Assembly: GCF_001403875.1 (NCBI RefSeq)
Contig: NZ_LN884299.1
Span: forward strand, 620,001-684,000
Length of the DNA stretch: 64,000 nucleotides
Source of the DNA: Paenibacillus ihumii
GTDB lineage: Bacteria; Bacillota; Bacilli; Paenibacillales; Paenibacillaceae
Reading direction: 5' to 3'
The notes beneath the pieces are model-generated. The model was not told the origin of the DNA. It was given only the letters and a program-made list of their open reading frames with translations, and searched no databases. Below, in pieces: positions 1-64,000 of this stretch. Position numbers and translations under genes: made by a program. The first letter of the stretch is position 1, and each line of letters opens with the position of its first letter.

Positions 1-620
1 TCTCGACGCGCAATGATGAGCCGGCCAAGGCAAGCCGGCCGTTTGATAAAGACCGGGACGGCTTCGTCATGGCCGAAGGCGCCGGCATCCTGATCCTGGA
101 ATCGTTCAGCCATGCCAAGCGGAGAATGGCCCGCATCTACGCCGAAGTGATCGGCTATGGGGCTACCTCGGATGCCTACCATATTGTCGCGACCCATCCG
201 GAAGGCATCGGGGCTTATCGGGCGATGAAGCTTGCGCTCAAGGAAGCGGATATCAAGCCGCAGGATGTGGACGTGATCAGCGCCCATGCCACGAGCACCG
301 AGGTCGGCGACTGGTCGGAGACAAAGGCAATTAAGAAGCTGTTCGGCGCGCATTCCGGCAGCATTCCAGTAACGGCCAACAAGTCGATGACCGGGCATAT
401 GCTGGGGGCGGCCAGCGCCGTCGAAGCCGTGGCCCTCGTCAAATCCCTGGAGCAAGGCATTATTCCGCCAACGATCAATCTGGACAATCCCGACCCGGCC
501 TGCGACCTGGATTACGTGCCTCACACGGCACGGCAAGCCAAGCTTCGCATCGGAATATCCAACTCCTTCGGATTTGGCGGCCATAACGCGGTGATCGTCT
601 TGAAGGCCCATGAGGAATAG
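1..620 (+). CDS. fabF: beta-ketoacyl-ACP synthase II, C-terminal part
   Basis: Condensing enzyme of type II fatty acid synthesis that elongates acyl-ACP with malonyl-ACP in the cytoplasm. The frame is open from base 3, so the 5' end lies outside the window and the active-site Cys region is missing. The visible part holds the two catalytic histidine motifs of the KAS II family: AHATSTEVGD, and NKSMTGHMLGAA with its conserved Lys and His. The C-terminal glycine-rich segment NSFGFGGHNAVIVLK is also present and matches the normal end of FabF. A bidirectional hairpin follows the stop and separates it from the convergent aldo/keto reductase gene. The identification is firm; only the exact paralogue (FabF versus a second KAS) is open. 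Confidence 0.93.
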   Translation, partial: STRNDEPAKASRPFDKDRDGFVMAEGAGILILESFSHAKRRMARIYAEVIGYGATSDAYHIVATHPEGIGAYRAMKLALKEADIKPQDVDVISAHATSTEVGDWSETKAIKKLFGAHSGSIPVTANKSMTGHMLGAASAVEAVALVKSLEQGIIPPTINLDNPDPACDLDYVPHTARQAKLRIGISNSFGFGGHNAVIVLKAHEE

Positions 621-648
621 CTTGCGATCCATAACGCTTAACATAATG

Positions 649-681
649 AAGCCCCGCCAGCACAAAGGCCAGCGGGGCTCA
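649..681. terminator. bidirectional hairpin between fabF and aldo/keto reductase
   Basis: Inverted arms agccccgc (650-657) and gcggggct (672-679) close a GC-rich stem between two convergent genes. There is no long T run, so it may act as a weak terminator or 3'-end stabiliser for both. Confidence 0.6.
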
Positions 682-693
682 TAGCATATCTCG

Positions 694-1587
694 TTATTCT
701 ACTAAATCAGCAGCGCTCGCGTTGGATGCCACCTGCTCCGGGCTTTTACAGCCGGGAATGACCGAGCTCACAATCGGATTCTTCAGGCACCAGGCCAGTG
801 CCCATTGCGCCATATCCACGCCTGCCGGCACTTCCTCCCGGCGGATTCGCTCGACCTCCTCCAGCTTGCGGCGAACCGCTTCGGCATCCTGCCGATGCCG
901 TACATCGGTCGCATCAAATTGTGCGCCCGGCTTATATTTGCCGCTCAAGAACCCGCTGGCCAGCGGAACGCGGGCAAGCACGCCGAGATCCTGTCGTTCG
1001 CAGGAAGGGAATACCCGCTCCTCCGGCACACGGTCCAAACGATTATATACGACTTGAATGACCTTGGAGTTGACCAGGCTTGACGCATCGGTCTGATGCA
1101 GATTATCATTGCTGCCGATCGAGGTGCCCAGATGGCGTATTTTACCGGCCTGAACCTGTTTATCCAGCATCGTCCACAATTGATCATTGTCGAACACTTT
1201 ATCCGGCCCCGAATGGAATTGATATACATCGATATAATCCGTTTTCAGCGCTTTAAGCGAGGCGTCCAGCTGCTTCAGGACATCCTCGGCGTCAAACACA
1301 TCTGTGCGGGTAAAACGCTCGTGAAAATGATGACCGAATTTCGTCGCGATGATCCAGTCCTCCCGCTTGCGCCGGCTCATGTAATCGCCGATAAACGATT
1401 CCGAGAGATGGTCGCCATAGCATTCTGCTGTATCAACAAGGTTGATGCCGCATTCCTGCCCTTTATCGAGGATAGCATCGACCTCCCCCTGATTGAACTG
1501 CATTCCCCACTCACCGCCAAACTGCCAGGTCCCGATGCCGATGACGGATACATTCAATTCTGTTTTGCCTAGTCTCCGATACTTCAA
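694..1587 (-). CDS. aldo/keto reductase
   Basis: Predicted NAD(P)H-dependent oxidoreductase of the aldo/keto reductase superfamily, a cytoplasmic (beta/alpha)8 barrel. The start is taken as TTG at 1587 (protein MKYRRLGKTEL, 297 aa) because AAGGAGGG lies at a good distance before it; the longer frame to 1626 has no ribosome site. The catalytic tetrad is visible: Asp in VDTAE, Tyr in ECYG, Lys in ATKFG and His in YQFHS. The C-terminal SSVIPGCKSPEQV matches the NADP-binding loop region (typically IPG). The substrate cannot be told from sequence. It is a single gene convergent with fabF. Confidence 0.88.
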   Translation of the reverse strand: MKYRRLGKTELNVSVIGIGTWQFGGEWGMQFNQGEVDAILDKGQECGINLVDTAECYGDHLSESFIGDYMSRRKREDWIIATKFGHHFHERFTRTDVFDAEDVLKQLDASLKALKTDYIDVYQFHSGPDKVFDNDQLWTMLDKQVQAGKIRHLGTSIGSNDNLHQTDASSLVNSKVIQVVYNRLDRVPEERVFPSCERQDLGVLARVPLASGFLSGKYKPGAQFDATDVRHRQDAEAVRRKLEEVERIRREEVPAGVDMAQWALAWCLKNPIVSSVIPGCKSPEQVASNASAADLVE

Positions 1588-1623
1588 CCTAATCCCTCCT
1601 TGAAAATATTCATGCCTAACCCC

Positions 1624-1780
1624 CATTGCCAGGCAAAGGGTAAAACAAGCCTTCTATTGTCTACAATGCCAAGCAAAGGGCCAACGAACCTTCATCGATC
1701 ACATTGCCAAGCATAGGAAGCAAACCTTCTACCGTTCACATTGCCAAGCATAGGGAACTAGTTTCTATTGTCCACATTGT
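1624..1780. repeat. degenerate tandem repeat, unit about 38 bp
   Basis: About four imperfect copies of a unit beginning attgccaagcatagg and ending cttctattgtcca follow one another with a spacing of 37 to 40 bp. The array fills the divergent gap between the aldo/keto reductase and the next gene. It shows no coding potential. Confidence 0.7.
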
Positions 1781-1881
1781 ACACTTGCGGGCGGGTCAAA
1801 ACAAATCCTAAGCAATTCAGCTATAATATATTTTAAATATGCAAGCACCCACGATGATTGCGAACTGAAAGGAGCATGGCC

Positions 1882-2568
1882 ATGGGAAAAAGAGCTCTTA
1901 TTGTTGGAGGCAGCGGACTCGTCGGCTGCAAGCTGCTCGATATGCTGCTGGAGGGGCGGCACTATGATGCTGTAACCGCCGTAGTCCGGGCTCCGCTTCA
2001 CCTTAAGCATCCCAAGCTTACGGAGCTTATCGTGAATTTTGACCAGCTGGAGCAATATGAGCAGCAATTTAGCGCTGATGACGTGTTCTGCTGCCTCGGC
2101 ACGACAATCAAGCAAGCCAAGACCCAGCAGGCGATGTACAGAATCGATGTCGAATATCCGCTGACCATCGCCAGGCTGGCACTGCAGCAAGGAGCAAGGC
2201 ATTTTCTGTTCATCAGCGCCATGGGGGCGAATCCAGCCTCCCGGATCTTCTATTCGCGGATCAAAGGCATTGCCGAGGGAGGACTCCGGCAAATGCCTTA
2301 TAACAGCCTGTCCATTCTCCGGCCCTCCCTGCTGCTCGGCGACCGCCGGGAATTCCGACTGGCTGAACGCTGGGCAGGAGCCTTCTTTCGGGCACTTCCC
2401 TTCCTGTTTGCGGGCCCTCTCAAAAAATATAGAGCAATCGAGGCGGAAACTGTTGCCCGTGCAATGTACCTAATGGCCATAGACAACCCTCAGGGAACGA
2501 CCGTATATTCATCCTGGCAAATTGAGCAATATGCCGCCGAACAGAAAGCGACCGTCCCATGGCGATAG
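1882..2568 (+). CDS. NAD(P)-binding oxidoreductase, TIP30/HTATIP2-like atypical SDR
   Basis: Small Rossmann-fold protein of 228 aa. Residues 1-12 carry the nucleotide-binding loop GGSGLVG. The middle has DVFCCLGTTIKQAKT and HFLFISAMGAN, followed by a Y-x-x-x-K type segment (YSRIKG), as in the TIP30-like atypical short-chain dehydrogenases. The catalytic reaction and substrate of these bacterial relatives are not established. The start was set at the ATG at 1882 because AAAGGAG ends seven bases before it; the ATG at 1876 is too close to that site. A TATAAT-like box lies at 1822-1827. The gene stands alone and divergent from the aldo/keto reductase. Confidence 0.8.
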   Translation: MGKRALIVGGSGLVGCKLLDMLLEGRHYDAVTAVVRAPLHLKHPKLTELIVNFDQLEQYEQQFSADDVFCCLGTTIKQAKTQQAMYRIDVEYPLTIARLALQQGARHFLFISAMGANPASRIFYSRIKGIAEGGLRQMPYNSLSILRPSLLLGDRREFRLAERWAGAFFRALPFLFAGPLKKYRAIEAETVARAMYLMAIDNPQGTTVYSSWQIEQYAAEQKATVPWR

Positions 2569-2586
2569 GCCAAAGAACGGTCGCTT
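2546..2586 (+). terminator. hairpin spanning the stop codon of the SDR gene
   Basis: Perfect 10-bp arms aagcgaccgt (2546-2555) and acggtcgctt (2577-2586) with a 21-nt loop containing the TAG stop. There is no clear T tail, so termination is less sure than the structure itself. Confidence 0.5.
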
Positions 2587-2673
2587 AAGTGCAGGGATAT
2601 CTCTTTAAGGGCATTAAGGGCTGCATCAATAACAACGTGACCCTGAGACTCACCTGTGTCCTATGTATAATCC

Positions 2674-2904
2674 CTAGGCTTTAATTGGTCTGCCTTCGCT
2701 ATCCTTGAAGCTGCCGACAGCAATGAGAATAAAGTCGATCAGCGTCCAAATTCCAAGCCCGCCGAGAGTAAGGAGCTGAATGATTCCAGTACCGATCTTG
2801 CCTACGTAGAAACGGTGAACCCCCAAAGAGCCTAAAAAGAAGGCTAGCAGCAACGCAGCTACAAACGACTTGTCACTTTTTTCTAAGACATTAAATTTTC
2901 TTAA
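2674..2904 (-). pseudogene. TM2-domain membrane protein with no usable start codon
   Basis: The open frame encodes a clear TM2-domain protein: KSFVAALLLAFFLGSLGVHR, then FYVGKIGTGIIQLLTLGGLG, then IWTLIDFILIAVGSF and a polar tail. These are two membrane helices joined by the family's G-x-HRFY-x-G turn. The frame runs stop to stop (TAG at 2905-2907) and contains no ATG or GTG before the domain; the N-terminal residues would be KFNVLEKSDK. A perfect AGGAGGG plus ATG (2980) sits 75 bp upstream but in another frame, and encodes only 16 residues. A small deletion near the start (for example loss of an atga repeat) would explain this. Use of an internal TTG cannot be excluded. TM2 proteins have no settled function. 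Confidence 0.6.
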
Positions 2905-3018
2905 CTAAATATCGGTATAGCACAGTCTATTAATTTGGTCTAGAAAAATATTTTATATAGTGAAATAAAATGATAGCCATGTTAATTATTCCCTCCTATT
3001 TCCTCATTTTGTTATTTT

Positions 3019-3750
3019 CTACCCCCCTCCAAGCTTGCGGATATACTCGAAATCGGGATGGACGACGAGATCGGATAAATAAGCGGAGGTCGTGCTTCCG
3101 GATCTTCTCCTCCCGTTCAAGGCTTGAATGATTCCCTCGGCAGAGCTAATCCCCAGCCCATGGCCGAAATATTGGTTATTGCCTAGTACAATGGCATTCT
3201 CCCCCTGCCATTCGGGCGTCTGGGGATCAAAATCCGGGTTCTCGAAATAAACGACGTCCCCGGCAGCAGCCTGCGGCGCACGGGTTAATTGCAGATTGCT
3301 GTCGTACTGCCAGTCGTAGAGCACAAGATTTCTAAAGTGTCTATTGAACGCACCTGCGCCAATCATGTCCAGCACGCCCTTGTATAGAATCACAACCATT
3401 GCTGTCGCACATTCCATAGCATACCTTGAGCCATTATGAACTATATCCGCGATGGCGTCCGAGGGCAGCGCCTCCTCCCTGAGCCGAAAGCCTCCGTTAG
3501 GCAGGCGGATCCAATACTGCTCATTGGCTCTCGAATTTTTGAAAGTCGCGAATTGGGCGCCTCCCGCATAGAAGTCCTTAGCAGCCTTAACAATCGCCGC
3601 TCTCAGGCCCAGCTCGAAATCCAGCTCCTGCGGCGAACGATAGACAAAAACAGCTGGACTCCGTCTTTTCTGATCCATGATGCCCCTGTATATTTCCGTT
3701 GTTACAAGCTGGCCAAGCCGGCCAGCCCCCATATTAAACGTAATAATCAC
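3019..3750 (-). CDS. tgl: protein-glutamine gamma-glutamyltransferase (spore coat transglutaminase)
   Basis: Bacillus-type Tgl forms gamma-glutamyl-lysine cross-links between spore coat proteins late in sporulation. The 243-aa length matches the family (about 245). Family signatures are present: GAQFATFKNSRANEQYW, the catalytic Cys in YAMECATAMVVI, LVLYDWQYD, YFENPDFDPQTPEWQGENAI and the C-terminal YFGHGLGI histidine motif. The start is GTG at 3750, nine bases after a perfect AGGAGGT, giving MIITFNMGAG. It is a single gene with its own upstream region. This gene is the best evidence in the window for a spore-forming host. Confidence 0.92.
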   Translation of the reverse strand: MIITFNMGAGRLGQLVTTEIYRGIMDQKRRSPAVFVYRSPQELDFELGLRAAIVKAAKDFYAGGAQFATFKNSRANEQYWIRLPNGGFRLREEALPSDAIADIVHNGSRYAMECATAMVVILYKGVLDMIGAGAFNRHFRNLVLYDWQYDSNLQLTRAPQAAAGDVVYFENPDFDPQTPEWQGENAIVLGNNQYFGHGLGISSAEGIIQALNGRRRSGSTTSAYLSDLVVHPDFEYIRKLGGG

Positions 3751-4198
3751 GGCCCTGCTACCTCCTAGGCGAATTACGCACAGTATATGCAGGGCAGGCG
3801 GATTCGTGCTTTTCTATCAAAAGCGTTATTTGCTTGCGTTCGGGCGCAATGGAAGCCACCGGGTGAATGTTACTTGCCGCGAATGCGCTTGATATGCATG
3901 ATACGCGTGATAAAGCTGTCTGGAGTTGAACATAATTTGCCTTCTCATAAATTTGGAAACTTTTATCCGGGAAAAGCGTCTAACTTATAGACCCGCGCAG
4001 GAATACTCCTTATTTGTAAAAAAAGCAGGAATAGACTTGCAAATTGGCGAATTTTGCATACTCAGGCTCGCTCCTTGTTCCAGATATTTGGAGCATTTAG
4101 CGAATTTTGATATAACCGGATGCGCCCATGTTGTGCTATCATGAACAAGCAGTAGTCTTAGAGACAGTAAACAACTTGGATGGTGGAAACAAAATATT
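3751..4198. other. intergenic, AT-rich upstream region of the acylation operon
   Basis: A 448-bp gap between divergent tgl and the MBOAT gene. It has no convincing ORF, RNA gene or hairpin. It must hold the promoters of both neighbours, but none can be assigned with confidence. Confidence 0.5.
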
Positions 4199-5392
4199 AT
4201 GATTTATACAGACTGGATTTACTGGCTGTTCGTGCTCGTGGCTGTCGTCACGTACCACATTATGCCGCACCGAATCAGACCCTGGGTACTGTTCGCCGCA
4301 GGCGTCACCTTTTATTACTACTACGCAGGCTCCTATCTGTTCCTGCTGCTGGCGGAGGTCGTTATAGCGATTCTTATCGTCAAGGCCGCAGCCAAGTGGA
4401 GTAAACGCTGGATTTACCCCGCTGCGATCATCGGGGTCATTCTCGTGCTCGGTTATTTCAAGTATACGAATATGCTGCTGGATACGCTGAATGATTTGTT
4501 CGCCTTCATGCAGCAGCCCTTCTTCCCCAAGGCGGAGCAAATCGTCCTTCCTTTAGGGATTTCTTATTTTACTTTCGAGCTCATTCATTATTTGGTTGAA
4601 CGCAAGCGTGGAAATTTGCCGGAGCATAGACCGGAAGGACTTCTGTCCTTTATCTTTTTTTTTCCGACGATGGTCGCCGGTCCGATTAAGCAGTTCCAGG
4701 TGTTCTACCCGCAGCTCAAGGCGAAATTCCATATCGACCACATTCTGGTCGGGGTGACCCGGATCGGGTTCGGTATGTTCAAAAAGCTGGTGCTGGCCGG
4801 TTCAATCGATCTGCTCGCCCAGCCGGTATACTCCAAGGCGGGAATTGCCGGGGCCGATACCGGAACACTGTGGATCTCGCTGATCGCCTATACGTTTGTC
4901 ATTTACTTTGATTTCTCAGGCTACTCGGACATTGCGATCGGTACAGCGCGCCTGTTCGGCATCGTCATTCCGGAGAACTTCCGGTTCCCATACCTTGCCC
5001 GCAGCATTGCCGAGTTCTGGAACCGGTGGCATATCTCGCTTGGCTCCTGGCTTACCCGCTATGTGTATTTCCCGCTCGGGGGCAGCCGCGTTCCGGCCCC
5101 AAGGGTCTACCTGAACCTGATGGCTACGATGACCGTATCCGGGCTCTGGCACGGAGCAGCCTGGAATTTCGTCGTCTGGGGAATGTTCCACGGAGTCATG
5201 CTGTGCATCCATCGCTTCCATGTGAAGCAGATCAAGCCGAAATTAAAGCCCGTTCCCAAATGGCTGAAGCCGGGAACGACGTTAATCGCCATTCTGATCA
5301 CCTTCTTCGGCGTCACCATCAGTCGGGTGTTCTTCATCCTGCCGATCGTCGACGGATGGGATCTCATGCTGCGATTGCTGGGCTTACGCTAA
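4199..5392 (+). CDS. MBOAT family O-acyltransferase (AlgI/PatA type)
   Basis: Polytopic membrane-bound O-acyltransferase of 397 aa that passes an acyl group from the cytoplasmic side across the membrane for modification of a surface polymer. Family marks are in order: LPLGISYFTFELIHY, FFPTMVAGPIKQF, FDFSGYSDIAIG, FWNRWHISLGSWLTRYVYFP with the first conserved His, and SGLWHGAAWNFVVWG with the catalytic His. The YFPLGG segment is typical of AlgI-like enzymes rather than of DltB. It starts at ATG 4199 with a weak ribosome site. Two genes follow at short spacing: an SGNH-type protein and a DltX-like microprotein. No dltA or dltC homologue is in the window, so the acyl donor is unknown (acetyl-CoA is the usual donor for AlgI types). 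Confidence 0.88.
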   Translation: MIYTDWIYWLFVLVAVVTYHIMPHRIRPWVLFAAGVTFYYYYAGSYLFLLLAEVVIAILIVKAAAKWSKRWIYPAAIIGVILVLGYFKYTNMLLDTLNDLFAFMQQPFFPKAEQIVLPLGISYFTFELIHYLVERKRGNLPEHRPEGLLSFIFFFPTMVAGPIKQFQVFYPQLKAKFHIDHILVGVTRIGFGMFKKLVLAGSIDLLAQPVYSKAGIAGADTGTLWISLIAYTFVIYFDFSGYSDIAIGTARLFGIVIPENFRFPYLARSIAEFWNRWHISLGSWLTRYVYFPLGGSRVPAPRVYLNLMATMTVSGLWHGAAWNFVVWGMFHGVMLCIHRFHVKQIKPKLKPVPKWLKPGTTLIAILITFFGVTISRVFFILPIVDGWDLMLRLLGLR

Positions 5393-5423
5393 AATAGCTT
5401 AGAACGAAAGTGAGGATTTATTG

Positions 5424-6584
5424 ATGCCTAATTTATTCATGAACAAGACGGTTACCGTCATGATGGTCTCGCTTGCCATTGCAGGCTTGATCGGAATTAG
5501 CGACGGAGCAAGCCCGATTGTCAATCATATGCAGGAGGATGTCGTAACCCATGCCAAAAAGGAGCTGCGCGTGCCAGCTTACGACTCCATCGTTTATACG
5601 CCGCTGTGGATTGAATATTTAAAGCAGCAGCCTGATGACGGGAAGCAGGTCGTCGGCTTGTTCGGACCTTCCACTGTCTACGGCACGACCGTAATGAAAG
5701 GGGCCAACACCTCTGCCGGCGTGCTTCAGGTTCATCTCAAGGACAAACGCGTCCTCAACATGGGGCTTACGGGCGGCAGATTTACGGAGACTTATGCCGT
5801 GCTCGCCTCGATGATTGACGAAGTCGATTATGTCGTCTATGAGATCAACTACGGGATTGCCGTCGTCTCGGATAACGAGCCTAACGTTACTGTGTACCCG
5901 TCTCTCATAACGAAGCTCGATCAGAATATTCCGCGGAGCTGGCTGAACGATTTTCCAGATAAGAATCGCCAGTCGCTTCCAAGCGACATCCATAACTGGG
6001 CCACGTCCAACTTCCTTAGCAAATGGACGCTGTACCATGATCGCGACGTCATCAGCTACAAGCTGTTCAAGACGCGTACCCCGATGGAGAAAATCCGCCG
6101 GGAAATCAAAAAAGAGCAGGACAAGAAGAATGGCGTGACGCCAAGCTACGCACCGATGTACACGGCATACGAGAAAATGCAGGACAAACATAAGGAAGAG
6201 ATCAACAATCACTTTAAGCAGCTCTACGTATGGAACAAGCCGTTTGACAAAGACAGCAGCTTCGGCCTGTTCATGATCGGGAAGACCCTGGATCTGCTGC
6301 AAGAGCACAACAAAAAGGCCGTCTTCTATTCCGCTCCGCTGGATAAGGAGCATATCAACAAGAAGAAGCTGTTGAATTGGGAAGACTACAACAAAGTAAT
6401 GGGAGCCTACCAGGAGCTGATCGAATCCAGGGGCTATACGTACATCGAGTTCAACAAAGGGACGAATAACACGATCCCGCATAAATTTTATCGCGATCCG
6501 TCCCATATGCTGGATGAAGGCAATAAAATGTTCGGCGAAATTCTCTATAAGAAGTTGACACAATATGGAATTACAAACTCGTAG
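5424..6584 (+). CDS. SGNH-like exported acyltransferase partner of the MBOAT protein
   Basis: A 386-aa protein with an N-terminal signal anchor (residues about 8-25) and an extracellular domain. SGNH-hydrolase blocks can be read: the nucleophile Ser in LFGPSTVYGTT, the oxyanion Gly block NMGLTGGRF, and the C-terminal Asp-His pair in DPSHMLDEGN. Such proteins receive the acyl group and place it on the polymer, as DltD, AlgX/AlgJ or PatB do; this one lacks the DltD-type GSSE motif. The start is ATG 5424, seven bases after TGAGGA. It lies 31 bp after the MBOAT gene, and its end overlaps the next gene. The target polymer (teichoic acid, peptidoglycan or exopolysaccharide) cannot be told. Confidence 0.78.
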   Translation: MPNLFMNKTVTVMMVSLAIAGLIGISDGASPIVNHMQEDVVTHAKKELRVPAYDSIVYTPLWIEYLKQQPDDGKQVVGLFGPSTVYGTTVMKGANTSAGVLQVHLKDKRVLNMGLTGGRFTETYAVLASMIDEVDYVVYEINYGIAVVSDNEPNVTVYPSLITKLDQNIPRSWLNDFPDKNRQSLPSDIHNWATSNFLSKWTLYHDRDVISYKLFKTRTPMEKIRREIKKEQDKKNGVTPSYAPMYTAYEKMQDKHKEEINNHFKQLYVWNKPFDKDSSFGLFMIGKTLDLLQEHNKKAVFYSAPLDKEHINKKKLLNWEDYNKVMGAYQELIESRGYTYIEFNKGTNNTIPHKFYRDPSHMLDEGNKMFGEILYKKLTQYGITNS

Positions 6585-6750
6585 CGCCAAGCTTGCCAGA
6601 ACAAAAGCCAATCGCCTCAGTCATCGTGTCGGCCGAGCACTGATGATGCTGGGGACAGCCATCGGCGGAGCCATCGTCATTATAGCGATCGTTATAGGAA
6701 TCTTGTTCTTCTCCGGCGAGACGCAGGAATTTATTTATATGAATTTCTAA
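6565..6750 (+). CDS. DltX-like single-span microprotein with C-terminal acyl-shuttle motif
   Basis: A 61-aa protein with a basic N-terminus, one transmembrane helix (about residues 27-50) and the C-terminal hexapeptide FIYMNF. This fits the F-x-Y-x-x-F end of DltX. In the Dlt pathway the tyrosine of that motif accepts the acyl group from the MBOAT protein and hands it to the serine of the extracellular transferase. The gene overlaps the SGNH gene by 20 bp and ends the operon before a strong terminator. It would be missed by length filters. What is seen is the motif, the helix and the position; the shuttle role is inferred from DltX. Confidence 0.8.
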   Translation: MELQTRSAKLARTKANRLSHRVGRALMMLGTAIGGAIVIIAIVIGILFFSGETQEFIYMNF

Positions 6751-6811
6751 GAGAAAAATCAGGAGTAATCTAGTTCGGGCTTCTTACATGTAAATTATTT
6801 GTGCTATATAG

Positions 6812-6858
6812 ATAATGGGCTTGCCCTGCTCCTTTTCGAGCAAGGGAGCCCATTTTTT
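6812..6858 (+). terminator. rho-independent terminator of the acylation operon
   Basis: Arms aatgggct and agcccatt, extended by an imperfect inner stem around a cttttc loop, are followed by TTTTTT. It lies 62 bp after the microprotein gene. Confidence 0.85.
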
Positions 6859-6869
6859 ATTACAGATTA

Positions 6870-7140
6870 GCTAGTTTGGTCATTCGTTTAGTATGGACAT
6901 TCGCTTAGTTGGTCATTTGCCTAGCCGCGGTTCCATTGCAAATATCGCAAGTAATATAGATCTCAGGGACATTGGCAATATGGCGAGTGCGGCGAATATG
7001 GCGAGGACCTGAAGGCGTGAGGGCGCGAGGCGGCAAGTTCACGAGTGCAGCGAGGGCGTGAGGGCGTGAGGACGCGAGGACGCAAGTACACGAGGGCATG
7101 AGTCGACAAGTTCACGAGTGCAGCGAAGGCGCCGGTATGG
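6870..7140. repeat. degenerate tandem repeats
   Basis: Two arrays lie side by side. The first (about 6875-6925) has three copies of a roughly 18-bp unit like ttggtcattcgtttag. The second (about 6990-7140) is built from gagggcgtgag/gaggacgcgag words and contains a 20-bp direct repeat, caagttcacgagtgcagcga, at 7034 and 7107. No gene is supported here. Confidence 0.65.
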
Positions 7141-7164
7141 CAAGGGCGGCTAATAAGGCGAGAT

Positions 7165-7305
7165 ATCTAGATGCATTTCATACAGTTAGTTTACCGATTT
7201 TTGCTGAGTTAGCGGCGACGAACTGCAGAACCTACTGTTATTTTGGGGTTTCTATGGCGATTCAACCCAATTCAGCCAAACTAACTGCATGATCTACATT
7301 TAGCA
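7165..7305. repeat. imperfect inverted-repeat element
   Basis: The left arm atacagttagttta (7180-7193) pairs with aaactaactgcat (7278-7290), and the sequence between is non-coding. The layout resembles small palindromic dispersed repeats of Paenibacillus genomes. No second copy is in the window, so dispersal is an inference. Confidence 0.45.
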
Positions 7306-7424
7306 CGATGACTTTTTAATAAAGAAGGCTAACTAGTTGTATAAAATGCATTCAGCACCCCCATTTATCCTAAAAAGACCAATAACAGGCCTAAAACTTC
7401 TAAGTAAACTAACATTCCTTAGCG

Positions 7425-7680
7425 AATGAATGTCCCGCCATACGCACCATCTCCGCACACATGCATTCACATGCACATTCCCCCCAGGCATCAATCATGC
7501 CTAGACACAAGCATACCTTCACAAAAACGCCATGTACTACATGCCTCGCACAAGCCATGCACGTACATACTCATACGCACTATCCACACACACATGTATT
7601 CCCTGCATATACTTGCTCAAGCACACACATGCCGGTGCACACGCATGTCTAGACACATGCACGCCCCATGCACAAACAAA
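7425..7680. repeat. ACA/CATGCA low-complexity stretch
   Basis: Many short words such as acacatgcac and cacatgca follow each other. The frames are open because stop codons are rare in this composition, and would encode His/Thr-rich peptides. No ribosome site or domain supports a gene. Confidence 0.6.
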
Positions 7681-7693
7681 GATACCTAACAAA

Positions 7694-8379
7694 CTACATA
7701 AACCCCTTATCCAACCCGTCGAATCCCTGTTTCGTTAATTCATAGTAAAAAATGCGTTGTCCTGTCCCACGATGGACCGGCTTTAACCAACCCTTCCGGC
7801 ATAGCCGCTTCAAGTGGCCGATCGCGGTACGATGATTGATCGAGAAATACTTTGCGACATCGATGGGACGAATCGGTCGAGCTAGAAAGATCGCATAGCG
7901 AATGATCTCTTGATCAGCGAAAAAATCCGTTCCACCTGCTTATTCACCGATTCGAATCGACTCAGCACCATACGCAGCAAGTAAATGCAGATATCCGGCC
8001 GATGAGCCACATCATCATAAGCGAAAGAAATCACTTGAAATCCCATACCAGCTAAGAATGCTTCACGATTGAGTTCGTTGCAATATTTTTTCCGATCCAT
8101 ATTGGTGACATGCTCGCCAAATCCTTTAATTTCGATCAATAGCCGACGGATCCCCGGATCAAAGACATAATCGGCAAAATACGACCTCCCGCGCCAATCG
8201 AGCACTTCATATTCAGGATGAAGACCGTCAAAATCTCCTTTTTAGGGCCACCAGACATTCTCCGCAAAAAGGATTTCACCATGTCCATGCCCTCTCTCCA
8301 GCCGATTCCTTCGTTCACCCGTTCGCCGTCCCAAATGACCCTGAATAAAGGCGGCGTGCGCTCCCTTAAAACTTACCAT
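7694..8379 (-). pseudogene. broken DUF559-like endonuclease/winged-helix gene
   Basis: AGGAGGAG stands 11 bases before an ATG at 8379 that opens MVSFKGAHAAFIQGHLG. The frame meets TAA at 8242-8244 (after ENVWWP), continues without change as KGDFDGLHPEYEVLDW and FADYVFDPGIRRLLIEIKG, and then shifts at a run of six T (7920-7925 on the + strand). The other frame then carries RYAIFLARPIRPIDVAKYFS and INHRTAIGHLKRLCRKGW, up to a TAG at 7694. The middle part shows an Asp...Glu-x-Lys pattern (FDPGIRRLLIEIK) like PD-(D/E)XK or DUF559 nucleases, and the end looks like a winged helix. One TTA-to-TAA change and one missing T would restore about 228 codons. Family naming is tentative; the lesions are read directly. 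Confidence 0.72.
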
Positions 8380-8414
8380 CCTCAAACAACTCCTCCTATA
8401 CAACTAAACTTTTA

Positions 8415-8459
8415 AAATAAAAAACGCCCTCAAACCACTCAAAAGTGATTGAGGACGTT
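8415..8459 (-). terminator. terminator of the alpha-galactosidase gene
   Basis: Arms aacgtcctcaatcact and agtggtttgagggcgtt (minus strand, imperfect) are followed by TTTTTTATTTT. It lies 62 bp past the stop of the GH4 gene. Confidence 0.8.
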
Positions 8460-8520
8460 CTTCGCCAATTGACCAAATAATACCAGCCATTATCAGGCGG
8501 CGTCAATAGGTAGCCCGCTG

Positions 8521-9819
8521 CTATTGAAACTTTGGCAGCCAGTCTCCATGGGCTTCGATCAAGTCGTCGCACATCGCCACGATGTCGTCGATCGAGAGCT
8601 CCGCAGCGGTATGCGGATCAAGCAGTGCCGCATGATAGATATGCTCCTTCTTCCCGGTTACGGCCGCTTCGATCGTCAGCAGCTGCGTATTGATGTTGGT
8701 CCGGTTCAACGCGGCAAGCTGCGGCGGCAGCGCTCCGACATAGGTCGGCGTAATGCCCGAAGCATCAACCAGACACGGCACCTCCACGCAGGCTTCCTGC
8801 GGCAGATTGGTGATGAGGCCCGTGTTCATGACGTTGCCTCCGATTTTGTACGGACGGTTCGTCTCCATCGCCTCTAGAATATACGAAGCATATTCCAGGC
8901 TGCGGGTATGCTCGATGCTCTCGCTCGCAAACAGCTTCTCCCGCTGCTCTTTCCAGCCTTCGATTTGGGCAACGCAGCGCCGCGGATACTCATCCAGCGG
9001 AATATTGAAGCGTTCGATCAGCTCCGGATAATTGCGTTTGATAAAATACGGATGATACTCCGCATTATGCTCCGAGGATTCCGTCACATAATAGCCGAAA
9101 CGCAGCATCAGCTCAAACCGCACCATATCATGATGTTTTTCCTTCTGCTTCTCAGCGGCCAGCCTGCGAATTTCCGGATACAAATCCTTGCCGTCGCGCT
9201 TCACCTCCAGCAACCAGGCCATATGATTGATCCCGGCAATCTTCGTCTCCAATCCCTCCTCACTCAAACCGAGTGCTCCGAACAGCTCCGGAATACATTT
9301 CTGGACGCTATGGCACAAGCCAACGGTCTTTACGCCGCCTGCTGTGTTCATCACATTCGTCAGCACCGCCATCGGATTCGTGTAATTCAGGAACCACGCG
9401 TCCGGGCATACCTCCTGTATATCCCTGGCGAAGTCGAGCATCACCGGAATCGTACGCAGATTGCGGAAAATGCCGCCAATTCCAAGCGTATCAGCAATCG
9501 TCTGCCGCAAGCCGTATTTCTTCGGAATCTCAAAATCCGTGATCGTACAGGGATCGTATCCGCCCACCTGAATAGCATTAATGACATATTTCGCGCCCCG
9601 AAGCGCTGCCCTGCGGTCACTATAAGCCTTTACAACGCAAGTGCTGCCAAGCGATTGCTTCATGCTGTTCAGCAGGTTCTCTGAATCCTTCAGCCGCTCT
9701 TGATCGATGTCAAACAGCGCGAGTTCGAAGCCCTGCAGGGCTTCGGTCAGCATGACGTCTCCGAGAACGTTTTTGACAAACACCGTACTTCCTGCACCTA
9801 AAAATGTTATTTTAGCCAC
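8521..9819 (-). CDS. melA: GH4 alpha-galactosidase
   Basis: NAD- and divalent-metal-dependent glycosidase of family 4 that releases galactose from alpha-galactosides such as melibiose, through an oxidation-elimination route in the cytoplasm. The 432-aa length is typical. The N-terminal Rossmann motif ITFLGAGSTVFVKNVLGD binds NAD. YTNPMAVLTN and the metal-binding Cys and His regions, GLCHSVQ and GINHMAWLLE, are present; CHSV is the alpha-galactosidase variant of the family signature. An AraC regulator is divergent 455 bp away and is the likely controller. No transporter gene is adjacent. A terminator follows. Confidence 0.9.
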   Translation of the reverse strand: MAKITFLGAGSTVFVKNVLGDVMLTEALQGFELALFDIDQERLKDSENLLNSMKQSLGSTCVVKAYSDRRAALRGAKYVINAIQVGGYDPCTITDFEIPKKYGLRQTIADTLGIGGIFRNLRTIPVMLDFARDIQEVCPDAWFLNYTNPMAVLTNVMNTAGGVKTVGLCHSVQKCIPELFGALGLSEEGLETKIAGINHMAWLLEVKRDGKDLYPEIRRLAAEKQKEKHHDMVRFELMLRFGYYVTESSEHNAEYHPYFIKRNYPELIERFNIPLDEYPRRCVAQIEGWKEQREKLFASESIEHTRSLEYASYILEAMETNRPYKIGGNVMNTGLITNLPQEACVEVPCLVDASGITPTYVGALPPQLAALNRTNINTQLLTIEAAVTGKKEHIYHAALLDPHTAAELSIDDIVAMCDDLIEAHGDWLPKFQ

Positions 9820-10274
9820 TGTTTCATCCCTCCATTACTCGTTAAATGTACTTTAACTATAAGCGGAGTACGGCAAGGTGAACATGGCTCTTTCCCGCTA
9901 AAACATGTCATAATCCCATTTCATAAAACGGTTATATCTCATTTTCTAAAGTCATTTCCTCATTTGTCTTCAATCTCAGACCTGTTATAATGCTTGTATC
10001 CGCTTCGATAATGGTGGGAAGGCAAGCCCCAATGCAAACAGCACGGACTTCGCACGGACAGCGAGCATCGGTTAGAAAAGATAAGCAATGTATTGCACAC
10101 AACAGCGAGTATCGTGCTAGAAAAGATAAGCATTTTATTGCACACAACAGCGAGTATCGTGCTAGAAAAGAAAAGCATTGCACTGTACACGATAGCGAGT
10201 ATCTGCTAGAAAAGAAAAACACTGAACTGCACACGATAGCAAGCATCGGCCAAGAAAGGAGGAGTGCATTAAAA
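9820..10274. other. divergent gap between melA and its AraC regulator
   Basis: A 455-bp region. The first 200 bp beside melA are AT-rich and presumably hold its promoter. The rest (10061-10260) is a 45-bp tandem repeat that runs up to the ribosome binding site of the regulator. Confidence 0.5.
10061..10260. repeat. tandem repeat, five copies of about 45 bp
   Basis: The word gcgag(t/c)atcg recurs at 10061, 10105, 10150, 10195 and, slightly changed, at 10239. Each is followed by tgctagaaaagaaaagcatt-like sequence. The unit is a multiple of three, so one frame stays open through the array and joins the AraC gene in frame, but the real ribosome site lies after the array. Confidence 0.8.
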
Positions 10275-11147
10275 ATGAGCCGCATCAATATCGTCCATTT
10301 TAACGAGACGTTCCAGAACCAAATGGATCTCAGCTTGCTGTTCTTCGGCAAGGAGGAGTGTCTGTCCGGCCATGCCTGGGGCCCCGGTCTGCGGGACTGT
10401 CATATTATTCATTACATCCATGAAGGCGCAGGCCGGTTTCATATCGGCGGCCAGACCTATGACCTCCAATCCGGCCATGGCTTCCTCATTCCTCCCGACG
10501 TCCTGGTGCACTACGAAGCTGATCCGGTCAATCCGTGGACTTACTCCTGGATCGGCTTCCGGGGACTCCATGTCAAATCCTTGCTGCAGCGGTCTGGCCT
10601 ATCCCTGGCCTATCCCATCTTCCAATCAGACAGCCGCCTATTCGAAGCCTTCTACGACGATCTTGCGGCCGCGCGCTTGGAGCGCGGAGGGGATATGCTC
10701 ATCCAGAGCATCGTTTACCGGATCATGGCCGAGCTGATCTCCTGTTCACCGAAGGCAGCGGTGGAGGCGAAGACCTCCCATCCCAAAGAGGTCTATATCC
10801 GCAAAGCGATCGAATGGATTGAGCGGAGCTACAGCCAGAAAATAACCGTCATGGATATCGCCCGTTCCGTTGGACTAGACCGGACTTATTTATCCGGGCT
10901 CTTCAAGGAGCAGTTCGGTGTCTCGCTGCAGACCTTTTTACTGGAATATCGCATGAATCGGGCCATCGAGCTGCTCCGCAATCCCGATCTGGCTATCAGT
11001 GACGTGTCGCGCTCCGTAGGCTATACCGACCCCTTCCTCTTCTCAAAAATGTTCAAAAAAGTGACCGGCCACTCTCCACGGGCCTCCAGGAAACAGGAGG
11101 AGAGCATTCGCTTGAAAGAAAAACAAGCCGCCCCAAAGGATCTTTAG
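10275..11147 (+). CDS. AraC family regulator, likely of melA
   Basis: A 290-aa protein with an N-terminal cupin sensor domain (GAGRFHIGGQTYDLQSGHGF near residues 55-75) and a C-terminal AraC domain. The first helix-turn-helix is ITVMDIARSVGLDRTYLSGL and the second contains ISDVSRSVGYTDPFLFSKMF followed by TGHSPR. Such proteins usually activate sugar genes when the sugar binds the cupin. The start was set at ATG 10275 because AAAGGAGG precedes it; an in-frame extension back to 9990 is made only of the 45-bp repeats. It is divergent from the GH4 gene, which is its probable target. Confidence 0.85.
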   Translation: MSRINIVHFNETFQNQMDLSLLFFGKEECLSGHAWGPGLRDCHIIHYIHEGAGRFHIGGQTYDLQSGHGFLIPPDVLVHYEADPVNPWTYSWIGFRGLHVKSLLQRSGLSLAYPIFQSDSRLFEAFYDDLAAARLERGGDMLIQSIVYRIMAELISCSPKAAVEAKTSHPKEVYIRKAIEWIERSYSQKITVMDIARSVGLDRTYLSGLFKEQFGVSLQTFLLEYRMNRAIELLRNPDLAISDVSRSVGYTDPFLFSKMFKKVTGHSPRASRKQEESIRLKEKQAAPKDL

Positions 11148-11162
11148 CTTGATCCCCGGGGC
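11118..11162. terminator. hairpin between convergent AraC and RDD genes
   Basis: Arms gccccaaaggatc and gatccccggggc close a GC-rich stem that includes the AraC stop codon. On the minus strand it is followed by a T-rich tail (cttgtttttc), so it best terminates the RDD gene. Confidence 0.7.
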
Positions 11163-11180
11163 AGCTCACAGCTGCAGAAA

Positions 11181-12308
11181 TTAAATTTCGCCCATCGTTT
11201 CCTTGAAGGTAGCTACAGTTGCGCGCAGCTTGGGCCCGTATTCCTCGTAATACCGTTGCCCCATAACGGCGATGATCTCATGAAAATGCTCTGGAGTATC
11301 CACAAAAGTCACGATATACATGTACTCTTCCTTATCGATCATCCCCCGGTAAGTCAATTCGTATGCCGATTCCCCGTTGATTCGAGCCATCCTGTCCTGA
11401 ATCAGGGTCGTCGTCTTATCCAGCCGCTCCTCCTTCATAACAAGGTAAAAATCCTCCAACGACAAGTCAGACCCAAATTCCTCCTTTGGATAAGTGAACA
11501 CGACGATACTTTTATTCTTAAAAAAGTCGGATAATACCAAGGTGGCGCCAATCTCCCTCATTGATGAACTATCGCGCCCTAACCCCGCGCCGTCCGTCAA
11601 TTGAAACCGGCCATCTTTACTTTGATACACAGTGCTCTTCGGCTCAGACTCCGGGTAACCGGTAATAGTCCAGGCCATCACATTCGGGATGACCGCCAGG
11701 CATATTATCGCAGTGAATATCCCCGCAAGCACAGCTTTGGTCCTGCGGCTCGGCTCCATGAACCTCAAGTCCGACACTTTTAACACATATGTATTTGCAG
11801 CCATATCTCCCAGACGCTGTTTCTTCTTTGTGGCCAGAGCGCAAATTCCTGCAGGAATTGCCCCGAAGAACAGAGGATTCGTCTCGACAATGCGGAGCAG
11901 CGTCCGGATCAGGGATTTGACAAAGCCAGGCGGCCTTCCATCCTCACGTACAGCCTGAATGCGGACAAGATATTTTCCCACCGTATACCCGGTGAATCCT
12001 TCAAGCAGGAGATAATACAGCGGTATAAATCCAAGGAAAACCAGGGCCAAATTCGGATTGTCAAAAAAGAGCAAGGTGCCGAGTAATCCTGCAAAGGTGA
12101 TAAAATCCAGCATTGTAGCAGCCCAGCGCCTCAGCACAATACTTGAACCATAGCTGCGGGCGATCGCTTCTACTTGCGAAGACTGTGAGCCTGGAAATTC
12201 CGGCGGCCCTTTGTAGTTCCCCTCGGGAGGAGTTGCGGGGATATTGAATTTCGGGGCCAGGCCAGAGCTTGGGTTAGCTATTGGATTTTGGTCCAAAGAA
12301 TAAGTCAC
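11181..12308 (-). CDS. RDD family membrane protein with C-terminal soluble domain
   Basis: A 375-aa protein. A Pro-rich cytoplasmic N-terminus (1-45) leads to an RDD domain: LRRWAATMLDFITFAGLLG, then EGFTGYTVGKYLVRIQAVRE, then SLIRTLLRIVETNPLFF and KKKQRLGDMAANTYVLK. A further helix (about 190-215) and an extracytoplasmic domain follow, related to PsbP/DcrB-like modules. A paralogue with the same order lies at 22409-23479. The function of RDD proteins is mostly unknown; some affect ion or sodium tolerance. GTG 12308 sits very close to its AAGGGG site, so TTG 12296 is an equally good start. Confidence 0.75.
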   Translation of the reverse strand: MTYSLDQNPIANPSSGLAPKFNIPATPPEGNYKGPPEFPGSQSSQVEAIARSYGSSIVLRRWAATMLDFITFAGLLGTLLFFDNPNLALVFLGFIPLYYLLLEGFTGYTVGKYLVRIQAVREDGRPPGFVKSLIRTLLRIVETNPLFFGAIPAGICALATKKKQRLGDMAANTYVLKVSDLRFMEPSRRTKAVLAGIFTAIICLAVIPNVMAWTITGYPESEPKSTVYQSKDGRFQLTDGAGLGRDSSSMREIGATLVLSDFFKNKSIVVFTYPKEEFGSDLSLEDFYLVMKEERLDKTTTLIQDRMARINGESAYELTYRGMIDKEEYMYIVTFVDTPEHFHEIIAVMGQRYYEEYGPKLRATVATFKETMGEI

Positions 12309-12638
12309 CCCTTACTAATATAGAGCGCCACTAATAGAGAGCTACGAATAGATAGTGCGCTTAAAGAGATCTACTGATAAAGAGCTACTAAATATAGAGC
12401 GCTTATAGAGATCTACTAATAGAGAGTTGCTAAATATAGAGTGCTTATAAAGAATTGCTAGTATAGAGCGCAACTAATCTAAAGAACTTGCTAATTTAAA
12501 AAGTTTCTAATCTAAGTGGCGTACGAATTCAAAGGGCTCACTAATCAAATTAGCATTCTCTACAAATGACAAGCTGTAAGGAGTATATGTTATTTTTTTA
12601 CTGCTGTAAATATTGATTCTCAAATTATACAAAAAACT
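12309..12638. repeat. degenerate AT-rich repeats in a 330-bp gap
   Basis: Words such as ctactaaatatagagcgctt and tagagagttgctaaatatag recur in altered form from about 12310 to 12540. No open reading frame of note is present. The last 100 bp are plain AT-rich sequence. Confidence 0.6.
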
Positions 12639-13523
12639 CTAATGATGAAACCGTCCCCGGTAGCGGCTTGGTGCTTCTCCGGTCCATCGCTTGAACTGGC
12701 GGCTGAAATGAGCGATATTTCTGTAGCCGAGCCTTTGAGATACGTCCTCAATTGTCAATTCGGGGTCCATCAGCAGCAGCTTGGATTTTTTGAGCATTAA
12801 ATTGGACATATACTGGCGGGGTGATATGCCGAATACGGACGTAAACATCCGATTCACGGAAGACGGACTGTAGCCTACCACTGCAGCAATCGATTCAATG
12901 GTCTCCATGTCCCGCCCATCCCGGCTTCCCTCAGCCGTCTCTTCAACGGCCTGCTCCAGAAGGGCTGCTACCTGAGAAGCGGTGTGGGATATCCGCGACG
13001 GCGAAGCGTCGCCCTCCCGCCTGCTGAGCGTGCCGCTAATCCCGGCAAATAACTCGAATAACGCAGAGAGCGCTGCCATCCGGGATTCCACGCGAACGAC
13101 CGCCTCCTCCGACGTCAAAGCGATCAGCTTGTCCAATGCGGGGCGAATTGCCGATACCAGCTCGCTTCCCGCAGCATGGTAGCAGGCTTTGTTACGATAC
13201 AGCAGCTCGCGAAAAGCTCTCTCATCCACATCGAAGTGCAAGCAATAGTAGGTCATTTCCTCTTCACCAAGCACACGGCTCTCATGAACATCATCCGGAC
13301 CGAGCAATAGAAGATCACCTCGCCGCTGTACAAAGACGGTCCGGTTTACAGTCATTTCCTGTGTACCGGATAGAACTAGGTTGACCTCGAACAACGGATG
13401 CTTATGGGCTGGAAAATGCCAATCCCGGTCCACCGTACGCCAATGCGCGGCGAATACGCGAAAGGTGGATTCCATATCGGGAAGCATCATTTCTCTTCTC
13501 GTGCGTTCGGTTTTGATCTCCAT
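12639..13523 (-). CDS. AraC family regulator next to the GH43 xylosidase
   Basis: A 294-aa protein with an N-terminal cupin domain (HFPAHKHPLFEVNLVLSGTQ and RRGDLLLLGPDDVHES) and a C-terminal AraC double helix-turn-helix (IAAVVGYSPSSVNRMF, then IEDVSQRLGYRNIAHFSRQF and WTGEAPSRYR). The start was moved to ATG 13523 because CAAGGAGG lies eight bases before it. It is divergent from the GH43 gene across 254 bp, which points to control of that gene by a xylo- or arabino-oligosaccharide. The ligand is not shown by the sequence. Confidence 0.85.
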   Translation of the reverse strand: MEIKTERTRREMMLPDMESTFRVFAAHWRTVDRDWHFPAHKHPLFEVNLVLSGTQEMTVNRTVFVQRRGDLLLLGPDDVHESRVLGEEEMTYYCLHFDVDERAFRELLYRNKACYHAAGSELVSAIRPALDKLIALTSEEAVVRVESRMAALSALFELFAGISGTLSRREGDASPSRISHTASQVAALLEQAVEETAEGSRDGRDMETIESIAAVVGYSPSSVNRMFTSVFGISPRQYMSNLMLKKSKLLLMDPELTIEDVSQRLGYRNIAHFSRQFKRWTGEAPSRYRGRFHH

Positions 13524-13777
13524 AACAACGGCCTCCTTGCAAGGATTTATCATGCATCAGACACTAGGTTCCAGACACCTGGACTGAACTTGATTGATTT
13601 GGGTAAATATCATCATGTAATGGATATGGGATGCACCGTATACAATTGTTATAATTATAGTTATTATAGCATAGATATCCCCCTTCACAGCTTAGCAAAG
13701 AAATGGGTAATTTATCTGTGTGAACCTCAATTATTCAACTCCCATCTTTTCTAAATAATCTATAAAGGAGCATGAGC

Positions 13778-15385
13778 ATGGCTACGATTCAAAACCCGAT
13801 TTTGACAGGCTTTAACCCGGATCCGAGCATTTGCCGGGTTGGCGAGGACTACTATATTGCCGTATCAACCTTTGAATGGTTTCCGGGCGTCGGCATTTAT
13901 CATTCGAAGGATTTGAAGAACTGGCGTCTGGCGACGAGACCCTTGAACCGCTTGAGCCAGCTTAACATGATGGGCAACCCGGACTCCGGCGGAATTTGGG
14001 CGCCTCAGTTGTCCTATGCAGACGGACAATTCTGGCTCATTTATACCGATGTGAAAGTGACGGAAGGACAATGGAAGGACTGCCACAACTATCTGGTGAC
14101 CTGCGACACAATCGACGGCGAATGGTCCGAGCCCATTTACTTGAACAGCTCCGGCTTCGACCCATCGTTGTTCCATGACGAGGATGGCAAGAAATATCTC
14201 GTGAATATGCTGTGGGATCAGCGCGTCGGTCACCACAACTTCTACGGCATCGTGCTTCAAGAATACAGTGCGAGCGAACAGAAGCTGGTCGGCAAGCGGG
14301 AGGTTATTTTTAAAGGAACGGATATCAAGCTGACCGAAGCACCTCATTTATACAAAATCAACGGCTACTATTACTTGCTTACCGCTGAAGGAGGCACCAA
14401 GTACGATCACTGCGCGACCCTTGCACGTTCCAAAAACCTGCGCGGTCCCTACGAGGTGCATCCGGACAATCCGCTGATCTCGTCGTTCGCTGTACCGCGC
14501 AACCCGCTGCAGAAGGCTGGACACGCTTCAATCGTGCAGACGCATACGGACGAATGGTTCCTCGTTCATCTGACAGGAAGACCGCTATCCCGGGAAGGGC
14601 AGCCATTGCTTGACCCACGCGGCTTCTGCCCGCTGGGCAGAGAGACTGCGATTCAGCGGTTGGAATGGAAGAATGATTGGCCTTACGTCGTTGGCGGCAA
14701 CCAGCCTTCCCTGCAAATCGAAGGGCCGAACATTCCGGAAGTGAAGTGGGAGCCTGACTTCCCGGAGAAGGATGATTTCGACAGCGACAAGCTGAACCTG
14801 CACTTCCAGAGCCTGCGGATTCCACTCGGCAGCAACATCGTATCGCTAACGGACAAGCCGGGGCATCTGCGCCTGTACGGCAAAGAATCGCTGACGTCCA
14901 AATTTACGCAGGCGTTCATTGCAAGACGCTGGCAGCATTTTAACTTTACCGCGGAAACCAAGGTCGCGTTCAATCCAACGACCTTCCAGCAATCTGCAGG
15001 CTTAGTCAATTACTATAACACGCAGAACTGGACCTCCTGCCAAATTTCCTGGAACGAGGATAAAGGCCGGATTCTAGAGCTTGTAGTATGCGACAATTTT
15101 ACATTCTCGGCACCGCTGCAGGGCAACGAAATTGCGATTCCAGAGGATGCACAATATGTGTATCTGCGCGTGGATGTAGAGACTGACGTGTATCGCTACT
15201 CTTATTCTTTTGATGGGAACAGCTGGACCGTCATTCCGGTCAACTTCTATTCATACAAGCTGTCGGACGATTATATTCAGGGCGGAGGCTTCTTTACGGG
15301 AGCGTTCGTAGGCATGCAGTGCCAGGACACCTCCGGACAAAATGAGCCCGCCGACTTCGACTACTTCATCTATAAGCCTAATTAG
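13778..15385 (+). CDS. GH43 beta-xylosidase (family 43, two-domain)
   Basis: Predicted xylan 1,4-beta-xylosidase or arabinofuranosidase of 535 aa with no signal peptide, so it acts on imported oligosaccharides. The N-terminal five-bladed propeller shows the three acidic residues of the family: the base Asp15 in GFNPDPS, the pKa-tuning Asp near 128 in SGFDPSLF, and the acid Glu near 187 in LTEAPHLY. The C-terminal half (from about residue 320) matches the beta-sandwich that completes the active site in GH43 xylosidases. The start was set at ATG 13778, seven bases after AAAGGAG; ATG 13772 is too close. It pairs with the xynDCEFG-like transport locus just downstream. Confidence 0.9.
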
Positions 15386-15392
15386 TATAAAA

Positions 15393-15440
15393 AGGCCGTC
15401 ACCAGGTAGGCATGATCCGCTTCTTCCTGGGGCGGCCTGT
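15393..15440 (+). terminator. terminator of the GH43 gene
   Basis: Arms aggccgtcaccagg and cctggggcggcct are separated by a long loop and followed by gttattgtgttt. It starts a few bases after the stop codon. Confidence 0.65.
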
Positions 15441-15559
15441 TATTGTGTTTGCTGGTAGATTCCAGTATTGTCACAGTTGCTGCAGTAGCACCTAGCAACC
15501 CAATGGTTGTTGCTCACTTCACACTGTTGCTCACCGCACACACGCCTACTCTCCTTGAA

Positions 15560-15752
15560 TTCTAACGGACACAGAAGGCGCTATTCTCACATAATTGCCA
15601 ATTTCACCAGCCTTTACGGACACCAGAGACGCTATTTGCCCCAAATTGCCCTCATTTCTATGCATTTTAGCTAAATAAGGGCCCCTGGGTCCGTAAGCTC
15701 TAAAAAAACCTCGAATTTGGGGGCAATAGCGGAACCAGTGTCCATTAGCCCG
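15560..15752. repeat. nested palindromic element, MITE- or REP-like
   Basis: The outer arms ctaacggacacagaaggcgc (from 15562) and aatagcggaaccagtgtcca (from 15724) are imperfect inverted copies. Inside them a second pair, tttacggacaccagagacgc (about 15613) and ggcccctgggtccgtaag (about 15680), is inverted again. The shared end word is acggacac. No coding sequence is present. Palindromes with such ends are a known type of dispersed repeat in Paenibacillus, but only one is in this window. Confidence 0.6.
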
Positions 15753-15769
15753 TTGCACCATCTAATTTG

Positions 15770-16110
15770 CAACCACTCTGCCACTTTGTCACCCGTTACT
15801 CCAACACTACACCACCCTGCCACGCTCTCACCTGCTGCTCCAACACTACCCACACGGCCACGCTCTCACCCGTTACTCCAAGGCTACTACCACCCTGCCA
15901 CGCAGTCACCTGCACTCTGACGCTACACCACACGGCCACGCTCTCACCCGTTACTCCAACGCTACACCACCCTGCCACGCTCTCACCTGCTGCTCCAACA
16001 CTACACCACACGGCCACGCTCTCACCCGTTACTCCAAGGCTACTACCACCCTGCCACGCAGTCACCTGCACTCTGACGCTATACCTCTCTGCGACACAGT
16101 CATATACCAC
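15770..16110. repeat. 39-bp tandem repeats with a 156-bp higher-order period
   Basis: The word gccac recurs at about 15780, 15819, 15857, 15897, 15935, 15974, 16013 and 16053, giving a unit near 39 bp (ccctgccacgctctcacctg and variants). About 70 bp starting near 15854 come back almost unchanged 156 bp later, near 16010, so four units have been copied as a block. Frames are open because 39 is a multiple of three, but nothing supports translation. Confidence 0.8.
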
Positions 16111-16254
16111 TCAGTCACTTCGTCTCCCTGCAGCTGCAAAAACCAGTCACTCGTCTGCCTGTCACTTATACCTTCAGGCTGCCCCCTCTGTCACCCTGTA
16201 GCTCGAATGCCCGACAGCACTCTGTTCCACCCCCCAGGCTCCTTCGCTCTCCAA

Positions 16255-16292
16255 AAAACAAAGAACCTGAGGCTCGCCCCAGATTCTTTGTT
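16255..16292 (-). terminator. terminator of the xylo-oligosaccharide transport operon
   Basis: On the minus strand the arms caaagaatctgggg and cctcaggttctttg are followed by TTTTTTGG. It lies about 90 bp after the last permease gene. Confidence 0.8.
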
Positions 16293-16381
16293 GCTGCGTG
16301 ATTTACAGGTTCATGAAATCTAAACTGTTGTCAACATTGCTCATTTAATATAAAGTTTAATACTTATATCAGCGCTCAACC

Positions 16382-17266
16382 CTATCCCTTGACCGATCCG
16401 GCTGCGATTCCTTCGACGATTTTGTCGCTGAGGAACAAGAAGGTGATCAGGATCGGCAGGATGCTGATCATCAGAGTAGCGCCGATGGCACCCCAATCCG
16501 TCGTATACTGGCCGATGAAGTTCTGTACGCCGACGGTCAGGGTTTTGTAGATATCGGAGCTGATGAACGTATTTACGAAGATAAATTCGTTCCAGTTATA
16601 GATCATGTTGATAATCGCCGTTGTGGCAAGCACGGAGCTGGTCATCGGGAACACGATTCGCACGAACATCCGGTTCACAGAGCAGCCGTCGATGACGGCG
16701 GCCTCCTCGACCTCGCGCGGCAGGGCATAGTAGAAGCCTAACAGGATCATGATCGTGATCGGCATATTGAACGCCACATACGAGAAAATCAGCGATAACG
16801 GATGATCCGTCAATCCGATTTTGTTATATACACTAAACAAAGGAATCAGCGTCGAGTGGACGGGAATCATCATCGCGACCATGAACAGGCCGAGCACGAA
16901 GGAGCTCCCCTTCCACTTCATTCTCGTCACGGCATACGTGACCAGGCTGCCCAGAATGACCGTCAGCGCGGTCGCCAGCACGGTGACCCATACGCTATTC
17001 AAGAAGTACACATTGATATTCCCCGCGCTCCATACCTTGGAATAATTCTCCCACTTAGGATCCATAGGGAGCGAGAACGGAGGAAGGTTGAACACTTCCT
17101 GATTGTTTTTAAGCGAGAAAAACAGCAGCCAGACGAGCGGCAATACTTGAAGAACAGCCACCAGAATCAGAATGATGTACAAAAGGCCATAACCTAGTTT
17201 GCGTCCAAGGGCTGCCCCCGAGCTAGCCGGCCCGCTCTGAAGCTGTCCTGCGGTTCCAGTTATCAT
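16382..17266 (-). CDS. sugar ABC transporter permease, MalG type (XynG-like)
   Basis: A 294-aa inner permease subunit with six predicted membrane helices. The EAA loop that docks to the ATPase is readable as EVEEAAVIDGCSVNRMFVRI, followed by VFPMTSSVLATTAI. The C-terminal IVEGIAAGSVKG is the usual end of MalG-type subunits. The start is ATG 17266, six bases after AAGGAGGGA and 13 bp after the stop of the partner permease. No ATPase gene is in the operon, so a shared MsmX-type ATPase elsewhere is expected. Substrate assignment rests on the neighbours. Confidence 0.88.
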   Translation of the reverse strand: MITGTAGQLQSGPASSGAALGRKLGYGLLYIILILVAVLQVLPLVWLLFFSLKNNQEVFNLPPFSLPMDPKWENYSKVWSAGNINVYFLNSVWVTVLATALTVILGSLVTYAVTRMKWKGSSFVLGLFMVAMMIPVHSTLIPLFSVYNKIGLTDHPLSLIFSYVAFNMPITIMILLGFYYALPREVEEAAVIDGCSVNRMFVRIVFPMTSSVLATTAIINMIYNWNEFIFVNTFISSDIYKTLTVGVQNFIGQYTTDWGAIGATLMISILPILITFLFLSDKIVEGIAAGSVKG

Positions 17267-17279
17267 GAAGCGTCCCTCC

Positions 17280-18161
17280 TTAGGAATACTGAATGGTATC
17301 TTTCGTAGCGGTTAATTTACGGATAATCCAAGTAATGATCAGACAAATGACGAGCAGGAAGAAGCCGATCGCGCTGCCGTAGCCGAAATCATGCGCCCGG
17401 AAGGCTACGCGATACATGTACGAGGCCATAACCTCACTGGCGCCATTCGGTCCTCCATCGGTCATGACGTAGATCAAGTCGAAATACTTCAGCGACCCGA
17501 CCACCGCAAGGACGATCGTGACCTTGATGACCTCCATCGCAAGCGGAAGCTTGATTTTCCAGGCGATTTGCAGTGCGTTGGCACCGTCGATTTTCGCCGC
17601 CTCCTCCAGGGAAGCCGGAATATTCTTCAGCGCCGCATAATAAATCAGAATATAGAAACCCGCATACTGCCACAGAATCGGAATGAAAAGCGCTGGCAGT
17701 ACCAACGATGTATCTGCAAGCCATGCAGGAGGATTAGCAATACCGATAGATTCCAAAAAGCTGTTAACAATCCCGTTGGTCGGATGGTAGATTTTAAGCC
17801 ACAATTGCGCGATCGCCACCGACGACAGGAGCATCGGGATTAAATATATTTTGCGGAACAGGTTCGCTCCCTTGATCCGGGTAGCAAGAACCATTGCTAC
17901 AGCTAAATAAATCACTAGGCTGAGCGTAGAGAATAAAGCCAGCAGAAGCGAGTGCCAGGCACTGCTCCAAAAAGCGCTATCCTTTACTAGAGCCAAATAG
18001 TTTTCCATGCCGATGAATTCCATGGCGCTGATGCCATTCCATTTGTTCAGCCCGTAGTAGCCGGTAAGAATGATCGGAATATATACAACACCCAAAATAA
18101 GAAGCAGTGATGGCAGTACATAGAGTGCGATTATCTTTTTATTGGAGAGCACCTTATCCAC
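17280..18161 (-). CDS. sugar ABC transporter permease, MalF type (XynF-like)
   Basis: A 293-aa permease with six membrane helices. The EAA motif is SLEEAAKIDGANALQIAWKI, and KYFDLIYVMTDGGP is a strong mark of MalF/UgpA-type subunits. The start is GTG 18161, nine bases after GGAAAGGAG. It forms the pore with the downstream MalG-type subunit. A perfect hairpin lies between it and the binding-protein gene upstream and would lower its expression relative to that gene. Confidence 0.88.
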   Translation of the reverse strand: MDKVLSNKKIIALYVLPSLLLILGVVYIPIILTGYYGLNKWNGISAMEFIGMENYLALVKDSAFWSSAWHSLLLALFSTLSLVIYLAVAMVLATRIKGANLFRKIYLIPMLLSSVAIAQLWLKIYHPTNGIVNSFLESIGIANPPAWLADTSLVLPALFIPILWQYAGFYILIYYAALKNIPASLEEAAKIDGANALQIAWKIKLPLAMEVIKVTIVLAVVGSLKYFDLIYVMTDGGPNGASEVMASYMYRVAFRAHDFGYGSAIGFFLLVICLIITWIIRKLTATKDTIQYS

Positions 18162-18213
18162 GTTGTCCGACTCCTTTCCTCCATAGTTGTTGCTAAGTCG
18201 TTGCTAAGAAAAG

Positions 18214-18238
18214 ACTATCCGGCAGTGCTGCCGGATAG
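18214..18238 (-). terminator. intercistronic attenuating hairpin
   Basis: Perfect arms ctatccggcag and ctgccggatag around two bases are followed on the minus strand by tcttttctt. It sits between the binding-protein and permease genes and fits a partial terminator or mRNA stabiliser. Confidence 0.7.
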
Positions 18239-18276
18239 GTCTCTTCATCCTGTTGTCCATGTGCTTTGAACCGAAG

Positions 18277-19608
18277 CTATTTTTGTTCTTTGGCGATTGC
18301 CGCGTCATGCTCTTCCGAGAATTTCTCCGGCGTGACCGCCTTGCCAAAGAGAGCCTGGATCATGTTAAGGTGCGTCTCTGCCGCGTTCGCAGGCATTTGC
18401 ACGTCTGCGAACAAGGTAATGCTGCTTGCCTGATTCATTTCGTTAAACAGATCGATATACAGTTGAGGCAGCTCCAGATTGGACGTATCTACCTTCGTAG
18501 CCGGGATAACGCCTGCGCCGGTTACGGATTGCTCGCCCCATTTGGTGACGAAGTATTCCACGAATTTCTTCGCTTCATCCTTCACCTTGGAATTCTCGGC
18601 CACGAACAAACCTACGCCCGGACCGCCGACCCAACTGTTGATGTCGCCTTTGCCGCCTTCCACCGTCGGGAATTTAAAGAAGCCTACATTGTTGCGGAAT
18701 TCCAGCGGAATTTCCTCGTTCGTCGTGAAGTTAGGAAGATCCCAGGAGCCCATCATGTACATCGCCGCTTTTTCATTCAGGAACTCGGACTTCGCTTCTT
18801 CATTGGACAAGCCGTTGAAGCCTTTGACAAAGGCGTTGCTGTCTACGAGCGCTTGAATTTCAGTGCCTGCCTTCACCAGCCCTTCGTCATTGAAGGAAGC
18901 GGAGCCGCTGATCGCGTTAGCCAGCGTCTGCTGCCCTGCAATCCGGTCAGCCATGTACATATACCACAGGGAGCCTGTCCAGCGATCCTTGTTGCCCAGC
19001 GCAATCGGGGCTACGCCGTTGTCGGACAGCGTTTTCACAACCTGTTTAAATTCATCGTACGTTTGTGGAACCTCAAGATTATATTTCGCAAAAAGCGCTT
19101 TGTTGTAATATACCGGAGCAATGTTGAACTCCAGTGGAAGCGCATACGTTTTGCCGTCAATATTATAGGCCTCAGTCGTGCCGGCAACGAATTTACCGTT
19201 CAGCTCGCCGCTCAGCAGATCATCTACCGGAGCAAACAGCTTGCCTTCAACATAAGGCTGCAGGAATCCCGCCGCCCAGGTAACGCCTACATCCGGCAGC
19301 TCGTTAGAGGCCGACAATACCTTAAGCTTGTTCTTGTACTGCTCGTTATCCAATACCTCTTGCTTGATTTTAACGTTAGGGTTCTCGTTCTGATATTCGG
19401 TAATGATTTGGTTCACGATTTTGTTCTGTCCAGCAGATACGCCTTCAGGCCAGAGATGCATGAAGGTTACCGTGACTTGATCGCCTTTGGCTTCGCCGCC
19501 GCCTTGAGATGCGCCGCCGCCATTACTTCCCTTTGAGCCGCAGCCCCCCAAGATCAAAGCCAGACACAATGATGTTAACAACAGCATCGTCCATTTTTTC
19601 TTGAACAC
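18277..19608 (-). CDS. sugar-binding lipoprotein of ABC transporter (XynE-like)
   Basis: A 443-aa extracellular solute-binding protein, family 1. The signal peptide ends in the lipobox LGGC, after which a Gly/Ser-rich linker leads to the binding domain (VTVTFMHLWPEGVSAGQNK). The start is GTG 19608, eight bases after AAAAGGGG. It is the first transport gene after the histidine kinase and response regulator, as in the Geobacillus xynDCEFG locus for xylo-oligosaccharides. Ligand identity is inferred only from that order and from the nearby GH43 gene. Confidence 0.85.
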   Translation of the reverse strand: MFKKKWTMLLLTSLCLALILGGCGSKGSNGGGASQGGGEAKGDQVTVTFMHLWPEGVSAGQNKIVNQIITEYQNENPNVKIKQEVLDNEQYKNKLKVLSASNELPDVGVTWAAGFLQPYVEGKLFAPVDDLLSGELNGKFVAGTTEAYNIDGKTYALPLEFNIAPVYYNKALFAKYNLEVPQTYDEFKQVVKTLSDNGVAPIALGNKDRWTGSLWYMYMADRIAGQQTLANAISGSASFNDEGLVKAGTEIQALVDSNAFVKGFNGLSNEEAKSEFLNEKAAMYMMGSWDLPNFTTNEEIPLEFRNNVGFFKFPTVEGGKGDINSWVGGPGVGLFVAENSKVKDEAKKFVEYFVTKWGEQSVTGAGVIPATKVDTSNLELPQLYIDLFNEMNQASSITLFADVQMPANAAETHLNMIQALFGKAVTPEKFSEEHDAAIAKEQK

Positions 19609-19616
19609 GTTTACAA
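19601..19616 (-). promoter_or_regulatory. possible cre site overlapping the start of the binding-protein gene
   Basis: The minus strand reads TGTAAACGTGTTCA here, one mismatch from the CcpA consensus TGWAARCGYTWNCW, and includes the GTG start. If real, it would give carbon catabolite repression. Confidence 0.35.
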
Positions 19617-19717
19617 CCCCTTTTCTACGAATGCTAGCGGTTTCATTCCGCTTAACTAAATTGTAACAATGCTGTGATCATGCCGTAATGATAGAGGGAT
19701 TGGGATTTATGCCACTA

Positions 19718-20506
19718 TTATTGGATTGTGTCCGCGGGATCCTTCACATTATTCCTGTACTGCCCGGGGCTTACCTGCTCAAGCTCGCGGAAGACCTTGA
19801 CGAAATATCTTGCAGTCTGGTAACCGACCTTCTCGGCAATCTCGGAGATGGGCAGCGTCGTTGTAGTTAGCAGCACCTTGGCCCGCTGGATTCTCTGCTT
19901 CGTCAAATATTCACTGAAGGTAAGGCCCGTTTGCTCCTTGAACAATACGCTGAAATAGCTGGCATTCATATGAAGATGGTCCGCCAGATCACGCATGGAT
20001 ACAGATTCATGCAAATGCTCATCCAAATAACGAATCGCTTCGCGCACCGGAGTGCTGTAAGCATTCTCATGCTCCATCGTCTCCATGAGCTTCGGATCAA
20101 CCAGCTTCTCCATCCGCTCGATCCGGTGGATTTTCTCCTCCCGCTGAAGAGCAAGCTCGACAGCCTGAACGAGCTTGGCCTTATCCAACGGCTTCAGCAG
20201 GTACTCCACCACGCCGAATTTCAGCGCTCTTTGCGCATAGTCGAACTCCGGATGTCCCGAGATGACGATGACGACCGGCGGATTTCTCAAATTCTCCAGC
20301 CTTTCAATCAGATCAAGCCCTCCAATTTCGGGCATCCGTATATCGGTTACGAGAAGATTAGCCTCGTGCTCCTGCAGCCAGTCCAATGCCTCCACGCCGC
20401 TGGATGCGGTCTCGATCCGATGGCGGCCGGATGACCAGGCCTCCAATGTTTTGCGGACGCCTTCCCTTGTCCTCGGTTCATCATCTACGATAAGTATCGT
20501 CTTCAT
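19718..20506 (-). CDS. response regulator with AraC-type output (XynC/YesN-like)
   Basis: A 262-aa regulator. The receiver domain (1-120) has the acidic pair Asp8-Asp9, the phosphoacceptor Asp55 in VTDIRMPE, and the conserved Lys in LLKPLDK. The C-terminal AraC domain has SMRDLADHLHMNASYFSVLF, then ISEIAEKVGYQTARYFVKVF and VSPGQYR. Its start overlaps the stop of the histidine kinase gene by four bases, so the two are translationally coupled. It should activate the binding-protein and permease genes just downstream. Confidence 0.92.
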   Translation of the reverse strand: MKTILIVDDEPRTREGVRKTLEAWSSGRHRIETASSGVEALDWLQEHEANLLVTDIRMPEIGGLDLIERLENLRNPPVVIVISGHPEFDYAQRALKFGVVEYLLKPLDKAKLVQAVELALQREEKIHRIERMEKLVDPKLMETMEHENAYSTPVREAIRYLDEHLHESVSMRDLADHLHMNASYFSVLFKEQTGLTFSEYLTKQRIQRAKVLLTTTTLPISEIAEKVGYQTARYFVKVFRELEQVSPGQYRNNVKDPADTIQ

Positions 20507-22257
20507 GACTCATTGTCACTCCCATATTCATTCGGTATTTCAAAGGATACCGTTGTCCCTTGGCCCTTCTCGCTCCTGATATCGAGCCCCTCCGTCAAGG
20601 AGTCATAGCTCAGCCTCAGCCTTCTCTCCACGTTGACCATGCCGATGCCATGTCCCTTGGTGGCGCTCACATGCCCTTTTCTCATGACGGCATACAAAGA
20701 ACGAAGCTTCTCCTGATCCATGCCGGGGCCGTCATCCTTTACAATAACGCGGGTATATCCTGGGATGCTGCCGGGCTCTACCCGCAGTATAACCGTGCCG
20801 GGCCCCACCCGCTGCTCAACCCCGTGCAGGATAGCATTCTCCACGAGCGGCTGAATCAACAGCTTCGGTACCGGTACCCGCCGGCATGCTTCGTCAGCCT
20901 CGATCCGCCATGAGAGCCTGTCCACCATGCGCATCTCCATAATTTTCAAGTATCTTTCCGCATGATCCAGCTCATCCCCGAGCGTCACCCATTCATCCTC
21001 ATCCGTCTTGTTAATGACATAACGGAATATGCCGGACATCGCCACAACGATGTGGGCCAGTTCCTCTTCCCCTTTATCTTCAAGCTCCCAATAGAATGCC
21101 TCCAGCGTATTAAACAGAAAATGCGGATTGATCTGAGCCTGCAGCGCCTTCAGCTCCGTCCGGCTCTGGATGATCTCCTTCTCATAGACGACTTCAATGA
21201 GTTCGTTCAGATCGACGACCATTTGATTGTATGAATTGTTAAGTTCATTGATTTCCATCGTCGTATACGTAACCGGGCTGGGCTTCAGTGTACCGAAGCG
21301 GGCACCGCGCATCGCCTTGATTAAGTTCAGGATCGGACGCGTAATCATTGTGGATAGAATAAAGGTAAAAATTAGAAAGAGCAAGCCGCCTACTGCGCCG
21401 GATACGAGAATGTTCGTACGGAGCACCGAGATCCCCTCCATGACATAGTCCATGGGAGTCAGTATGGCAAGCGTCCAGCCAGTGGCCTCGGATTGCTTCT
21501 GGATCGCAATATACCCTTTGCCGTCAATGGTAATGCTTTCGCCAACATGGTTGAGCAGCGTCCTGGAATCCACTTCTGCAGGGAAATCGGAGAAAATCGT
21601 TCTGCCGCTCTTGTCGAACAATCCCATCGATTCGCGCATTTCGCTCTCCATTGCGGAATCTGCAAGCTCAAAATAGCTTTTCTCAATATGAACCATTAAA
21701 TAACCGGCGTGCGAGAATGACTGGTCGAACAGCCGGATGCTGCGAATCGCAATGACCCCGTCCGGGTTCTGCGGATCAAGGCCGAACCATACCAGCCGGC
21801 CCATTTGCTCGTCTACCCGCTGAATCCAATCGCTGGCAACCCGTTCGGTCAATCTGTAGTCATCCAGCGGAAGCAGTCTTTTGTAATCCGCCGTATACAG
21901 TTCAAGCGAGCGAATGCCCGTGGCATATGCTTCGTATTTGCGCACCTCCTGCTGCAGCATCTGGCGATCCCCGAAGCTGATGGGCACCCCGGCTTTCTCT
22001 TCGGCGAGCAATCGCTGAGTCGTTGCGTTCATCGCCACCTGGGCCGTCAGCGTATTGATTTGCTGCAGCAGGGCATCCAGCTTCCCTGTAGCCTGAACCG
22101 CCGTTTGCTGAATATGCTTCTCCGCATTGTTGCGCAGCAGGACGGAGACCTGATCAAATGTAAAATAACTGACCGAAGCCAGCACGATGATCATGACCAG
22201 CATAAAGCCCAGGAAGATTTGGTTGCGCAGCGTATTGATCCGTATAAATTTTGACAA
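20503..22257 (-). CDS. sensor histidine kinase, YesM/XynD type
   Basis: A 584-aa membrane kinase. One helix near the N-terminus (about 13-33) and another near 285-305 bracket an extracellular sensor domain. They are followed by a HAMP region, a His_kinase domain with the phospho-acceptor His in AQINPHFLFNTLEA, and an ATPase domain with NAILHGVEQRVGPG and VKDDGPGMD. These are the marks of the YesM class, which pairs with AraC-type regulators and sugar ABC systems. The start was set at TTG 22257 because GAAGGG lies nine bases before it. Its likely signal is an extracellular oligosaccharide, perhaps through the neighbouring binding protein. Confidence 0.9.
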   Translation of the reverse strand: MSKFIRINTLRNQIFLGFMLVMIIVLASVSYFTFDQVSVLLRNNAEKHIQQTAVQATGKLDALLQQINTLTAQVAMNATTQRLLAEEKAGVPISFGDRQMLQQEVRKYEAYATGIRSLELYTADYKRLLPLDDYRLTERVASDWIQRVDEQMGRLVWFGLDPQNPDGVIAIRSIRLFDQSFSHAGYLMVHIEKSYFELADSAMESEMRESMGLFDKSGRTIFSDFPAEVDSRTLLNHVGESITIDGKGYIAIQKQSEATGWTLAILTPMDYVMEGISVLRTNILVSGAVGGLLFLIFTFILSTMITRPILNLIKAMRGARFGTLKPSPVTYTTMEINELNNSYNQMVVDLNELIEVVYEKEIIQSRTELKALQAQINPHFLFNTLEAFYWELEDKGEEELAHIVVAMSGIFRYVINKTDEDEWVTLGDELDHAERYLKIMEMRMVDRLSWRIEADEACRRVPVPKLLIQPLVENAILHGVEQRVGPGTVILRVEPGSIPGYTRVIVKDDGPGMDQEKLRSLYAVMRKGHVSATKGHGIGMVNVERRLRLSYDSLTEGLDIRSEKGQGTTVSFEIPNEYGSDNES

Positions 22258-22408
22258 GACTACACACCCTTCGCTATTAGCGTTGTAGTTAATTACTATA
22301 CACAATTATCTAAAAGCGCTGCCTCAAAAAGTCAAGCCTCCGTCAAATGCGCAAAAAATAGCCCCGATGGCCCAACCTTCAGGTTGAGCAGCGGAGCTGA
22401 TCATCCAG

Positions 22409-23479
22409 TTAAGTAGTAAAATTATTAAAAGTGCTGATAACGGAATGCAGCTCCTGTTCATATTCCTTATATTTTGAGGCATCCGTCCAAACGGTAATCC
22501 AGTGGTAATATAGCTTCGTCTCAACCGTGGTTACAATATAGGCAACCTTCATGCCGTTCACTTCCTGTTCAACGGCAAACTGATATGCCGGATAACCATT
22601 GATTCTGGTAGCCCGCGGCTTGTAAATCGGCGATTTGGCGAGGCCTGCGGCGAAGCTCTGCTCGGCATACTTCTGATATTGCTCCAGTGTGCTGCCTCCC
22701 TTAGAACCCTTCTTAGGCTCCGAGAAGACCGCCAAAAATTTATTCGCGAACCGGTTGGAGATGGAGATCTCCGCCTCATTATCAAGATTAGGGTCAAAGA
22801 GCCAATCGGGGCTGGTCGTAATTTTGAATTTGCCGTTATAACTAATATGCGTCTTCTCATTGCTGTAGCTTGTCTGCACCGGAGCTTCCTCCTCGGACAG
22901 AGGATTGACCCGGACGAGGCAAGGGAGTATCGCAGCCAGCACAACCGGCGCCGCCGCAAAGATTAGAACGGCCGCCTCTCTGCCTTCGGATCCGCGGTAC
23001 AATCGGCAGGAGGACAGTTCCTCTGCCTTCACCACATAAGTGCGCGCTGCCAAATCTCCAAGCCGCTGTCCCCGCTCCGTCATAACGATGCCCAGTGCGG
23101 CCGGAAGTCCGCCGAGCAGCAGCGGATTGCTGTCCACCACTCGCAGCATGCTGCGGATAAACGCTTTGGACAGCCCCGGAGCCTCTCCGTACCGGTCGAC
23201 CACGCGAATGCGCATAACGCGCTTGCCCAGCGTGCAGCCCGTCAAGCCCTCGAGCAGCACATAGTAAGCCAAGATCAGGACGATAACGCCCATTTGAACG
23301 AATAACGAATGCGTGCGCTGCCCTATGAGCAGCTGATTTATGTTTATCGCCGAACGAATGAGGGCGGCGAACAGCAAGTAATCGATGATGGCAGCCCCCA
23401 TACGCCTCAATAACATCGATATGGGCCGATCCGGCCGAGCTGGAAACTTATCATGCCCCTGCTTCAAGGATATTGCCAC
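22409..23479 (-). CDS. RDD family membrane protein, paralogue of the one at 11181
   Basis: About 356 aa. The RDD core is LLRRMGAAIIDYLLFAALIR, then EGLTGCTLGKRVMRIRVVDR, then SKAFIRSMLRVVDSNPLLLG and ERGQRLGDLAARTYVVKAEE. It is followed by one more helix and an extracytoplasmic PsbP/DcrB-like domain (YNGKFKITTSPDWLF and TRINGYPAYQFAVEQ). The same domain order occurs in the protein at 11181-12308. The start is uncertain: GTG 23479 is used, TTG 23467 has a slightly better placed GGGGA, and the open frame runs to 23551. The function is unknown. Confidence 0.72.
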   Translation of the reverse strand: MAISLKQGHDKFPARPDRPISMLLRRMGAAIIDYLLFAALIRSAININQLLIGQRTHSLFVQMGVIVLILAYYVLLEGLTGCTLGKRVMRIRVVDRYGEAPGLSKAFIRSMLRVVDSNPLLLGGLPAALGIVMTERGQRLGDLAARTYVVKAEELSSCRLYRGSEGREAAVLIFAAAPVVLAAILPCLVRVNPLSEEEAPVQTSYSNEKTHISYNGKFKITTSPDWLFDPNLDNEAEISISNRFANKFLAVFSEPKKGSKGGSTLEQYQKYAEQSFAAGLAKSPIYKPRATRINGYPAYQFAVEQEVNGMKVAYIVTTVETKLYYHWITVWTDASKYKEYEQELHSVISTFNNFTT

Positions 23480-23647
23480 TCCCCACTCTGATTTCCGCTT
23501 ATTTCCATTTCGGAACATCCAAAGTATAAGATATCGCCGCATTTTCTGCAAATTTGTTCGCTGTCAAGGAACAGCCTGTACATCTTGGCCAGAAGCATGA
23601 ACTGTACGCTGTGGAATTGCGTAGATAAATGCAGATTAAAATCGAAA

Positions 23648-23672
23648 AGGGTGCCCCTCAAGGGACACCCTT
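23648..23672 (-). terminator. terminator of the SRPBCC gene
   Basis: Arms aagggtgtccc and ggggcaccctt (minus strand) are followed by TTTTCGATTTT, 34 bp after the stop. Confidence 0.8.
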
Positions 23673-23705
23673 AGTTCCTTAACGTTCTACCACTCCAGGC
23701 CAAGC

Positions 23706-24155
23706 CTACCAGCCAAAATCAAGCGTGCTTCCTGTTTCCACATAGGTCTTAATGCCGCTGAGAATCATCCACCAGCTCTGTTCCGCCTTCTGCAGGCTAG
23801 GATGGTTCGGGGTAAAATGGTCATTCACCAATGTCAGCTTCGTGCATCGTCCAACAGCTTCAAGCGTAAAGGTAAACCGCGATTCCAGTTCAGCATGGTT
23901 GTCGAAGTAGGCGGGGCCAGGATGCTCTATGCCGCTGAATACTTTATGCGGTTCGAAGGCTAGCACCTCTCCATATAGATGGATGGTCTCATCCCCCTCA
24001 GCTCCAGGGCCTACGTAAGCAAAGGCAGCCCCCTCTTCGAAGGTAGAACGCAGAGTGCAGCCAAAAAAGGCCGCCTTGGTTCCTTCCGGCTGAATCAGCG
24101 CATCCCACACTTTCTCCGGCTCGGCATTGATATAGAACTCGTATTTCAATTTCAA
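23706..24155 (-). CDS. SRPBCC/AHSA1-domain protein
   Basis: A 149-aa single-domain protein of the START-like fold. KLKYEFYINAEPEKVWDALI at the start and ELESRFTFTLEAVGRCTKLT, followed by SWWMILSGIKTYVETG, match the AHSA1 (activator of Hsp90 ATPase-like) group. Bacterial members are often encoded beside regulators and bind small hydrophobic molecules; no enzyme activity is assured. The start is TTG 24155, nine bases after AAAGGAG. An AraC gene is divergent 115 bp away. Confidence 0.8.
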   Translation of the reverse strand: MKLKYEFYINAEPEKVWDALIQPEGTKAAFFGCTLRSTFEEGAAFAYVGPGAEGDETIHLYGEVLAFEPHKVFSGIEHPGPAYFDNHAELESRFTFTLEAVGRCTKLTLVNDHFTPNHPSLQKAEQSWWMILSGIKTYVETGSTLDFGW

Positions 24156-24270
24156 TGTAAATCACTCCTTTTTAGCTTGTAGCGCCACGGCTAACGTTAT
24201 TATAATTATGATATATAGTCAGGTATTGTAAAAACGCGACACAACACCGCAAAATGTCAGGAGTGAAACG

Positions 24271-25104
24271 ATGCAGCAGGCTTCCAAACCACCAAGGCCA
24301 AGCATGGGGGTACTGAATCTGCCAGAAGGGGAGAAAAAGTTCCTGTTGACTCGCCATGCCCCGGCAGAAAAGCTCCGCTTCTTCGTGAAGCATTACTGGA
24401 TCGTTGAATGGGATTTGAGCGGACAACCCTCCTACCAACAGGACGTGCTCCCCAATCCCTGCGTCAATATGGTGGTCGAGCATCGGAAAACAGCGATCTT
24501 TGGCGTCTCTCCGGTGAAATACTCCCATCTGCTCGAGGGAAAAGGCAAGGTGTTCGGAGTGAAATTCAAACCGGGCGGATTCTATCCCTTCCTGAAGAGT
24601 CCCGTGTCGAAGCTGACCGGACAAAGCATAGGCACGCTGGATATCCTAGGAATCGCTCCCCGGCAGCTGGAGGATAATCTCCTGTCTCTGCCAGGCACTG
24701 AGGATATGATTCGTGTCATGGATACCTTATTGCTGGGACGCCTGCCAAATCAGGACCCTAACGTCGTGGTGCTTAACGAACTGATCGATCAAATTATCAG
24801 CCACCGCGAGCTGACAACGGTAAAGCAGCTTTGCCAATACGCTCAGATGAGCATGCGGACGCTGCAGCGGGCGTTCAACCAATACGTGGGTGTATCCCCC
24901 AAATGGGTCATTCAATTGTACCGTCTGCAGAATGCCGCCGAGCTGCTCGATTACGGCAATGCCCCGCCGCTCCCGGAGCTCGCTGCCGAGCTGGGCTATT
25001 TTGACCAGTCTCACTTCATCAGAGACTTCAAGGCAATCATCGGCATCACGCCTGAGGAGTACATCCGCCGCTGTCACCAGCGCCAGAACCTTGAAGCCCT
25101 CTAA
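24271..25104 (+). CDS. AraC family regulator with DUF6597-like N-terminus
   Basis: A 277-aa protein. The N-terminal half (RHAPAEKLRFFVKHYWIVEW, then LPNPCVNMVVEH and GKVFGVKFKPGGFYPF) is the sensor domain common to a group of AraC regulators. The C-terminal domain has VKQLCQYAQMSMRTLQRAFN and LPELAAELGYFDQSHFIRDF, then GITPEEY. The start is ATG 24271 after AGGAGTG. It is divergent from the SRPBCC gene, which may be its target. Confidence 0.85.
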   Translation: MQQASKPPRPSMGVLNLPEGEKKFLLTRHAPAEKLRFFVKHYWIVEWDLSGQPSYQQDVLPNPCVNMVVEHRKTAIFGVSPVKYSHLLEGKGKVFGVKFKPGGFYPFLKSPVSKLTGQSIGTLDILGIAPRQLEDNLLSLPGTEDMIRVMDTLLLGRLPNQDPNVVVLNELIDQIISHRELTTVKQLCQYAQMSMRTLQRAFNQYVGVSPKWVIQLYRLQNAAELLDYGNAPPLPELAAELGYFDQSHFIRDFKAIIGITPEEYIRRCHQRQNLEAL

Positions 25105-25255
25105 TTCGATTTACGCGTCAACTAGGCCCCGACTTCATTATTAAACCGAGCCCTGCGACACCGGCCAGGCCGATCAGCGAATCGCCGGACCGGGCCGCCA
25201 TACCTCTTCTTATGGGGCTTCCGCAGGTAATGAGGCCGCTGCGGCAGAAACAGCA

Positions 25256-25291
25256 AACACCCCTCTTATGAAATCATCATAAAGAGGGGTG
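25256..25291. terminator. bidirectional terminator between AraC and ald
   Basis: Arms cacccctcttatga and tcataaagaggggtg form a long stem followed by gctctcattttt on the plus strand. It serves the AraC gene and probably also the convergent ald gene. Confidence 0.8.
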
Positions 25292-25347
25292 CTCTCATTT
25301 TTCAGCATATTTTTTATCGCATATCTTAAGTTGCACACAACGCCAAC

Positions 25348-26466
25348 CTACGCCTTCAGCAGGCTGTAGACGTCCTTATATGGCAAATTCTGCGCGTCAG
25401 CAACGGCCTTATAGGTCACATGGCCGCTGAGAACGTTAATGCCCTTCGCTAAAGCAGGGTTATCCAGAGCCGCCTTCGCATATCCTTTGCTGGCAATTTG
25501 CAAGCCATACGGCGTCGTTACGTTCGTCAGCGCCAGGGTGGAGGTGCGTGCTACCGCTCCAGGCATGTTGGCTACGGCATAGTGAATGACGCCGTGCTTA
25601 ACGTAGGTCGGCTGATCATGCGTCGTAATCCGGTCGATCGTCTCAATGGAGCCGCCCTGATCTACAGCTACGTCGACAATGACCGAGCCTGGAGACATCG
25701 TCTTCACCATTTCTTCGCTAACGAGCCTTGGTGTGCGCGCTCCCGGAATCAGGACAGCTCCGATCAGAAGATCGGCCTGCCTAACGCTGTCAGCAATGCT
25801 GAACGGATTGGAGACCAGGGTCTTGACCCGTCCTTGGAACATATCATCAAGCTGGCGCAGCCGATCGAGATTCAAATCGATAATGCGGACCTCTGCCCCG
25901 AGGCCAAGCGCAACCTTGGCCGCGTTAACGCCAACCATGCCTCCGCCAATAATCGTAACCTTGCCAGGCTCTACGCCGGGGACTCCACTAAGCAGAACGC
26001 CTTTTCCGCCATTGGATTTCTCCAGAAAATGAGAGCCGATCTGGATCGCCATCCGCCCGGCAACCTCGCTCATCGGCGACAGGAGCGGCAGGGCGCCTGT
26101 ATCCAGCTGGATCGTCTCGTAAGCGATGGCGGTCACGCCGCGCTCGGTCAGCTGCCTCGTCAATGAAGGCTCTGGAGCGAGATGCAGGTAGGCAAACAAA
26201 ATAAGGCCTTCACGGAGATACTGAAATTCCTCAGCTACCGGCTCCTTTACTTTAACGACCATCTCAGCCGACCAGGCCTCGGCGGCTGTGGGCACGACTC
26301 TGGCCCCCGTCGCTATGTAATCCTCATCACGAAATCCGACGCTAAGCCCGGCCCCGCTCTCAACCCATACCTCATGGCCGGCTTGTACGTAGGATAGCAC
26401 CGATGCCGGCGTCATGCCGACGCGGTGCTCATTGTTCTTGATCTCCTTAGGTACCCCTACAATCAT
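25348..26466 (-). CDS. ald: alanine dehydrogenase
   Basis: Converts L-alanine to pyruvate and ammonia with NAD in the cytoplasm; in bacilli it serves alanine use and normal sporulation. The 372-aa length is typical. The N-terminal [20 protein letters not shown] carries the substrate Arg15. Lys74 (VKVKEP) and His95 ([10 protein letters not shown]) fit the known active-site pair. [20 protein letters not shown] is the NAD-binding loop, and [12 protein letters not shown] holds the catalytic Asp. The start is ATG 26466 after a GGATGGTG site. It is a single gene. Confidence 0.95.
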
Positions 26467-26625
26467 ATATACACCATCCTTTTAATTCGTATCAGCAGGC
26501 GCCGAATGTATAATTACTAAATTATAAAGCATAATTACCGACTTTACCTAATTAAAGTTCGCAAATGCTTCGAAAGCATCAAAATTTAATTAACAAAAAA
26601 AGCCGTCACCGAGACTCTTGACCTG

Positions 26626-27510
26626 TTATGACTGAGCCAACGGCAACGCGCTTCCCACGTTTCCTACATCTATAATCTCATCGATAAAAGCCCGAACCGA
26701 GCTCGTAATATGGGAGTCCTTCCGGCGAATGAATACCGTCGTAATCCCCCGGTAGGGATCAGGCACCTGATGGCAGTGCAGATTACCTTGAGCAGCTACT
26801 AAGCTAACCGTGGATTTTGGAACAATAGTGAGTCCGATGCCCGCGGCCACGCTGCCGATAATCGTGTCGAATGTGCCGAATTCCATAATTTTCTTTGGAA
26901 CAATGCCCTCGTCCAGCAGCCAGCTCTCCAGCCTTGCGCGATAGCTGCAGCCTTTGTTGTACAGCAGAAGGGGCTTGGCGGTAATGTCATCCAGCGAAAA
27001 ATCCGTTCCTCTGGAGACGATAACCAGCTCCTCTTGGAATACCTCATATTGCTCGATCAACGGATGCTGGATAGGCCCCGTCACGAATGCCCCATCCAGC
27101 TTGAATTCGATCACTTCCTGAAGCAGTTGCTCGGTGACTCCCGTCTTCAGGGATAGATCAACGTTGGGATATTTCTGCAGATAAGAGGATAACAGCTCCG
27201 GCAGAGCAATAACCGTCTCCACGATTCCGATCTCCAGGATGCCGGACGGTGTGGCCGAGCCCTGAAATACCTTTCTCATTTCGTCGAATTTAGCTAGAAT
27301 ATCGTTCACGTACTCGAGCAGACGCTTGCCTTCCGTATTGAGAACCATGCCCCGTTTATGCCGGTAAAATAACTCGGTATGCAGCTCACGCTCCAGCAGC
27401 TTGATTCTCGCCGTTACATTGGATTGAACGTAACTAAGCTCCTGCGCAGCCTTGCTGATGCTTCCGTGAAGCGCGACCGTCTGAAAAATCCGCAAATCAT
27501 TCAAATCCAA
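26626..27510 (-). CDS. LysR family transcriptional regulator
   Basis: A 294-aa protein with the winged helix at the N-terminus (LRIFQTVALHGSISKAAQEL, then SYVQSNVTARIKLLERELHT) and a two-lobe effector-binding domain (LEIGIVETVIALPELLSSYL and GITTVFIRRKDSHI). The start is TTG 27510, six bases after GGGGAGG. It is divergent from the EamA transporter gene 152 bp away and is the probable regulator of that gene. The effector is unknown. Confidence 0.9.
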   Translation of the reverse strand: MDLNDLRIFQTVALHGSISKAAQELSYVQSNVTARIKLLERELHTELFYRHKRGMVLNTEGKRLLEYVNDILAKFDEMRKVFQGSATPSGILEIGIVETVIALPELLSSYLQKYPNVDLSLKTGVTEQLLQEVIEFKLDGAFVTGPIQHPLIEQYEVFQEELVIVSRGTDFSLDDITAKPLLLYNKGCSYRARLESWLLDEGIVPKKIMEFGTFDTIIGSVAAGIGLTIVPKSTVSLVAAQGNLHCHQVPDPYRGITTVFIRRKDSHITSSVRAFIDEIIDVGNVGSALPLAQS

Positions 27511-27662
27511 TTCTGTCCTCCCCCTGTCTGCTCGTCGCTATCTCTTCCAGGTATCATTATAAATGATGATTATGTTGATTTACAATCATTTTACTGTTAT
27601 CTGTGATTAATTTATCATTTGTTATGAATCTTGGTTCGGATATTGTTAAGGAGAACGATGAA

Positions 27663-28643
27663 ATGAATAAAAAGCAAGTCATCTTAGGGTCGGCCCTATG
27701 TCTCATCGCCAGTATGTCCTGGGGAGCCATGTTCCCCGTTGCGCAAATCGCTTTGCAGAAAATCGATCCGTTCTATTTCTCTTTGATCCGTTATGCAATC
27801 GTTGCCGTCATTCTCTCCGCTCTTCTGTGGGTGAAGGAAGGAAAAGCGGCTTTTCGCCTGGAGGGAAAAGGAAAGGCCCTTCTCTTCTACGGCACGATGG
27901 CGTTTACCGTGTATAACATGTTCGTGTTCTCAGGCCAGCATCTGATGGGGGATACCGGCACGATTACCGCCTCTTTGATCGAGGTGCTCATGCCGATGAT
28001 TTCGGTCCTGTTCGTCTGGGTTACCGCGAAGACCAAGCCGCCCGGCTATACGATCGTCAGTATGGTTCTATGTCTGGCTGGTGCCGTGCTGGTCATCACC
28101 AACGGCAAACTGGCCTTCTTCGCCGAAGCCAGCAAATCGCTGTTCCCGCTGCTGCTTATTGTGCTCGGAGTTACAGGCTGGGTGCTGTATTCGATGGGGG
28201 GAAGCCGATTCAAAGCCTGGTCGGTCCTGCGGTATTCAACCTTGACCTGCCTGCTGGGAAGCATGGTGTCCCTGGTCATCGTCTTCTTCGCTACTCTGCT
28301 GGGGCTGCTGCCCGCCCCTTCTCTGCCGACACTAGGCGCCATCAAATGGGAAATGGCCTTTATGATTTTGCTTCCCGGCATCGCGGCGCTGTTAAGCTGG
28401 AACGCAGGGTTGAAGATCCTATCGCCGCTGAACGGAATTCTATATATCAACTTCGTTCCGATCACCACTTTGATGATTATGGCTATTCAGGGATACCATG
28501 TTTCGATGTTCGAAATTTACGGTACACTGCTCGTTATTTTTGCCATCGTACGCAACAATCTGGCTCAGCGCAAAGAACAGAAGGATCACGCGAAGAGCAA
28601 GACCGTGGAGCCGAGCGCCAAAATCCGTACAGCCAGTCATTAG
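27663..28643 (+). CDS. EamA/DMT family transporter
   Basis: A 326-aa integral membrane protein with about ten helices in two EamA halves (GSALCLIASMSWGAMFPVAQ and VLGVTGWVLYSMGGSRF). Family members export amino acids or other metabolites, but specificity cannot be read. The start was set at ATG 27663, nine bases after AAGGAG; the frame is open back to 27603 without a ribosome site. It is divergent from a LysR gene, a common regulator-exporter pair. Confidence 0.86.
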   Translation: MNKKQVILGSALCLIASMSWGAMFPVAQIALQKIDPFYFSLIRYAIVAVILSALLWVKEGKAAFRLEGKGKALLFYGTMAFTVYNMFVFSGQHLMGDTGTITASLIEVLMPMISVLFVWVTAKTKPPGYTIVSMVLCLAGAVLVITNGKLAFFAEASKSLFPLLLIVLGVTGWVLYSMGGSRFKAWSVLRYSTLTCLLGSMVSLVIVFFATLLGLLPAPSLPTLGAIKWEMAFMILLPGIAALLSWNAGLKILSPLNGILYINFVPITTLMIMAIQGYHVSMFEIYGTLLVIFAIVRNNLAQRKEQKDHAKSKTVEPSAKIRTASH

Positions 28644-28664
28644 AGCCCTTCCCTTCGTTAAAGA

Positions 28665-28712
28665 CGACCGTTAGTGGCAACCGTTAGAGGCGACCGTTAG
28701 AAACGGCAAGTT
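28665..28712. repeat. short tandem repeat
   Basis: Three copies of about 16-18 bp built on the word accgttag (gacgaccgttag, ggcaaccgttagaggcg, accgttagaaacg) follow the EamA gene. Confidence 0.5.
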
Positions 28713-28993
28713 AACAATCTAGCAGAGGTTCTCCAACGCGGGTATATTTGAAGTTATGAGAGATATCGAACTTGAAACCTGCTGCTGGCATATTACGGGC
28801 GGCTCCTAGCAATAAAAAAACAAGAGGTTGGGTCAATAAGCCCCGAAAATAAAAGATTGGGGCGAAAACGTAAAGTTGGGACTGACCCCGTAGCGTCGTG
28901 AGAGAAATTAAACCACCTTCAAGAAAATGCAGCCAGTTGCCGGAAATGAACCGGCGACTGGTAGTTTAAACTTGAACGGTGTATCGATTCCTG

Positions 28994-29275
28994 TCAAACA
29001 GGGGGCAGTCCCCATTTCCACTCCAACCTTTTTTGTGGCCACTGCTTTTGTAAGAAAGCAGCGAGGCGGATGCCTGCTACTTTCAGTAGATTGTAGGCTA
29101 AGGCCACAGGCCCGAACTGCCCATGAACCTTGTATAAGCCTCGCAGGAAAAACCTAGAAAATAATCGGTTCCCCTTTAGCCAAATACGCTCTCTGCCTCG
29201 GGTTGCCCTTGATGTGACCAAACACCCTCTCCACCTCCCCTTTACACCGAGGATAAATTGCGGACTCCCCGTTCT
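28994..29275 (-). pseudogene. decayed IS1182-like transposase C-terminal fragment
   Basis: One frame encodes IYPRCKGEVERVFGHIKGN, and a second frame shortly after encodes RFFLRGLYKVHGQFGPVALA and YNLLKVAGIRLAAFLQ. Together these resemble the end of IS1182-type transposases (K-x-EVE-x-VFG-x-IK-x-N, then LRGL-x-KV and ALA-x-NL). A frameshift and an in-frame TAG separate the two parts, and no N-terminal part is present. Words related to gggactgacccc occur nearby at 28878-28889 and, inverted, at 29001-29013, and may be remains of element ends. Confidence 0.6.
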
Positions 29276-29540
29276 AGTGGACATGAATTGCAGATTTCCC
29301 GTTCACGGACTCCCCGTTCTAGTGGACATGAATTGCAGATTTCTCGTTCAAGTAGACATGAATCGCAGTGCTAGCAGGCATAAATTGCAGATTTCTCATG
29401 CTAGCCGAGCATGATTCGCGGACTTCTCGTGCTAGCCGAGCATGATTCGCAAGGACTTCTCGTGCTAGCCGAGCATGATTCGCAAGGACTTCTCGTGCTA
29501 GCCGAGCATGATTCGCAAGGACTTCTCGTTCTAAATGGAT
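29270..29540. repeat. tandem repeats, 33-bp unit at the end
   Basis: The later part has copies of a 33-bp unit (gctagccgagcatgattcgc and aaggacttctcgt) starting at 29400, 29431, 29464 and 29497; the first lacks two bases. The earlier part (29270-29400) has more diverged copies with ggacatgaattgcagatttc and ccgttctagt. Units abut directly, so this is not a CRISPR array. The periodic open frames it creates are not taken as genes. Confidence 0.8.
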
Positions 29541-29709
29541 TTATAGTAGTTAGTTTCTCCGGCAAAGAAAGGAAAGTAGATTTAAATGGATTTCTTGTAG
29601 GTAGAAGAAGGGAACTGTCCATCTGGGGCGGGATTCTTGATTTTAGGCACATAAAATCCACTTATTACCCTAAAACATTCATTTAGAGCATAATTAGATA
29701 CATGAATTC

Positions 29710-29900
29710 CATTTAATGTTTGCGTTTTAGTGTTTGCGTTTTAATGTTCACGATTATAGCGTTCGCGTTATGGTGTTCTCCATTTAGCGTTCACGATTTA
29801 ACGTTTGCGTTTTAATGTTCACGATTTAGCGTTTGCGATTTAACGTTTGCGTTTTAATGTTCACGATTATAGCGTTCACGATTTTAGCGTTCGCGTTCCA
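29710..29900. repeat. tandem repeat of 14-15 bp
   Basis: About a dozen copies of a unit close to gttcacgatttaac or gtttgcgttttaat follow each other without gaps. The array then fades into gttcg-rich sequence up to about 29955. Confidence 0.8.
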
Positions 29901-30035
29901 TAACTTGTGTTCGTGCTTGAGTTCGGAAGCTTATGTTCGAGTTCAAAGTTCGATAGCTTATGTCAAACGAGCCAAAAAACAGGCAGCAGGTAAAGAAGAA
30001 ATTGCTTCTGTAGAAACGGACAGCTTTCAAAAAGA

Positions 30036-30083
30036 AAGGGACGCCCCTCAGTCGTCTAACGACTTCAGAGACAGTCCCTTGTT
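30036..30083 (-). terminator. terminator downstream of the sodium-dependent transporter
   Basis: On the minus strand aagggac and gtccctt close a stem with an inner agtcg/cgact pairing. A T-rich stretch (tctttttg) follows. It lies about 95 bp beyond the transporter stop. Confidence 0.7.
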
Positions 30084-30174
30084 TGAATTCAGCTGCTTTT
30101 TTTAAAACTCGCCTTAAGGAGCATAGGTTAAGCCCCTCTCCCAAGGGAGTAAATCGCTGACGGCAACCTTGGTC

Positions 30175-31527
30175 CTACTTAAACTTGATCAGGCCCGAAG
30201 TATGGAGCAGCACCAGGAATACGAGAATCGGCGCGATATAGCGCAGCATGAACAGCCACACCCGGAACCAGCCTGCACGCAGGCCTGATGCCTCCGCCGC
30301 TCCTTTCCAGAAGTACCCGGCGAATATCGTAATCGCAAGCCCGCCGATTGGAAGCATAATGTTGGACGTAATGAAATCCACCCAGTCAAAGAACGCCTTG
30401 CCTCCGAACGTGAGCCCTGGCGCCATGCCGAGCGACAGCGCGGAAGGTATCCCCAGCAGGAAGATCAGCGCAGCCAGAGTCCAAACGGATCGCTTCCGGC
30501 TCCAGCTGAACCGCTCCATCGTGTACGATACCGGAACCTCCAGCAAAGATACCGCCGACGTCAAGGCAGCGATTGCCAGCAGAATGAAGAACAGGCCTCC
30601 GAAGAACCCGCCCCATGGCATAGCCGAGAAGGCAGCTGGCAAAGCGATGAACACCAGGGACGGACCCTGATCCGGCGCGATGCCAAACGAGAAGGTTGTC
30701 GGGAAAATGATCAGCCCCGCAATGAACGCATAGATCAAATCACCAACGCCAATAGCCAGCGTCGCCGAGCCGAGAGACTGTTCTTTGCGGACGTATGAGC
30801 CATACGTTAGCAAAATCCCCATACCTAGAGACAAGGAGAAAAAAGCATGGCCGAGCGCTACTAATGCCGACTCCGCGGTCAATTGGGAAAAGTCCGGCTT
30901 GAGGAAGAAGGCTACTCCTTCCTCTGATCCCGGAAGCGTCACCGCCCGAATCATTAGAACAATCAGGAGAATGACGAGGCTCGGGATAAGAACTTTATTG
31001 AATTTCTCGATGCCCCCGGAAATTCCTAGAATAACAACGCTACCCGTGATAAGCAGGGCAACGAACTGCCAGAAAATCGGCATGTAGCCGGATACGAACT
31101 GGGAGAACTGCCCGGCGAAATCCGTATTGCTGAACAAATTTCCGCTGAATGCCGTGACCGCGTAATGCAGCGTCCAGCCCGCTACGATAATATAGAACGA
31201 CAGGATCATAAAGGGGGCAATAACCTGAAGGATGCCCAGCCCCTTCCAGCCCCGTCGTCCGCCGACTCTCACGAAGGCTGTCGCTGCGCTTCCCCGGCCG
31301 CTGCGTCCGATGGCCAGCTCCGCCAGAAGCACGGGTAATCCGATCACCAGCAAACAGACAATAAAGAGCAGGAAGAAGGCCGCTCCCCCGTTCTCACCGG
31401 TGATATAAGGGAACTTCCACATGTTCCCGAGGCCAACGGAGCTTCCGATTGCAGCCAGGATAAACCCGGTAGAAGAAAAGCGTTCTTTCTTCTTATCACT
31501 AGTATTTGTACTATTCTGCACACTCAT
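30175..31527 (-). CDS. neurotransmitter:sodium symporter (NSS) family transporter
   Basis: A 450-aa membrane protein with about 11-12 helices of the LeuT fold. The sodium and substrate motifs of helix 1 (ILAAIGSSVGLGNMWKFPYI), helix 2 (GAAFFLLFIVCLLVIGLPVL) and the helix 6 region (ALGHAFFSLSLGMGILLTYG) are clear. These proteins take up amino acids or related compounds with sodium. The substrate is not shown. The start is ATG 31527 after GGAG. It is a single gene divergent from the Hsp70 operon. Confidence 0.9.
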   Translation of the reverse strand: MSVQNSTNTSDKKKERFSSTGFILAAIGSSVGLGNMWKFPYITGENGGAAFFLLFIVCLLVIGLPVLLAELAIGRSGRGSAATAFVRVGGRRGWKGLGILQVIAPFMILSFYIIVAGWTLHYAVTAFSGNLFSNTDFAGQFSQFVSGYMPIFWQFVALLITGSVVILGISGGIEKFNKVLIPSLVILLIVLMIRAVTLPGSEEGVAFFLKPDFSQLTAESALVALGHAFFSLSLGMGILLTYGSYVRKEQSLGSATLAIGVGDLIYAFIAGLIIFPTTFSFGIAPDQGPSLVFIALPAAFSAMPWGGFFGGLFFILLAIAALTSAVSLLEVPVSYTMERFSWSRKRSVWTLAALIFLLGIPSALSLGMAPGLTFGGKAFFDWVDFITSNIMLPIGGLAITIFAGYFWKGAAEASGLRAGWFRVWLFMLRYIAPILVFLVLLHTSGLIKFK

Positions 31528-31836
31528 TATATCGACTCCATCTATCTATAATATCAAATCATTATATATCATTCTCCACAGTTGGTCATATTAAATATTT
31601 ATCCATTTTAATTCTTTTGCAAGCAGGCAGTAATCCTATACTGAATTTGAATAGTACCATATTTAATCAACGAGCGATATAATTCTTATGACGCAATTCT
31701 ACTATTTGTATCATTATTACCGATTCTTTTGTCTTTTTTACTCTGAGTGACTGGAGATGTTTATGAAAAATATGATAAAATTTGTCGATATATACCTGTA
31801 GTAGGATTCAATACATATAGAGATGAGGTTGCCTGA
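31528..31836. other. upstream region of the Hsp70-like operon
   Basis: An AT-rich, non-coding 309-bp gap between divergent genes. No CIRCE-type inverted repeat (ttagcactc...gagtgctaa) was found, so HrcA control is not supported. Confidence 0.5.
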
Positions 31837-33540
31837 ATGACCATGATTGGGATCGATTTAGGGACCACCCATAGTCTGGTGGCCTACTGGACGGAAGAAG
31901 GTCCAAAAATTATACCAAATGTATACGGGGAACATCTGACTCCCTCCGTCGTTGGAGTGGATGATAATGGCGAAATTTTGATCGGGCAAATCGCCAAAGA
32001 ACGGCTGATGACGCATCCTGATTTGACGGCCTCGACTTTCAAGCGTTATATGGGCACCGAGAAGCTGTACCGCCTGGGCAAGTATACCTTTACCCCGGAA
32101 GAGCTCTCTTCGTTTGTCATCAAGTCGCTCAAGGCCGATGCAGAGGCCTTCCTGGGCCAAGAGGTGACCGAGGCGGTCATCAGCGTACCCGCCTACTTCA
32201 ACGATACCCAGCGGAAGGCGACGAAGCGCGCAGCCGAATTCGCAGGCTTGAAGGTAGAGCGGCTGATCAGCGAGCCGACGGCCGCTGCCATCGCTTATGG
32301 GCTGCACCAAGAAGAGTCGGAGACCAAATTCCTCGTCTTTGACCTCGGAGGCGGCACCTTCGACGTATCGATCCTTGAGTTTTTTGAAGGGGTCATGGAG
32401 GTCAAATCGATCGCGGGGGACAATTATTTGGGCGGCGAGGACTTCACAGAACTGCTCGTCTCCTATTTCGTGCAGAAGCATGGCCTGGATTACAGCTCTC
32501 TGGATCTCAAAGCCCGCTCCGCGCTGTTCAAGCAGGCTGAATTATGCAAGCGGATGCTGGGCCAGGAGCCGGTCGGAACAATGACCTTCACGCTGGAGGA
32601 TACGACCTACGAAGCTTCGATTGATCGTAACGAATACGAGAAAATCTCTGCCCAGCTCATGCTGCGCCTTCGTCACCCTATCGAGCGGGCGCTGCGGGAT
32701 GCCGCGCTGTCTCCTCGGGATATGGATGCGGTCATTCTCATTGGGGGCGCAACCCGGATGCCGGTCATCAAATCGATCGTAACGAAAATGTTCGGGCGCC
32801 TGCCTTTTGCCGGGGTGAATCCGGATGAGACCGTCGCTCTCGGAGCCGCCATTCAGGTCGCGCTCAAAGAGAGAAACGAAAGCCTGAAGGAGGTCGTCCT
32901 GACGGACGTCTGTCCTTACACGCTGGGAACCGATACCTCCAAACGGCTCGGCAAGAACCAGTTCGACCATGGTCATTTCTCGCCGATCATCGAGCGCAAC
33001 ACCCCGATTCCCGTCAGCAAGGTGCAGTCCTACTATACATTGTACGATCAGCAGAGCGAGGTCAGCGTCTGCATCTACCAAGGCGAGAGCCGCATGGTAG
33101 CCAATAATATCAAGCTGGGCGAGCTCCTGATCGATGTTCCGCCCGACAAAGCGGGCGAGCAAAGCATAGATGTCAGGTTTACCTACGACATTAACGGCAT
33201 TCTGGAAGTCGAGGTGAAAATTAACAGCACCGGAAATAAGAAGACGATGATTATTGAGAAGAATCCGGGCAAAATGACGCCGGAGGAAATTCAGAAGCGG
33301 CTAAACGAGCTGAAGGACATCAAGATCCACCCCCGCGAACGCAGCGAGAACCGCCTGCTGCTCGCCAAAGGTGAACGGCTGTATGAAGAGGCGCTCGGCG
33401 AGAAAAGGGACGAGATCGCCTTTTTGCTCCTCGAGTTCGAGCGGGTGCTCGCTTCCCAGAACGAACACGAGATCAAGAAGGCGGCCACAACGCTCAGGAA
33501 GCAGCTTGAGCATTTGGAGAAGTGGAGTGACTACTTTTGA
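31837..33540 (+). CDS. Hsp70 family chaperone, HscC-like
   Basis: A 567-aa Hsp70, shorter than DnaK (about 610) and close to E. coli HscC. The nucleotide-binding domain is complete: MIGIDLGTTHSLVAYW, the linker-side VISVPAYFNDTQRKATKRAA, FDLGGGTFDVSILEF and VILIGGATRMPVIKSI. The substrate-binding part has ERNTPIPVSK and DVRFTYDINGILEVEV, and the lid is short. It starts at ATG 31837, eight bases after a GAGG. Its stop overlaps by four bases the TTG start of a J-domain protein, so chaperone and co-chaperone are coupled. The client is unknown. Confidence 0.88.
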   Translation: MTMIGIDLGTTHSLVAYWTEEGPKIIPNVYGEHLTPSVVGVDDNGEILIGQIAKERLMTHPDLTASTFKRYMGTEKLYRLGKYTFTPEELSSFVIKSLKADAEAFLGQEVTEAVISVPAYFNDTQRKATKRAAEFAGLKVERLISEPTAAAIAYGLHQEESETKFLVFDLGGGTFDVSILEFFEGVMEVKSIAGDNYLGGEDFTELLVSYFVQKHGLDYSSLDLKARSALFKQAELCKRMLGQEPVGTMTFTLEDTTYEASIDRNEYEKISAQLMLRLRHPIERALRDAALSPRDMDAVILIGGATRMPVIKSIVTKMFGRLPFAGVNPDETVALGAAIQVALKERNESLKEVVLTDVCPYTLGTDTSKRLGKNQFDHGHFSPIIERNTPIPVSKVQSYYTLYDQQSEVSVCIYQGESRMVANNIKLGELLIDVPPDKAGEQSIDVRFTYDINGILEVEVKINSTGNKKTMIIEKNPGKMTPEEIQKRLNELKDIKIHPRERSENRLLLAKGERLYEEALGEKRDEIAFLLLEFERVLASQNEHEIKKAATTLRKQLEHLEKWSDYF

Positions 33541-35810
33541 GCATATGGGCAATTCTCGGCATCGAGCAAACCTATGACACGGCCGTCATTCGACGAGCCT
33601 ATGCCAAAGAGCTGCAAAACAACCACCCCGAAGATGATCCCGCAGGATACCAGCGGCTCCGGGAAGCCTATGATCAGGCCATGAAGCTGGCGAAGCAGCA
33701 TCAGCAATCACAGAGCTCAAGGGCAGGGGAAGAGGAGGAGGATTTCTCCTCTTCTTCTTCTGAGCAATCCTTCGGGGAGGTCGAGAATGAAGTCGAGAAT
33801 GAGGATGAGCCCTGGGATAAGGAAGAGGACCAAGATGAGGATCGATCCTGGAGCAGCGAAGATGAGGACGAGGACGAGGATAACCTGCTGGAGGATGAGG
33901 ATGGGCCCTGGAGCGATGGAGATGTAGACGAGGATGATCTGCTGGAGGACGAGGAAGAATCCTGGAGCGGTGAAGATGAGGATGACCTACTGGAGGATGA
34001 GGAGGATGAGCCCTGGAGCCGCGAGGATCAGGGAATTCCCCGGATCCCTCGCCTTCCAAAATGGGGAGCTTTAGATAGCGTCAGCGCTCCGAGTGAAGAC
34101 AGCGAGGTGAATCGCTGGGATTACAATGAGGCTAATGATTACGGGTGGAACGAGGAAGACGAGGATGCCCCGGAGGATTTGGACGACGGGGATAAAGAGC
34201 CTGCGTACAGCATAGATACATTCATGGAGCATGTTCATGCCCTGTATCAGGACTTCCCCGCGCGTCTGAACCTCCAGCTGTGGGTCGAGCTCTTAGGCTC
34301 GGATATTTTATGGGATATCGATGCCCACCGGGAAATATCCGACAGAATGCTCGATTTCTGCGAGCAACATTATTTCCTGCCTAGAGAGGTCTGGCACCTC
34401 CTTGAGGATGCCTTCCGCTGGAGGGAGCGGAGCGCGGAGGAGGAGGATTTCGCGGAGGAATACCCCAAAATCTATGCCTATGCCATCGTTGATTTCTCCG
34501 GACTTCATATGGATTATTCGTCCCTTCTCCAAGCGGAGGAGCTCAAGGATAGCCTCCGGGACGATTTCCTGCGCTACCGGGAAGCCGCAGCTTTGGCGCT
34601 TCAAGAGGACGACAGACGCTCCGCGCACATGAACCTCATCAAGGCGTTGAATATTTTTAAGAGCGACAAGGATTTGATCCGGCTGCAAACCGAGTTTTAT
34701 CGCAGAACCGGAGATCAGGAGAGCGCTCTGGCTTCCTGCAATGAGCTCATCCGAATTGATCCCGCTGACAGCGAAGCCCTCCTGCTGCGGGCCCGATTGC
34801 TGCTTGGCATTGACAAAGCCTCCGAAGCGATGGAGGATGTGCGCCAGATTCTGAACCTGACCCCGAAGCATGCGGAGGCCCTCACGCTCGCCGGACAATG
34901 CTATATGAAGCTGGGCAAGCTGGATCAGGCCAAGAACGCCTTCAATCAGGTGCTCACGATAGACGAGGAAGAAATCGAAGCCGTGCTGGGACTGGCCGAG
35001 ATTTGTCGCCGCACCGAGATGAGCCTGCATCAGCTGCAAGGACCAGCCCGAAGACATGCGAAGCGGGAAATCAACGCGGTGCTAGGCCGAACGCCCCTGC
35101 TGGGTCGGCTAAAAAGAGCAGCAGGCCTGCTTCTATCGCGAAGGTGGGCTGTCATGGTCATCATTGTTGTTCTTCATTTGATGATCGGCGGGGCCACCCT
35201 CAAGCATACCGGCGAGTCTCCTTGGACTTATGCGTACAAAAGACTGCTCCCTCCAAAGGTGCTTACCGTTCAAGACGCCGCTCTCCTCGGTGCCCTCCCG
35301 GAAGGAAATCATGCGGTTCGCATGAAGCTGACGAAAGCCGAATATATCGATGTTCTGGAGATCGAAGACGAGGATGCCAAGAGCCCCTCTTATCGGTATA
35401 TGCGCGCGGAGGAAGCCAAGAAGCTGGGGCTGATGGATCAAATCAGCGGGTATGTATGCATCGGTTATGTAGGCAATGCCTCGGTGATTTTCATTGGGAA
35501 TTATGATCAAGCGATGGAGGCTTACCGTGATAAAACGGTCAACATCGCCGGAAGAATGAAGCTGAATCCACCGGAGCAGCTCCAGTCGGCGATCAAGCAT
35601 TGGACGGAGAATCCATGGGTCTCCCAAAATTATTTAAGCAGCCATCCGTTGTCCGAATATTATGTCATCGCCAAGGATGGCATCCGCAGAAGTGATTCAG
35701 TTGCCAAGCTGCCGGCATCGGTTCCTTTTTTAACGATACTGCTGATCTTGTTCTACATTCCGTTCATTCAGGAGGTACGCAGACAATGGAGATACCTTCG
35801 CTACAACTGA
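33537..35810 (+). CDS. J-domain-like TPR membrane protein with acidic repeats
   Basis: A 757-aa protein. Residues 2-55 form a J-domain-like region (SIWAILGIEQTYDTAVIRRA, then YAKELQNNHPEDDPAGYQRL) in which the HPD motif reads HPE. Residues about 65-180 are a very acidic, Trp/Ser-punctuated repeat segment (DEDDLLEDEEESWSGE, about three copies). Residues about 355-490 are TPR-like (DPADSEALLLRARLLLGI, LAGQCYMKLGKLDQAKNAF). One helix lies near 535-555 and a second near 730-748. TTG 33537 overlaps the Hsp70 stop and has TGGAGTGA upstream. It is probably the co-chaperone of the Hsp70, anchored in the membrane. In E. coli, DjlB and DjlC are the J-like partners of HscC. Confidence 0.82.
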   Translation: MSIWAILGIEQTYDTAVIRRAYAKELQNNHPEDDPAGYQRLREAYDQAMKLAKQHQQSQSSRAGEEEEDFSSSSSEQSFGEVENEVENEDEPWDKEEDQDEDRSWSSEDEDEDEDNLLEDEDGPWSDGDVDEDDLLEDEEESWSGEDEDDLLEDEEDEPWSREDQGIPRIPRLPKWGALDSVSAPSEDSEVNRWDYNEANDYGWNEEDEDAPEDLDDGDKEPAYSIDTFMEHVHALYQDFPARLNLQLWVELLGSDILWDIDAHREISDRMLDFCEQHYFLPREVWHLLEDAFRWRERSAEEEDFAEEYPKIYAYAIVDFSGLHMDYSSLLQAEELKDSLRDDFLRYREAAALALQEDDRRSAHMNLIKALNIFKSDKDLIRLQTEFYRRTGDQESALASCNELIRIDPADSEALLLRARLLLGIDKASEAMEDVRQILNLTPKHAEALTLAGQCYMKLGKLDQAKNAFNQVLTIDEEEIEAVLGLAEICRRTEMSLHQLQGPARRHAKREINAVLGRTPLLGRLKRAAGLLLSRRWAVMVIIVVLHLMIGGATLKHTGESPWTYAYKRLLPPKVLTVQDAALLGALPEGNHAVRMKLTKAEYIDVLEIEDEDAKSPSYRYMRAEEAKKLGLMDQISGYVCIGYVGNASVIFIGNYDQAMEAYRDKTVNIAGRMKLNPPEQLQSAIKHWTENPWVSQNYLSSHPLSEYYVIAKDGIRRSDSVAKLPASVPFLTILLILFYIPFIQEVRRQWRYLRYN
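33840..34030 (+). repeat. in-gene acidic tandem repeat
   Basis: About three imperfect copies of a 48-57 bp unit encode (D/E)-rich blocks with LLEDE and a WS pair. They lie inside the J-domain protein gene and keep its frame. Confidence 0.7.
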
Positions 35811-35828
35811 CCATAGGAGGGCAAGCCT

Positions 35829-36470
35829 ATGAAAATCGATAGTCCAGAGGAACGCAAAGCCTGGCTGCCTTACGTTCATGCGGTGATCTCCCTATGCTCC
35901 ATCGGCCGGGAGGTTGGCTACTTCGTCATGAATCCGAAGATGCAGTACAAGATGTGGGGACGCATGCGCGGCTTCTTGAAGCAGCAGGAAATCGATAACA
36001 AGGAGCTGCTGGCCGCAAATATAGAGTGGTTCCTGGAGACTGGACGCCGCGAAGAATTTTATCGGGATTCCTGCTATCTCTCGGCGCTGTCATCCACAGA
36101 ACGCAGCCGTTATATCGACTCCCAGGAGGATGAGCAGAGAAAGCGCCAATTGATGGTCGTCAACCGTTATTTGCGAGGCCTCTTCACCGGAGGCATCGGG
36201 GCCTACGATTATTCTTGGACGATGCTGAACTGCTTCGCCGGCAGAGAGGTAGGATATTTAAGCGACAGTGAAATGTGGGCATATATCAGCCGGTTAATTT
36301 ATTTGATTAAGGCGGATTTCTCGGATTGGGATACCTATATTGCCAGCTATGCCGCAGGGCATCAATACTTGATGCAGGATCAGCCCTACAGCTTCGTCAG
36401 CAAGAACCGGAAAATGATTATGCAAATGATGAGCAGCCCTCTGAATCCGATGCTTCATTTTAAGCCATAA
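35829..36470 (+). CDS. DUF1266-like protein
   Basis: A 213-aa soluble protein. The second half (GGIGAYDYSWTMLNCFAGRE, then VGYLSDSEMWAYISRLIYLI and FSDWDTYIASYAAGHQYLM) matches the DUF1266 pattern of a Trp/Tyr-Asp start, a GYL-s-x-x-E-x-W block and a SW-x-x-Y-x-x-x-YxxG end. It starts at ATG 35829 after AGGAGGG and lies 18 bp after the J-domain gene. In E. coli, DUF1266 proteins (YbeR, YbeU) are encoded beside djlB, djlC and hscC, so the same trio occurs here. Its biochemical role is unknown. Confidence 0.75.
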   Translation: MKIDSPEERKAWLPYVHAVISLCSIGREVGYFVMNPKMQYKMWGRMRGFLKQQEIDNKELLAANIEWFLETGRREEFYRDSCYLSALSSTERSRYIDSQEDEQRKRQLMVVNRYLRGLFTGGIGAYDYSWTMLNCFAGREVGYLSDSEMWAYISRLIYLIKADFSDWDTYIASYAAGHQYLMQDQPYSFVSKNRKMIMQMMSSPLNPMLHFKP

Positions 36471-36484
36471 ACTTACCCTTACAT

Positions 36485-36526
36485 ACAAAGGAGCCCTCCA
36501 TTCAATATGGAGAGGCTCCTTTGTAT
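36485..36526. terminator. bidirectional terminator after the Hsp70 operon
   Basis: Arms tacaaaggagcc and aggctcctttgta, with inner arms ctccat and atggag, form an almost perfect stem between two convergent genes. Confidence 0.88.
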
Positions 36527-36556
36527 ATTAGCTTTGATGGCGCGAGACGCTAAGCC

Positions 36557-37786
36557 TTAGGATTTCCCGGGGACAGGTTGTCCAATCAGACGATTTCGTC
36601 CGGCGGCCACGCCGAATATGAGAACAAGCACGGCTACGCCAATCAGGAAATACATCGGCAGCCGCCACCCGCCAGTCAAATCATGCAGGTAGCCGACCAA
36701 GGTCGGGCCTATCGCAGCGAGCATATAGCCCACCGATTGGGCCATGCCCGATAATTCAGCCGCATCGTAAATATTCCTGGTCCGCAGGCTGAACAGCATC
36801 ATCGCCAGACTGAAGGAGCTGCCTAAGCTTATACCGATCATGATCACCCACAGCATCGTCAGTCTATCACTGCCGTACAGGATCCCTCCTATGCCTGCAA
36901 AAAAGAAGAATACAGTAATAATCATCAATCCGACCTGATTCTTCGTACGTCCGGCAATGATCGGCATAATGAACGTAATCGGCAGTACCGACAGCTGCAT
37001 GAATGAGAGCGTCCAGCCCGCGGAATCCGCTGACATGCCTTGGCTTTTTAATATATCGGGAAGCCATGTGACTACTACGTAGAACAGCAGAGACTGCAGG
37101 CCCATGTACAGGGTCACGTACCAGCCCAGGGCCGATTTCCAGACATTCGTCGCCTTATCCTGCTGAGCGGAAATCGTAGCCTGCCGACGCTCACGCCGCA
37201 GTTGGGGAGCCCAGAACAAAAAGGCTGTCAAGGCCAGTACGGACCAGATCGCCAGCGCCCCCTTCCAGCCCAGACCAGCCCCTTCAGCCACAGGCACGCT
37301 GACTCCTGAAGCAATCGCACCCGCCAGATTCATCGAGACTGAATATAAACCGATCATCAGCCCGGTACGCAGCGGAAACTTCTCTTTGATCAGGCTGGGC
37401 ATCAGAACATTGCACACCGATATGGCCAGCCCTAGAATGACAGTCCCCATGAGCAGCGTTCCAATTCCCCAAGCGGATCGGATCAGCACTCCAACTCCAA
37501 GCAAGCCGACGGAAACCAGCAGAACTAGCGGCATGCCGAAACGACGGGCCAGCTTCGGGGCGACGGGGGATAACAACGCAAAGGCAATCAGCGGAAGCGT
37601 AGTGATCAGGCCGGCCAGCGTATTGGAGATGCCTAGATCGGCACGAATAGTTTCAACCAGGGGGCCTACGGAAGTAATGGGAGCTCGCAAATTCGTGGCG
37701 AGAAAAATAATACCTAAAATCAACAGCCAAACCCGTGAATCCGAGTCTGGCTTCGTACGGGAATGGGCTTCTACGGATGGTTTCAT
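36557..37786 (-). CDS. MFS transporter, CynX/NimT family
   Basis: A 409-aa protein with 12 predicted helices. FLATNLRAPITSVGPLVETI in helix 1 is the hallmark of the CynX/NimT group (cyanate or nitroimidazole export relatives), and LARRFGMPLVLLVSVGLLGV is the loop 2-3 region of the MFS. The start was set at ATG 37786 because GGAGG lies 11 bases before it; the frame is open to 37903 without a site. Substrate unknown. Confidence 0.87.
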   Translation of the reverse strand: MKPSVEAHSRTKPDSDSRVWLLILGIIFLATNLRAPITSVGPLVETIRADLGISNTLAGLITTLPLIAFALLSPVAPKLARRFGMPLVLLVSVGLLGVGVLIRSAWGIGTLLMGTVILGLAISVCNVLMPSLIKEKFPLRTGLMIGLYSVSMNLAGAIASGVSVPVAEGAGLGWKGALAIWSVLALTAFLFWAPQLRRERRQATISAQQDKATNVWKSALGWYVTLYMGLQSLLFYVVVTWLPDILKSQGMSADSAGWTLSFMQLSVLPITFIMPIIAGRTKNQVGLMIITVFFFFAGIGGILYGSDRLTMLWVIMIGISLGSSFSLAMMLFSLRTRNIYDAAELSGMAQSVGYMLAAIGPTLVGYLHDLTGGWRLPMYFLIGVAVLVLIFGVAAGRNRLIGQPVPGKS

Positions 37787-38071
37787 AATGATTGTGTCCT
37801 CCATCTTGGCGCATCTGTGGTTCATTGACGTGCTGCTGCAGCAGGTCTTTGATGCTATTTCTGTATTGTGCGCAAAAATGGGCATCGTAGCATGCGCATA
37901 CAATTACAATTTCAACGGACTATTATACTATATTTCAGTGCAGTTGTCTGTTTATCTCAAGCTTTTGGCTGATTACTCTCCCCATTGCAGCTGGCATAGC
38001 CTCGCTGCGGGAATAATTCTCCAGGGCTAACCTAATAATAAATCCAAATTATATTAGGAGGTATTGGAGCC

Positions 38072-38515
38072 ATGCCCTTGATTCCGTATGACCCTTTCCA
38101 CCAGCTTAGCAATATGCGACGCGATATCGACCGCTTCTTCTCCGAGGAGCTTCCATTTCTCAAGTCAGAGACGGCAGCGAGATTCGGCCAATTGAATATC
38201 GACATCTACGAGACCGACCGCGAGGTAGTTGCGGCTTGCGACATTCCCGGTCTGGAGAAGAAAGAGGATGTAAACATCAGCATCGACAATAATGTTCTCA
38301 CGATCGGCGGAACAGTCAATAAGGTCCATGAGGTTAAAGAGGAGCAGATCCATCGGCAGGAGCGGTTTGTGGGGCGTTTTCAACGCTCCGTCAGTCTGCC
38401 GGCTGCCGTATCTGCCGAGGGTGTTACCGCCACCTATAAGAATGGCGTCCTAGAAATCCGCATGCCCAAAGCCTCTGGCGATAACAAGAAAAGGATCGAC
38501 GTTCAGTTTCATTAG
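38072..38515 (+). CDS. small heat shock protein, Hsp20 family
   Basis: A 147-aa holdase chaperone. The N-terminal MPLIPYDPFHQLSNMRRDID is typical of bacillar Hsp20. The alpha-crystallin domain runs from about residue 40 (LNIDIYETDREVVAACDIPG) to GVTATYKNGVLEIRMPKA, and contains ERFVGRFQRSVSLPA. The start is ATG 38072 after TTAGGAGGT. No CIRCE element is visible upstream. Confidence 0.92.
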   Translation: MPLIPYDPFHQLSNMRRDIDRFFSEELPFLKSETAARFGQLNIDIYETDREVVAACDIPGLEKKEDVNISIDNNVLTIGGTVNKVHEVKEEQIHRQERFVGRFQRSVSLPAAVSAEGVTATYKNGVLEIRMPKASGDNKKRIDVQFH

Positions 38516-38579
38516 ATCGTCTTGGAGAACATGTTGGGCGGATTCTATATGATTGGAAATCGCCTTAGAAACATTTGAA

Positions 38580-38645
38580 TGGATTGATGTCAGCTAAAGA
38601 TCAACTTGAATAAATTTGATTGGATTGATGTTAGCTGAATTCACA
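38580..38645. repeat. short direct repeat downstream of hsp20
   Basis: The word tggattgatgt(c/t)agct occurs twice about 45 bp apart in an AT-rich gap of 268 bp that otherwise shows no gene. Confidence 0.45.
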
Positions 38646-38729
38646 TTAAAATGTGTTGGATATAGATGAAAGTTTTAACAGATCTCTACAGAAGCATGTT
38701 GAACGCACTGAAAAGCTGCAGATTAACCT

Positions 38730-38763
38730 ATACAGACCCTGCCTCTTAGGTCAGGGTCTGTAT
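38730..38763 (-). terminator. terminator of the sucrose/fructan operon
   Basis: Arms tacagaccctg and cagggtctgta form a perfect 11-bp stem 21 bp after the fructokinase stop codon. Confidence 0.8.
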
Positions 38764-38783
38764 AAGCTATATAAGTATTAGTG

Positions 38784-39749
38784 TTACTCCCCGCGGAGAA
38801 ACGCTTCAACATCCGGCAATGCTGGAAGCGCATCAATCGCTCCGGGACGGCTCGCGGTAAGCGCTGCGGCTGCATTGGCGAACCTGAGCACTTCCTCTAT
38901 GCGTTCGCGATTCAGCTGCTCTAGGGGCTGCGGCGCCGAATGCGCTTGATACAGCACAGCTCCGATGAACGAGTCGCCAGCTCCCGTCGTATCGGCCACC
39001 TCCACACGGTTTCCAGGCATAGATACCTCCAGGCCATCACGCGAGAACCAGGCTGCACCAGCCGCACCGCGCGTATAAATCACATGCTGCACATCTCCAA
39101 CGAACAGCGAGCCAATCGCTTCCTTCTCGTCCTCATATCCCGTAATGAAGGACAGCTCCTCATCGCTGATCTTCACGATATGGCTTAACGGAAGAAACTC
39201 ATGGATCGCACGGCGACAGGACTCTGCATCCGGCCAGAGAGGCAGTCGGACATTGGGATCAAAGCTGATAACCGCGCCCGCTTGCCTGGCCAGCTCAATC
39301 GCTTTATGATGAGCATATTTCACTGGAGCCTCGATCAAGTCCACGGAGCAGAAGTGAAGGAGGTCTCCAGCCGTGAACCAGCCGCCGCCAATCTCGTTCT
39401 CATGCAGCAGCATATCGGCGCTCGGGTTGCGGTAGAAGGAGAAATCACGGTCACCGTCCTCCTTGAGGCTGACGAACGCCAGCGCCGTGTTCGCTTCGCT
39501 CGTGCGCAGAACCCGCGATACGTCAACGCCGCTTCCCTCCATTTTCTCCACGAGAAAGTCGCCGAAGGCGTCAGCTCCCAGCTTGCCGATAAACGCCGCA
39601 CGGCCGCCAAGCTTGGCTACCGCGCACGCTACATTAGCCGGAGCTCCGCCCGCTGCCTTCGTGAAGCTCTCCACTTGCTTCAGCTCCACTCCCTTCCTCG
39701 CTGGAATAAAGTCGATTAAAGCTTCTCCAATTGTGTACACCGTCGCCAT
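38784..39749 (-). CDS. fructokinase, PfkB family
   Basis: A 321-aa sugar kinase that should phosphorylate fructose released by the GH32 enzyme encoded just upstream. PfkB signatures are GGAPANVACAVAKLGGRAAF near the N-terminus and ADTTGAGDSFIGAVL with the catalytic Asp near residue 258. The start was set at ATG 39749 because AAGGGGG lies nine bases before it; ATG 39755 is too near. It is the last gene of the operon. Confidence 0.88.
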   Translation of the reverse strand: MATVYTIGEALIDFIPARKGVELKQVESFTKAAGGAPANVACAVAKLGGRAAFIGKLGADAFGDFLVEKMEGSGVDVSRVLRTSEANTALAFVSLKEDGDRDFSFYRNPSADMLLHENEIGGGWFTAGDLLHFCSVDLIEAPVKYAHHKAIELARQAGAVISFDPNVRLPLWPDAESCRRAIHEFLPLSHIVKISDEELSFITGYEDEKEAIGSLFVGDVQHVIYTRGAAGAAWFSRDGLEVSMPGNRVEVADTTGAGDSFIGAVLYQAHSAPQPLEQLNRERIEEVLRFANAAAALTASRPGAIDALPALPDVEAFLRGE

Positions 39750-39776
39750 TTGCATGTGCCCCCTTCTATGTCTACT

Positions 39777-41270
39777 CTAAACCGGGTGAATATCCCATTT
39801 TCGCAGCCTCGTTACTTTGCTGTCGCCTGTCGAGAACAGCTTAATGCCCTGGGAATCAGCGTTTGGATAAATCCGTGCAGTCATCACCACTTCTCCATCC
39901 CCAGCGAATACCTCCACCGAGGATTTATCCACGAAAATTCGCAGCGACAGCTTACCCTCCTGAAGAGGCACAGCCGCTTTACGCTGGCCGCCCGGTCCGA
40001 TGCCTGCCCGCTCCCGATCGAGCAGCAGCATTCCTTCTTCCTGATGATAAGCTATAACCGTCTCTTCTTGACCTGCTTCATCTGTTCGAAGCTTCAGGCC
40101 AAATTCCCCAGCGTTCCCAGCTTCGAACTCGATTTGCAGCTCGTAGCTGTCGCCGGAGATCGCTAATTCTCTCTCCCCGCTCAGCTCAATATTCACCTGC
40201 TCATAGGCGTTGCTGCGCCTCGACTCAATCTCTTCCACAGGCCTGAACAAAATGCGGCCGCCATCCAGCTCCGCAACGCGCGGCAAGCTCATCGCGCCTG
40301 CCCAATGGTGGCCTTGCTGGGTTGGCATGTCCTGCTCCCACATATCCATCCAGCCGATCACGATGCGTCTTCCCCGGTCATCCACCGTGGACTGAGGCGC
40401 ATAGAAGTCGAAGCCATGATCGACCTGAGCGTAACGCTCGAACGCAAAGGTCCCGGCTTCGGCGTCGAATTCGCCCACCATATACATGTTGGAATGAAGA
40501 TTGTTGTATTGCTCGCCCTGCGCCGGCATGCGCTGCGGCGACATCATCAGAATAGCTTTATCCCCCAGCAGGAACAAATCCGGACATTCCCAGTTGTCGC
40601 CGAGGGTACCATCGCTTTTGGCCAAGATGTTAACAAACGTCCAGTTCAGCAAGTCCTTGGAGCGGTACAGCAGTACAAGCCCGTTGCCCTGTGCATCATT
40701 CGAGCCTAAAACCATATAGTACTGGTTATTGTACTCCATGACCTTAGGATCGCGGAAGTCCTTGCGGCTCACACCTTCCGGAATTTGATCAAGGCCGATG
40801 ATCGGGTTGCCTTCGTATTTGCGGAAATTCACCCCATCCTCCGAGATCGCCAGTGCCTGAACCTGCTCATAGTCCTGATCCTGGTTCGGACCGGTCACCA
40901 CATGTCCCGTATACAGAAGAGCAAGCTTGCCCTCTTTAGCAATCGCGCTGCCGGAGAAACAACCGTCACGGTCGTATTCTTCATCCGGTGCTAACGCCAC
41001 AGGGAGATGCCTCCAGTTGACAAGATCCCGGCTGACGGCATGGCCCCAGTGCATCGGTCCCCATACCGGTTTATAGGGATAGTGTTGATAGAACAGGTGG
41101 TATTCCCCATTATAATGAATAAATCCATTCGGATCATTCATCCAGCCGAATTCCGCCATCAGGTGGTAGTTCAAGCGGTAATCGTCCTTCAACAGATGCT
41201 TCGAATCCCTGATGAACTCGTTAGCGCGATTTAATGTATACGTCCTCTGAGTAGTCATAGTTCCTCCCAT
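39777..41270 (-). CDS. GH32 beta-fructosidase (sucrose or fructan hydrolase)
   Basis: A 497-aa intracellular glycosidase that cleaves terminal fructose from sucrose, sucrose-6-phosphate or fructo-oligosaccharides. The family 32 motifs are exact: the nucleophile Asp46 in GWMNDPNGF, the transition-state Asp near 174 in DFRDPKV, and the acid Glu near 229 in WECPDLF. The C-terminal beta-sandwich includes DKSSVEVFAGDGE. There is no signal peptide, so the substrate is imported, here by an ABC system rather than a PTS, which favours unphosphorylated sugar. ATG 41258 after GGGAGGA is an alternative start. Confidence 0.92.
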   Translation of the reverse strand: MGGTMTTQRTYTLNRANEFIRDSKHLLKDDYRLNYHLMAEFGWMNDPNGFIHYNGEYHLFYQHYPYKPVWGPMHWGHAVSRDLVNWRHLPVALAPDEEYDRDGCFSGSAIAKEGKLALLYTGHVVTGPNQDQDYEQVQALAISEDGVNFRKYEGNPIIGLDQIPEGVSRKDFRDPKVMEYNNQYYMVLGSNDAQGNGLVLLYRSKDLLNWTFVNILAKSDGTLGDNWECPDLFLLGDKAILMMSPQRMPAQGEQYNNLHSNMYMVGEFDAEAGTFAFERYAQVDHGFDFYAPQSTVDDRGRRIVIGWMDMWEQDMPTQQGHHWAGAMSLPRVAELDGGRILFRPVEEIESRRSNAYEQVNIELSGERELAISGDSYELQIEFEAGNAGEFGLKLRTDEAGQEETVIAYHQEEGMLLLDRERAGIGPGGQRKAAVPLQEGKLSLRIFVDKSSVEVFAGDGEVVMTARIYPNADSQGIKLFSTGDSKVTRLRKWDIHPV

Positions 41271-41279
41271 ACAAATCCT

Positions 41280-42113
41280 TTATTTAATAGAGCCCTGCAT
41301 AACCCCTTGAATGATATATCTCTGTGCGAATAGATAGACGAGCATGACCGGTAATATGGTAAGCACCAATCCGGCCATCAATGGCCCGTAATCCACGGAA
41401 TACGTCCCGTAGAAGCTGAACGTCGACAGCGGGAGTGTCCGATTATGCGGAGATACAAGGATAAGGGACGGCAGAAGAAAGTCGTTCCAGATCCACAACA
41501 CGTTCAAGATTGAAATGGTCGCGGTTGTCGGCGCCAGCACAGGGAATACGATCCGAAAAAATGTTTGCGTGCGCGTGCAGCCGTCGATCAAAGCCGCCTC
41601 CTCCAATTCGGCAGGTACGCCCTTTACGAATCCATGATAGATGAACACCGCCAGCGGGCTTCCAAATCCTAAATACATGTAGATGAGAGCCCACTTGTTA
41701 TCCAGCATGTTTAGCGTTCCATATATTTTGACCAGTGGAATCATAATCGCCTGGAAGGGAATAATCATCGCAGCAACCATCATCATAAAGGTATACTGGT
41801 TAAATTTAGTCTGATTGCGCACGAAGTAATGCGCCGTCATCGCGGCAAACAGCGAAATTAACGCTACGCCTAGAATAGTTACGGTCAACGAATTCATGAA
41901 TGAAGCGGTATAACTCATTTTCTCAAATGCGTTGCGATAGTTCGTCCAATCCAGGCTCTGCGGCAGGGATAGCGGATTTGAAGTAATTGCCGTATTGGCC
42001 TTGAACGAGTTAATTAGCAGAAAGATAAATGGAAAAATAAATAGTGCAAGCACTAGAGCTAGTCCAATCGTTTTTAGCCATACTCCAGCGAATCCTTTAC
42101 GAGCCGTGTCCAT
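41280..42113 (-). CDS. sugar ABC transporter permease, MalG type (sucrose/fructan)
   Basis: A 277-aa permease with six helices. The EAA loop is ELEEAALIDGCTRTQTFFRI with VFPVLAPTTATISI, and the C-terminus YIIQGVMQGSIK is typical. It overlaps its partner gene by one base and is ten bases before the GH32 gene, so the operon is tightly coupled. No ATPase gene is present. Confidence 0.9.
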   Translation of the reverse strand: MDTARKGFAGVWLKTIGLALVLALFIFPFIFLLINSFKANTAITSNPLSLPQSLDWTNYRNAFEKMSYTASFMNSLTVTILGVALISLFAAMTAHYFVRNQTKFNQYTFMMMVAAMIIPFQAIMIPLVKIYGTLNMLDNKWALIYMYLGFGSPLAVFIYHGFVKGVPAELEEAALIDGCTRTQTFFRIVFPVLAPTTATISILNVLWIWNDFLLPSLILVSPHNRTLPLSTFSFYGTYSVDYGPLMAGLVLTILPVMLVYLFAQRYIIQGVMQGSIK

Positions 42114-42997
42114 TAAGCCTCTACCTCCATCTTCTTCCCAAAATACACCTGAAGCAGTGTAATCACTGCGACCAGAAGGAAGAGCACTAGCGCCTCCGCT
42201 TGCCCTAGGCCGTAATCACGGGAGAGGAACGCTTTTTCATAGACATGCATCGACACCATTTCCGTGCTCTTGAAGGGGCCGCCCTTCGTCAGCGACAGGT
42301 TGACGTCATAGACCATAAAGCCGCGCTGCAGCGTCAAAAATATACAAACGATAAACGAAGGAACCATCAGCGGTAAAGTCATCGTCCGCAGCTTCGTCCA
42401 GCCATTGGCGCCATCGATGCTCGCTGCCTCCAAGATATCGTTAGGCACGCTCATAAGCCCAGCGATATAAATGACCATCATATACCCGGCGTACTGCCAA
42501 ATCGTCACAATGATAAGAGCCCAGAAGGCTTTCTGCGGATCAGCCAGCCAAGATGTGCTGAATAGCGGAATTCCCGCCTTCTCTCCTATGAATACCAGAA
42601 CATTTGAGAAAATAAACTGCCAGATCAGACCGAGCACGATGCCGCCGACCAGATTCGGGATGAAGAACCCGGCCCGGAATATATTCTGGCCTTTCAACCC
42701 TCTCGTTAGTCCGAAGGCTAATAGAAAGGCAACGGTGTTGACCAGGATGACGGTAAATAATACATATTTCAGCGTTAATCCGAAGGACTTCCAGAAGACC
42801 TCGTCTTGAAACACTTTTCCATAATTTTCGAACCCTACTAGCGTATGTGTCGTCGCGATGCCGTCCCAATTCGTGAAGGTCAGATAAATACCATAAATAA
42901 ATGGAACGATCATTACGGTAAGAAAAGCGAATAAGGTCGGACCGGTAAACAGCAATCTCGTCCGAAGCCGTGGCCACCATTCCTTTTCTTTGATCAT
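42113..42997 (-). CDS. sugar ABC transporter permease, MalF type (sucrose/fructan)
   Basis: A 294-aa permease with six helices. PNDILEAASIDGANGWTKLR is the EAA motif, and MVYDVNLSLTKGGPFKSTEM is the MalF-type signature before the last helix. It pairs with the MalG-type subunit. A hairpin separates it from the binding-protein gene upstream, as in the other ABC operon of the window. Confidence 0.9.
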   Translation of the reverse strand: MIKEKEWWPRLRTRLLFTGPTLFAFLTVMIVPFIYGIYLTFTNWDGIATTHTLVGFENYGKVFQDEVFWKSFGLTLKYVLFTVILVNTVAFLLAFGLTRGLKGQNIFRAGFFIPNLVGGIVLGLIWQFIFSNVLVFIGEKAGIPLFSTSWLADPQKAFWALIIVTIWQYAGYMMVIYIAGLMSVPNDILEAASIDGANGWTKLRTMTLPLMVPSFIVCIFLTLQRGFMVYDVNLSLTKGGPFKSTEMVSMHVYEKAFLSRDYGLGQAEALVLFLLVAVITLLQVYFGKKMEVEA

Positions 42998-43034
42998 AAC
43001 GATTCCTCTTTTCCTCTGTCATTGTGAAGAAAGC

Positions 43035-43072
43035 GATGGATAAGATACACGATACATGTGCTCTTACCCATC
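43035..43072 (-). terminator. intercistronic hairpin in the sucrose/fructan operon
   Basis: Minus-strand arms gatgggtaaga and tcttatccatc (one G-U pair) are followed by gctttcttc. It lies between the binding protein and the first permease and probably tunes their ratio. Confidence 0.6.
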
Positions 43073-43102
43073 ACTATCATCTTGTCATCTGATGTAAATA
43101 GA

Positions 43103-44437
43103 TTACTTCACGCTTGTCCAGTACTCTTCGATTTCTTTAATCAATGTAGCCCGATCGCCGGAATCATTTAAATATTTCTGCATCGAAGCTCCGACCTTGG
43201 CCCAGTGATCCGCAGGAAGATTACTCATGGACTCTTGGGATTTGCCTCTGGCGATGTAATCCTGAATAGACTGGCCGAGCGGATCAGCAGCTGGGATTGT
43301 AATATTCTTAAACGCCGGAATAATGCTTGCTTGGTTAACCAGGAAGTCCTGGCCCTTCTCCTCGTATACGATCCAATTCAGGAATTTCTTCGCCGCTTCC
43401 TGCTGTTCAGGCGTACTCTTCTCTTTGTCTACAATGATCCGCTTGGAGACCGCTGATGAAATCTCCTGATTGCCGTAGTCATCCGGGTTATTGCTAATCG
43501 GTACGGGCAGGAAGCCGTAAGCTCCGTTTGCGGTGTCGAAATCTTGTATTTGCGGCCAGGCCCAGTTGCCTTGGAACCAAATGCCCACCTCGCCTTTGCC
43601 GAGCACTTCAGGGCCGCGCTCATATACACCGGCTAATGGAGACTTCTTGTCGATATTGTATTGTTTCATCATATCGAACGTATCCAACAGGCCATTCAGT
43701 ACGGCATTACCCGAGAGATCCTCTGTACCCGCCTTCAGTGAATCCATGAATTGGTTCACTTCGGCCATATCCTTATTCTGTCCGGCATAAGCCAAGGGCA
43801 GGAAGTGGGCGCCGAGCGACCAATCCATTGGAGAGATGATCAGCGCCTTTTTGCCGGACGCTTCAATCTGCTTAAACAAATTTTCCAGATCATCTCTGGT
43901 CTTCACCGTAGACGGATCGAAGCTGCCGCCCACCGCTTCATCAAGGACGGCTTTGTTGTAAATGAAGCCATAGCCTTCGATCGCTAACGGGAAGCCATAG
44001 TTCTTGCCGTCGAATGTCGTCAGATTCGTCGCATTCTCGACGGCATCCGCATTCCACTTCTCCTCGCTCAAATCAAGAATCCGATCTTTAAACTTCTCCA
44101 CATCCCCTGTATCAAGCATCATCATCGTTGGCGGATTTCCCGAGGCATACAAAGTGGAAGCCCGCTCGAATGGAGAGGTGCCTGCCGGAGCAGCCATGAT
44201 TTCCAGGGTGATATCCGGATTATCCTCGTGGAACACCTTCGCTGCTTCTTCGAGCTGGGTCTGGATTTCACCTTTTGAATTCAGCAGAGAGATTTTAACG
44301 GCTTTGCCCGACGCGTTAGCTCCGTTAGCGCCCGTCTCACCGCTGCCGGAATTGCCGCCGCTCCCCCCGCAGGCCGACACAATCATTGCCAAAAGTACAA
44401 AAATCACCGTCACGCTCAACCCATTCCATCGTTTCAT
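43103..44437 (-). CDS. sugar-binding lipoprotein of ABC transporter (sucrose/fructan)
   Basis: A 444-aa extracellular solute-binding protein, family 1. The signal peptide ends at the lipobox VSAC, followed by a Gly/Ser linker and the domain KISLLNSKGEIQTQLEEAAK. The start was set at ATG 44437, six bases after GGGGGGAAA; the longer frame to 44473 has no site. It is the first gene of a five-gene operon with two permeases, GH32 and fructokinase, under a LacI-type regulator. The ligand is inferred from those genes. Confidence 0.88.
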   Translation of the reverse strand: MKRWNGLSVTVIFVLLAMIVSACGGSGGNSGSGETGANGANASGKAVKISLLNSKGEIQTQLEEAAKVFHEDNPDITLEIMAAPAGTSPFERASTLYASGNPPTMMMLDTGDVEKFKDRILDLSEEKWNADAVENATNLTTFDGKNYGFPLAIEGYGFIYNKAVLDEAVGGSFDPSTVKTRDDLENLFKQIEASGKKALIISPMDWSLGAHFLPLAYAGQNKDMAEVNQFMDSLKAGTEDLSGNAVLNGLLDTFDMMKQYNIDKKSPLAGVYERGPEVLGKGEVGIWFQGNWAWPQIQDFDTANGAYGFLPVPISNNPDDYGNQEISSAVSKRIIVDKEKSTPEQQEAAKKFLNWIVYEEKGQDFLVNQASIIPAFKNITIPAADPLGQSIQDYIARGKSQESMSNLPADHWAKVGASMQKYLNDSGDRATLIKEIEEYWTSVK

Positions 44438-44489
44438 TGCTTTCCCCCCGTTAATTAAGTTGCTGGCAACCAATGTTCATGTTTGGTGT

Positions 44490-44505
44490 GGCAAGCGCTT
44501 GAATC
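44490..44505. promoter_or_regulatory. palindrome in the sucrose/fructan leader
   Basis: caagcgcttg (44492-44501) is a perfect palindrome with a central CG, as in LacI-family operators. It lies downstream of the promoter and could be an extra operator. Confidence 0.4.
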
Positions 44506-44516
44506 ACTTGCCGTAA

Positions 44517-44530
44517 TGTAATCGCTTGCA
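44517..44530 (-). promoter_or_regulatory. cre site for CcpA
   Basis: The minus strand reads TGCAAGCGATTACA, which fits TGNAANCGNWNNCW at every position. It lies just after the promoter -10 box, where CcpA would block transcription when glucose is present. Confidence 0.6.
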
Positions 44531-44547
44531 GCATGCTTGCAATTAAG

Positions 44548-44577
44548 ATTGTATGTCAAACCTTTAACATATGTCAA
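44548..44577 (-). promoter_or_regulatory. sigma-A promoter of the sucrose/fructan operon
   Basis: TTGACA (44577 to 44572) and TACAAT (44553 to 44548) are 18 bases apart on the minus strand, 111 bases before the start codon of the binding-protein gene. Both boxes lie within or beside the operator pair. Confidence 0.65.
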
Positions 44578-44589
44578 TCGTTTGACATA
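44552..44589. promoter_or_regulatory. pair of LacI-type operators
   Basis: tatgtcaatcgtttgacata (44570-44589) is a near-perfect palindrome with a central CG. A second, weaker copy, tatgtcaaacctttaacata (44552-44571), abuts it. Together they cover the -35 box and spacer of the promoter, so binding of the adjacent LacI-type regulator would repress the operon. Confidence 0.65.
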
Positions 44590-44649
44590 AATTTTATAAT
44601 AATTGATCTGAATTTGTCGAATGGTCGGTTCGTGATGATGATGGCACAA

Positions 44650-44690
44650 AAAAACGCATTCATTCGATAATGCCCAATGAACGCGTTTAA
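44650..44690 (-). terminator. terminator of the LacI-type regulator gene
   Basis: Minus-strand arms aacgcgttcatt and aatgaatgcgtt are followed by TTTTTG just past the regulator stop. It separates the regulator from the operon promoter. Confidence 0.78.
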
Positions 44691-44698
44691 AACCAATA

Positions 44699-45676
44699 TT
44701 ATGCTGTACCTCGTACAATTAATTCCACAGGCAGTGAATTGGCGATTTCCACCGGCTCTCCTTCTACCTGCCTGCTAAGCACTTCTACCGCCATCCTTCC
44801 GAACTCGTCAATCGGCTGACGGATGGTAGTCAGCTCCGGCGTGAGCCAGCGGGCTGCATTTACATCGTCGTAGCCGACGACTTTGACATCCTCTGGCACT
44901 CGTTTGCCTGCAATTTCGCATTCTTTTATCGCGAAAGCCCCAATAATATCGCTGGTAGCGAATATTCCATCAATCTCGGGGTGCTCCATCAATAGCTTGC
45001 GAAGCAGCTGCCCATATCTTGCTTGGTCAAATACATTCATATCCGTCTGGATAATAAGATGCTCCACACCATGTTGTTTAACAACATCCCTGAATGCATC
45101 TGTCCTGCGATTTGCCAGCAAATCCAGCTGCAAATTCCCGCATATATGGGCAATCTTGCGGCAGCCCTGGCTGATGAGCCTTTCCGTCGCCAGCCTGCCT
45201 CCTTCATAATTATCCGAGCTGATGTAAGGAATATCCTGCCCGATCTGGCGATCAAACGTAACGATCGGCGAGCGGAGATTGCAGTATTCATCGACCTCCA
45301 GCGTATGGCTTCCCATAATGATCCCGTCTACCCGGTTGCGGCGCAGCATCTCAATGTAGTCCCGTTCCTTGACAGGATCAAGCTGAGAATTGCACAGCAG
45401 CACTTTATAGCCTTTCAGATAGGCGTAATATTCTATGCGATCCGCCAATTCGCTAAAGAACGGATGAGATACGCTAGGCACAATCAGGCCTAAAATATTC
45501 GACTGCTTGCGAAGCAAGGAGCGTGCGATCTCATTCGGCTGGTATCCCAGCTCGTCCATAGCAGCAAATACTTTGCTGCGGGTGGTCTCACTTATATATC
45601 CCCTGTTATTCATCACACGAGATACCGTCGTGACCGATACCCCCGCCCTTAGTGCTACATCATGAATCGTTGCCAT
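44699..45676 (-). CDS. LacI family regulator of the sucrose/fructan operon
   Basis: A 325-aa repressor. Residues 2-25 (ATIHDVALRAGVSVTTVSRV) form the LacI helix-turn-helix, with the hinge helix near QPNEIARSL. The sugar-binding core follows (NILGLIVPSVSHPFFSELAD, GIFATSDIIGAFAIKECE, VVGYDDVNAARW, LTTIRQPIDEFGRMAVEVL). It sits directly upstream on the same strand as the binding-protein, permease, GH32 and kinase operon, with two LacI-type operators between. The effector is probably fructose, sucrose or a phosphate of them. Confidence 0.9.
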   Translation of the reverse strand: MATIHDVALRAGVSVTTVSRVMNNRGYISETTRSKVFAAMDELGYQPNEIARSLLRKQSNILGLIVPSVSHPFFSELADRIEYYAYLKGYKVLLCNSQLDPVKERDYIEMLRRNRVDGIIMGSHTLEVDEYCNLRSPIVTFDRQIGQDIPYISSDNYEGGRLATERLISQGCRKIAHICGNLQLDLLANRRTDAFRDVVKQHGVEHLIIQTDMNVFDQARYGQLLRKLLMEHPEIDGIFATSDIIGAFAIKECEIAGKRVPEDVKVVGYDDVNAARWLTPELTTIRQPIDEFGRMAVEVLSRQVEGEPVEIANSLPVELIVRGTA

Positions 45677-45767
45677 GATCTTCCTCTTTCATCTAACCGT
45701 ATTCGTCTATATTCAACTATAACCGAAGGGTTAAGCGCGGACAAGGAAATGCTCCTATTCCAAGGGG

Positions 45768-45802
45768 CAGCGAGTCCTGTTTCACTAAGAAACAGGGCTG
45801 CT
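45768..45802. terminator. hairpin downstream of the CPBP protease gene
   Basis: Arms agtcctgtttc and gaaacagggct enclose ctaa. It lies about 50 bp past the stop of the CPBP gene, without a clear T tail. Confidence 0.5.
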
Positions 45803-45848
45803 TTAAGACATGCATTCTACGCTTCCCTCCCGCCAATATAAGCAGAAC

Positions 45849-46742
45849 TTACTTCAATAACGAAGATGCGGAATCCGCATCAAATTTCTTATTCTTGTTC
45901 CTATACAACATGTACACAGCGATGGTGCCAAGAATCAGTAGAATGACGGTTAGGATGCTCCCCTCGATGCCAAAACCTCCTCCGGACAGCCAGGCCGGCC
46001 CCTGATCAACCGTACGCAGCAGGGAGCCCTCCGGTATCGTCCCTGAGACGTTAAAGCCGTATATGTAGCCTTGGAAGTAGTTCCAGGTTAAATGCAGTCC
46101 AATTGGCCACCATAATCCGCCGGTAACCTCACGAGCTACCGCCATAATGACGCCAGCCATAACCAGGTTTGCCATAGGAATCGGTGAACCGAATACGCCT
46201 GGGTTCAGGCTATGTAAAAGCGCAAACAGAATAGAACTTACGGCGATGGCAACCGTCGCTCCGTAATGATAACGCAGCAGCCCCTGAATATACCCGCGCG
46301 AGTAGATTTCCTCCGACACAGCCACGCATGCGAACAGGAGCGCTCCCTTCAGCATAGGGATCAGCGTCTCCTGATTCCCAGCGGCAGGCTTCCAGGCAAC
46401 TCCGCCGAAAGCCCATATTAGGACAGCCGAAGCCGAGATAAGAACAATTCCCGCCACGGCACCATGCAGAGCATACGCTGCTCCCTTCGGCTGCCGCAGG
46501 CCGAACGACCAGCCCTTCTTCCGTTCAAAGCATGCATACATCGCATAAGAGCTCGCTATGAATACAGCAACTTGCAAGTACATCACCAGCAGGTTCTGTC
46601 CAAGCGCCTGTTCCAGATCGTTCGGGCTCATCCCTGAGGCCATGCCTTTGAGCGCATAAACAAGAGAGACGATCAACATAACGATCATGACCATGATATA
46701 GCTTAATGCTATTTTGCCCGCTACCGAGGCATGAGTTTTCAT
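45849..46742 (-). CDS. CPBP family intramembrane metalloprotease
   Basis: A 297-aa membrane protein with about eight helices. The three active-site blocks of the CPBP (CAAX protease/bacteriocin-processing) family are present: VSEEIYSRGYIQGLL with the Glu pair and Arg, SILFALLHSLNP, and IGLHLTWNYFQG. Such proteins process or protect against peptides, but most are uncharacterised. The start was set at ATG 46742, eight bases after GAAGGA; the open frame reaches 46790. It is a single gene. Confidence 0.85.
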   Translation of the reverse strand: MKTHASVAGKIALSYIMVMIVMLIVSLVYALKGMASGMSPNDLEQALGQNLLVMYLQVAVFIASSYAMYACFERKKGWSFGLRQPKGAAYALHGAVAGIVLISASAVLIWAFGGVAWKPAAGNQETLIPMLKGALLFACVAVSEEIYSRGYIQGLLRYHYGATVAIAVSSILFALLHSLNPGVFGSPIPMANLVMAGVIMAVAREVTGGLWWPIGLHLTWNYFQGYIYGFNVSGTIPEGSLLRTVDQGPAWLSGGGFGIEGSILTVILLILGTIAVYMLYRNKNKKFDADSASSLLK

Positions 46743-46849
46743 AAGCACCATCCTTCGCGTTATGCAACCCCCGGATTTCCTAATCGCCATGCACTTCCCG
46801 GATTGCAGATCATTTTCGATACAACTATATCCCTGCCTGCTTTATGCTG

Positions 46850-47650
46850 TCAATCCATTTTATAGGAGTTTAAATACGACATATACTCAAAAGCTGTCGT
46901 CCCGTAAATGTTCCTAAAGTGCCTGTTCAAATGGGCCAAATCGACAAAGCCGTATTCGGCTACCGCGAGATAGACATCCCTGTGCTTCTCGATCAGTTGC
47001 TTGGCGCGCTCCACCTTGCAGTTCAAATAATACTGGTACGGCGATGTCCCTGTATTTGCTTTGAAAGCGCGGATAAACTGATATTTCGACATTCCAAATA
47101 GCGCGCAGACATCCTCGAGCTTCAGCACATGCGCCAGATGGCCATGAATCACTTCCTTCGCTTGTCGAACGAATGTTAGATCCCGAAGGCCCGCCGGACG
47201 AAGCTCCACCTCGGAAAAGTGGCCCGCCAGCCCAAGCAGCAGCTCGTGGCAATACGCCTCCGGGGCCCCGCCAAAAATCGCCTTCGTCAGCTTCAGGATG
47301 CTCCTGCGCAGCCCGGCACGATATACTATCGGCGTATCAAAAAGAACGGCATCCTTCTTCCCCAGTATTTCCAGAAACAGCTTGGGGTGAATATAAATCA
47401 TGACATAATCGATTCCCGACCGATTCTGGGACCTCCCATCATGATTCTGCTCCGGGTTAAACAGCATCACCCCGTTCTGGCGGGAGGCTTGCAGGCTGCC
47501 GTCCAGATGGTACTCTTGAATACCGCGCAAGGTTACGCCCAGAGCGTATTCCTCATGAGAATGCTTCTTATATTGAAAATCGGCCATGCTGGCCGACAAG
47601 GCGGTAACCCCGGCCGATTGCCCATATATGAATCGATCCACTTCCTTCAC
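46850..47650 (-). CDS. AraC family regulator coupled to a LysE exporter
   Basis: About 263-266 aa. The N-terminal cupin (YKKHSHEEYALGVTLRGIQE and GVMLFNPEQNHDG) is followed by an AraC domain (LEDVCALFGMSKYQFIRAFK, then YGFVDLAHLNRHFRN, YGTTAFEYM). The first GTG (47650) overlaps the stop of the LysE gene, and a second GTG (47641) is better spaced from AAAGGGG. Regulator and exporter therefore form an operon, and the regulator may sense the exported amino acid. Confidence 0.86.
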   Translation of the reverse strand: MKEVDRFIYGQSAGVTALSASMADFQYKKHSHEEYALGVTLRGIQEYHLDGSLQASRQNGVMLFNPEQNHDGRSQNRSGIDYVMIYIHPKLFLEILGKKDAVLFDTPIVYRAGLRRSILKLTKAIFGGAPEAYCHELLLGLAGHFSEVELRPAGLRDLTFVRQAKEVIHGHLAHVLKLEDVCALFGMSKYQFIRAFKANTGTSPYQYYLNCKVERAKQLIEKHRDVYLAVAEYGFVDLAHLNRHFRNIYGTTAFEYMSYLNSYKMD

Positions 47651-48243
47651 CCCTTTATAAATTCAGCGATTCCCGACACTAGAAATGCAGAATAGACCAG
47701 AAACAAGGCTAGTATAATATTTGCGGCTTTCTGGTATTGTTGCATCCATTTCTTAAAAAGAGCACCGAATAACGCCCAGGTTACAAAAGCTGCCGTCCCG
47801 ATAAGCGATACCATGACGACAAAAAAAGTTAGCACAAGCCCAGACGTATAGTAAGGCATCACATAAGACGGAATCACCGTCATCGTAAACAGGACGACCT
47901 TCGGATTGACAAGCTGCATCACGAAGCCGGAAGCAAAGGTTACTGCCTGAGCCGAACTATCCTTGGATATGTCCATTCTATAGATTTGGCAAGCGAGATA
48001 GAGCATGAATATGCTGCCGACCACCCGTACCAAGGTTAAAAAAGGAGGCAAGCTCGCTGCCATCACACGATTCAGCATAACAGAAGCGGCAACTAGCAGG
48101 AAGAATGCAAGGGAGGCCCCGGCGATATATTTTATCGTTGTTTTCCTTCCATAATGATTAACCGCCGCTAGGATGACAATATTGGATGGCCCCGGCGTAA
48201 ACGTAACTATAAAACAGTAGATGAGAAATGAGGTTATGTTCAT
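47647..48243 (-). CDS. LysE/RhtB family amino-acid exporter
   Basis: A 198-aa membrane protein with about six helices. FIVTFTPGPSNIVILAAVNH holds the TPGPSN signature of the LysE/RhtB superfamily, and FVMQLVNPKVVLFTMTVIPS is the second conserved block (NPK). The start is ATG 48243 after AAGGAG. It is followed with overlap by an AraC gene. The exported compound is unknown. Confidence 0.9.
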   Translation of the reverse strand: MNITSFLIYCFIVTFTPGPSNIVILAAVNHYGRKTTIKYIAGASLAFFLLVAASVMLNRVMAASLPPFLTLVRVVGSIFMLYLACQIYRMDISKDSSAQAVTFASGFVMQLVNPKVVLFTMTVIPSYVMPYYTSGLVLTFFVVMVSLIGTAAFVTWALFGALFKKWMQQYQKAANIILALFLVYSAFLVSGIAEFIKG

Positions 48244-48403
48244 AAATGCTGCTCCTTAGCTCCTACACAAGGGAAATTCCCTTGCATTATAGAGCTTGAG
48301 CCGAGCGTGAGATAGTATATTATTGCAGATATTGCTAAACTGAGTTAGAACGTACAGGATTAAAAATTGGGTACGATTTAACCATGAAGGAGGAGGAGGA
48401 TTT

Positions 48404-48880
48404 GTGAATACCGTGTATGATTTTCAGGTTAAAATGACGAATGGGAAGCTGAAATCGCTCCAGGATTATGAAGGCCAGCCTTTAATTATCGTGAACACGG
48501 CCAGCAAATGCGGGTTTACCCCTCAATTTGGCGGACTTCAGGAGCTGTACAGCAAATACAAGGATCGAGGATTGGTCATTCTGGGTTTCCCCAGCGATCA
48601 ATTCAACAATCAGGAGTACGATAACATCGAGGAAACCACGCAGTTTTGCCAAATCAACTACGGCGTGACCTTTCCGATTTTCGCCAAGATCGATGTCAAC
48701 GGGAAGCAGGAGAATGCGTTGTTCACATTTTTGAAGCAGCAGCAGAAGGGGCTGCTATCCAGCAGGATCAAATGGAATTTTACCAAATTTCTCACCGACC
48801 GCGAAGGGAAGGTTGTTAAGAGATACGGCCCTGCGGCCCCGCCAAGCAGAATCGAAGCGGACTTGATCCCTCTGCTGTAA
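48404..48880 (+). CDS. glutathione peroxidase family protein (thiol peroxidase)
   Basis: A 158-aa antioxidant enzyme that reduces peroxides, in Firmicutes usually with thioredoxin or bacillithiol. The catalytic tetrad is visible: Cys in NTASKCGFTPQFGGL, Gln in GFPSDQFNNQEYD, and Trp and Asn in IKWNFTKFLTDR. A Cys replaces selenocysteine, as usual in bacteria. The start is GTG 48404 right after GGAGGAGGA. A hairpin follows. Confidence 0.92.
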   Translation: MNTVYDFQVKMTNGKLKSLQDYEGQPLIIVNTASKCGFTPQFGGLQELYSKYKDRGLVILGFPSDQFNNQEYDNIEETTQFCQINYGVTFPIFAKIDVNGKQENALFTFLKQQQKGLLSSRIKWNFTKFLTDREGKVVKRYGPAAPPSRIEADLIPLL

Positions 48881-48937
48881 TTTTTTCGGAATAATAGACC
48901 CCTGCAGTAACATAATCCAGCGGACGAATAAGGCAAA

Positions 48938-48982
48938 AAAACGATACCCCCGATCCGGAGGACCGAAAGTATCGCTTTTTTA
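48938..48982. terminator. bidirectional terminator
   Basis: acgatac and gtatcgc arms, with inner pairing around ccgatccgg, lie between A and T runs (aaaaaaa...ttttttta). It lies between the convergent peroxidase and aldo/keto reductase genes. Confidence 0.85.
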
Positions 48983-48989
48983 AAAAGGA

Positions 48990-49973
48990 TTAATACGCTC
49001 CGCGGATATGCTGAGCTACCTCGCTGCGGTAAAACGCTTGAAGGCGCTCCAATTCCTCGGGACGGAACGACGGAACCTGCAGTGTCCCCAGGTTATCCTC
49101 CACCTGACGGACGTTCTTGAAGCCTGGAATAACGCAGGTCACTTCCGGATGATCGAGAATCCAGCGCATGGAGGCCCGCGCCATATCTCCGCGTCCCTCA
49201 GCAATCCAGGACAGCTGGGAAGCCAGCTCCACGCCTTTGGCAAAAGGCAAGCCCGCAAACGTCTCGCCCACATTGAATTGCTCCCCGTTGGCGTTGAAAT
49301 TCCGGTGATCGTCCTCGCTAAATTTCGTATCCTTCGTAAATTTACCCGTCAATAGACCGCTCGCCAGCGGCAGCCTTGCCAGAATTCCGACTCCTGCGGC
49401 CTTGGCTTCTGCGAATAACTCCTCCGCCGGCTTCTGGCGGAATATATTGAAGATGACCTGCAGCGCCTTGACACCAGGCACGCTTAAGCAGAACAAGCCT
49501 TCCTCCACGGTCTCTACGCTGACGCCGTAGTGGCGGATTTTACCCTCGGCCTTCAGCTTGTCCAGCACCTCGAACACCTTGCCATCCTTCAGCACCGCAA
49601 GCGGCGGACAGTGAATTTGGTACAGGTCGATGCGCTCGCGCTGCAGCCGCTTCAGACTGCCTTCGCAGTATGCGCGGACCGATTCCTCGGAATAAGTATG
49701 GAGGTCATGAATATCCCCCGCCCGGCAAAACTTGGTGGCGATATGGATGTCATCCTCTTTGCCTTTGGTCGCTTTCGCCAGCAGCTCCTCGGCATGCCCT
49801 GAACCGTATACATCTGCTGTATCAAAAAAATTAACGCCCTGCTCCATCGCCGTCGCCAGACCGCGCAGCGCCTCCTGATCATCCGAGTGCCCCCAGCTGC
49901 CGCCGATCGCCCATGTTCCGAAGCTCAGCTCGCTGACTCGTAATTCTGTATCTCCCAATTGCCGATAATTCAT
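48990..49973 (-). CDS. aldo/keto reductase
   Basis: A 327-aa NAD(P)H-dependent oxidoreductase. The tetrad is visible: Asp in FFDTADVYG, Tyr in the same motif, Lys in IATKFCRAG and His in YQIHCPPL. VTCVIPGFKNVRQVEDN is the cofactor loop region. The start is ATG 49973 after AAGGAGGA. It is distinct from the aldo/keto reductase at 694-1587 but has the same overall pattern. Substrate unknown. Confidence 0.9.
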   Translation of the reverse strand: MNYRQLGDTELRVSELSFGTWAIGGSWGHSDDQEALRGLATAMEQGVNFFDTADVYGSGHAEELLAKATKGKEDDIHIATKFCRAGDIHDLHTYSEESVRAYCEGSLKRLQRERIDLYQIHCPPLAVLKDGKVFEVLDKLKAEGKIRHYGVSVETVEEGLFCLSVPGVKALQVIFNIFRQKPAEELFAEAKAAGVGILARLPLASGLLTGKFTKDTKFSEDDHRNFNANGEQFNVGETFAGLPFAKGVELASQLSWIAEGRGDMARASMRWILDHPEVTCVIPGFKNVRQVEDNLGTLQVPSFRPEELERLQAFYRSEVAQHIRGAY

Positions 49974-50267
49974 CGTCCCATCCTCCTTAGTACCTGTCTC
50001 AATACGAGAATAGTCAAAAAAGCGCTTTCCTGCAACCTGAACGGCAGAAAAACGCTAAATATTGAACATTTCTGTACAATCCCCGTCGTTCCCTCTCCCC
50101 CCTACTCCTCCTTCTCCTGACCGAGTGCAAATCCCCCCGCAGATGGATTCCCCCTTTTCCTTCATGTGTTTAAATATGTTAAAGAGGCTGCTTTAAACGC
50201 CAAATGCCGGCTTGTATCTTAACTCATGTGAACGTTCCAAATTTTAAAATCTGGAGGAATCTGCAAT

Positions 50268-50981
50268 ATGCCTGCCAAGACAAGAATTAAGCCAAAATTC
50301 GAGCCTGCCGCATCCGGCAGCGAAATTCAGAGCTTCATCGGGTGGAGCATGGTTGACGGCGACAATAAAAAGTATCAGCAAATGTACGACCAAATTGCCC
50401 CCTTCTACAACCTGTCCAACAAGCTCTATTTCTGGTTGAAGTTCGGCGGGGAAGCCAATTATCGGCGGCAGTTTCTAGATGAGCTGGAAATACGGGAAGG
50501 CGACCGGGTATTAGAGGTCTCCTGCGGAACAGGAGATAATTTCCCGTTCTTACCGCCAAACATTGAACTGCATGGGCTTGATCTATCCATGGGGATGCTG
50601 AAGGCCTGCCGAAGACACTTAAGAAAGTGGGGACTCTCCGCCTCGCTCTATCATGCCTCCGCCGAGGAGCTGCCCTTTGAGGATGCAGCCTTTGACGTGG
50701 TGTATCACGTTGGGGGGATCAACTTTTTTAATGACAAGAAGCGGGCCATTGCGGAAATGATCCGGGTTGCCAAGCCGGGGACGAAGCTGGTCATTGTCGA
50801 CGAAACCGAGAAATTGGCCAAAGGCACCTATGAGAGAATCCCCCTCGTGGGCAAGCAATATAAGCACCGCAGCGCCATTCAAGCCCCTGTGGATCTGATC
50901 CCGCCGGGAATGCAGGACCTCCATGTGAAGGAAATCTGCACCGGTCTAATGTACTGCCTGAGCTTCCGGGTTCCTGGCTGA
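50268..50981 (+). CDS. class I SAM-dependent methyltransferase
   Basis: A 237-aa methyltransferase. Motif I is VLEVSCGTGDNFPFL, motif II is ELHGLDLSMGMLKACRRHLR, and motif III is HASAEELPFEDAAFDVVYHV, followed by MIRVAKPGTKLVIVDETEK. The order is that of the Methyltransf_11/UbiE group. There are about 45 residues of leader, including YQQMYDQIAPFYNLSNKLYF. The start is ATG 50268 after GGAGG. The gene is a singleton and its acceptor is unknown. Confidence 0.85.
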   Translation: MPAKTRIKPKFEPAASGSEIQSFIGWSMVDGDNKKYQQMYDQIAPFYNLSNKLYFWLKFGGEANYRRQFLDELEIREGDRVLEVSCGTGDNFPFLPPNIELHGLDLSMGMLKACRRHLRKWGLSASLYHASAEELPFEDAAFDVVYHVGGINFFNDKKRAIAEMIRVAKPGTKLVIVDETEKLAKGTYERIPLVGKQYKHRSAIQAPVDLIPPGMQDLHVKEICTGLMYCLSFRVPG

Positions 50982-51028
50982 CTAGACAGGCCTTGCGCAA
51001 GCTTTGAGCGATCATTTTTCAAAAATAC

Positions 51029-52228
51029 TTAAAGCGGCAGCTGCCTAAAGATCATCACCGCCGCTCCCGTGGCCACGGCATTTTCCTGAAGCACGCCTTT
51101 GGAGAAAACAGGCTGGTACTCCGGGTAATAATAAATGTTCTTCTGGGCGACGGAAATCGCCGTATCGTAATATAGCCCATGGGCATTGATGAGCGCTCCC
51201 CCCAGGATCACTGTCTCGGGGTGAAGAATATTGATCAGGTTGGCAAGACCAATCCCCATATAGACGGCGGATTGCGTGAAGAGCTCGCGGATAAACGGAT
51301 CTCCCTCGTTCAGCGCCTCTACCAGCATATCGAAATGAATGCCGTCCGGCTGAAAATCCTTGGCTCCTGCCAGCGGCTTCCGGCCCATCTTACGCTGCTC
51401 TCTGACCTGCTTCTCCAAAGCCTGTACAGAAGCAAAAGCCTCCAGCGCCCCGTAATTTCCCTCAGGATGCAGCCTCGGCCCATCCGGCTCAATGATCATT
51501 TGGCCAATAGAGCCCTCCATATCTACCGCTCCGTGAACCAAGGCGCCGTTGGACATCATGGCAGATCTCAGCCCTGATCCGGCGTGAATGTACAGCATAT
51601 GCTGAACGTTTTCGCTGCGCAAAGCCCAGTGCTCGCCAATCAGTGCTGTGTTCGCTCCATTCTCCAAAGTGGCAGGAATGCCCGTCTCCTTCTCCAACTG
51701 CTCACAGATTGGAACGTGGGCCCAGCCCGCAGCGGAAAAATACCGGGGCTCCAGAATAATCCCGCGATGCCTGTCCAACGGGCCTACGGCTCCCACCCCA
51801 ATTCCTGCTGCCTTATCTTTACTTAAGCCGTTCTCCAGCAGCATGGCGTCGATCTCTGCGCCGACACAGCGCACCAGCTTCTCCGGCGTCATCGTCTCAT
51901 CCATCGTCCAGCGACAGAAGGACAGCGCCTTCATATTCAAATCGAACAAGCCCAGTGCGGAGTAGAGCCGGGATATTTCCAGCCCAAAAATCACTTGATG
52001 CCTAGCATGGATTTGATACAGAATTGGCTTTCTTCCGCCCGTGGACTCTCCGAAGCCTGCTTCTGCCAGCCAACCCTCATTCGTCAGCTCGTCTAGCAAT
52101 CTTGTCAGGCTGCTGCTGGTCAAGCCGAACTCGTGCAGCAGCTCAGCCTTGGAAATGCGAGCCTGCCCGGCAATTCGTTCGAATACCGCCCTTTTTGCGT
52201 TCAGCGCTGCTTGGCTTATTTTATTCAT
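51029..52228 (-). CDS. ROK family transcriptional regulator lacking the zinc cysteines
   Basis: A 399-aa protein with an N-terminal winged helix (ISKAELLHEFGLTSSSLTRL) and a ROK sugar-kinase-like domain (GLEISRLYSALGLFD, IGVGAVGPLD, LENGANTALIGEHW). The zinc-binding block that normally reads C-x-CG-x-x-GC-x-E is here PRLHPEGNYGALEAFAS, with no cysteine. The glycine loop HAGSGLRSAMMSNG is also altered. This suggests a regulator that no longer needs zinc or does not bind sugar in the usual way. The nearest genes do not show a target. Confidence 0.82.
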   Translation of the reverse strand: MNKISQAALNAKRAVFERIAGQARISKAELLHEFGLTSSSLTRLLDELTNEGWLAEAGFGESTGGRKPILYQIHARHQVIFGLEISRLYSALGLFDLNMKALSFCRWTMDETMTPEKLVRCVGAEIDAMLLENGLSKDKAAGIGVGAVGPLDRHRGIILEPRYFSAAGWAHVPICEQLEKETGIPATLENGANTALIGEHWALRSENVQHMLYIHAGSGLRSAMMSNGALVHGAVDMEGSIGQMIIEPDGPRLHPEGNYGALEAFASVQALEKQVREQRKMGRKPLAGAKDFQPDGIHFDMLVEALNEGDPFIRELFTQSAVYMGIGLANLINILHPETVILGGALINAHGLYYDTAISVAQKNIYYYPEYQPVFSKGVLQENAVATGAAVMIFRQLPL

Positions 52229-52554
52229 AAAAGAGTCGCCTCGTCTATTCGCATTATTCTTATCGGATATCTATCATTCATTATATCTACTGGCCCTCGA
52301 ATTATCTAGCCGCCTACTTTTGTTCAACTCGATAAAAAGTTTTTATTACATATAGGTTTACTATGATAATAATGCAGATTTTCTGCTCATCACTATTATA
52401 TTACATCGATAAGGGTATATTTTCGAATAAATCATAATTAAAAGCAGGAATCTTAATCTCATAATGATAAAAAGTTGTTATAATTGAGTTAGGTTTTTTC
52501 TGAATAAAACGTAAGTATGCTGTGACATCAAGCAGATTGGGGAGAGAATGAAGC
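52229..52554. other. AT-rich gap upstream of the chromate transporter genes
   Basis: A 326-bp non-coding region between divergent genes. It is AT-rich with several TATAAT-like words, but no promoter can be chosen and no repeat or RNA is apparent. Confidence 0.45.
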
Positions 52555-53193
52555 ATGCGTACCGGACTCATAGGCAAATTGAGCATACTGTGGGATTTAT
52601 TTTGGACATTTTTCAAAATCGGGCCTTCTACCTTTGGAGGGGGCTATGCCATGATATCGACGATCGAACATGCAGTGGTCGAGAAGCAGCAGTGGATGGA
52701 TGAGCGGGAAATCAGCGATATGATCTCCATCGCCGGAGCGGCTCCCGGTGGAGTGGGTATCAATTCATCGGTCTTCATTGGGTACCGCCTGGGCAAAATT
52801 CCCGGCGCCGTGGCGGCGGTCCTAGGCATCACGCTTCCTACCTTTCTTATCCTGATCGGCTTAAGCGCCGGGTATACCCTGCTGCAAAACGAGCCGAAAA
52901 TGATCTCCGCCTTCAAAGGCATCAACGGCGCCGTCATCGGCCTGATTGCCGTCGCGGCCTACAGGATGGGCAAAGCCTCGCTATTCGATCTGCCTACCAA
53001 GCTGCTGGCCGCCGCCTCGCTGCTTCTGCTGCTGTTCACCGGACTGAATCCGATATACCTGATCTTGATCGGACTCATTGCAGGCAATGTCATTATAGGC
53101 GTTAAGAAAGCGTTAGGGCTGCCGCTCGTACCAAAGAGGGCAAGCTCGGCTAGCGAAGGCTCGTCTGCGGAAATTATAGAGTATTATATTTAA
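52555..53193 (+). CDS. chromate transporter, first half (short-chain CHR)
   Basis: A 212-aa membrane protein of about six helices. FFKIGPSTFGGGYAMISTIE and IAGAAPGGVGINSSVFIGYR are the conserved CHR motifs (FGGG and APGP type). It is followed by a second CHR gene 58 bp later. Such pairs (as B. subtilis ywrA/ywrB) work as a heterodimeric chromate exporter. ATG 52555 has GGGGAGAG upstream. Confidence 0.88.
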   Translation: MRTGLIGKLSILWDLFWTFFKIGPSTFGGGYAMISTIEHAVVEKQQWMDEREISDMISIAGAAPGGVGINSSVFIGYRLGKIPGAVAAVLGITLPTFLILIGLSAGYTLLQNEPKMISAFKGINGAVIGLIAVAAYRMGKASLFDLPTKLLAAASLLLLLFTGLNPIYLILIGLIAGNVIIGVKKALGLPLVPKRASSASEGSSAEIIEYYI

Positions 53194-53251
53194 CCATTCG
53201 CTTCGAACAGACCCGATGTTGAAATGGACTTAAGATAAGAGGTGAATTGGC

Positions 53252-53788
53252 GTGCTGCTGTGGAAGCTGTTTCTTATTTTTATGAAAATTGGTTTTGCGT
53301 CATTTGGAGGCGGGTATGCGGTCATCTCCATGATTCATTATGAGGTTAGCCAGTACGGTGAGCTTACTCCGGAGCGTTTTCAGCATATTGTCGCCCTCGC
53401 AGGCATGTCTCCCGGCTCCATTGCCGTAAATGCCGCGATGCTGATCGGCCTGGATACCGCTGGTATGCCAGGGGCGATCGCTGCCATAACGGGGATCATT
53501 CTGCCATCGTTGGTCATTATCGTGCTGGCGGCACAATTCTTCTATAAACTGCATACCAAGCCCTGGGTACAGTACTCCCTCTACGGACTGCGTCCGATCA
53601 TTGTCGGGCTTATCATTTATGCTGCGATTCACCTCGGCTTCCCCCGCCTTCCCGGCAGCCTGCTAAATTGGACAACACTTGCAACCCTCCTGATCGGTGG
53701 CGCGGCCTTCCTATCTATTGTGAAATACAAGCTCCACCCGCTCTTGGTAATCGCCTTGTCCGCCTGTGCAGGTATTGTGTTGTTTTGA
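53252..53788 (+). CDS. chromate transporter, second half (short-chain CHR)
   Basis: A 178-aa membrane protein. FMKIGFASFGGGYAVISMIH and VALAGMSPGSIAVNAAMLIG are the CHR motifs of the second half. It should pair with the product of the preceding gene. The start is GTG 53252, six bases after GAGGTGA. Confidence 0.88.
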   Translation: MLLWKLFLIFMKIGFASFGGGYAVISMIHYEVSQYGELTPERFQHIVALAGMSPGSIAVNAAMLIGLDTAGMPGAIAAITGIILPSLVIIVLAAQFFYKLHTKPWVQYSLYGLRPIIVGLIIYAAIHLGFPRLPGSLLNWTTLATLLIGGAAFLSIVKYKLHPLLVIALSACAGIVLF

Positions 53789-53902
53789 TCCTCTGCAGGG
53801 GAGCTGACATATTTTCAATTGGCAGAAAACCGTGTACATTAGTCGTGGAGAGAGTTCCCTTACGGAGAGCGGAATGCTAATACTTCAAGAAACCAGACTA
53901 AA

Positions 53903-53946
53903 TTGACAATCGTTGGTAAAGTTATATAATATCTAAACTTAGTTTA
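53903..53946 (+). promoter_or_regulatory. promoter and operator of the ROK repressor gene
   Basis: TTGACA (53903-53908) and TATAAT (53925-53930) are 16 bases apart. Directly after them lies the palindrome taaacttagttta (53934-53946), the first of three matching operators. The layout fits autorepression. Confidence 0.7.
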
Positions 53947-53972
53947 ATAAATGTTGTGAAAGGGGCAACTAG

Positions 53973-55139
53973 ATGTCCACGTTTAATTTGAAATATGATC
54001 AAGGGCGAGTGAGGAAATACCATTACTTTATGTTATTAAGTTTAATACAGAAACATAAACAAATTTCAAGAACGCAATTAGCCAACTTAACCAAGATGAG
54101 CCATACAAGTATTGGCAAAATCATTAAAGAATTAATCAATGATGGGCTAGTCATTGAGGTAGGGCAAATCGAAGGGGAGGTTGGAAGACGAGCGACACTG
54201 TTAGAAATCAACTCCAATGGCTCCTACATCGTTGGGGTAGAAGTGGATTGGAATGCGATCAAAATTGGGATTGTCGCTTTAAACGGCAAAGTATTAGATA
54301 AAAAATACTTGGAATTTGATGCTAAACAAGAAGCAGAAACTGTACTTGATCGAATTGCGGATGGCATTTCTGCATTAATAGAACAGATTGATCATGAGAT
54401 TGCAGAGAAAATTATTGCGGTTGGGATCAGTATCCCCGGCCTGATTACCTGGCCAGACGGTGAAGCTCTGATTGTTCCTCAGTTTCACTGGGAAAAGGTT
54501 CAAATCAAAGCCTACTTGGAAAAAAAGATCGATTATATTGTGTATGTGGATAACCATGTTCGTACCGTACTTTTAGCCGAAAGTTTATTTGGAAATATGA
54601 CTGAATTTCACGACTCTGTCTGCATTTATATCGGGAGCGGAGTAGGCGGCGCTGTGATGATGAACGGTGAAATTTTACGCGGCCATCTCAATACGCTTGG
54701 AGAAATTGGACATATAACGATGGAGCCAAATGGAGCGATGTGTGATTGCGGAAGATTGGGTTGTTTGCAGACCTATGTGTGTTCCTCTGAAATCGAAAAG
54801 CAATCGCAAAGACCGATTCAAGAGATCTTTGCCGCTTATGAAAGGAAGGAAAGCTGGGCTGTTACCCTGATTGACCGAGCTCGTCATTACCTGTGCCTAG
54901 CGATTGCCAATGTGATTTGTATGTATAATCCTAAAGGGGTTTTACTGGCCGGCCCAATGGTTCAGGAATATCCCATCCTAGTTAAGGATATTGAAGCAAT
55001 CACAAGCAAATATGTCTGGTCCCCGCTGAATCAATCTTTTCACCTCATCCATCCCAGCATTGGCAAAGATAGCGGGGTCATTGGAGCAAGCGCTCTAGTG
55101 TTAAATGAATTTCTACGATTTACAAATGATGATATATAG
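53973..55139 (+). CDS. ROK family repressor of the amino-sugar-like operon
   Basis: A 388-aa NagC/XylR-type repressor. The winged helix is ISRTQLANLTKMSHTSIGKI, and the ROK domain has IYIGSGVGGAVMMNGEI, GEIGHITMEPNG and the zinc motif CDCGRLGCLQ. The start is ATG 53973 after AAAGGGG. Palindromes matching its own operator occur before it and twice before the next gene, so it probably represses both itself and the operon. The gene is AT-richer than the genes upstream, like the rest of the island. Confidence 0.88.
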   Translation: MSTFNLKYDQGRVRKYHYFMLLSLIQKHKQISRTQLANLTKMSHTSIGKIIKELINDGLVIEVGQIEGEVGRRATLLEINSNGSYIVGVEVDWNAIKIGIVALNGKVLDKKYLEFDAKQEAETVLDRIADGISALIEQIDHEIAEKIIAVGISIPGLITWPDGEALIVPQFHWEKVQIKAYLEKKIDYIVYVDNHVRTVLLAESLFGNMTEFHDSVCIYIGSGVGGAVMMNGEILRGHLNTLGEIGHITMEPNGAMCDCGRLGCLQTYVCSSEIEKQSQRPIQEIFAAYERKESWAVTLIDRARHYLCLAIANVICMYNPKGVLLAGPMVQEYPILVKDIEAITSKYVWSPLNQSFHLIHPSIGKDSGVIGASALVLNEFLRFTNDDI

Positions 55140-55233
55140 ATTATACGATCCGTTTCTTTGGATAAAACATCCAGTTATTTAATGTTCAAGTTGTGGTTGT
55201 ATATTAAATAACTGGGTGTTATAATGCAATTAA

Positions 55234-55246
55234 TAAACTTAGTTTA
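55234..55246. promoter_or_regulatory. ROK operator 2
   Basis: The palindrome taaacttagttta is identical to the site before the repressor gene. It lies 124 bp before the NagB-like gene. Confidence 0.68.
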
Positions 55247-55315
55247 ATAACATAATTGAATTTAGTATTAAATATCTCCGAATTCATGTGTATTCGGTTT
55301 TATTATCTCCAATAA

Positions 55316-55330
55316 TTAAACTAAGTTTAA
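55316..55330. promoter_or_regulatory. ROK operator 3
   Basis: The perfect palindrome ttaaactaagtttaa lies 40 bp before the NagB-like gene, where it could block transcription. With operator 2 it may allow looping. Confidence 0.7.
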
Positions 55331-55369
55331 TATGTATGGAACAAAATATTTTGTTAAAGGAGAAATATC

Positions 55370-56104
55370 ATGAAAATTATTCAAGTCAGAGATTATAAAG
55401 AATTATCCAAAGCCGCCTTTGATGTCATTGCTGAAACACTAAAGCAAAACGAAAACGCTAGCATCAACACGACAACGGGCGCAAGCTATGACGGTACATT
55501 TGAATTGTTGGTTGAAGCCATCAATGCTGGTGAGCTTAATATTGCGAATTCCATTTTTACGAATCTAGATGAATACGTTGCCGAAAGAGACAAGCCTTTT
55601 ACAGTATATACGTATATGCATAAAAAGTTTTATGACTTGATTAAAGTACATCCGAAATACATTGGTCTTATGGATGGAAGTGTCGAGGATGTAGAAGCGG
55701 AACTCAACCGTTATAGAAAGGTTCTCGACAAATATCCACGTGATTTGCAAATTGTCGGACTTGGAACGAATGCACATCTGGCTGCAAATGAACCAGGCAC
55801 ACCATTTAACTCTCGTTTATTTTTAGCAGACAGTGATCAATCTACAATTGACAGCACCATGGGCTACCATAACTTGACCGCTGAAGAGGCGCCAACGCAG
55901 ATGCTGACGATGGGCTTAGCCGATATTATGGAGGCAAAACATATTCTCGTGGCTTCATCTGGAGAGAGAAAGGCTGCAGCAGTGAAAGCTGCGCTGGAAG
56001 GGCCAATTCACGAGGACTGTCCTGCATCTATTCTGAGAGCGCATCCAAATGTAACATTTATTATGGATGACGCAGCAGCTTCTTTGTTGGATAAAAAGTA
56101 TTAA
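55370..56104 (+). CDS. NagB-like sugar-phosphate isomerase/deaminase
   Basis: A 244-aa protein of the glucosamine-6-phosphate deaminase/6-phosphogluconolactonase fold. Asp67 (FTNLDEYV) matches the catalytic base region. The signature that reads G-x-DGHIAFNEP in NagB is here GLGTNAHLAANEPG, so the usual Asp is Asn134, while His136 and Glu141 are kept. The change hints at a different substrate or reaction. The start is ATG 55370 after AAAGGAG. It is the first gene of an operon with a ROK kinase, a GPH symporter and an M81 peptidase. Assignment to the fold is sure; the reaction is not. Confidence 0.82.
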   Translation: MKIIQVRDYKELSKAAFDVIAETLKQNENASINTTTGASYDGTFELLVEAINAGELNIANSIFTNLDEYVAERDKPFTVYTYMHKKFYDLIKVHPKYIGLMDGSVEDVEAELNRYRKVLDKYPRDLQIVGLGTNAHLAANEPGTPFNSRLFLADSDQSTIDSTMGYHNLTAEEAPTQMLTMGLADIMEAKHILVASSGERKAAAVKAALEGPIHEDCPASILRAHPNVTFIMDDAAASLLDKKY

Positions 56105-56139
56105 TCATTTATAGCAATCTAGCAGGACATGAAAGCATC

Positions 56140-56170
56140 AGTGCCTAAAAGCAGGCCAGCTTTAGGCACT
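56140..56170 (+). promoter_or_regulatory. intercistronic hairpin
   Basis: Perfect 10-bp arms agtgcctaaa and tttaggcact with an 11-nt loop stand between the NagB-like and kinase genes. There is no T tail, so an mRNA-processing or stability role is more likely than termination. Confidence 0.6.
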
Positions 56171-56206
56171 GGCTCATGAAATATAGATAGAATAAGGGTG
56201 ACCTCA

Positions 56207-57166
56207 ATGGGAGAAACCATCATAGGAATAGATATCGGAGGGACAACGGTCAAAATTGGCTTCCTGAATATGCAAGGGGATATCATTCACAAATGGGAAA
56301 TAGATACAAATAAAGAGAAGCAAGGATTATATATTGTTGATGAAATCTGGAATTCAGTTACTCGCAAAATATCTGAATTCCAAATGACGAATATTTTAGG
56401 TATTGGTGTCGGTGCACCAGGGTTTGTGGATAAAACAACGGGGCTCGTTTATGAGGCTGTAAACATTGGTTGGAAAGACTTTGAACTCGGAAAAGAATTA
56501 GAACAACGATCTGGATTGCCTGTATATGTCGAAAACGATGTCAATTTAGTGGCCTTAGCCGAGAATTGGATAGGGGCTGGAAACAACGCGAAGGATCTTA
56601 TTGCCATTTCACTTGGAACAGGCGTAGGCAGTGGAGTTATCGCAAATGGCGAGATTTTAAATGGAATGAATGGTACAGCCGGAGAAATTGGTCATATTAT
56701 TGCAGATCCTGAAGGATATCCTTGCAATTGTGGCCGTGCAGGCTGCTTAGATACGATTGCATCGGCCACCGGGATTGTAAAGCAAGCGATGGATAAAATT
56801 GCTGAACAACCTGAAAGCGGATTAGCGGCTCTGTATCGTACGACTGGAAAAATTGATGCTAAGGATGTTTTTGATTTAGCCGGCAAGGGCGACAGGATCA
56901 GCGAGGATGTGATTCAACGGACGGCTGATCTTCTGGGATTATTAATAGCTAATGCGGCTACGATGATTAATCCTTCTAAAATTATTATCGGTGGAGGCGT
57001 ATCAAAGGCTGGGGCACAACTGCTTCAACCCGTAAGGCGGGCTTTTCAAAACTATTCTCTGCCTAGAATCAGCCAAAATTGTCATATCGAAATTGCCAAA
57101 CTAGGTAATGATGCCGGCATAATTGGGGCAGCCTACTTAGTTACACAAGAAGCTTTACATGGGTAG
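56207..57166 (+). CDS. ROK family sugar kinase
   Basis: A 319-aa kinase without a DNA-binding domain. IIGIDIGGTTVKIGFLNMQG is the phosphate-binding start, ENDVNLVALAENWIGAG holds the catalytic Asp, SLGTGVGSGVIANGEI follows, and the zinc motif is GEIGHIIADPEG with CNCGRAGCLDT. These are intact, so it should phosphorylate a hexose or amino sugar with ATP. The start was set at ATG 56207, eight bases after AAGGG. It likely provides the phosphorylated substrate of the NagB-like enzyme. Confidence 0.88.
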   Translation: MGETIIGIDIGGTTVKIGFLNMQGDIIHKWEIDTNKEKQGLYIVDEIWNSVTRKISEFQMTNILGIGVGAPGFVDKTTGLVYEAVNIGWKDFELGKELEQRSGLPVYVENDVNLVALAENWIGAGNNAKDLIAISLGTGVGSGVIANGEILNGMNGTAGEIGHIIADPEGYPCNCGRAGCLDTIASATGIVKQAMDKIAEQPESGLAALYRTTGKIDAKDVFDLAGKGDRISEDVIQRTADLLGLLIANAATMINPSKIIIGGGVSKAGAQLLQPVRRAFQNYSLPRISQNCHIEIAKLGNDAGIIGAAYLVTQEALHG

Positions 57167-57251
57167 ACGATTTTGTTTTCCCAATTTAAAGAAAGCGCTT
57201 AAAATATTTAACTTATCGGAATTTTATACAACAGCGGGAGTGTGAAGACCC

Positions 57252-58625
57252 ATGGCTATGGAGCCGGTGTTACAAACTGCGGGATATCAGCAATCTGCTC
57301 AAAAGCTAAGCTTGAAAGAAAAAATCAGCTACGGTTATGGCGATATTGCTTCAAATTTTGTGTGGGGAATGGTCAATAGTTATCTCTTGTTCTTTTATAC
57401 GGATGTGTTCGGAATTACGGCGGCGGCTGTCGGAACTTTATTTCTTATTACACGTATTTTTGATGCGCTGAATGACCCGATCATGGGAGTTCTTGTGGAT
57501 AAAACGAATAGCAAGCACGGGAAAACGCGCCCGTACTTGTTATACGTTGCTATTCCGTTTGGGATCTTAAGTGTGATTACCTTTATCACTCCCGATTTTT
57601 CCGATACAGGTAAGTTAGTTTACGCTTATATAACGTATGGAATCTTGGGCATTGTTTATACAGCGATTAATATTCCTTATGGAGCCCTGATGCCGATGAT
57701 GTCGAGGGATTCGAAGGAAAAGGGTGAATTAAACAGTTACCGGGCCATTGGCCGTTCGATTGGAGCCATTTTGGTGGCCTCTCTAACGCTTCCTCTGGTC
57801 AATTATCTTGGCGGCGGAAACCAGCAGTTGGGCTTTCCCATTGTTATGGCGATTTATTCCGTTATCGGAGTCATTTTATTCTGGCTTACCTTTAAGTATT
57901 GTAAAGAGCGCGTACAACCGCTGAAAGAAACGAAGACGGATACGAATGTAAAACGCTCTATTGGTCAAATGTTCAAAAATAAATATTGGGTGCTTACCTC
58001 ACTAAACTCATTTCTATGGTTTGTAAGGCTAGGGATCATGAATGGTGTTCTCATCTATTATGTGAATTATGTATTGGAACAGCCTAATATGGTGCCCTAC
58101 TACCTCACTTTATTAAACGTGGCGAATTTAGCTGGCGGTTTCTTCGCTCTTTCGATTTTAAGAAAATTCAGCAGCCGTAATTCAAGCATGCTGTTCTATG
58201 CGATTGCCGTAGTGCTGCTTGCTTCACTTTACTTTGTAGATGGTCAATCTGTCGTGTTGTTTTCTATTATTTTCTTTATTGCCAATGTCCTCATAGGATA
58301 CGGAGATCCTGCGAATCTGACCATGCTTGGGGACACCATTGATTATCAGGAATATAAGTTTGGTGAACGTCCAGAAGGATTACTCGTATCCAGTTATAGC
58401 TTTTCTACAAAATTCGGTGTAGCCCTTGGTTCTTCTTTGCTTGCGTACGCTCTTGGATGGGCTGGATATAATCCGGAGGCAATTACAGATCAGGTGAAGA
58501 ATATGATCCTCCTATTAATGTTAGGATTGCCGATTATCATCACCATTCTTCAAGTCGTCGTATTATTTTTCTATAAACTTGATAACGAACATGCTAATAT
58601 TGTTAACGCTTTAAAACAAAAATAA
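57252..58625 (+). CDS. GPH family sugar:cation symporter
   Basis: A 457-aa protein with 12 helices of the glycoside-pentoside-hexuronide family (MelB/YicJ type). The marks are ISYGYGDIASNFVWGMVNSY at the start, RIFDALNDPIMGVLVDKTNS between helices 2 and 3, and YGDPANLTMLGDTIDYQEYK in the second half. It imports a glycoside with sodium or protons. It lies inside the island operon. A palindromic aagcgctt at 57193-57200 could be a weak cre. Confidence 0.88.
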   Translation: MAMEPVLQTAGYQQSAQKLSLKEKISYGYGDIASNFVWGMVNSYLLFFYTDVFGITAAAVGTLFLITRIFDALNDPIMGVLVDKTNSKHGKTRPYLLYVAIPFGILSVITFITPDFSDTGKLVYAYITYGILGIVYTAINIPYGALMPMMSRDSKEKGELNSYRAIGRSIGAILVASLTLPLVNYLGGGNQQLGFPIVMAIYSVIGVILFWLTFKYCKERVQPLKETKTDTNVKRSIGQMFKNKYWVLTSLNSFLWFVRLGIMNGVLIYYVNYVLEQPNMVPYYLTLLNVANLAGGFFALSILRKFSSRNSSMLFYAIAVVLLASLYFVDGQSVVLFSIIFFIANVLIGYGDPANLTMLGDTIDYQEYKFGERPEGLLVSSYSFSTKFGVALGSSLLAYALGWAGYNPEAITDQVKNMILLLMLGLPIIITILQVVVLFFYKLDNEHANIVNALKQK

Positions 58626-58638
58626 GGGGGACATCAAA

Positions 58639-60069
58639 ATGAAGGTTGTTGTAGGCTGCCTCTATCACGAAACAAACACATTTAATCCGATCCTGACAGA
58701 CATTCATGATTTTGTACTGGCAGAAGGCGAAGATGCCGCTAGCCGCCTTGCTGGTACAGAAGTATTTAGGGAAAATGGAATTGAAGTCATCCCAAGTATT
58801 TACGCAACCGCATTATCATCGGGCATTGTAAAAAAAGAGGCCTACCGGTACTTTGCAGATAAATTGATTTCCACATTGAAGCAGCACCCAGATATCGATG
58901 GAATTTGGCTACATCTGCACGGAGCGATGGTTGTAGAGGAAGTGGGCTCAGGTGAACTAGCACTCGTCAAAGAAATTCGTGAATGTGTCGGGCCGGATGT
59001 TCCAATCTCTCTAACCATGGATATTCACGGTAATATCGCACTAGACTATTATAAATACATCAACATTGTAAAGGCGTATCGAACCGTACCGCATGTTGAC
59101 CAGCTTGAAGTCGAGAAAGAGACCGCTCAGCTATTAGTAGATTGTCTAAAAAATAATACGAAGATCAAACCCGCGTTTACTCGATTGCCGATGATTATTC
59201 CTGGTGAAAAAGCACTTGGGAAAAGTGAGCCGCTTCGTTCGATTTTTGAAAAATTATATGAGGTTGAGAAAATAAAAGGAATTTCAACGGCATCATTCTT
59301 TATTTGTCATGCATGGAGTGATTCGGAGAACACAGCCTCGTCCATCTTCGTCATTCCTGAATCGGAGGAATATGAAGAACTAGCTGAGAAGGTGAAGGAT
59401 GAATTAGCCCATTATGTGTTCAGCAAACGCCATGAATTTGATTTTGATGCGGTTGTACTTGACCCGGAAGAATCTGTAGATAGAGCGTTGAATGAGCAAC
59501 TGAAACCCGTCTTTATCTCTGACTCTGGGGATAATACAACAGCAGGCGCAATTGGGATGAACACCCTGCTGCTGGATTTATTTAAAAATAAGGATTTAGG
59601 CCGCAAGAAGGTGTTAATTTCCGCTATTCATGATCCCATGGCCTACGAAAAACTGAAATCCTGCAGCATAGGAGAAGCTGTTACAGTTGAAGTGGGAACA
59701 AAAATAGATGAAAATAGCCAGCCCGTCTTGTTGGAAGGAACACTAACATCGAAAGGCGACCTTTTAGGGTACTTAAATGCAACAAGTGACAAAGTAGGAG
59801 AGGTGTGCACCGTTTCAGTTGGCAGCTTGGACATAGTAGTCGCCAATCGCGGGGAATCGTTTATTACGTTAAACCACTTTACCCGTGCTGGACTAAATTG
59901 GGAGGATTATGACATTATCGTAGTCAAGCAGGGATATTTATTTAATGAGTTAAGTGCTGTTTCTAAGCTGGACATTCTCTCCATGACACCTGGTGCCACC
60001 TATCAGCGTATAGAGAATATCGATTATCGTCATGTTCCAAGACCCTTATTTCCTCTGGATACAGAATGA
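58639..60069 (+). CDS. M81 family metallopeptidase (MlrC-like)
   Basis: A 476-aa protein of the M81/MlrC family, named for a zinc peptidase that opens linearised microcystin. Conserved blocks are GCLYHETNTFNPI, IWLHLHGAMVVEEVGSGE, LTMDIHGNIALDYY (metal Asp and His), AYRTVPHVDQLEVEKETAQL and ISDSGDNTTAGAIG in the C-terminal domain. Most family members sit in catabolic operons and have no known substrate. Here it closes an operon with kinase, symporter and NagB-like genes, so it may cleave an amide in an amino-sugar conjugate; that is inference. The start is ATG 58639 after AAGGGGG. Confidence 0.87.
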   Translation: MKVVVGCLYHETNTFNPILTDIHDFVLAEGEDAASRLAGTEVFRENGIEVIPSIYATALSSGIVKKEAYRYFADKLISTLKQHPDIDGIWLHLHGAMVVEEVGSGELALVKEIRECVGPDVPISLTMDIHGNIALDYYKYINIVKAYRTVPHVDQLEVEKETAQLLVDCLKNNTKIKPAFTRLPMIIPGEKALGKSEPLRSIFEKLYEVEKIKGISTASFFICHAWSDSENTASSIFVIPESEEYEELAEKVKDELAHYVFSKRHEFDFDAVVLDPEESVDRALNEQLKPVFISDSGDNTTAGAIGMNTLLLDLFKNKDLGRKKVLISAIHDPMAYEKLKSCSIGEAVTVEVGTKIDENSQPVLLEGTLTSKGDLLGYLNATSDKVGEVCTVSVGSLDIVVANRGESFITLNHFTRAGLNWEDYDIIVVKQGYLFNELSAVSKLDILSMTPGATYQRIENIDYRHVPRPLFPLDTE

Positions 60070-60091
60070 TCTATATATGATCTAAAAAAAC

Positions 60092-60124
60092 GAGGCAGTT
60101 CCAGAAAGTTAGGGGAACTGTCTC
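60092..60124. terminator. terminator between the island operon and the immunity gene
   Basis: Arms gaggcagttcc and ggaactgtctc form a strong stem. The minus strand has a following TTTTTTT, so it best ends the convergent immunity-like gene, but it can also stop the island operon. Confidence 0.75.
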
Positions 60125-60269
60125 TGCTGCGAATATCCGGATAGTAACCTGGGGGCGCCAGATGTCTCATAGGTTCGGGATGCCTCAACTTCACACAGCC
60201 TAGTCGTTCTCCCTCGCATGAGGTGGAGATGTCCTACCCATGAGGTTAGACACTCTATACATAAAGACC

Positions 60270-60668
60270 TTATACAATGACGTTAAAAGGGGCGTGACCT
60301 GTTTCAGCATTCCTTAATAATGTTGGTTTTCTAAATCGTAAACTCGTTTCCAATTTGAATATGGCCGTATCTCCTTCCATCTCCATAAAAGATACATTAA
60401 TCCATAGGGGAGCTTTCGGGAAAAGCCCTCCTAAAACCCCAACAACATCTTCTAATAATAGTTTTTTACCACCAATATTCTCTTTAGATAACACAAGACG
60501 TTTCATCATTTCATCGCCACCATCTAACCTTTTTCCGTTTTCCTCCACGGGCTCTATAACAAATTTAATCCTATCGCTTGAAATTTTCCTAGCTTCTTTT
60601 ATCTTATCAACTGCTTTAGATAAATTTGTTGAAAAAATTTCTTCATTCATTTGAGTAACTTTAATCAA
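60270..60668 (-). CDS. candidate immunity protein for the adjacent polymorphic toxin
   Basis: A 132-aa soluble protein with no recognised domain. It opens at TTG 60668 with AAAGGAGGA before it, 13 bp after the end of the toxin reading frame. It is AT-rich like the toxin's C-terminal part and unlike the toxin's N-terminal part. Position, size and base composition fit a cognate immunity gene. The frame is intact although the toxin frame is not. The function is inferred from position only. Confidence 0.65.
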   Translation of the reverse strand: MIKVTQMNEEIFSTNLSKAVDKIKEARKISSDRIKFVIEPVEENGKRLDGGDEMMKRLVLSKENIGGKKLLLEDVVGVLGGLFPKAPLWINVSFMEMEGDTAIFKLETSLRFRKPTLLRNAETGHAPFNVIV

Positions 60669-60681
60669 AATATCTCCTCCT

Positions 60682-60912
60682 TTATTTCAATTTAGTTGAC
60701 TGTACTTTCTTTAATTTTCCTAAATCAACATAGCCGTTGCTCGTTATTTCTAATTGATATATATCTAACCAAGCGTTTTCTGTCTTTATTCCAGCACTAT
60801 TAAATATTTGCTCATAGTTTTTGGCTTGATCAATTGTTGGAGTATAGTGTCCTGATTCATTTGTTATTCTTCTAACATTTCCATCTGCATCGACTTTTAG
60901 TTTTCCAGCAGC
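60682..60912 (-). pseudogene. polymorphic toxin, C-terminal piece after an in-frame TAA
   Basis: The frame continues unchanged after TAA 60913-60915 for 76 codons: AAGKLKVDADGNVRRITNES, then GHYTPTIDQAKNYEQIFNSA and so on to TAA at 60682. Together with the end of the previous piece (GRGHSHLANGADV), it forms a toxin-type domain with conserved GHSHL and SGHYTPT motifs. One base change (for example CAA to TAA) explains the break. No start codon with a ribosome site begins this piece. Confidence 0.72.
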
Positions 60913-61971
60913 TTAAACATCAGCTCCATTAGCTAAATGAGAATGTCCTCGTCCAACCTTTAAATTACCAGTTATATCAATAATGAAGTCAACTTCTTTA
61001 ATTCCATCTCGAATCTTAACTTGACCATTCTCCAAAACATATTCAAAAGTCTTTCCTTGCTGAATCTCATTTGGATACCTGTTTTGAATGATTTGAACAG
61101 GTTGTTTAGATACCGAAACAACACCTTGTCCCGTCCCCTCAATAGGATCCACGGCCCTCCGGCCGTTTGATCCCGAATCTGGCGGCTTAGGCTGGGTAAA
61201 CTGCGGCTCCGTCCTCGGCAGGTCCAAATCCCTAACAGGGATTGTAAGGCCATCGGGTGTAGTAAGTGTGGTTTGCGGCCGTGTTTGCGCCGCTTCCTTC
61301 ACGCTCTTTATGAGCTCTTTCACGGTTTTGCCGGAAAATTTGGCTCCTGCTCTGGCAACACCTTCCACCACCGTAAAGACGAAGAACGCCTTCGTCAAGG
61401 CTCGTCCGTATTTCACGCTTTCCTCATAGGTGGCTTTTCCGGAAAAAACCTTAGGCTGCAGTTCGATAATATCCTGGAACGGAACCACGAATTCCTCTGC
61501 CGCTGCATCGCCGAGCAGCTTCTTGATATCATCAATCGTCAGCTCGCCGGTTGCAATCGCCTCACCTATAGCGTAATATCCGGGTACGGTATCTGTCCAG
61601 AATCCCAAACTCGCCGGATTGGAATTGATGGCGAATTCAGTCAAATCCCTAACATCTTCATACAATTGATTGACGATGCCGTCCCCGACACCTACAACGG
61701 TTACGGCAAACGATAACCCGCTGGTGTTCAAATCCGGATTGTTGCGAATGCCCAAGCTTCTTTCCGACCGGGCCAGATCCAGCAGCTCCTTCGTGATCTT
61801 CCCGTCTACCTCGAACATCTCCCATTCATACCACTTGCGCCTAACCGCCGCCACAGAGCTTACCGTGTTCGCGATATGCTGGTAGCCTGCTACGGCGATC
61901 AGAAATTCCTGATTATATTCGCCCGTAATCTCTCCTTGGTAGATGTTCATGTCCTTCAAATACTGCTGCAT
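60913..61971 (-). pseudogene. polymorphic toxin, middle piece
   Basis: A 352-codon piece in the same frame as the pieces before and after it. It holds a peptidoglycan-binding-like start (MQQYLKDMNIYQGEITGEYN), a helical region with hydrophobic stretches (LTKAFFVFTVVEGVARAGA), a Pro-rich linker (DLPRTEPQFTQPKPPDSG) and the beginning of the C-terminal toxin domain (VDFIIDITGNLKVGRGHSHL). Base composition falls sharply after about 61140, inside the linker, which marks the module border. ATG 61971 has only a weak GAGG upstream, so independent translation is doubtful. Confidence 0.72.
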
Positions 61972-62022
61972 GTTCCGGATATCCTCTGCAGAAACCGCCC
62001 GATTGTATCCATCCAGCAGCGC

Positions 62023-63039
62023 CTACAATTCCCTGCGCCGCTCAGCGGCCTGGCGAACAGCAGCTTCAACAGAGTCATAATTCAATCTCGCCCATTCCCT
62101 GTATTGCGGATAGATCATTCCAGTCGCAATGAGCAGGCGCAGCTCGCTCTCCTTAGGCATCGCGGACAGATCCTGCTTCAGCGGATTGTAGGCGCAGGCA
62201 TCCAGCGGAGTGCCTTTGTAGAACACAGCCAAGCTGACGCCAGGTTGATACCACTCCTCAGCGACGCCGAGCTTCGCCAGTCGCTCTCTTTGCTGCTGGG
62301 CGGACTGATGCGCGTATCCCATGTACAGCTCGTTGCCGTAAATCGCATATATTTTATAAGCCGCCTGGCTGCGGGCAATCTCCTTGAAGCCTGCGGCAAT
62401 CGCCTCAAGCTCCTCGCGTGCCCACGCCTGCTCCTCCGCAGTCCCGGTGTCCAGAATCTGCAGAAGCGAGGCGATCCGCTCGTCCTCCTTCACGGGCGCG
62501 AGACGGTGAACCAAAGAGGCGTCCTGGAGCTCCAGCAGGCTCCCCTTGATCCACTGCAGGAGCGAGGGCCCCGATTCCGCAGAAGAAGTCCCTCCTGGAT
62601 CGGTGACATTCTGTCTGCTCTTCTCAAGGAAGCGCTGAAACCAGCCCTGAATCATGCCCTTGAGTGTAAACGCAGCCGGCTTCTTCGTACCCACCGCTCG
62701 GGCCGAACCCTTCTCCGCCTTGATATATTCATTTTCCGTAAAACGTAAAGCTTTAACTTTCTCCTTGATCTGGTTGTCGATATGCTCTGCCTGCTTTGTG
62801 ATCTCCAGCAGCAGCCCGCTGACATCACGCGCAGCAGCCCGTACATGGTGCTCAGAAGAATCAGTATAAGTCGCCTCAACATCGCTAATGAGCCGGCGCA
62901 GCTCTCTGGACATTCCCGTTATTCCGTTCTCCATCGTGCGCTCCAAACGCTCCAGGTCACGCGCCAAGCCCCCAACTCGACCAGGATCCACTTGATACAA
63001 GCATCTCCAACCCCATTTCAGGTAAATATTGGTGGTCAT
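62023..63039 (-). pseudogene. polymorphic toxin, N-terminal piece (WXG/LXG-like secretion domain)
   Basis: A 338-codon piece. Residues about 15-110 (VDPGRVGGLARDLERLERTM, then VSGLLLEITKQAEHIDNQIK) are long amphipathic helices like the WXG100/LXG modules that send toxins to the type VII secretion system. A helical region and the segment ELYMGYAHQSAQQQRERLAK follow. TAG 62023-62025 ends the piece, but the same frame stays open and codes ALLDGYNRAVSAEDIRNMQQ straight into the middle piece. A CAG-to-TAG change would explain it. The restored gene would have 785 codons. Confidence 0.7.
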
Positions 63040-63148
63040 ATTTTACCAAAATACCTGTTTATAAGAAATATATCCGTATTCCTATAAGAGGCGGAATAGC
63101 AATAGGTTATTGTAATCCATATAAATCCTTAATTTGAAATAAATAAGA

Positions 63149-63172
63149 AAAAGATACCGCAAAAGGTGTCTT
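63149..63172 (-). terminator. terminator of the ChbG/YdjC gene
   Basis: Minus-strand arms aagacacc and ggtatctt around a ttttgc loop are followed by TTTTCTTATTT, about 135 bp after the stop of the deacetylase gene. Confidence 0.65.
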
Positions 63173-63304
63173 CAATCCTAAATTCCTATCATAATTACAG
63201 GATTTAGGCCCTTGGAAATGGGCATTTTCTCCATATGCTGACATACAGGCTGTACTTCTTCCTCGCTACCAGCAAGAGACAGGCAGCTGCATACCCGGGC
63301 TGTA

Positions 63305-64000
63305 TTACCTCTTCACCAGCTCCCATACAAGCCGGAGGCTCGCCCTTACCCGGGAACGCCGCAGCCTCTCCTGTACATAACGATAGTCCGCCAATTCCAC
63401 CCGGGCGTCCCGCATTGCGTAAGCGAAATCATCATCAAACAGCAAACGAAACTCCCACACCCGCTTCTCCCAATCGGGAATATGCTCCACCATCCATGCA
63501 TCTTCCCTTCCCGGGTGAAAATACGTCTCGCTTACGCCGGGCGGAAGCCTGTAGAGCTTCCCGATCATGGATCGCTTGAAGCTGTCGTATGTCTCCCCGG
63601 CCTGCCGGCCGAAGGGATGCGACAGCAGGTAATCGGGAATCGGCACCCCCAGCGTATCCGCCAGTGCGGCGGCACGCGCTACCGGACGCTCGATGCCGGA
63701 CAGCGAGCTAAGAAGCGGATCCTCTTTATAAATGTAACGGAAGAACCTCGCCGGCAGGCCCCACCGCGCTGCCTTCCAGAACATCAGCGGCAGCAGGCTG
63801 CGCCCCGTTGCCATGCCGTACAGGCTGCCCATGTGATTATCAACATGGCTGAGCGTTATCCCTGCCCGGTTAACCCGTTCGTACTGAGCATCCAGCTCCT
63901 TGGCCACCGCTTGAGCACGCGCCTTCTGCTCAAACTCTCTTACGGTCATATGCTGATACCCGCTCTCATCCTGAAGCGATGCATCGCCGGTTAGACTCGC
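63305..64000 (-). CDS. ChbG/YdjC family carbohydrate deacetylase, C-terminal part
   Basis: The frame is open to the window edge, so the N-terminus with the DDxG metal motif is missing. SHVDNHMGSLYG matches the metal-binding His-x-Asp block of the ChbG/YdjC family, and GVSETYFHPGREDAWM matches the later conserved His region (typically E-x-x-x-HPG). Members remove acetyl groups from chito-oligosaccharides or related sugars. 232 codons are visible; the family length is about 250-290, so little is missing. Confidence 0.82.
   Translation of the reverse strand, partial: ASLTGDASLQDESGYQHMTVREFEQKARAQAVAKELDAQYERVNRAGITLSHVDNHMGSLYGMATGRSLLPLMFWKAARWGLPARFFRYIYKEDPLLSSLSGIERPVARAAALADTLGVPIPDYLLSHPFGRQAGETYDSFKRSMIGKLYRLPPGVSETYFHPGREDAWMVEHIPDWEKRVWEFRLLFDDDFAYAMRDARVELADYRYVQERLRRSRVRASLRLVWELVKR

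Follow-up and report, generated by a model that had tools for sequence, protein, structure and literature searches.

Which kind of acyl-transfer system is encoded where an MBOAT gene, an SGNH gene and a microprotein gene stand together without the rest of a dlt operon? One study describes a separate acyl-shuttle microprotein for the D-alanine (Dlt) pathway only, and reports that MBOAT/SGNH pathways other than Dlt possess neither a DltX-like microprotein nor a carrier protein (PMC12148441). That 2025 study of PatAB, in which the PatAB chemistry was shown and the Dlt chemistry summarised, placed the acyl group on the Tyr of the motif in PatA, where the fused motif carries acetyl (PMC12148441).

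The window, i.e., the whole 64,000-nucleotide stretch of Paenibacillus ihumii DNA that was analysed, contains such a locus. An initial annotation had seen in it an AlgI-type MBOAT, an SGNH-like protein and an overlapping protein of 61 aa with one membrane span and the ending FIYMNF. The ORFs of the window, a match to PF03062 (93 bits) and a DltD-like SGNH fold bear this out, and the three ORFs were confirmed in position, all on the forward strand:

4199..5392, + strand: MBOAT gene, 397 aa
5030-5032, + strand: His278 of the MBOAT, conserved in the alignment
5150-5152, + strand: His318 of the MBOAT, conserved, candidate catalytic residue
5421/5424..6584, + strand: SGNH gene, 387/386 aa
Within the SGNH gene, + strand: candidate catalytic residues Ser83, Asp358 and His361, in motifs GPST and DPSH, invariant in 26 rows
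6565..6750, + strand: microprotein gene, 61 aa, ending in EFIYMNF
6565..6584, + strand: overlap of the SGNH and microprotein genes, 20 nt
6730..6747, + strand: hexapeptide FIYMNF with candidate acyl-carrying Tyr58, at the C-terminal end of the microprotein
6817..6858, + strand: intrinsic terminator 3' of the microprotein gene, fold of -26.3 kcal/mol

The gene overlap, which measures 20-23 nt in the 24 loci whose microprotein is listed with a standard start, suggests translational coupling of the SGNH protein and the microprotein. The terminator fold has a z of -4.87, with none of 200 shuffles equally good, and closes what is apparently one operon of MBOAT, SGNH and microprotein genes. A promoter scan 5' of the MBOAT gene did not rise above chance (three found, 3.6 expected).

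Judged by hydropathy and charges, the microprotein has a positive N-terminus, a hydrophobic peak at residues 31-49 and a short acidic C-terminal tail, so that it appears to be a DltX-like, single-span protein. Its absence, or a lack of conservation in its last six residues, had been named at the outset as fatal to the proposal; neither was found, because the microprotein is encoded at each of the 30 Paenibacillaceae loci recovered via the SGNH protein, and F, I, Y, M and the final F of its hexapeptide are identical in all of them. Position -2 is N in 27 of these loci and D, K or R once each. At F, I, Y and the final F the codons vary synonymously while the amino acids are fixed, and dN/dS outside the overlap is 0.03-0.17 (eight pairwise comparisons; near-identical rows L046 and L047 were left out of the microprotein alignment). 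Microprotein and hexapeptide are likewise present in 20/20 named loci. A chance ORF can be ruled out: among 614 ORFs of 25-130 aa in the window the microprotein alone ends in F.Y..F, and in the census loci 34 out of 6270 short ORFs have this ending, 32 of them being DltX or split microproteins. The idea that a fused MBOAT has broken down by decay is rejected as well: the break is the same across the 30 loci and is kept under purifying selection.

Beyond the tail, hhalign found no significant likeness to DltX itself (probability 33%, 8 columns), and PF12459 (DltX) was unlisted for the microprotein at E up to 1, HMMER filters dropping most weak matches. Within the class, PF12459 matched 39 of 250 genomes; in this genome it matched nothing. 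A profile of the microprotein run against 246 genomes of the order found six, all of them trio carriers, and nothing else.

The SGNH protein has an N-terminal hydrophobic anchor by hydropathy and no Pfam or NCBIfam match. PF04914 (DltD) matches neither this protein nor anything else in its genome; one other-class trio SGNH protein (G1022) passes it at 28.5 against 22.7 bits, and this SGNH gene of a trio is the single PF04914 match in 46 split genomes. The AlphaFold model (pLDDT 78, pTM 0.81) nevertheless returned DltD chains as all eight of its best Foldseek matches (E 3.5e-6 to 1.2e-5). TM-scores were modest, 0.40-0.49 for these eight chains and 0.40-0.51 over all DltD comparisons. DltD also gave the longest whole-chain alignment, with a VIA Z of 15.8 against 6o93 across 288 residues. 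The model therefore points to a partner most like DltD in overall fold. The core alone is matched equally well by simple SGNH esterases, with Z 16.8 over ~170 residues for the E. coli TesA entries, slightly more than DltD.

This match to esterases would suit a different division of labour, in which the SGNH protein mainly removes acyl groups or moves them from one polymer to another, while a different acceptor, e.g., a lipid or small glycoside, is served by MBOAT and microprotein together. The length of the DltD alignment speaks against it, as does the company that the genes keep. The MBOAT gene precedes the SGNH gene in 30/30 loci found by SGNH, the seven of 40 genomes in the genus with a close MBOAT are the same seven that carry the SGNH gene, and all 14 other-class split loci with longer flanks have, next to the MBOAT, an SGNH gene from one and the same family. 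We hold this division of labour to be highly improbable. Apart from the MBOAT and SGNH genes, no ORF of at least 100 aa is shared by the window and all 20 named loci. In the order outside the family, the SGNH profile gave no more than two matches, both weak (E 1e-6 and 9e-6) and both adjoining fused MBOATs (L211, L212; these two entered via that search and not the phylum sample). The other-class trio SGNH proteins are homologous to those of Paenibacillaceae (hhalign probability 99.7, 302 columns, 13 rows, excluding the short 228-aa ORF of L207). The Paenibacillaceae SGNH alignment omitted near-identical rows L046, L047, L050 and L052.

The MBOAT is a member of its superfamily by PF03062 (cut-off 27 bits), and its score of 177.6 bits for TIGR04091 (DltB) lies below the cut-off of 375. 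It ends in LRLLGLR with 0 extra residues, like split MBOATs and DltB generally, whereas the median is 76 in fused MBOATs, which bear the motif on an extension of 67-92 residues that is absent here. His278 and His318 are both present in 60/60 non-DltB rows of the tree alignment, and are invariant too in the Paenibacillaceae MBOAT alignment, from which near-identical L046, L047, L050 and L052 and the cut L068 were left out. The best Foldseek match of its model (pLDDT 68, moderate) was DltB (6bug/8jem). In sequence identity the protein stands closer to fused AlgI-type MBOATs, at 30-36% (mean 33.8), than to DltB, at 22-28% (mean 24.7). A possible second MBOAT in the genome, a weak match of 35 residues with a stop, was unsupported by 12 fused queries and was dismissed.

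In a tree built without the C-terminal extension columns (long rows DB_L220 and SC_L208), DltB, fused and two split groups are separate. DltB forms one side of a branch with support 100/99, with the window MBOAT across it. The fused rows are likewise set apart by a branch, with support 98/97, and the window's group is not among them. Both split groups thus lie outside DltB and outside the fused clade. A junction of the Paenibacillus group with the DltB stem has a support of 51/38, and a single clade of all split rows is neither established nor rejected (p-AU 0.441). The label 'AlgI-type' is therefore imprecise; the suggested hybrid of MBOAT and separate shuttle is upheld as genomic anatomy.

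Neither dltA nor dltC, both of which the initial annotation had described as missing from the operon, has a profile match in the window, and the genome holds none over cut-off. A full dlt operon elsewhere, which it had proposed looking for, was not recognised in searches of the genome with DltA, DltD, DltX and DltC profiles: nothing was returned for DltD, DltX (PF12459) or DltC with E allowed up to 0.001, and the best DltA match reached 311 of 560 bits. The strongest DltA matches lie in open frames of more than 1000 aa that we take to be NRPS. The profiles used for the window and the named loci were made from 20 dlt loci, so that matches in those loci hold by construction; L213 and L214 were independent positives.

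The operon could still be a reduced Dlt system that receives D-alanine or another amino acid from a distant adenylating enzyme and carrier, e.g., NRPS parts, and targets lipoteichoic acid. Its separate DltX-like shuttle and the SGNH fold would fit, as would a possible junction of the Paenibacillus group with the DltB stem and the many adenylation domains in the genome. No dltA match occurs in the 20 named loci. In four closely similar ones (L097-L099, L107), a carrier-like ORF that begins to fit such a system gives a dltC match of 27-28 bits, ~3.6 kb upstream of the MBOAT. Matches to DltA, DltC or DltD at split loci are weak only. Carrier proteins with a weak DltC match occur in 12/46 split genomes (best 40.5 of 52.35 bits), because of which a carrier protein may yet be the donor. 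Against a reduced Dlt system, DltC exceeds its cut-off in 0/46 split genomes, DltD is found only as the trio's own SGNH in one, and the MBOAT is below the DltB cut-off and across the DltB branch. We regard it as rather unlikely.

Set beside Dlt, the operon shares the separate single-span microprotein ending in F-x-Y-x-x-F, a short MBOAT without extension and a membrane-anchored SGNH partner with a predicted DltD-like fold. It differs in having no DltA or DltC encoded with the MBOAT and no PF12459 match, and in its order of MBOAT-SGNH-microprotein, whereas the 20 dlt loci have a DltX-like ORF before dltA and dltB. With PatA-PatB and the AlgI type it has in common an MBOAT with SGNH, the F-x-Y-x-x-F motif, the conserved His and, in described cases, the absence of a carrier protein. 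Their motif is part of the MBOAT, whereas here it comes from a separate gene.

How widely this arrangement occurs was seen in a census of a phylum sample, in which 144 loci gave 147 MBOAT ORFs, part of the loci having flanks of only 1.5 kb. The motif stands at the MBOAT's own C-terminus in 112 of the 147 (fused); 17 were called split, seven were dlt with DltX, four dlt without DltX seen, six neither and one weak. L255 was moved from split to neither, because its ORF is 35 aa long, 1.8 kb away and without an evident membrane span; its MBOAT, of 480 aa, has no motif at its end. The MBOATs of L307, L314, L316 and L257 end in PIYAGF, PIYGGF, PIYAGF and YIYAGF, and that of L313 in YAFFKL; L323 is cut by the contig end, and L325 and L326 are fragments or unlike. 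The DltX of L182 has Y as first motif residue and was missed by the strict pattern, and L321 is a dlt operon. The 16 split MBOATs that remain come from as many genomes, all of other classes; they are short and motif-less, and an ORF ending in FIYxxF lies no more than 170 nt away. The search for the trio in other genomes, as first suggested, gave, besides the 30 Paenibacillaceae loci, these 16 with MBOAT and microprotein, of which the 14 with longer flanks all have the SGNH gene. DltA above 61 bits was absent from those 14. The 16 resemble the locus in the window in their short MBOAT and nearby microprotein (tails such as FSTGGETPFIYTNF), and the 14 also in their homologous SGNH protein; they differ in order, mostly SGNH-MBOAT-microprotein and in L205-L207 MBOAT-microprotein-SGNH, and their MBOATs are 31-39% identical to that of the window.

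An additional microprotein was found within the locus stretch beside 0/112 fused MBOATs: fused motif and separate microprotein are mutually exclusive. This strict exchange with a motif that carries acetyl in PatA argues against the microprotein being an assembly or stability factor whose tail is kept for binding, the acyl group passing directly from MBOAT to SGNH protein. The Tyr is, moreover, invariant in the exact acyl-shuttle hexapeptide. Conservation beyond the hexapeptide, at E52 and the F48-F49 pair, would agree with such a factor, which we nonetheless consider very unlikely.

The reading that we favour, and consider likely, is that the operon encodes a self-contained three-part transmembrane acyl-Tyr relay, probably fed by acyl-CoA. 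It is supported by the conservation of microprotein and hexapeptide, the exclusion between split and fused forms, the conserved catalytic residues and the DltD-like fold; the trio, its conservation and the missing fused motif and Dlt genes emerge from sequence comparison. The MBOAT would take the acyl group from a cytoplasmic thioester, our guess being acetyl-CoA or another acyl-CoA, and transfer it via its channel to the microprotein, onto Tyr58 of the C-terminal FIYMNF, which would be extracellular. From there it would move to Ser83 of the membrane-anchored SGNH protein, which would esterify a cell-envelope polymer, perhaps that of the secondary cell wall or some other polymer distinct from teichoic acid. 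The acyl-Tyr step, the acyl-Ser step and the direction of transfer are modelled on DltBXD and PatAB. Acylation of a polymer by the trio, and of one other than teichoic acid, as the initial annotation had proposed, is likewise something that we infer.

Neighbouring genes at the scanned loci named neither donor nor polymer. Among 20 neighbours scanned at other-class loci, 19 have a family, mostly housekeeping. A polysaccharide pyruvyl transferase adjoins the trio in L199 and a PMT_2 glycosyltransferase in L198, too little for a claim.

The trio is a counterexample to the statement that non-Dlt MBOAT/SGNH pathways lack a microprotein (PMC12148441), and with its 16 other-class relatives it breaks the microprotein half of that rule. 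More tentatively, and with some doubt about the proposal as a whole, we suggest a third MBOAT-SGNH acylation architecture, probably carrier-free and acyl-CoA-fed, with a separate shuttle and present in several classes of one phylum; the separate shuttle may be original, with fused AlgI/PatA arising by one fusion. Split and fused forms are one change apart on a tree without a trusted root, which makes shuttle evolution testable. The trio likewise makes it possible to test whether the kind of donor, carrier or CoA, is independent of the form of the shuttle, separate or fused: it comprises three proteins, has neither DltA nor DltC encoded nearby, and its shuttle can be exchanged, mutated or supplied as a peptide. 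Split microproteins are mostly 36-62 aa long and are thus easily missed by annotation.

The operon in the window consists of an MBOAT gene, a gene for a DltD-like SGNH protein and a separate microprotein gene, and it ends in a hairpin whose fold was not matched by any of 200 shuffles. A scan for promoter signals of the operon gave none above chance.

Features of the operon in the window
4199-5392, forward strand: MBOAT gene (ORF)
5424-6584, forward strand: SGNH-type gene, ATG start, with a TTG just upstream of the ATG
6565-6750, forward strand: ORF of the 61-aa microprotein ending FIYMNF, overlapping the SGNH gene by 20 nt
approximately 6817-6858, forward strand: strong terminator hairpin directly 3' of the microprotein gene (-26.3 kcal/mol, z -4.87)

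The genes flanking this trio, upstream (aldo/keto reductase, NAD(P)-binding protein, TM2 protein and protein-glutamine gamma-glutamyltransferase) and downstream (family-4 glycosidase, AraC regulator and RDD protein), look unrelated to it. Downstream of the operon, a purine-rich stretch contains two 49-bp tandem copies, at 7001-7098 of the window.

The microprotein has a positive N-terminus (seven K/R against one D/E in 28 residues), a single hydrophobic span and a tail with two D/E and no K/R. The initial annotation had read it as a separate acyl shuttle, and both its presence and its hexapeptide proved to be conserved in orthologous operons, with a FIYM-x-F tail at all 30 loci of the family. 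These loci came from a search with the SGNH protein of 394 genomes of the family, which found it in 30 genomes, spread over 6 of 19 genera; in every carrier an MBOAT ORF precedes the SGNH gene, and an ORF ending F-I-Y-M-[N/D/K/R]-F lies directly 3' of that gene or overlaps it. Tail positions -6, -5, -4, -3 and -1 are identical throughout, with synonymous codon variation at -6, -5, -4 and -1, and dN/dS of the microprotein against the window was 0.03-0.17 in eight pairs. The N-terminal part is variable, and almost missing at two loci (L069, L070; L-numbers denote loci fetched from other genomes). All 20 named loci (L090-L109) have the microprotein, including those of Paenibacillus bouchesdurhonensis, P. 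fonticola, P. woosongensis, P. dendritiformis, P. lactis, P. popilliae, P. assamensis, Cohnella kolymensis and a record labelled Neobacillus mesonae. Since the MBOAT and SGNH genes are the only ORFs of at least 100 aa common to these 20 loci and the window (the next cluster reached 9), the trio is a stand-alone cassette.

The trio, which the initial annotation had proposed to look for elsewhere, also occurs beyond Paenibacillus, in other classes of the phylum. An MBOAT alignment search of 348 genomes of the phylum found MBOATs in 96; every match except the window's own, together with two loci from an SGNH profile search of the order, gave a census of 147 MBOAT ORFs at 144 loci. Most of these (112) end in F-x-Y-x-x-F themselves, i.e., the shuttle is fused, and within the stretches examined no additional microprotein of the strict pattern was found beside fused MBOATs. 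A further sixteen, each from a different genome and all from other classes (seven family codes), are split: these MBOATs (392-428 aa) are without the motif, and an ORF of 36-80 aa ending FIYxxF overlaps or lies within 170 nt. The remainder are dlt operons, fragments or variants. At all 14 other-class split loci with longer flanks (L195-L208; L160 and L161 excluded) an SGNH gene of one family adjoins, and its products are homologous to the Paenibacillus protein (probability 99.7, 302 columns, 13 rows). Upstream of one such trio lies a polysaccharide pyruvyl transferase gene (L199:10606-11682), possibly a hint at a secondary cell wall polymer.

Relative to the C-terminal end of the window MBOAT in the tree alignment, fused MBOATs extend further by a median of 76 residues (67-92), split MBOATs by 0-6 and DltB by 0-1. 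With the extension removed (84 rows, 375 columns), DltB (100/99), fused (98/97), other-class split (97/98) and Paenibacillus split rows (100/99) each formed one side of a branch, so that split and fused arrangements differ by one change. For the order of the fused and the two split groups, a single clade of all split rows was not rejected (p-AU 0.441), and the Paenibacillus split group stood next to DltB with support of 51/38. If DltB is taken as outgroup in this unrooted tree, the separate shuttle would be the older state.

The DltX motif was reportedly defined by a 2023 paper. Among the papers listed by searches of an open-literature library, no description of the split MBOAT-SGNH-microprotein arrangement appeared, and the 2023 paper may mention such loci. 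PMC12148441 describes MBOAT/SGNH pathways other than Dlt as having neither a carrier protein nor a DltX-like microprotein. A reverse hybrid was seen at five loci (L307, L310, L312, L314, L318), where a DltA-like AMP-ligase (roughly 500 aa, 277-308 bits) is encoded close to an MBOAT with the fused motif or a PIYxGF variant. At L310, L312, L314, L317 and L318 the MBOAT is closely preceded by an ORF of 74-80 aa that could encode a carrier; Pfam confirms that of L312 only, with no match for the other four. Such loci may be exceptions to the published statement that carriers are lacking outside Dlt.

The window MBOAT passed PF03062 with 93 bits but scored 177.6 bits with the DltB profile (cut-off 375). 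Pfam and NCBIfam searches gave no match for the SGNH protein, which is 94% identical to that of P. bouchesdurhonensis; judged by this locus, the nearest named relatives of the window's organism are Paenibacillus. With a structure model derived from 26 relatives (pLDDT 78, pTM 0.81), the eight top Foldseek matches were DltD chains (best E 3.5e-6, TM-scores 0.40-0.49); VIA-align gave Z 15.8 over 288 residues against DltD 6o93, and simple SGNH esterases scored up to Z 16.8 across some 170 core residues. Ser83, Asp358 and His361 are invariant in the alignment of relatives.

No Dlt system was recognised in the genome as a whole: DltD, DltC and DltX (PF12459) profiles had no match, and no adenylating domain exceeded the DltA cut-off (best 311 against 560 bits) in the window genome, the only one searched genome-wide for DltA. 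DltC exceeded its cut-off in none of 46 split-arrangement genomes (12 had weaker matches, best 40.5 against 52.35 bits), and PF04914 was found in one, within its trio SGNH gene. Profiles built from 20 dlt loci, which they recover by construction, picked up two further dlt operons (L213, L214). Across L195-L208, L090-L109 and the window, their only hits were an AMP-ligase of 61 bits (L205/L206), ORFs resembling carriers with 27-28 bits (L097-L099 and L107) and the SGNH gene of L198, which matched DltD with 24 bits.

By analogy, the MBOAT would load an acyl group onto Tyr58 of the microprotein through candidate His318, chosen because it is conserved within the SGLWHG motif and taken to be catalytic by family precedent, and Ser83 of the SGNH protein would unload it onto a polymer. 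With no DltC found, acyl-CoA would be the simplest choice of donor. According to PMC12148441, PatA uses acetyl-CoA to acetylate the Tyr in the hexapeptide at its own C-terminus, and PatB can take acetyl from an acetyl-Tyr hexapeptide; in the Dlt pathway it is DltX that ferries D-Ala from DltB to DltD. The acceptor might, as a guess based on Gram-positive PatA1B1 cited in the same source, be a secondary cell wall polymer.

The microprotein is not a PF12459 member, and would work like DltX provided that this relay reading is correct. Among 6270 short ORFs, the Paenibacillus microprotein profile (E up to 1) matched only 10 other-class microproteins and 9 DltX. Paenibacillus and other-class microproteins align over 23 columns (probability 88), and the latter align with DltX over 36 (probability 95), making homology of the Paenibacillus microprotein to DltX via the other-class group plausible; directly against DltX only 8 columns align (probability 33), and the shared tail alone would also account for the Paenibacillus matches.

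Several dlt-type loci also varied in their DltX-like ORFs. One dlt operon has a second such ORF, ending QEFIYSEF (L184:1274-1432), some 300 bp upstream of its regular dltX. In the dlt operons of L213 and L214 the DltX-like ORF is placed at the end of dltD (overlapping as called), not before dltA. In another operon (L321) a single DltB is surrounded by three DltD-like ORFs (300-350 bits), with no strict-motif DltX seen. An Enterobacter cloacae plasmid typed IncFIB and IncHI1A (L220, NZ_CP071862.1) holds, between IS elements, a dlt-like set of DltD, a 40-aa ORF ending FEYQKF, an MBOAT, an AMP-ligase and a carrier, the MBOAT forming a very long branch beside DltB in the tree.
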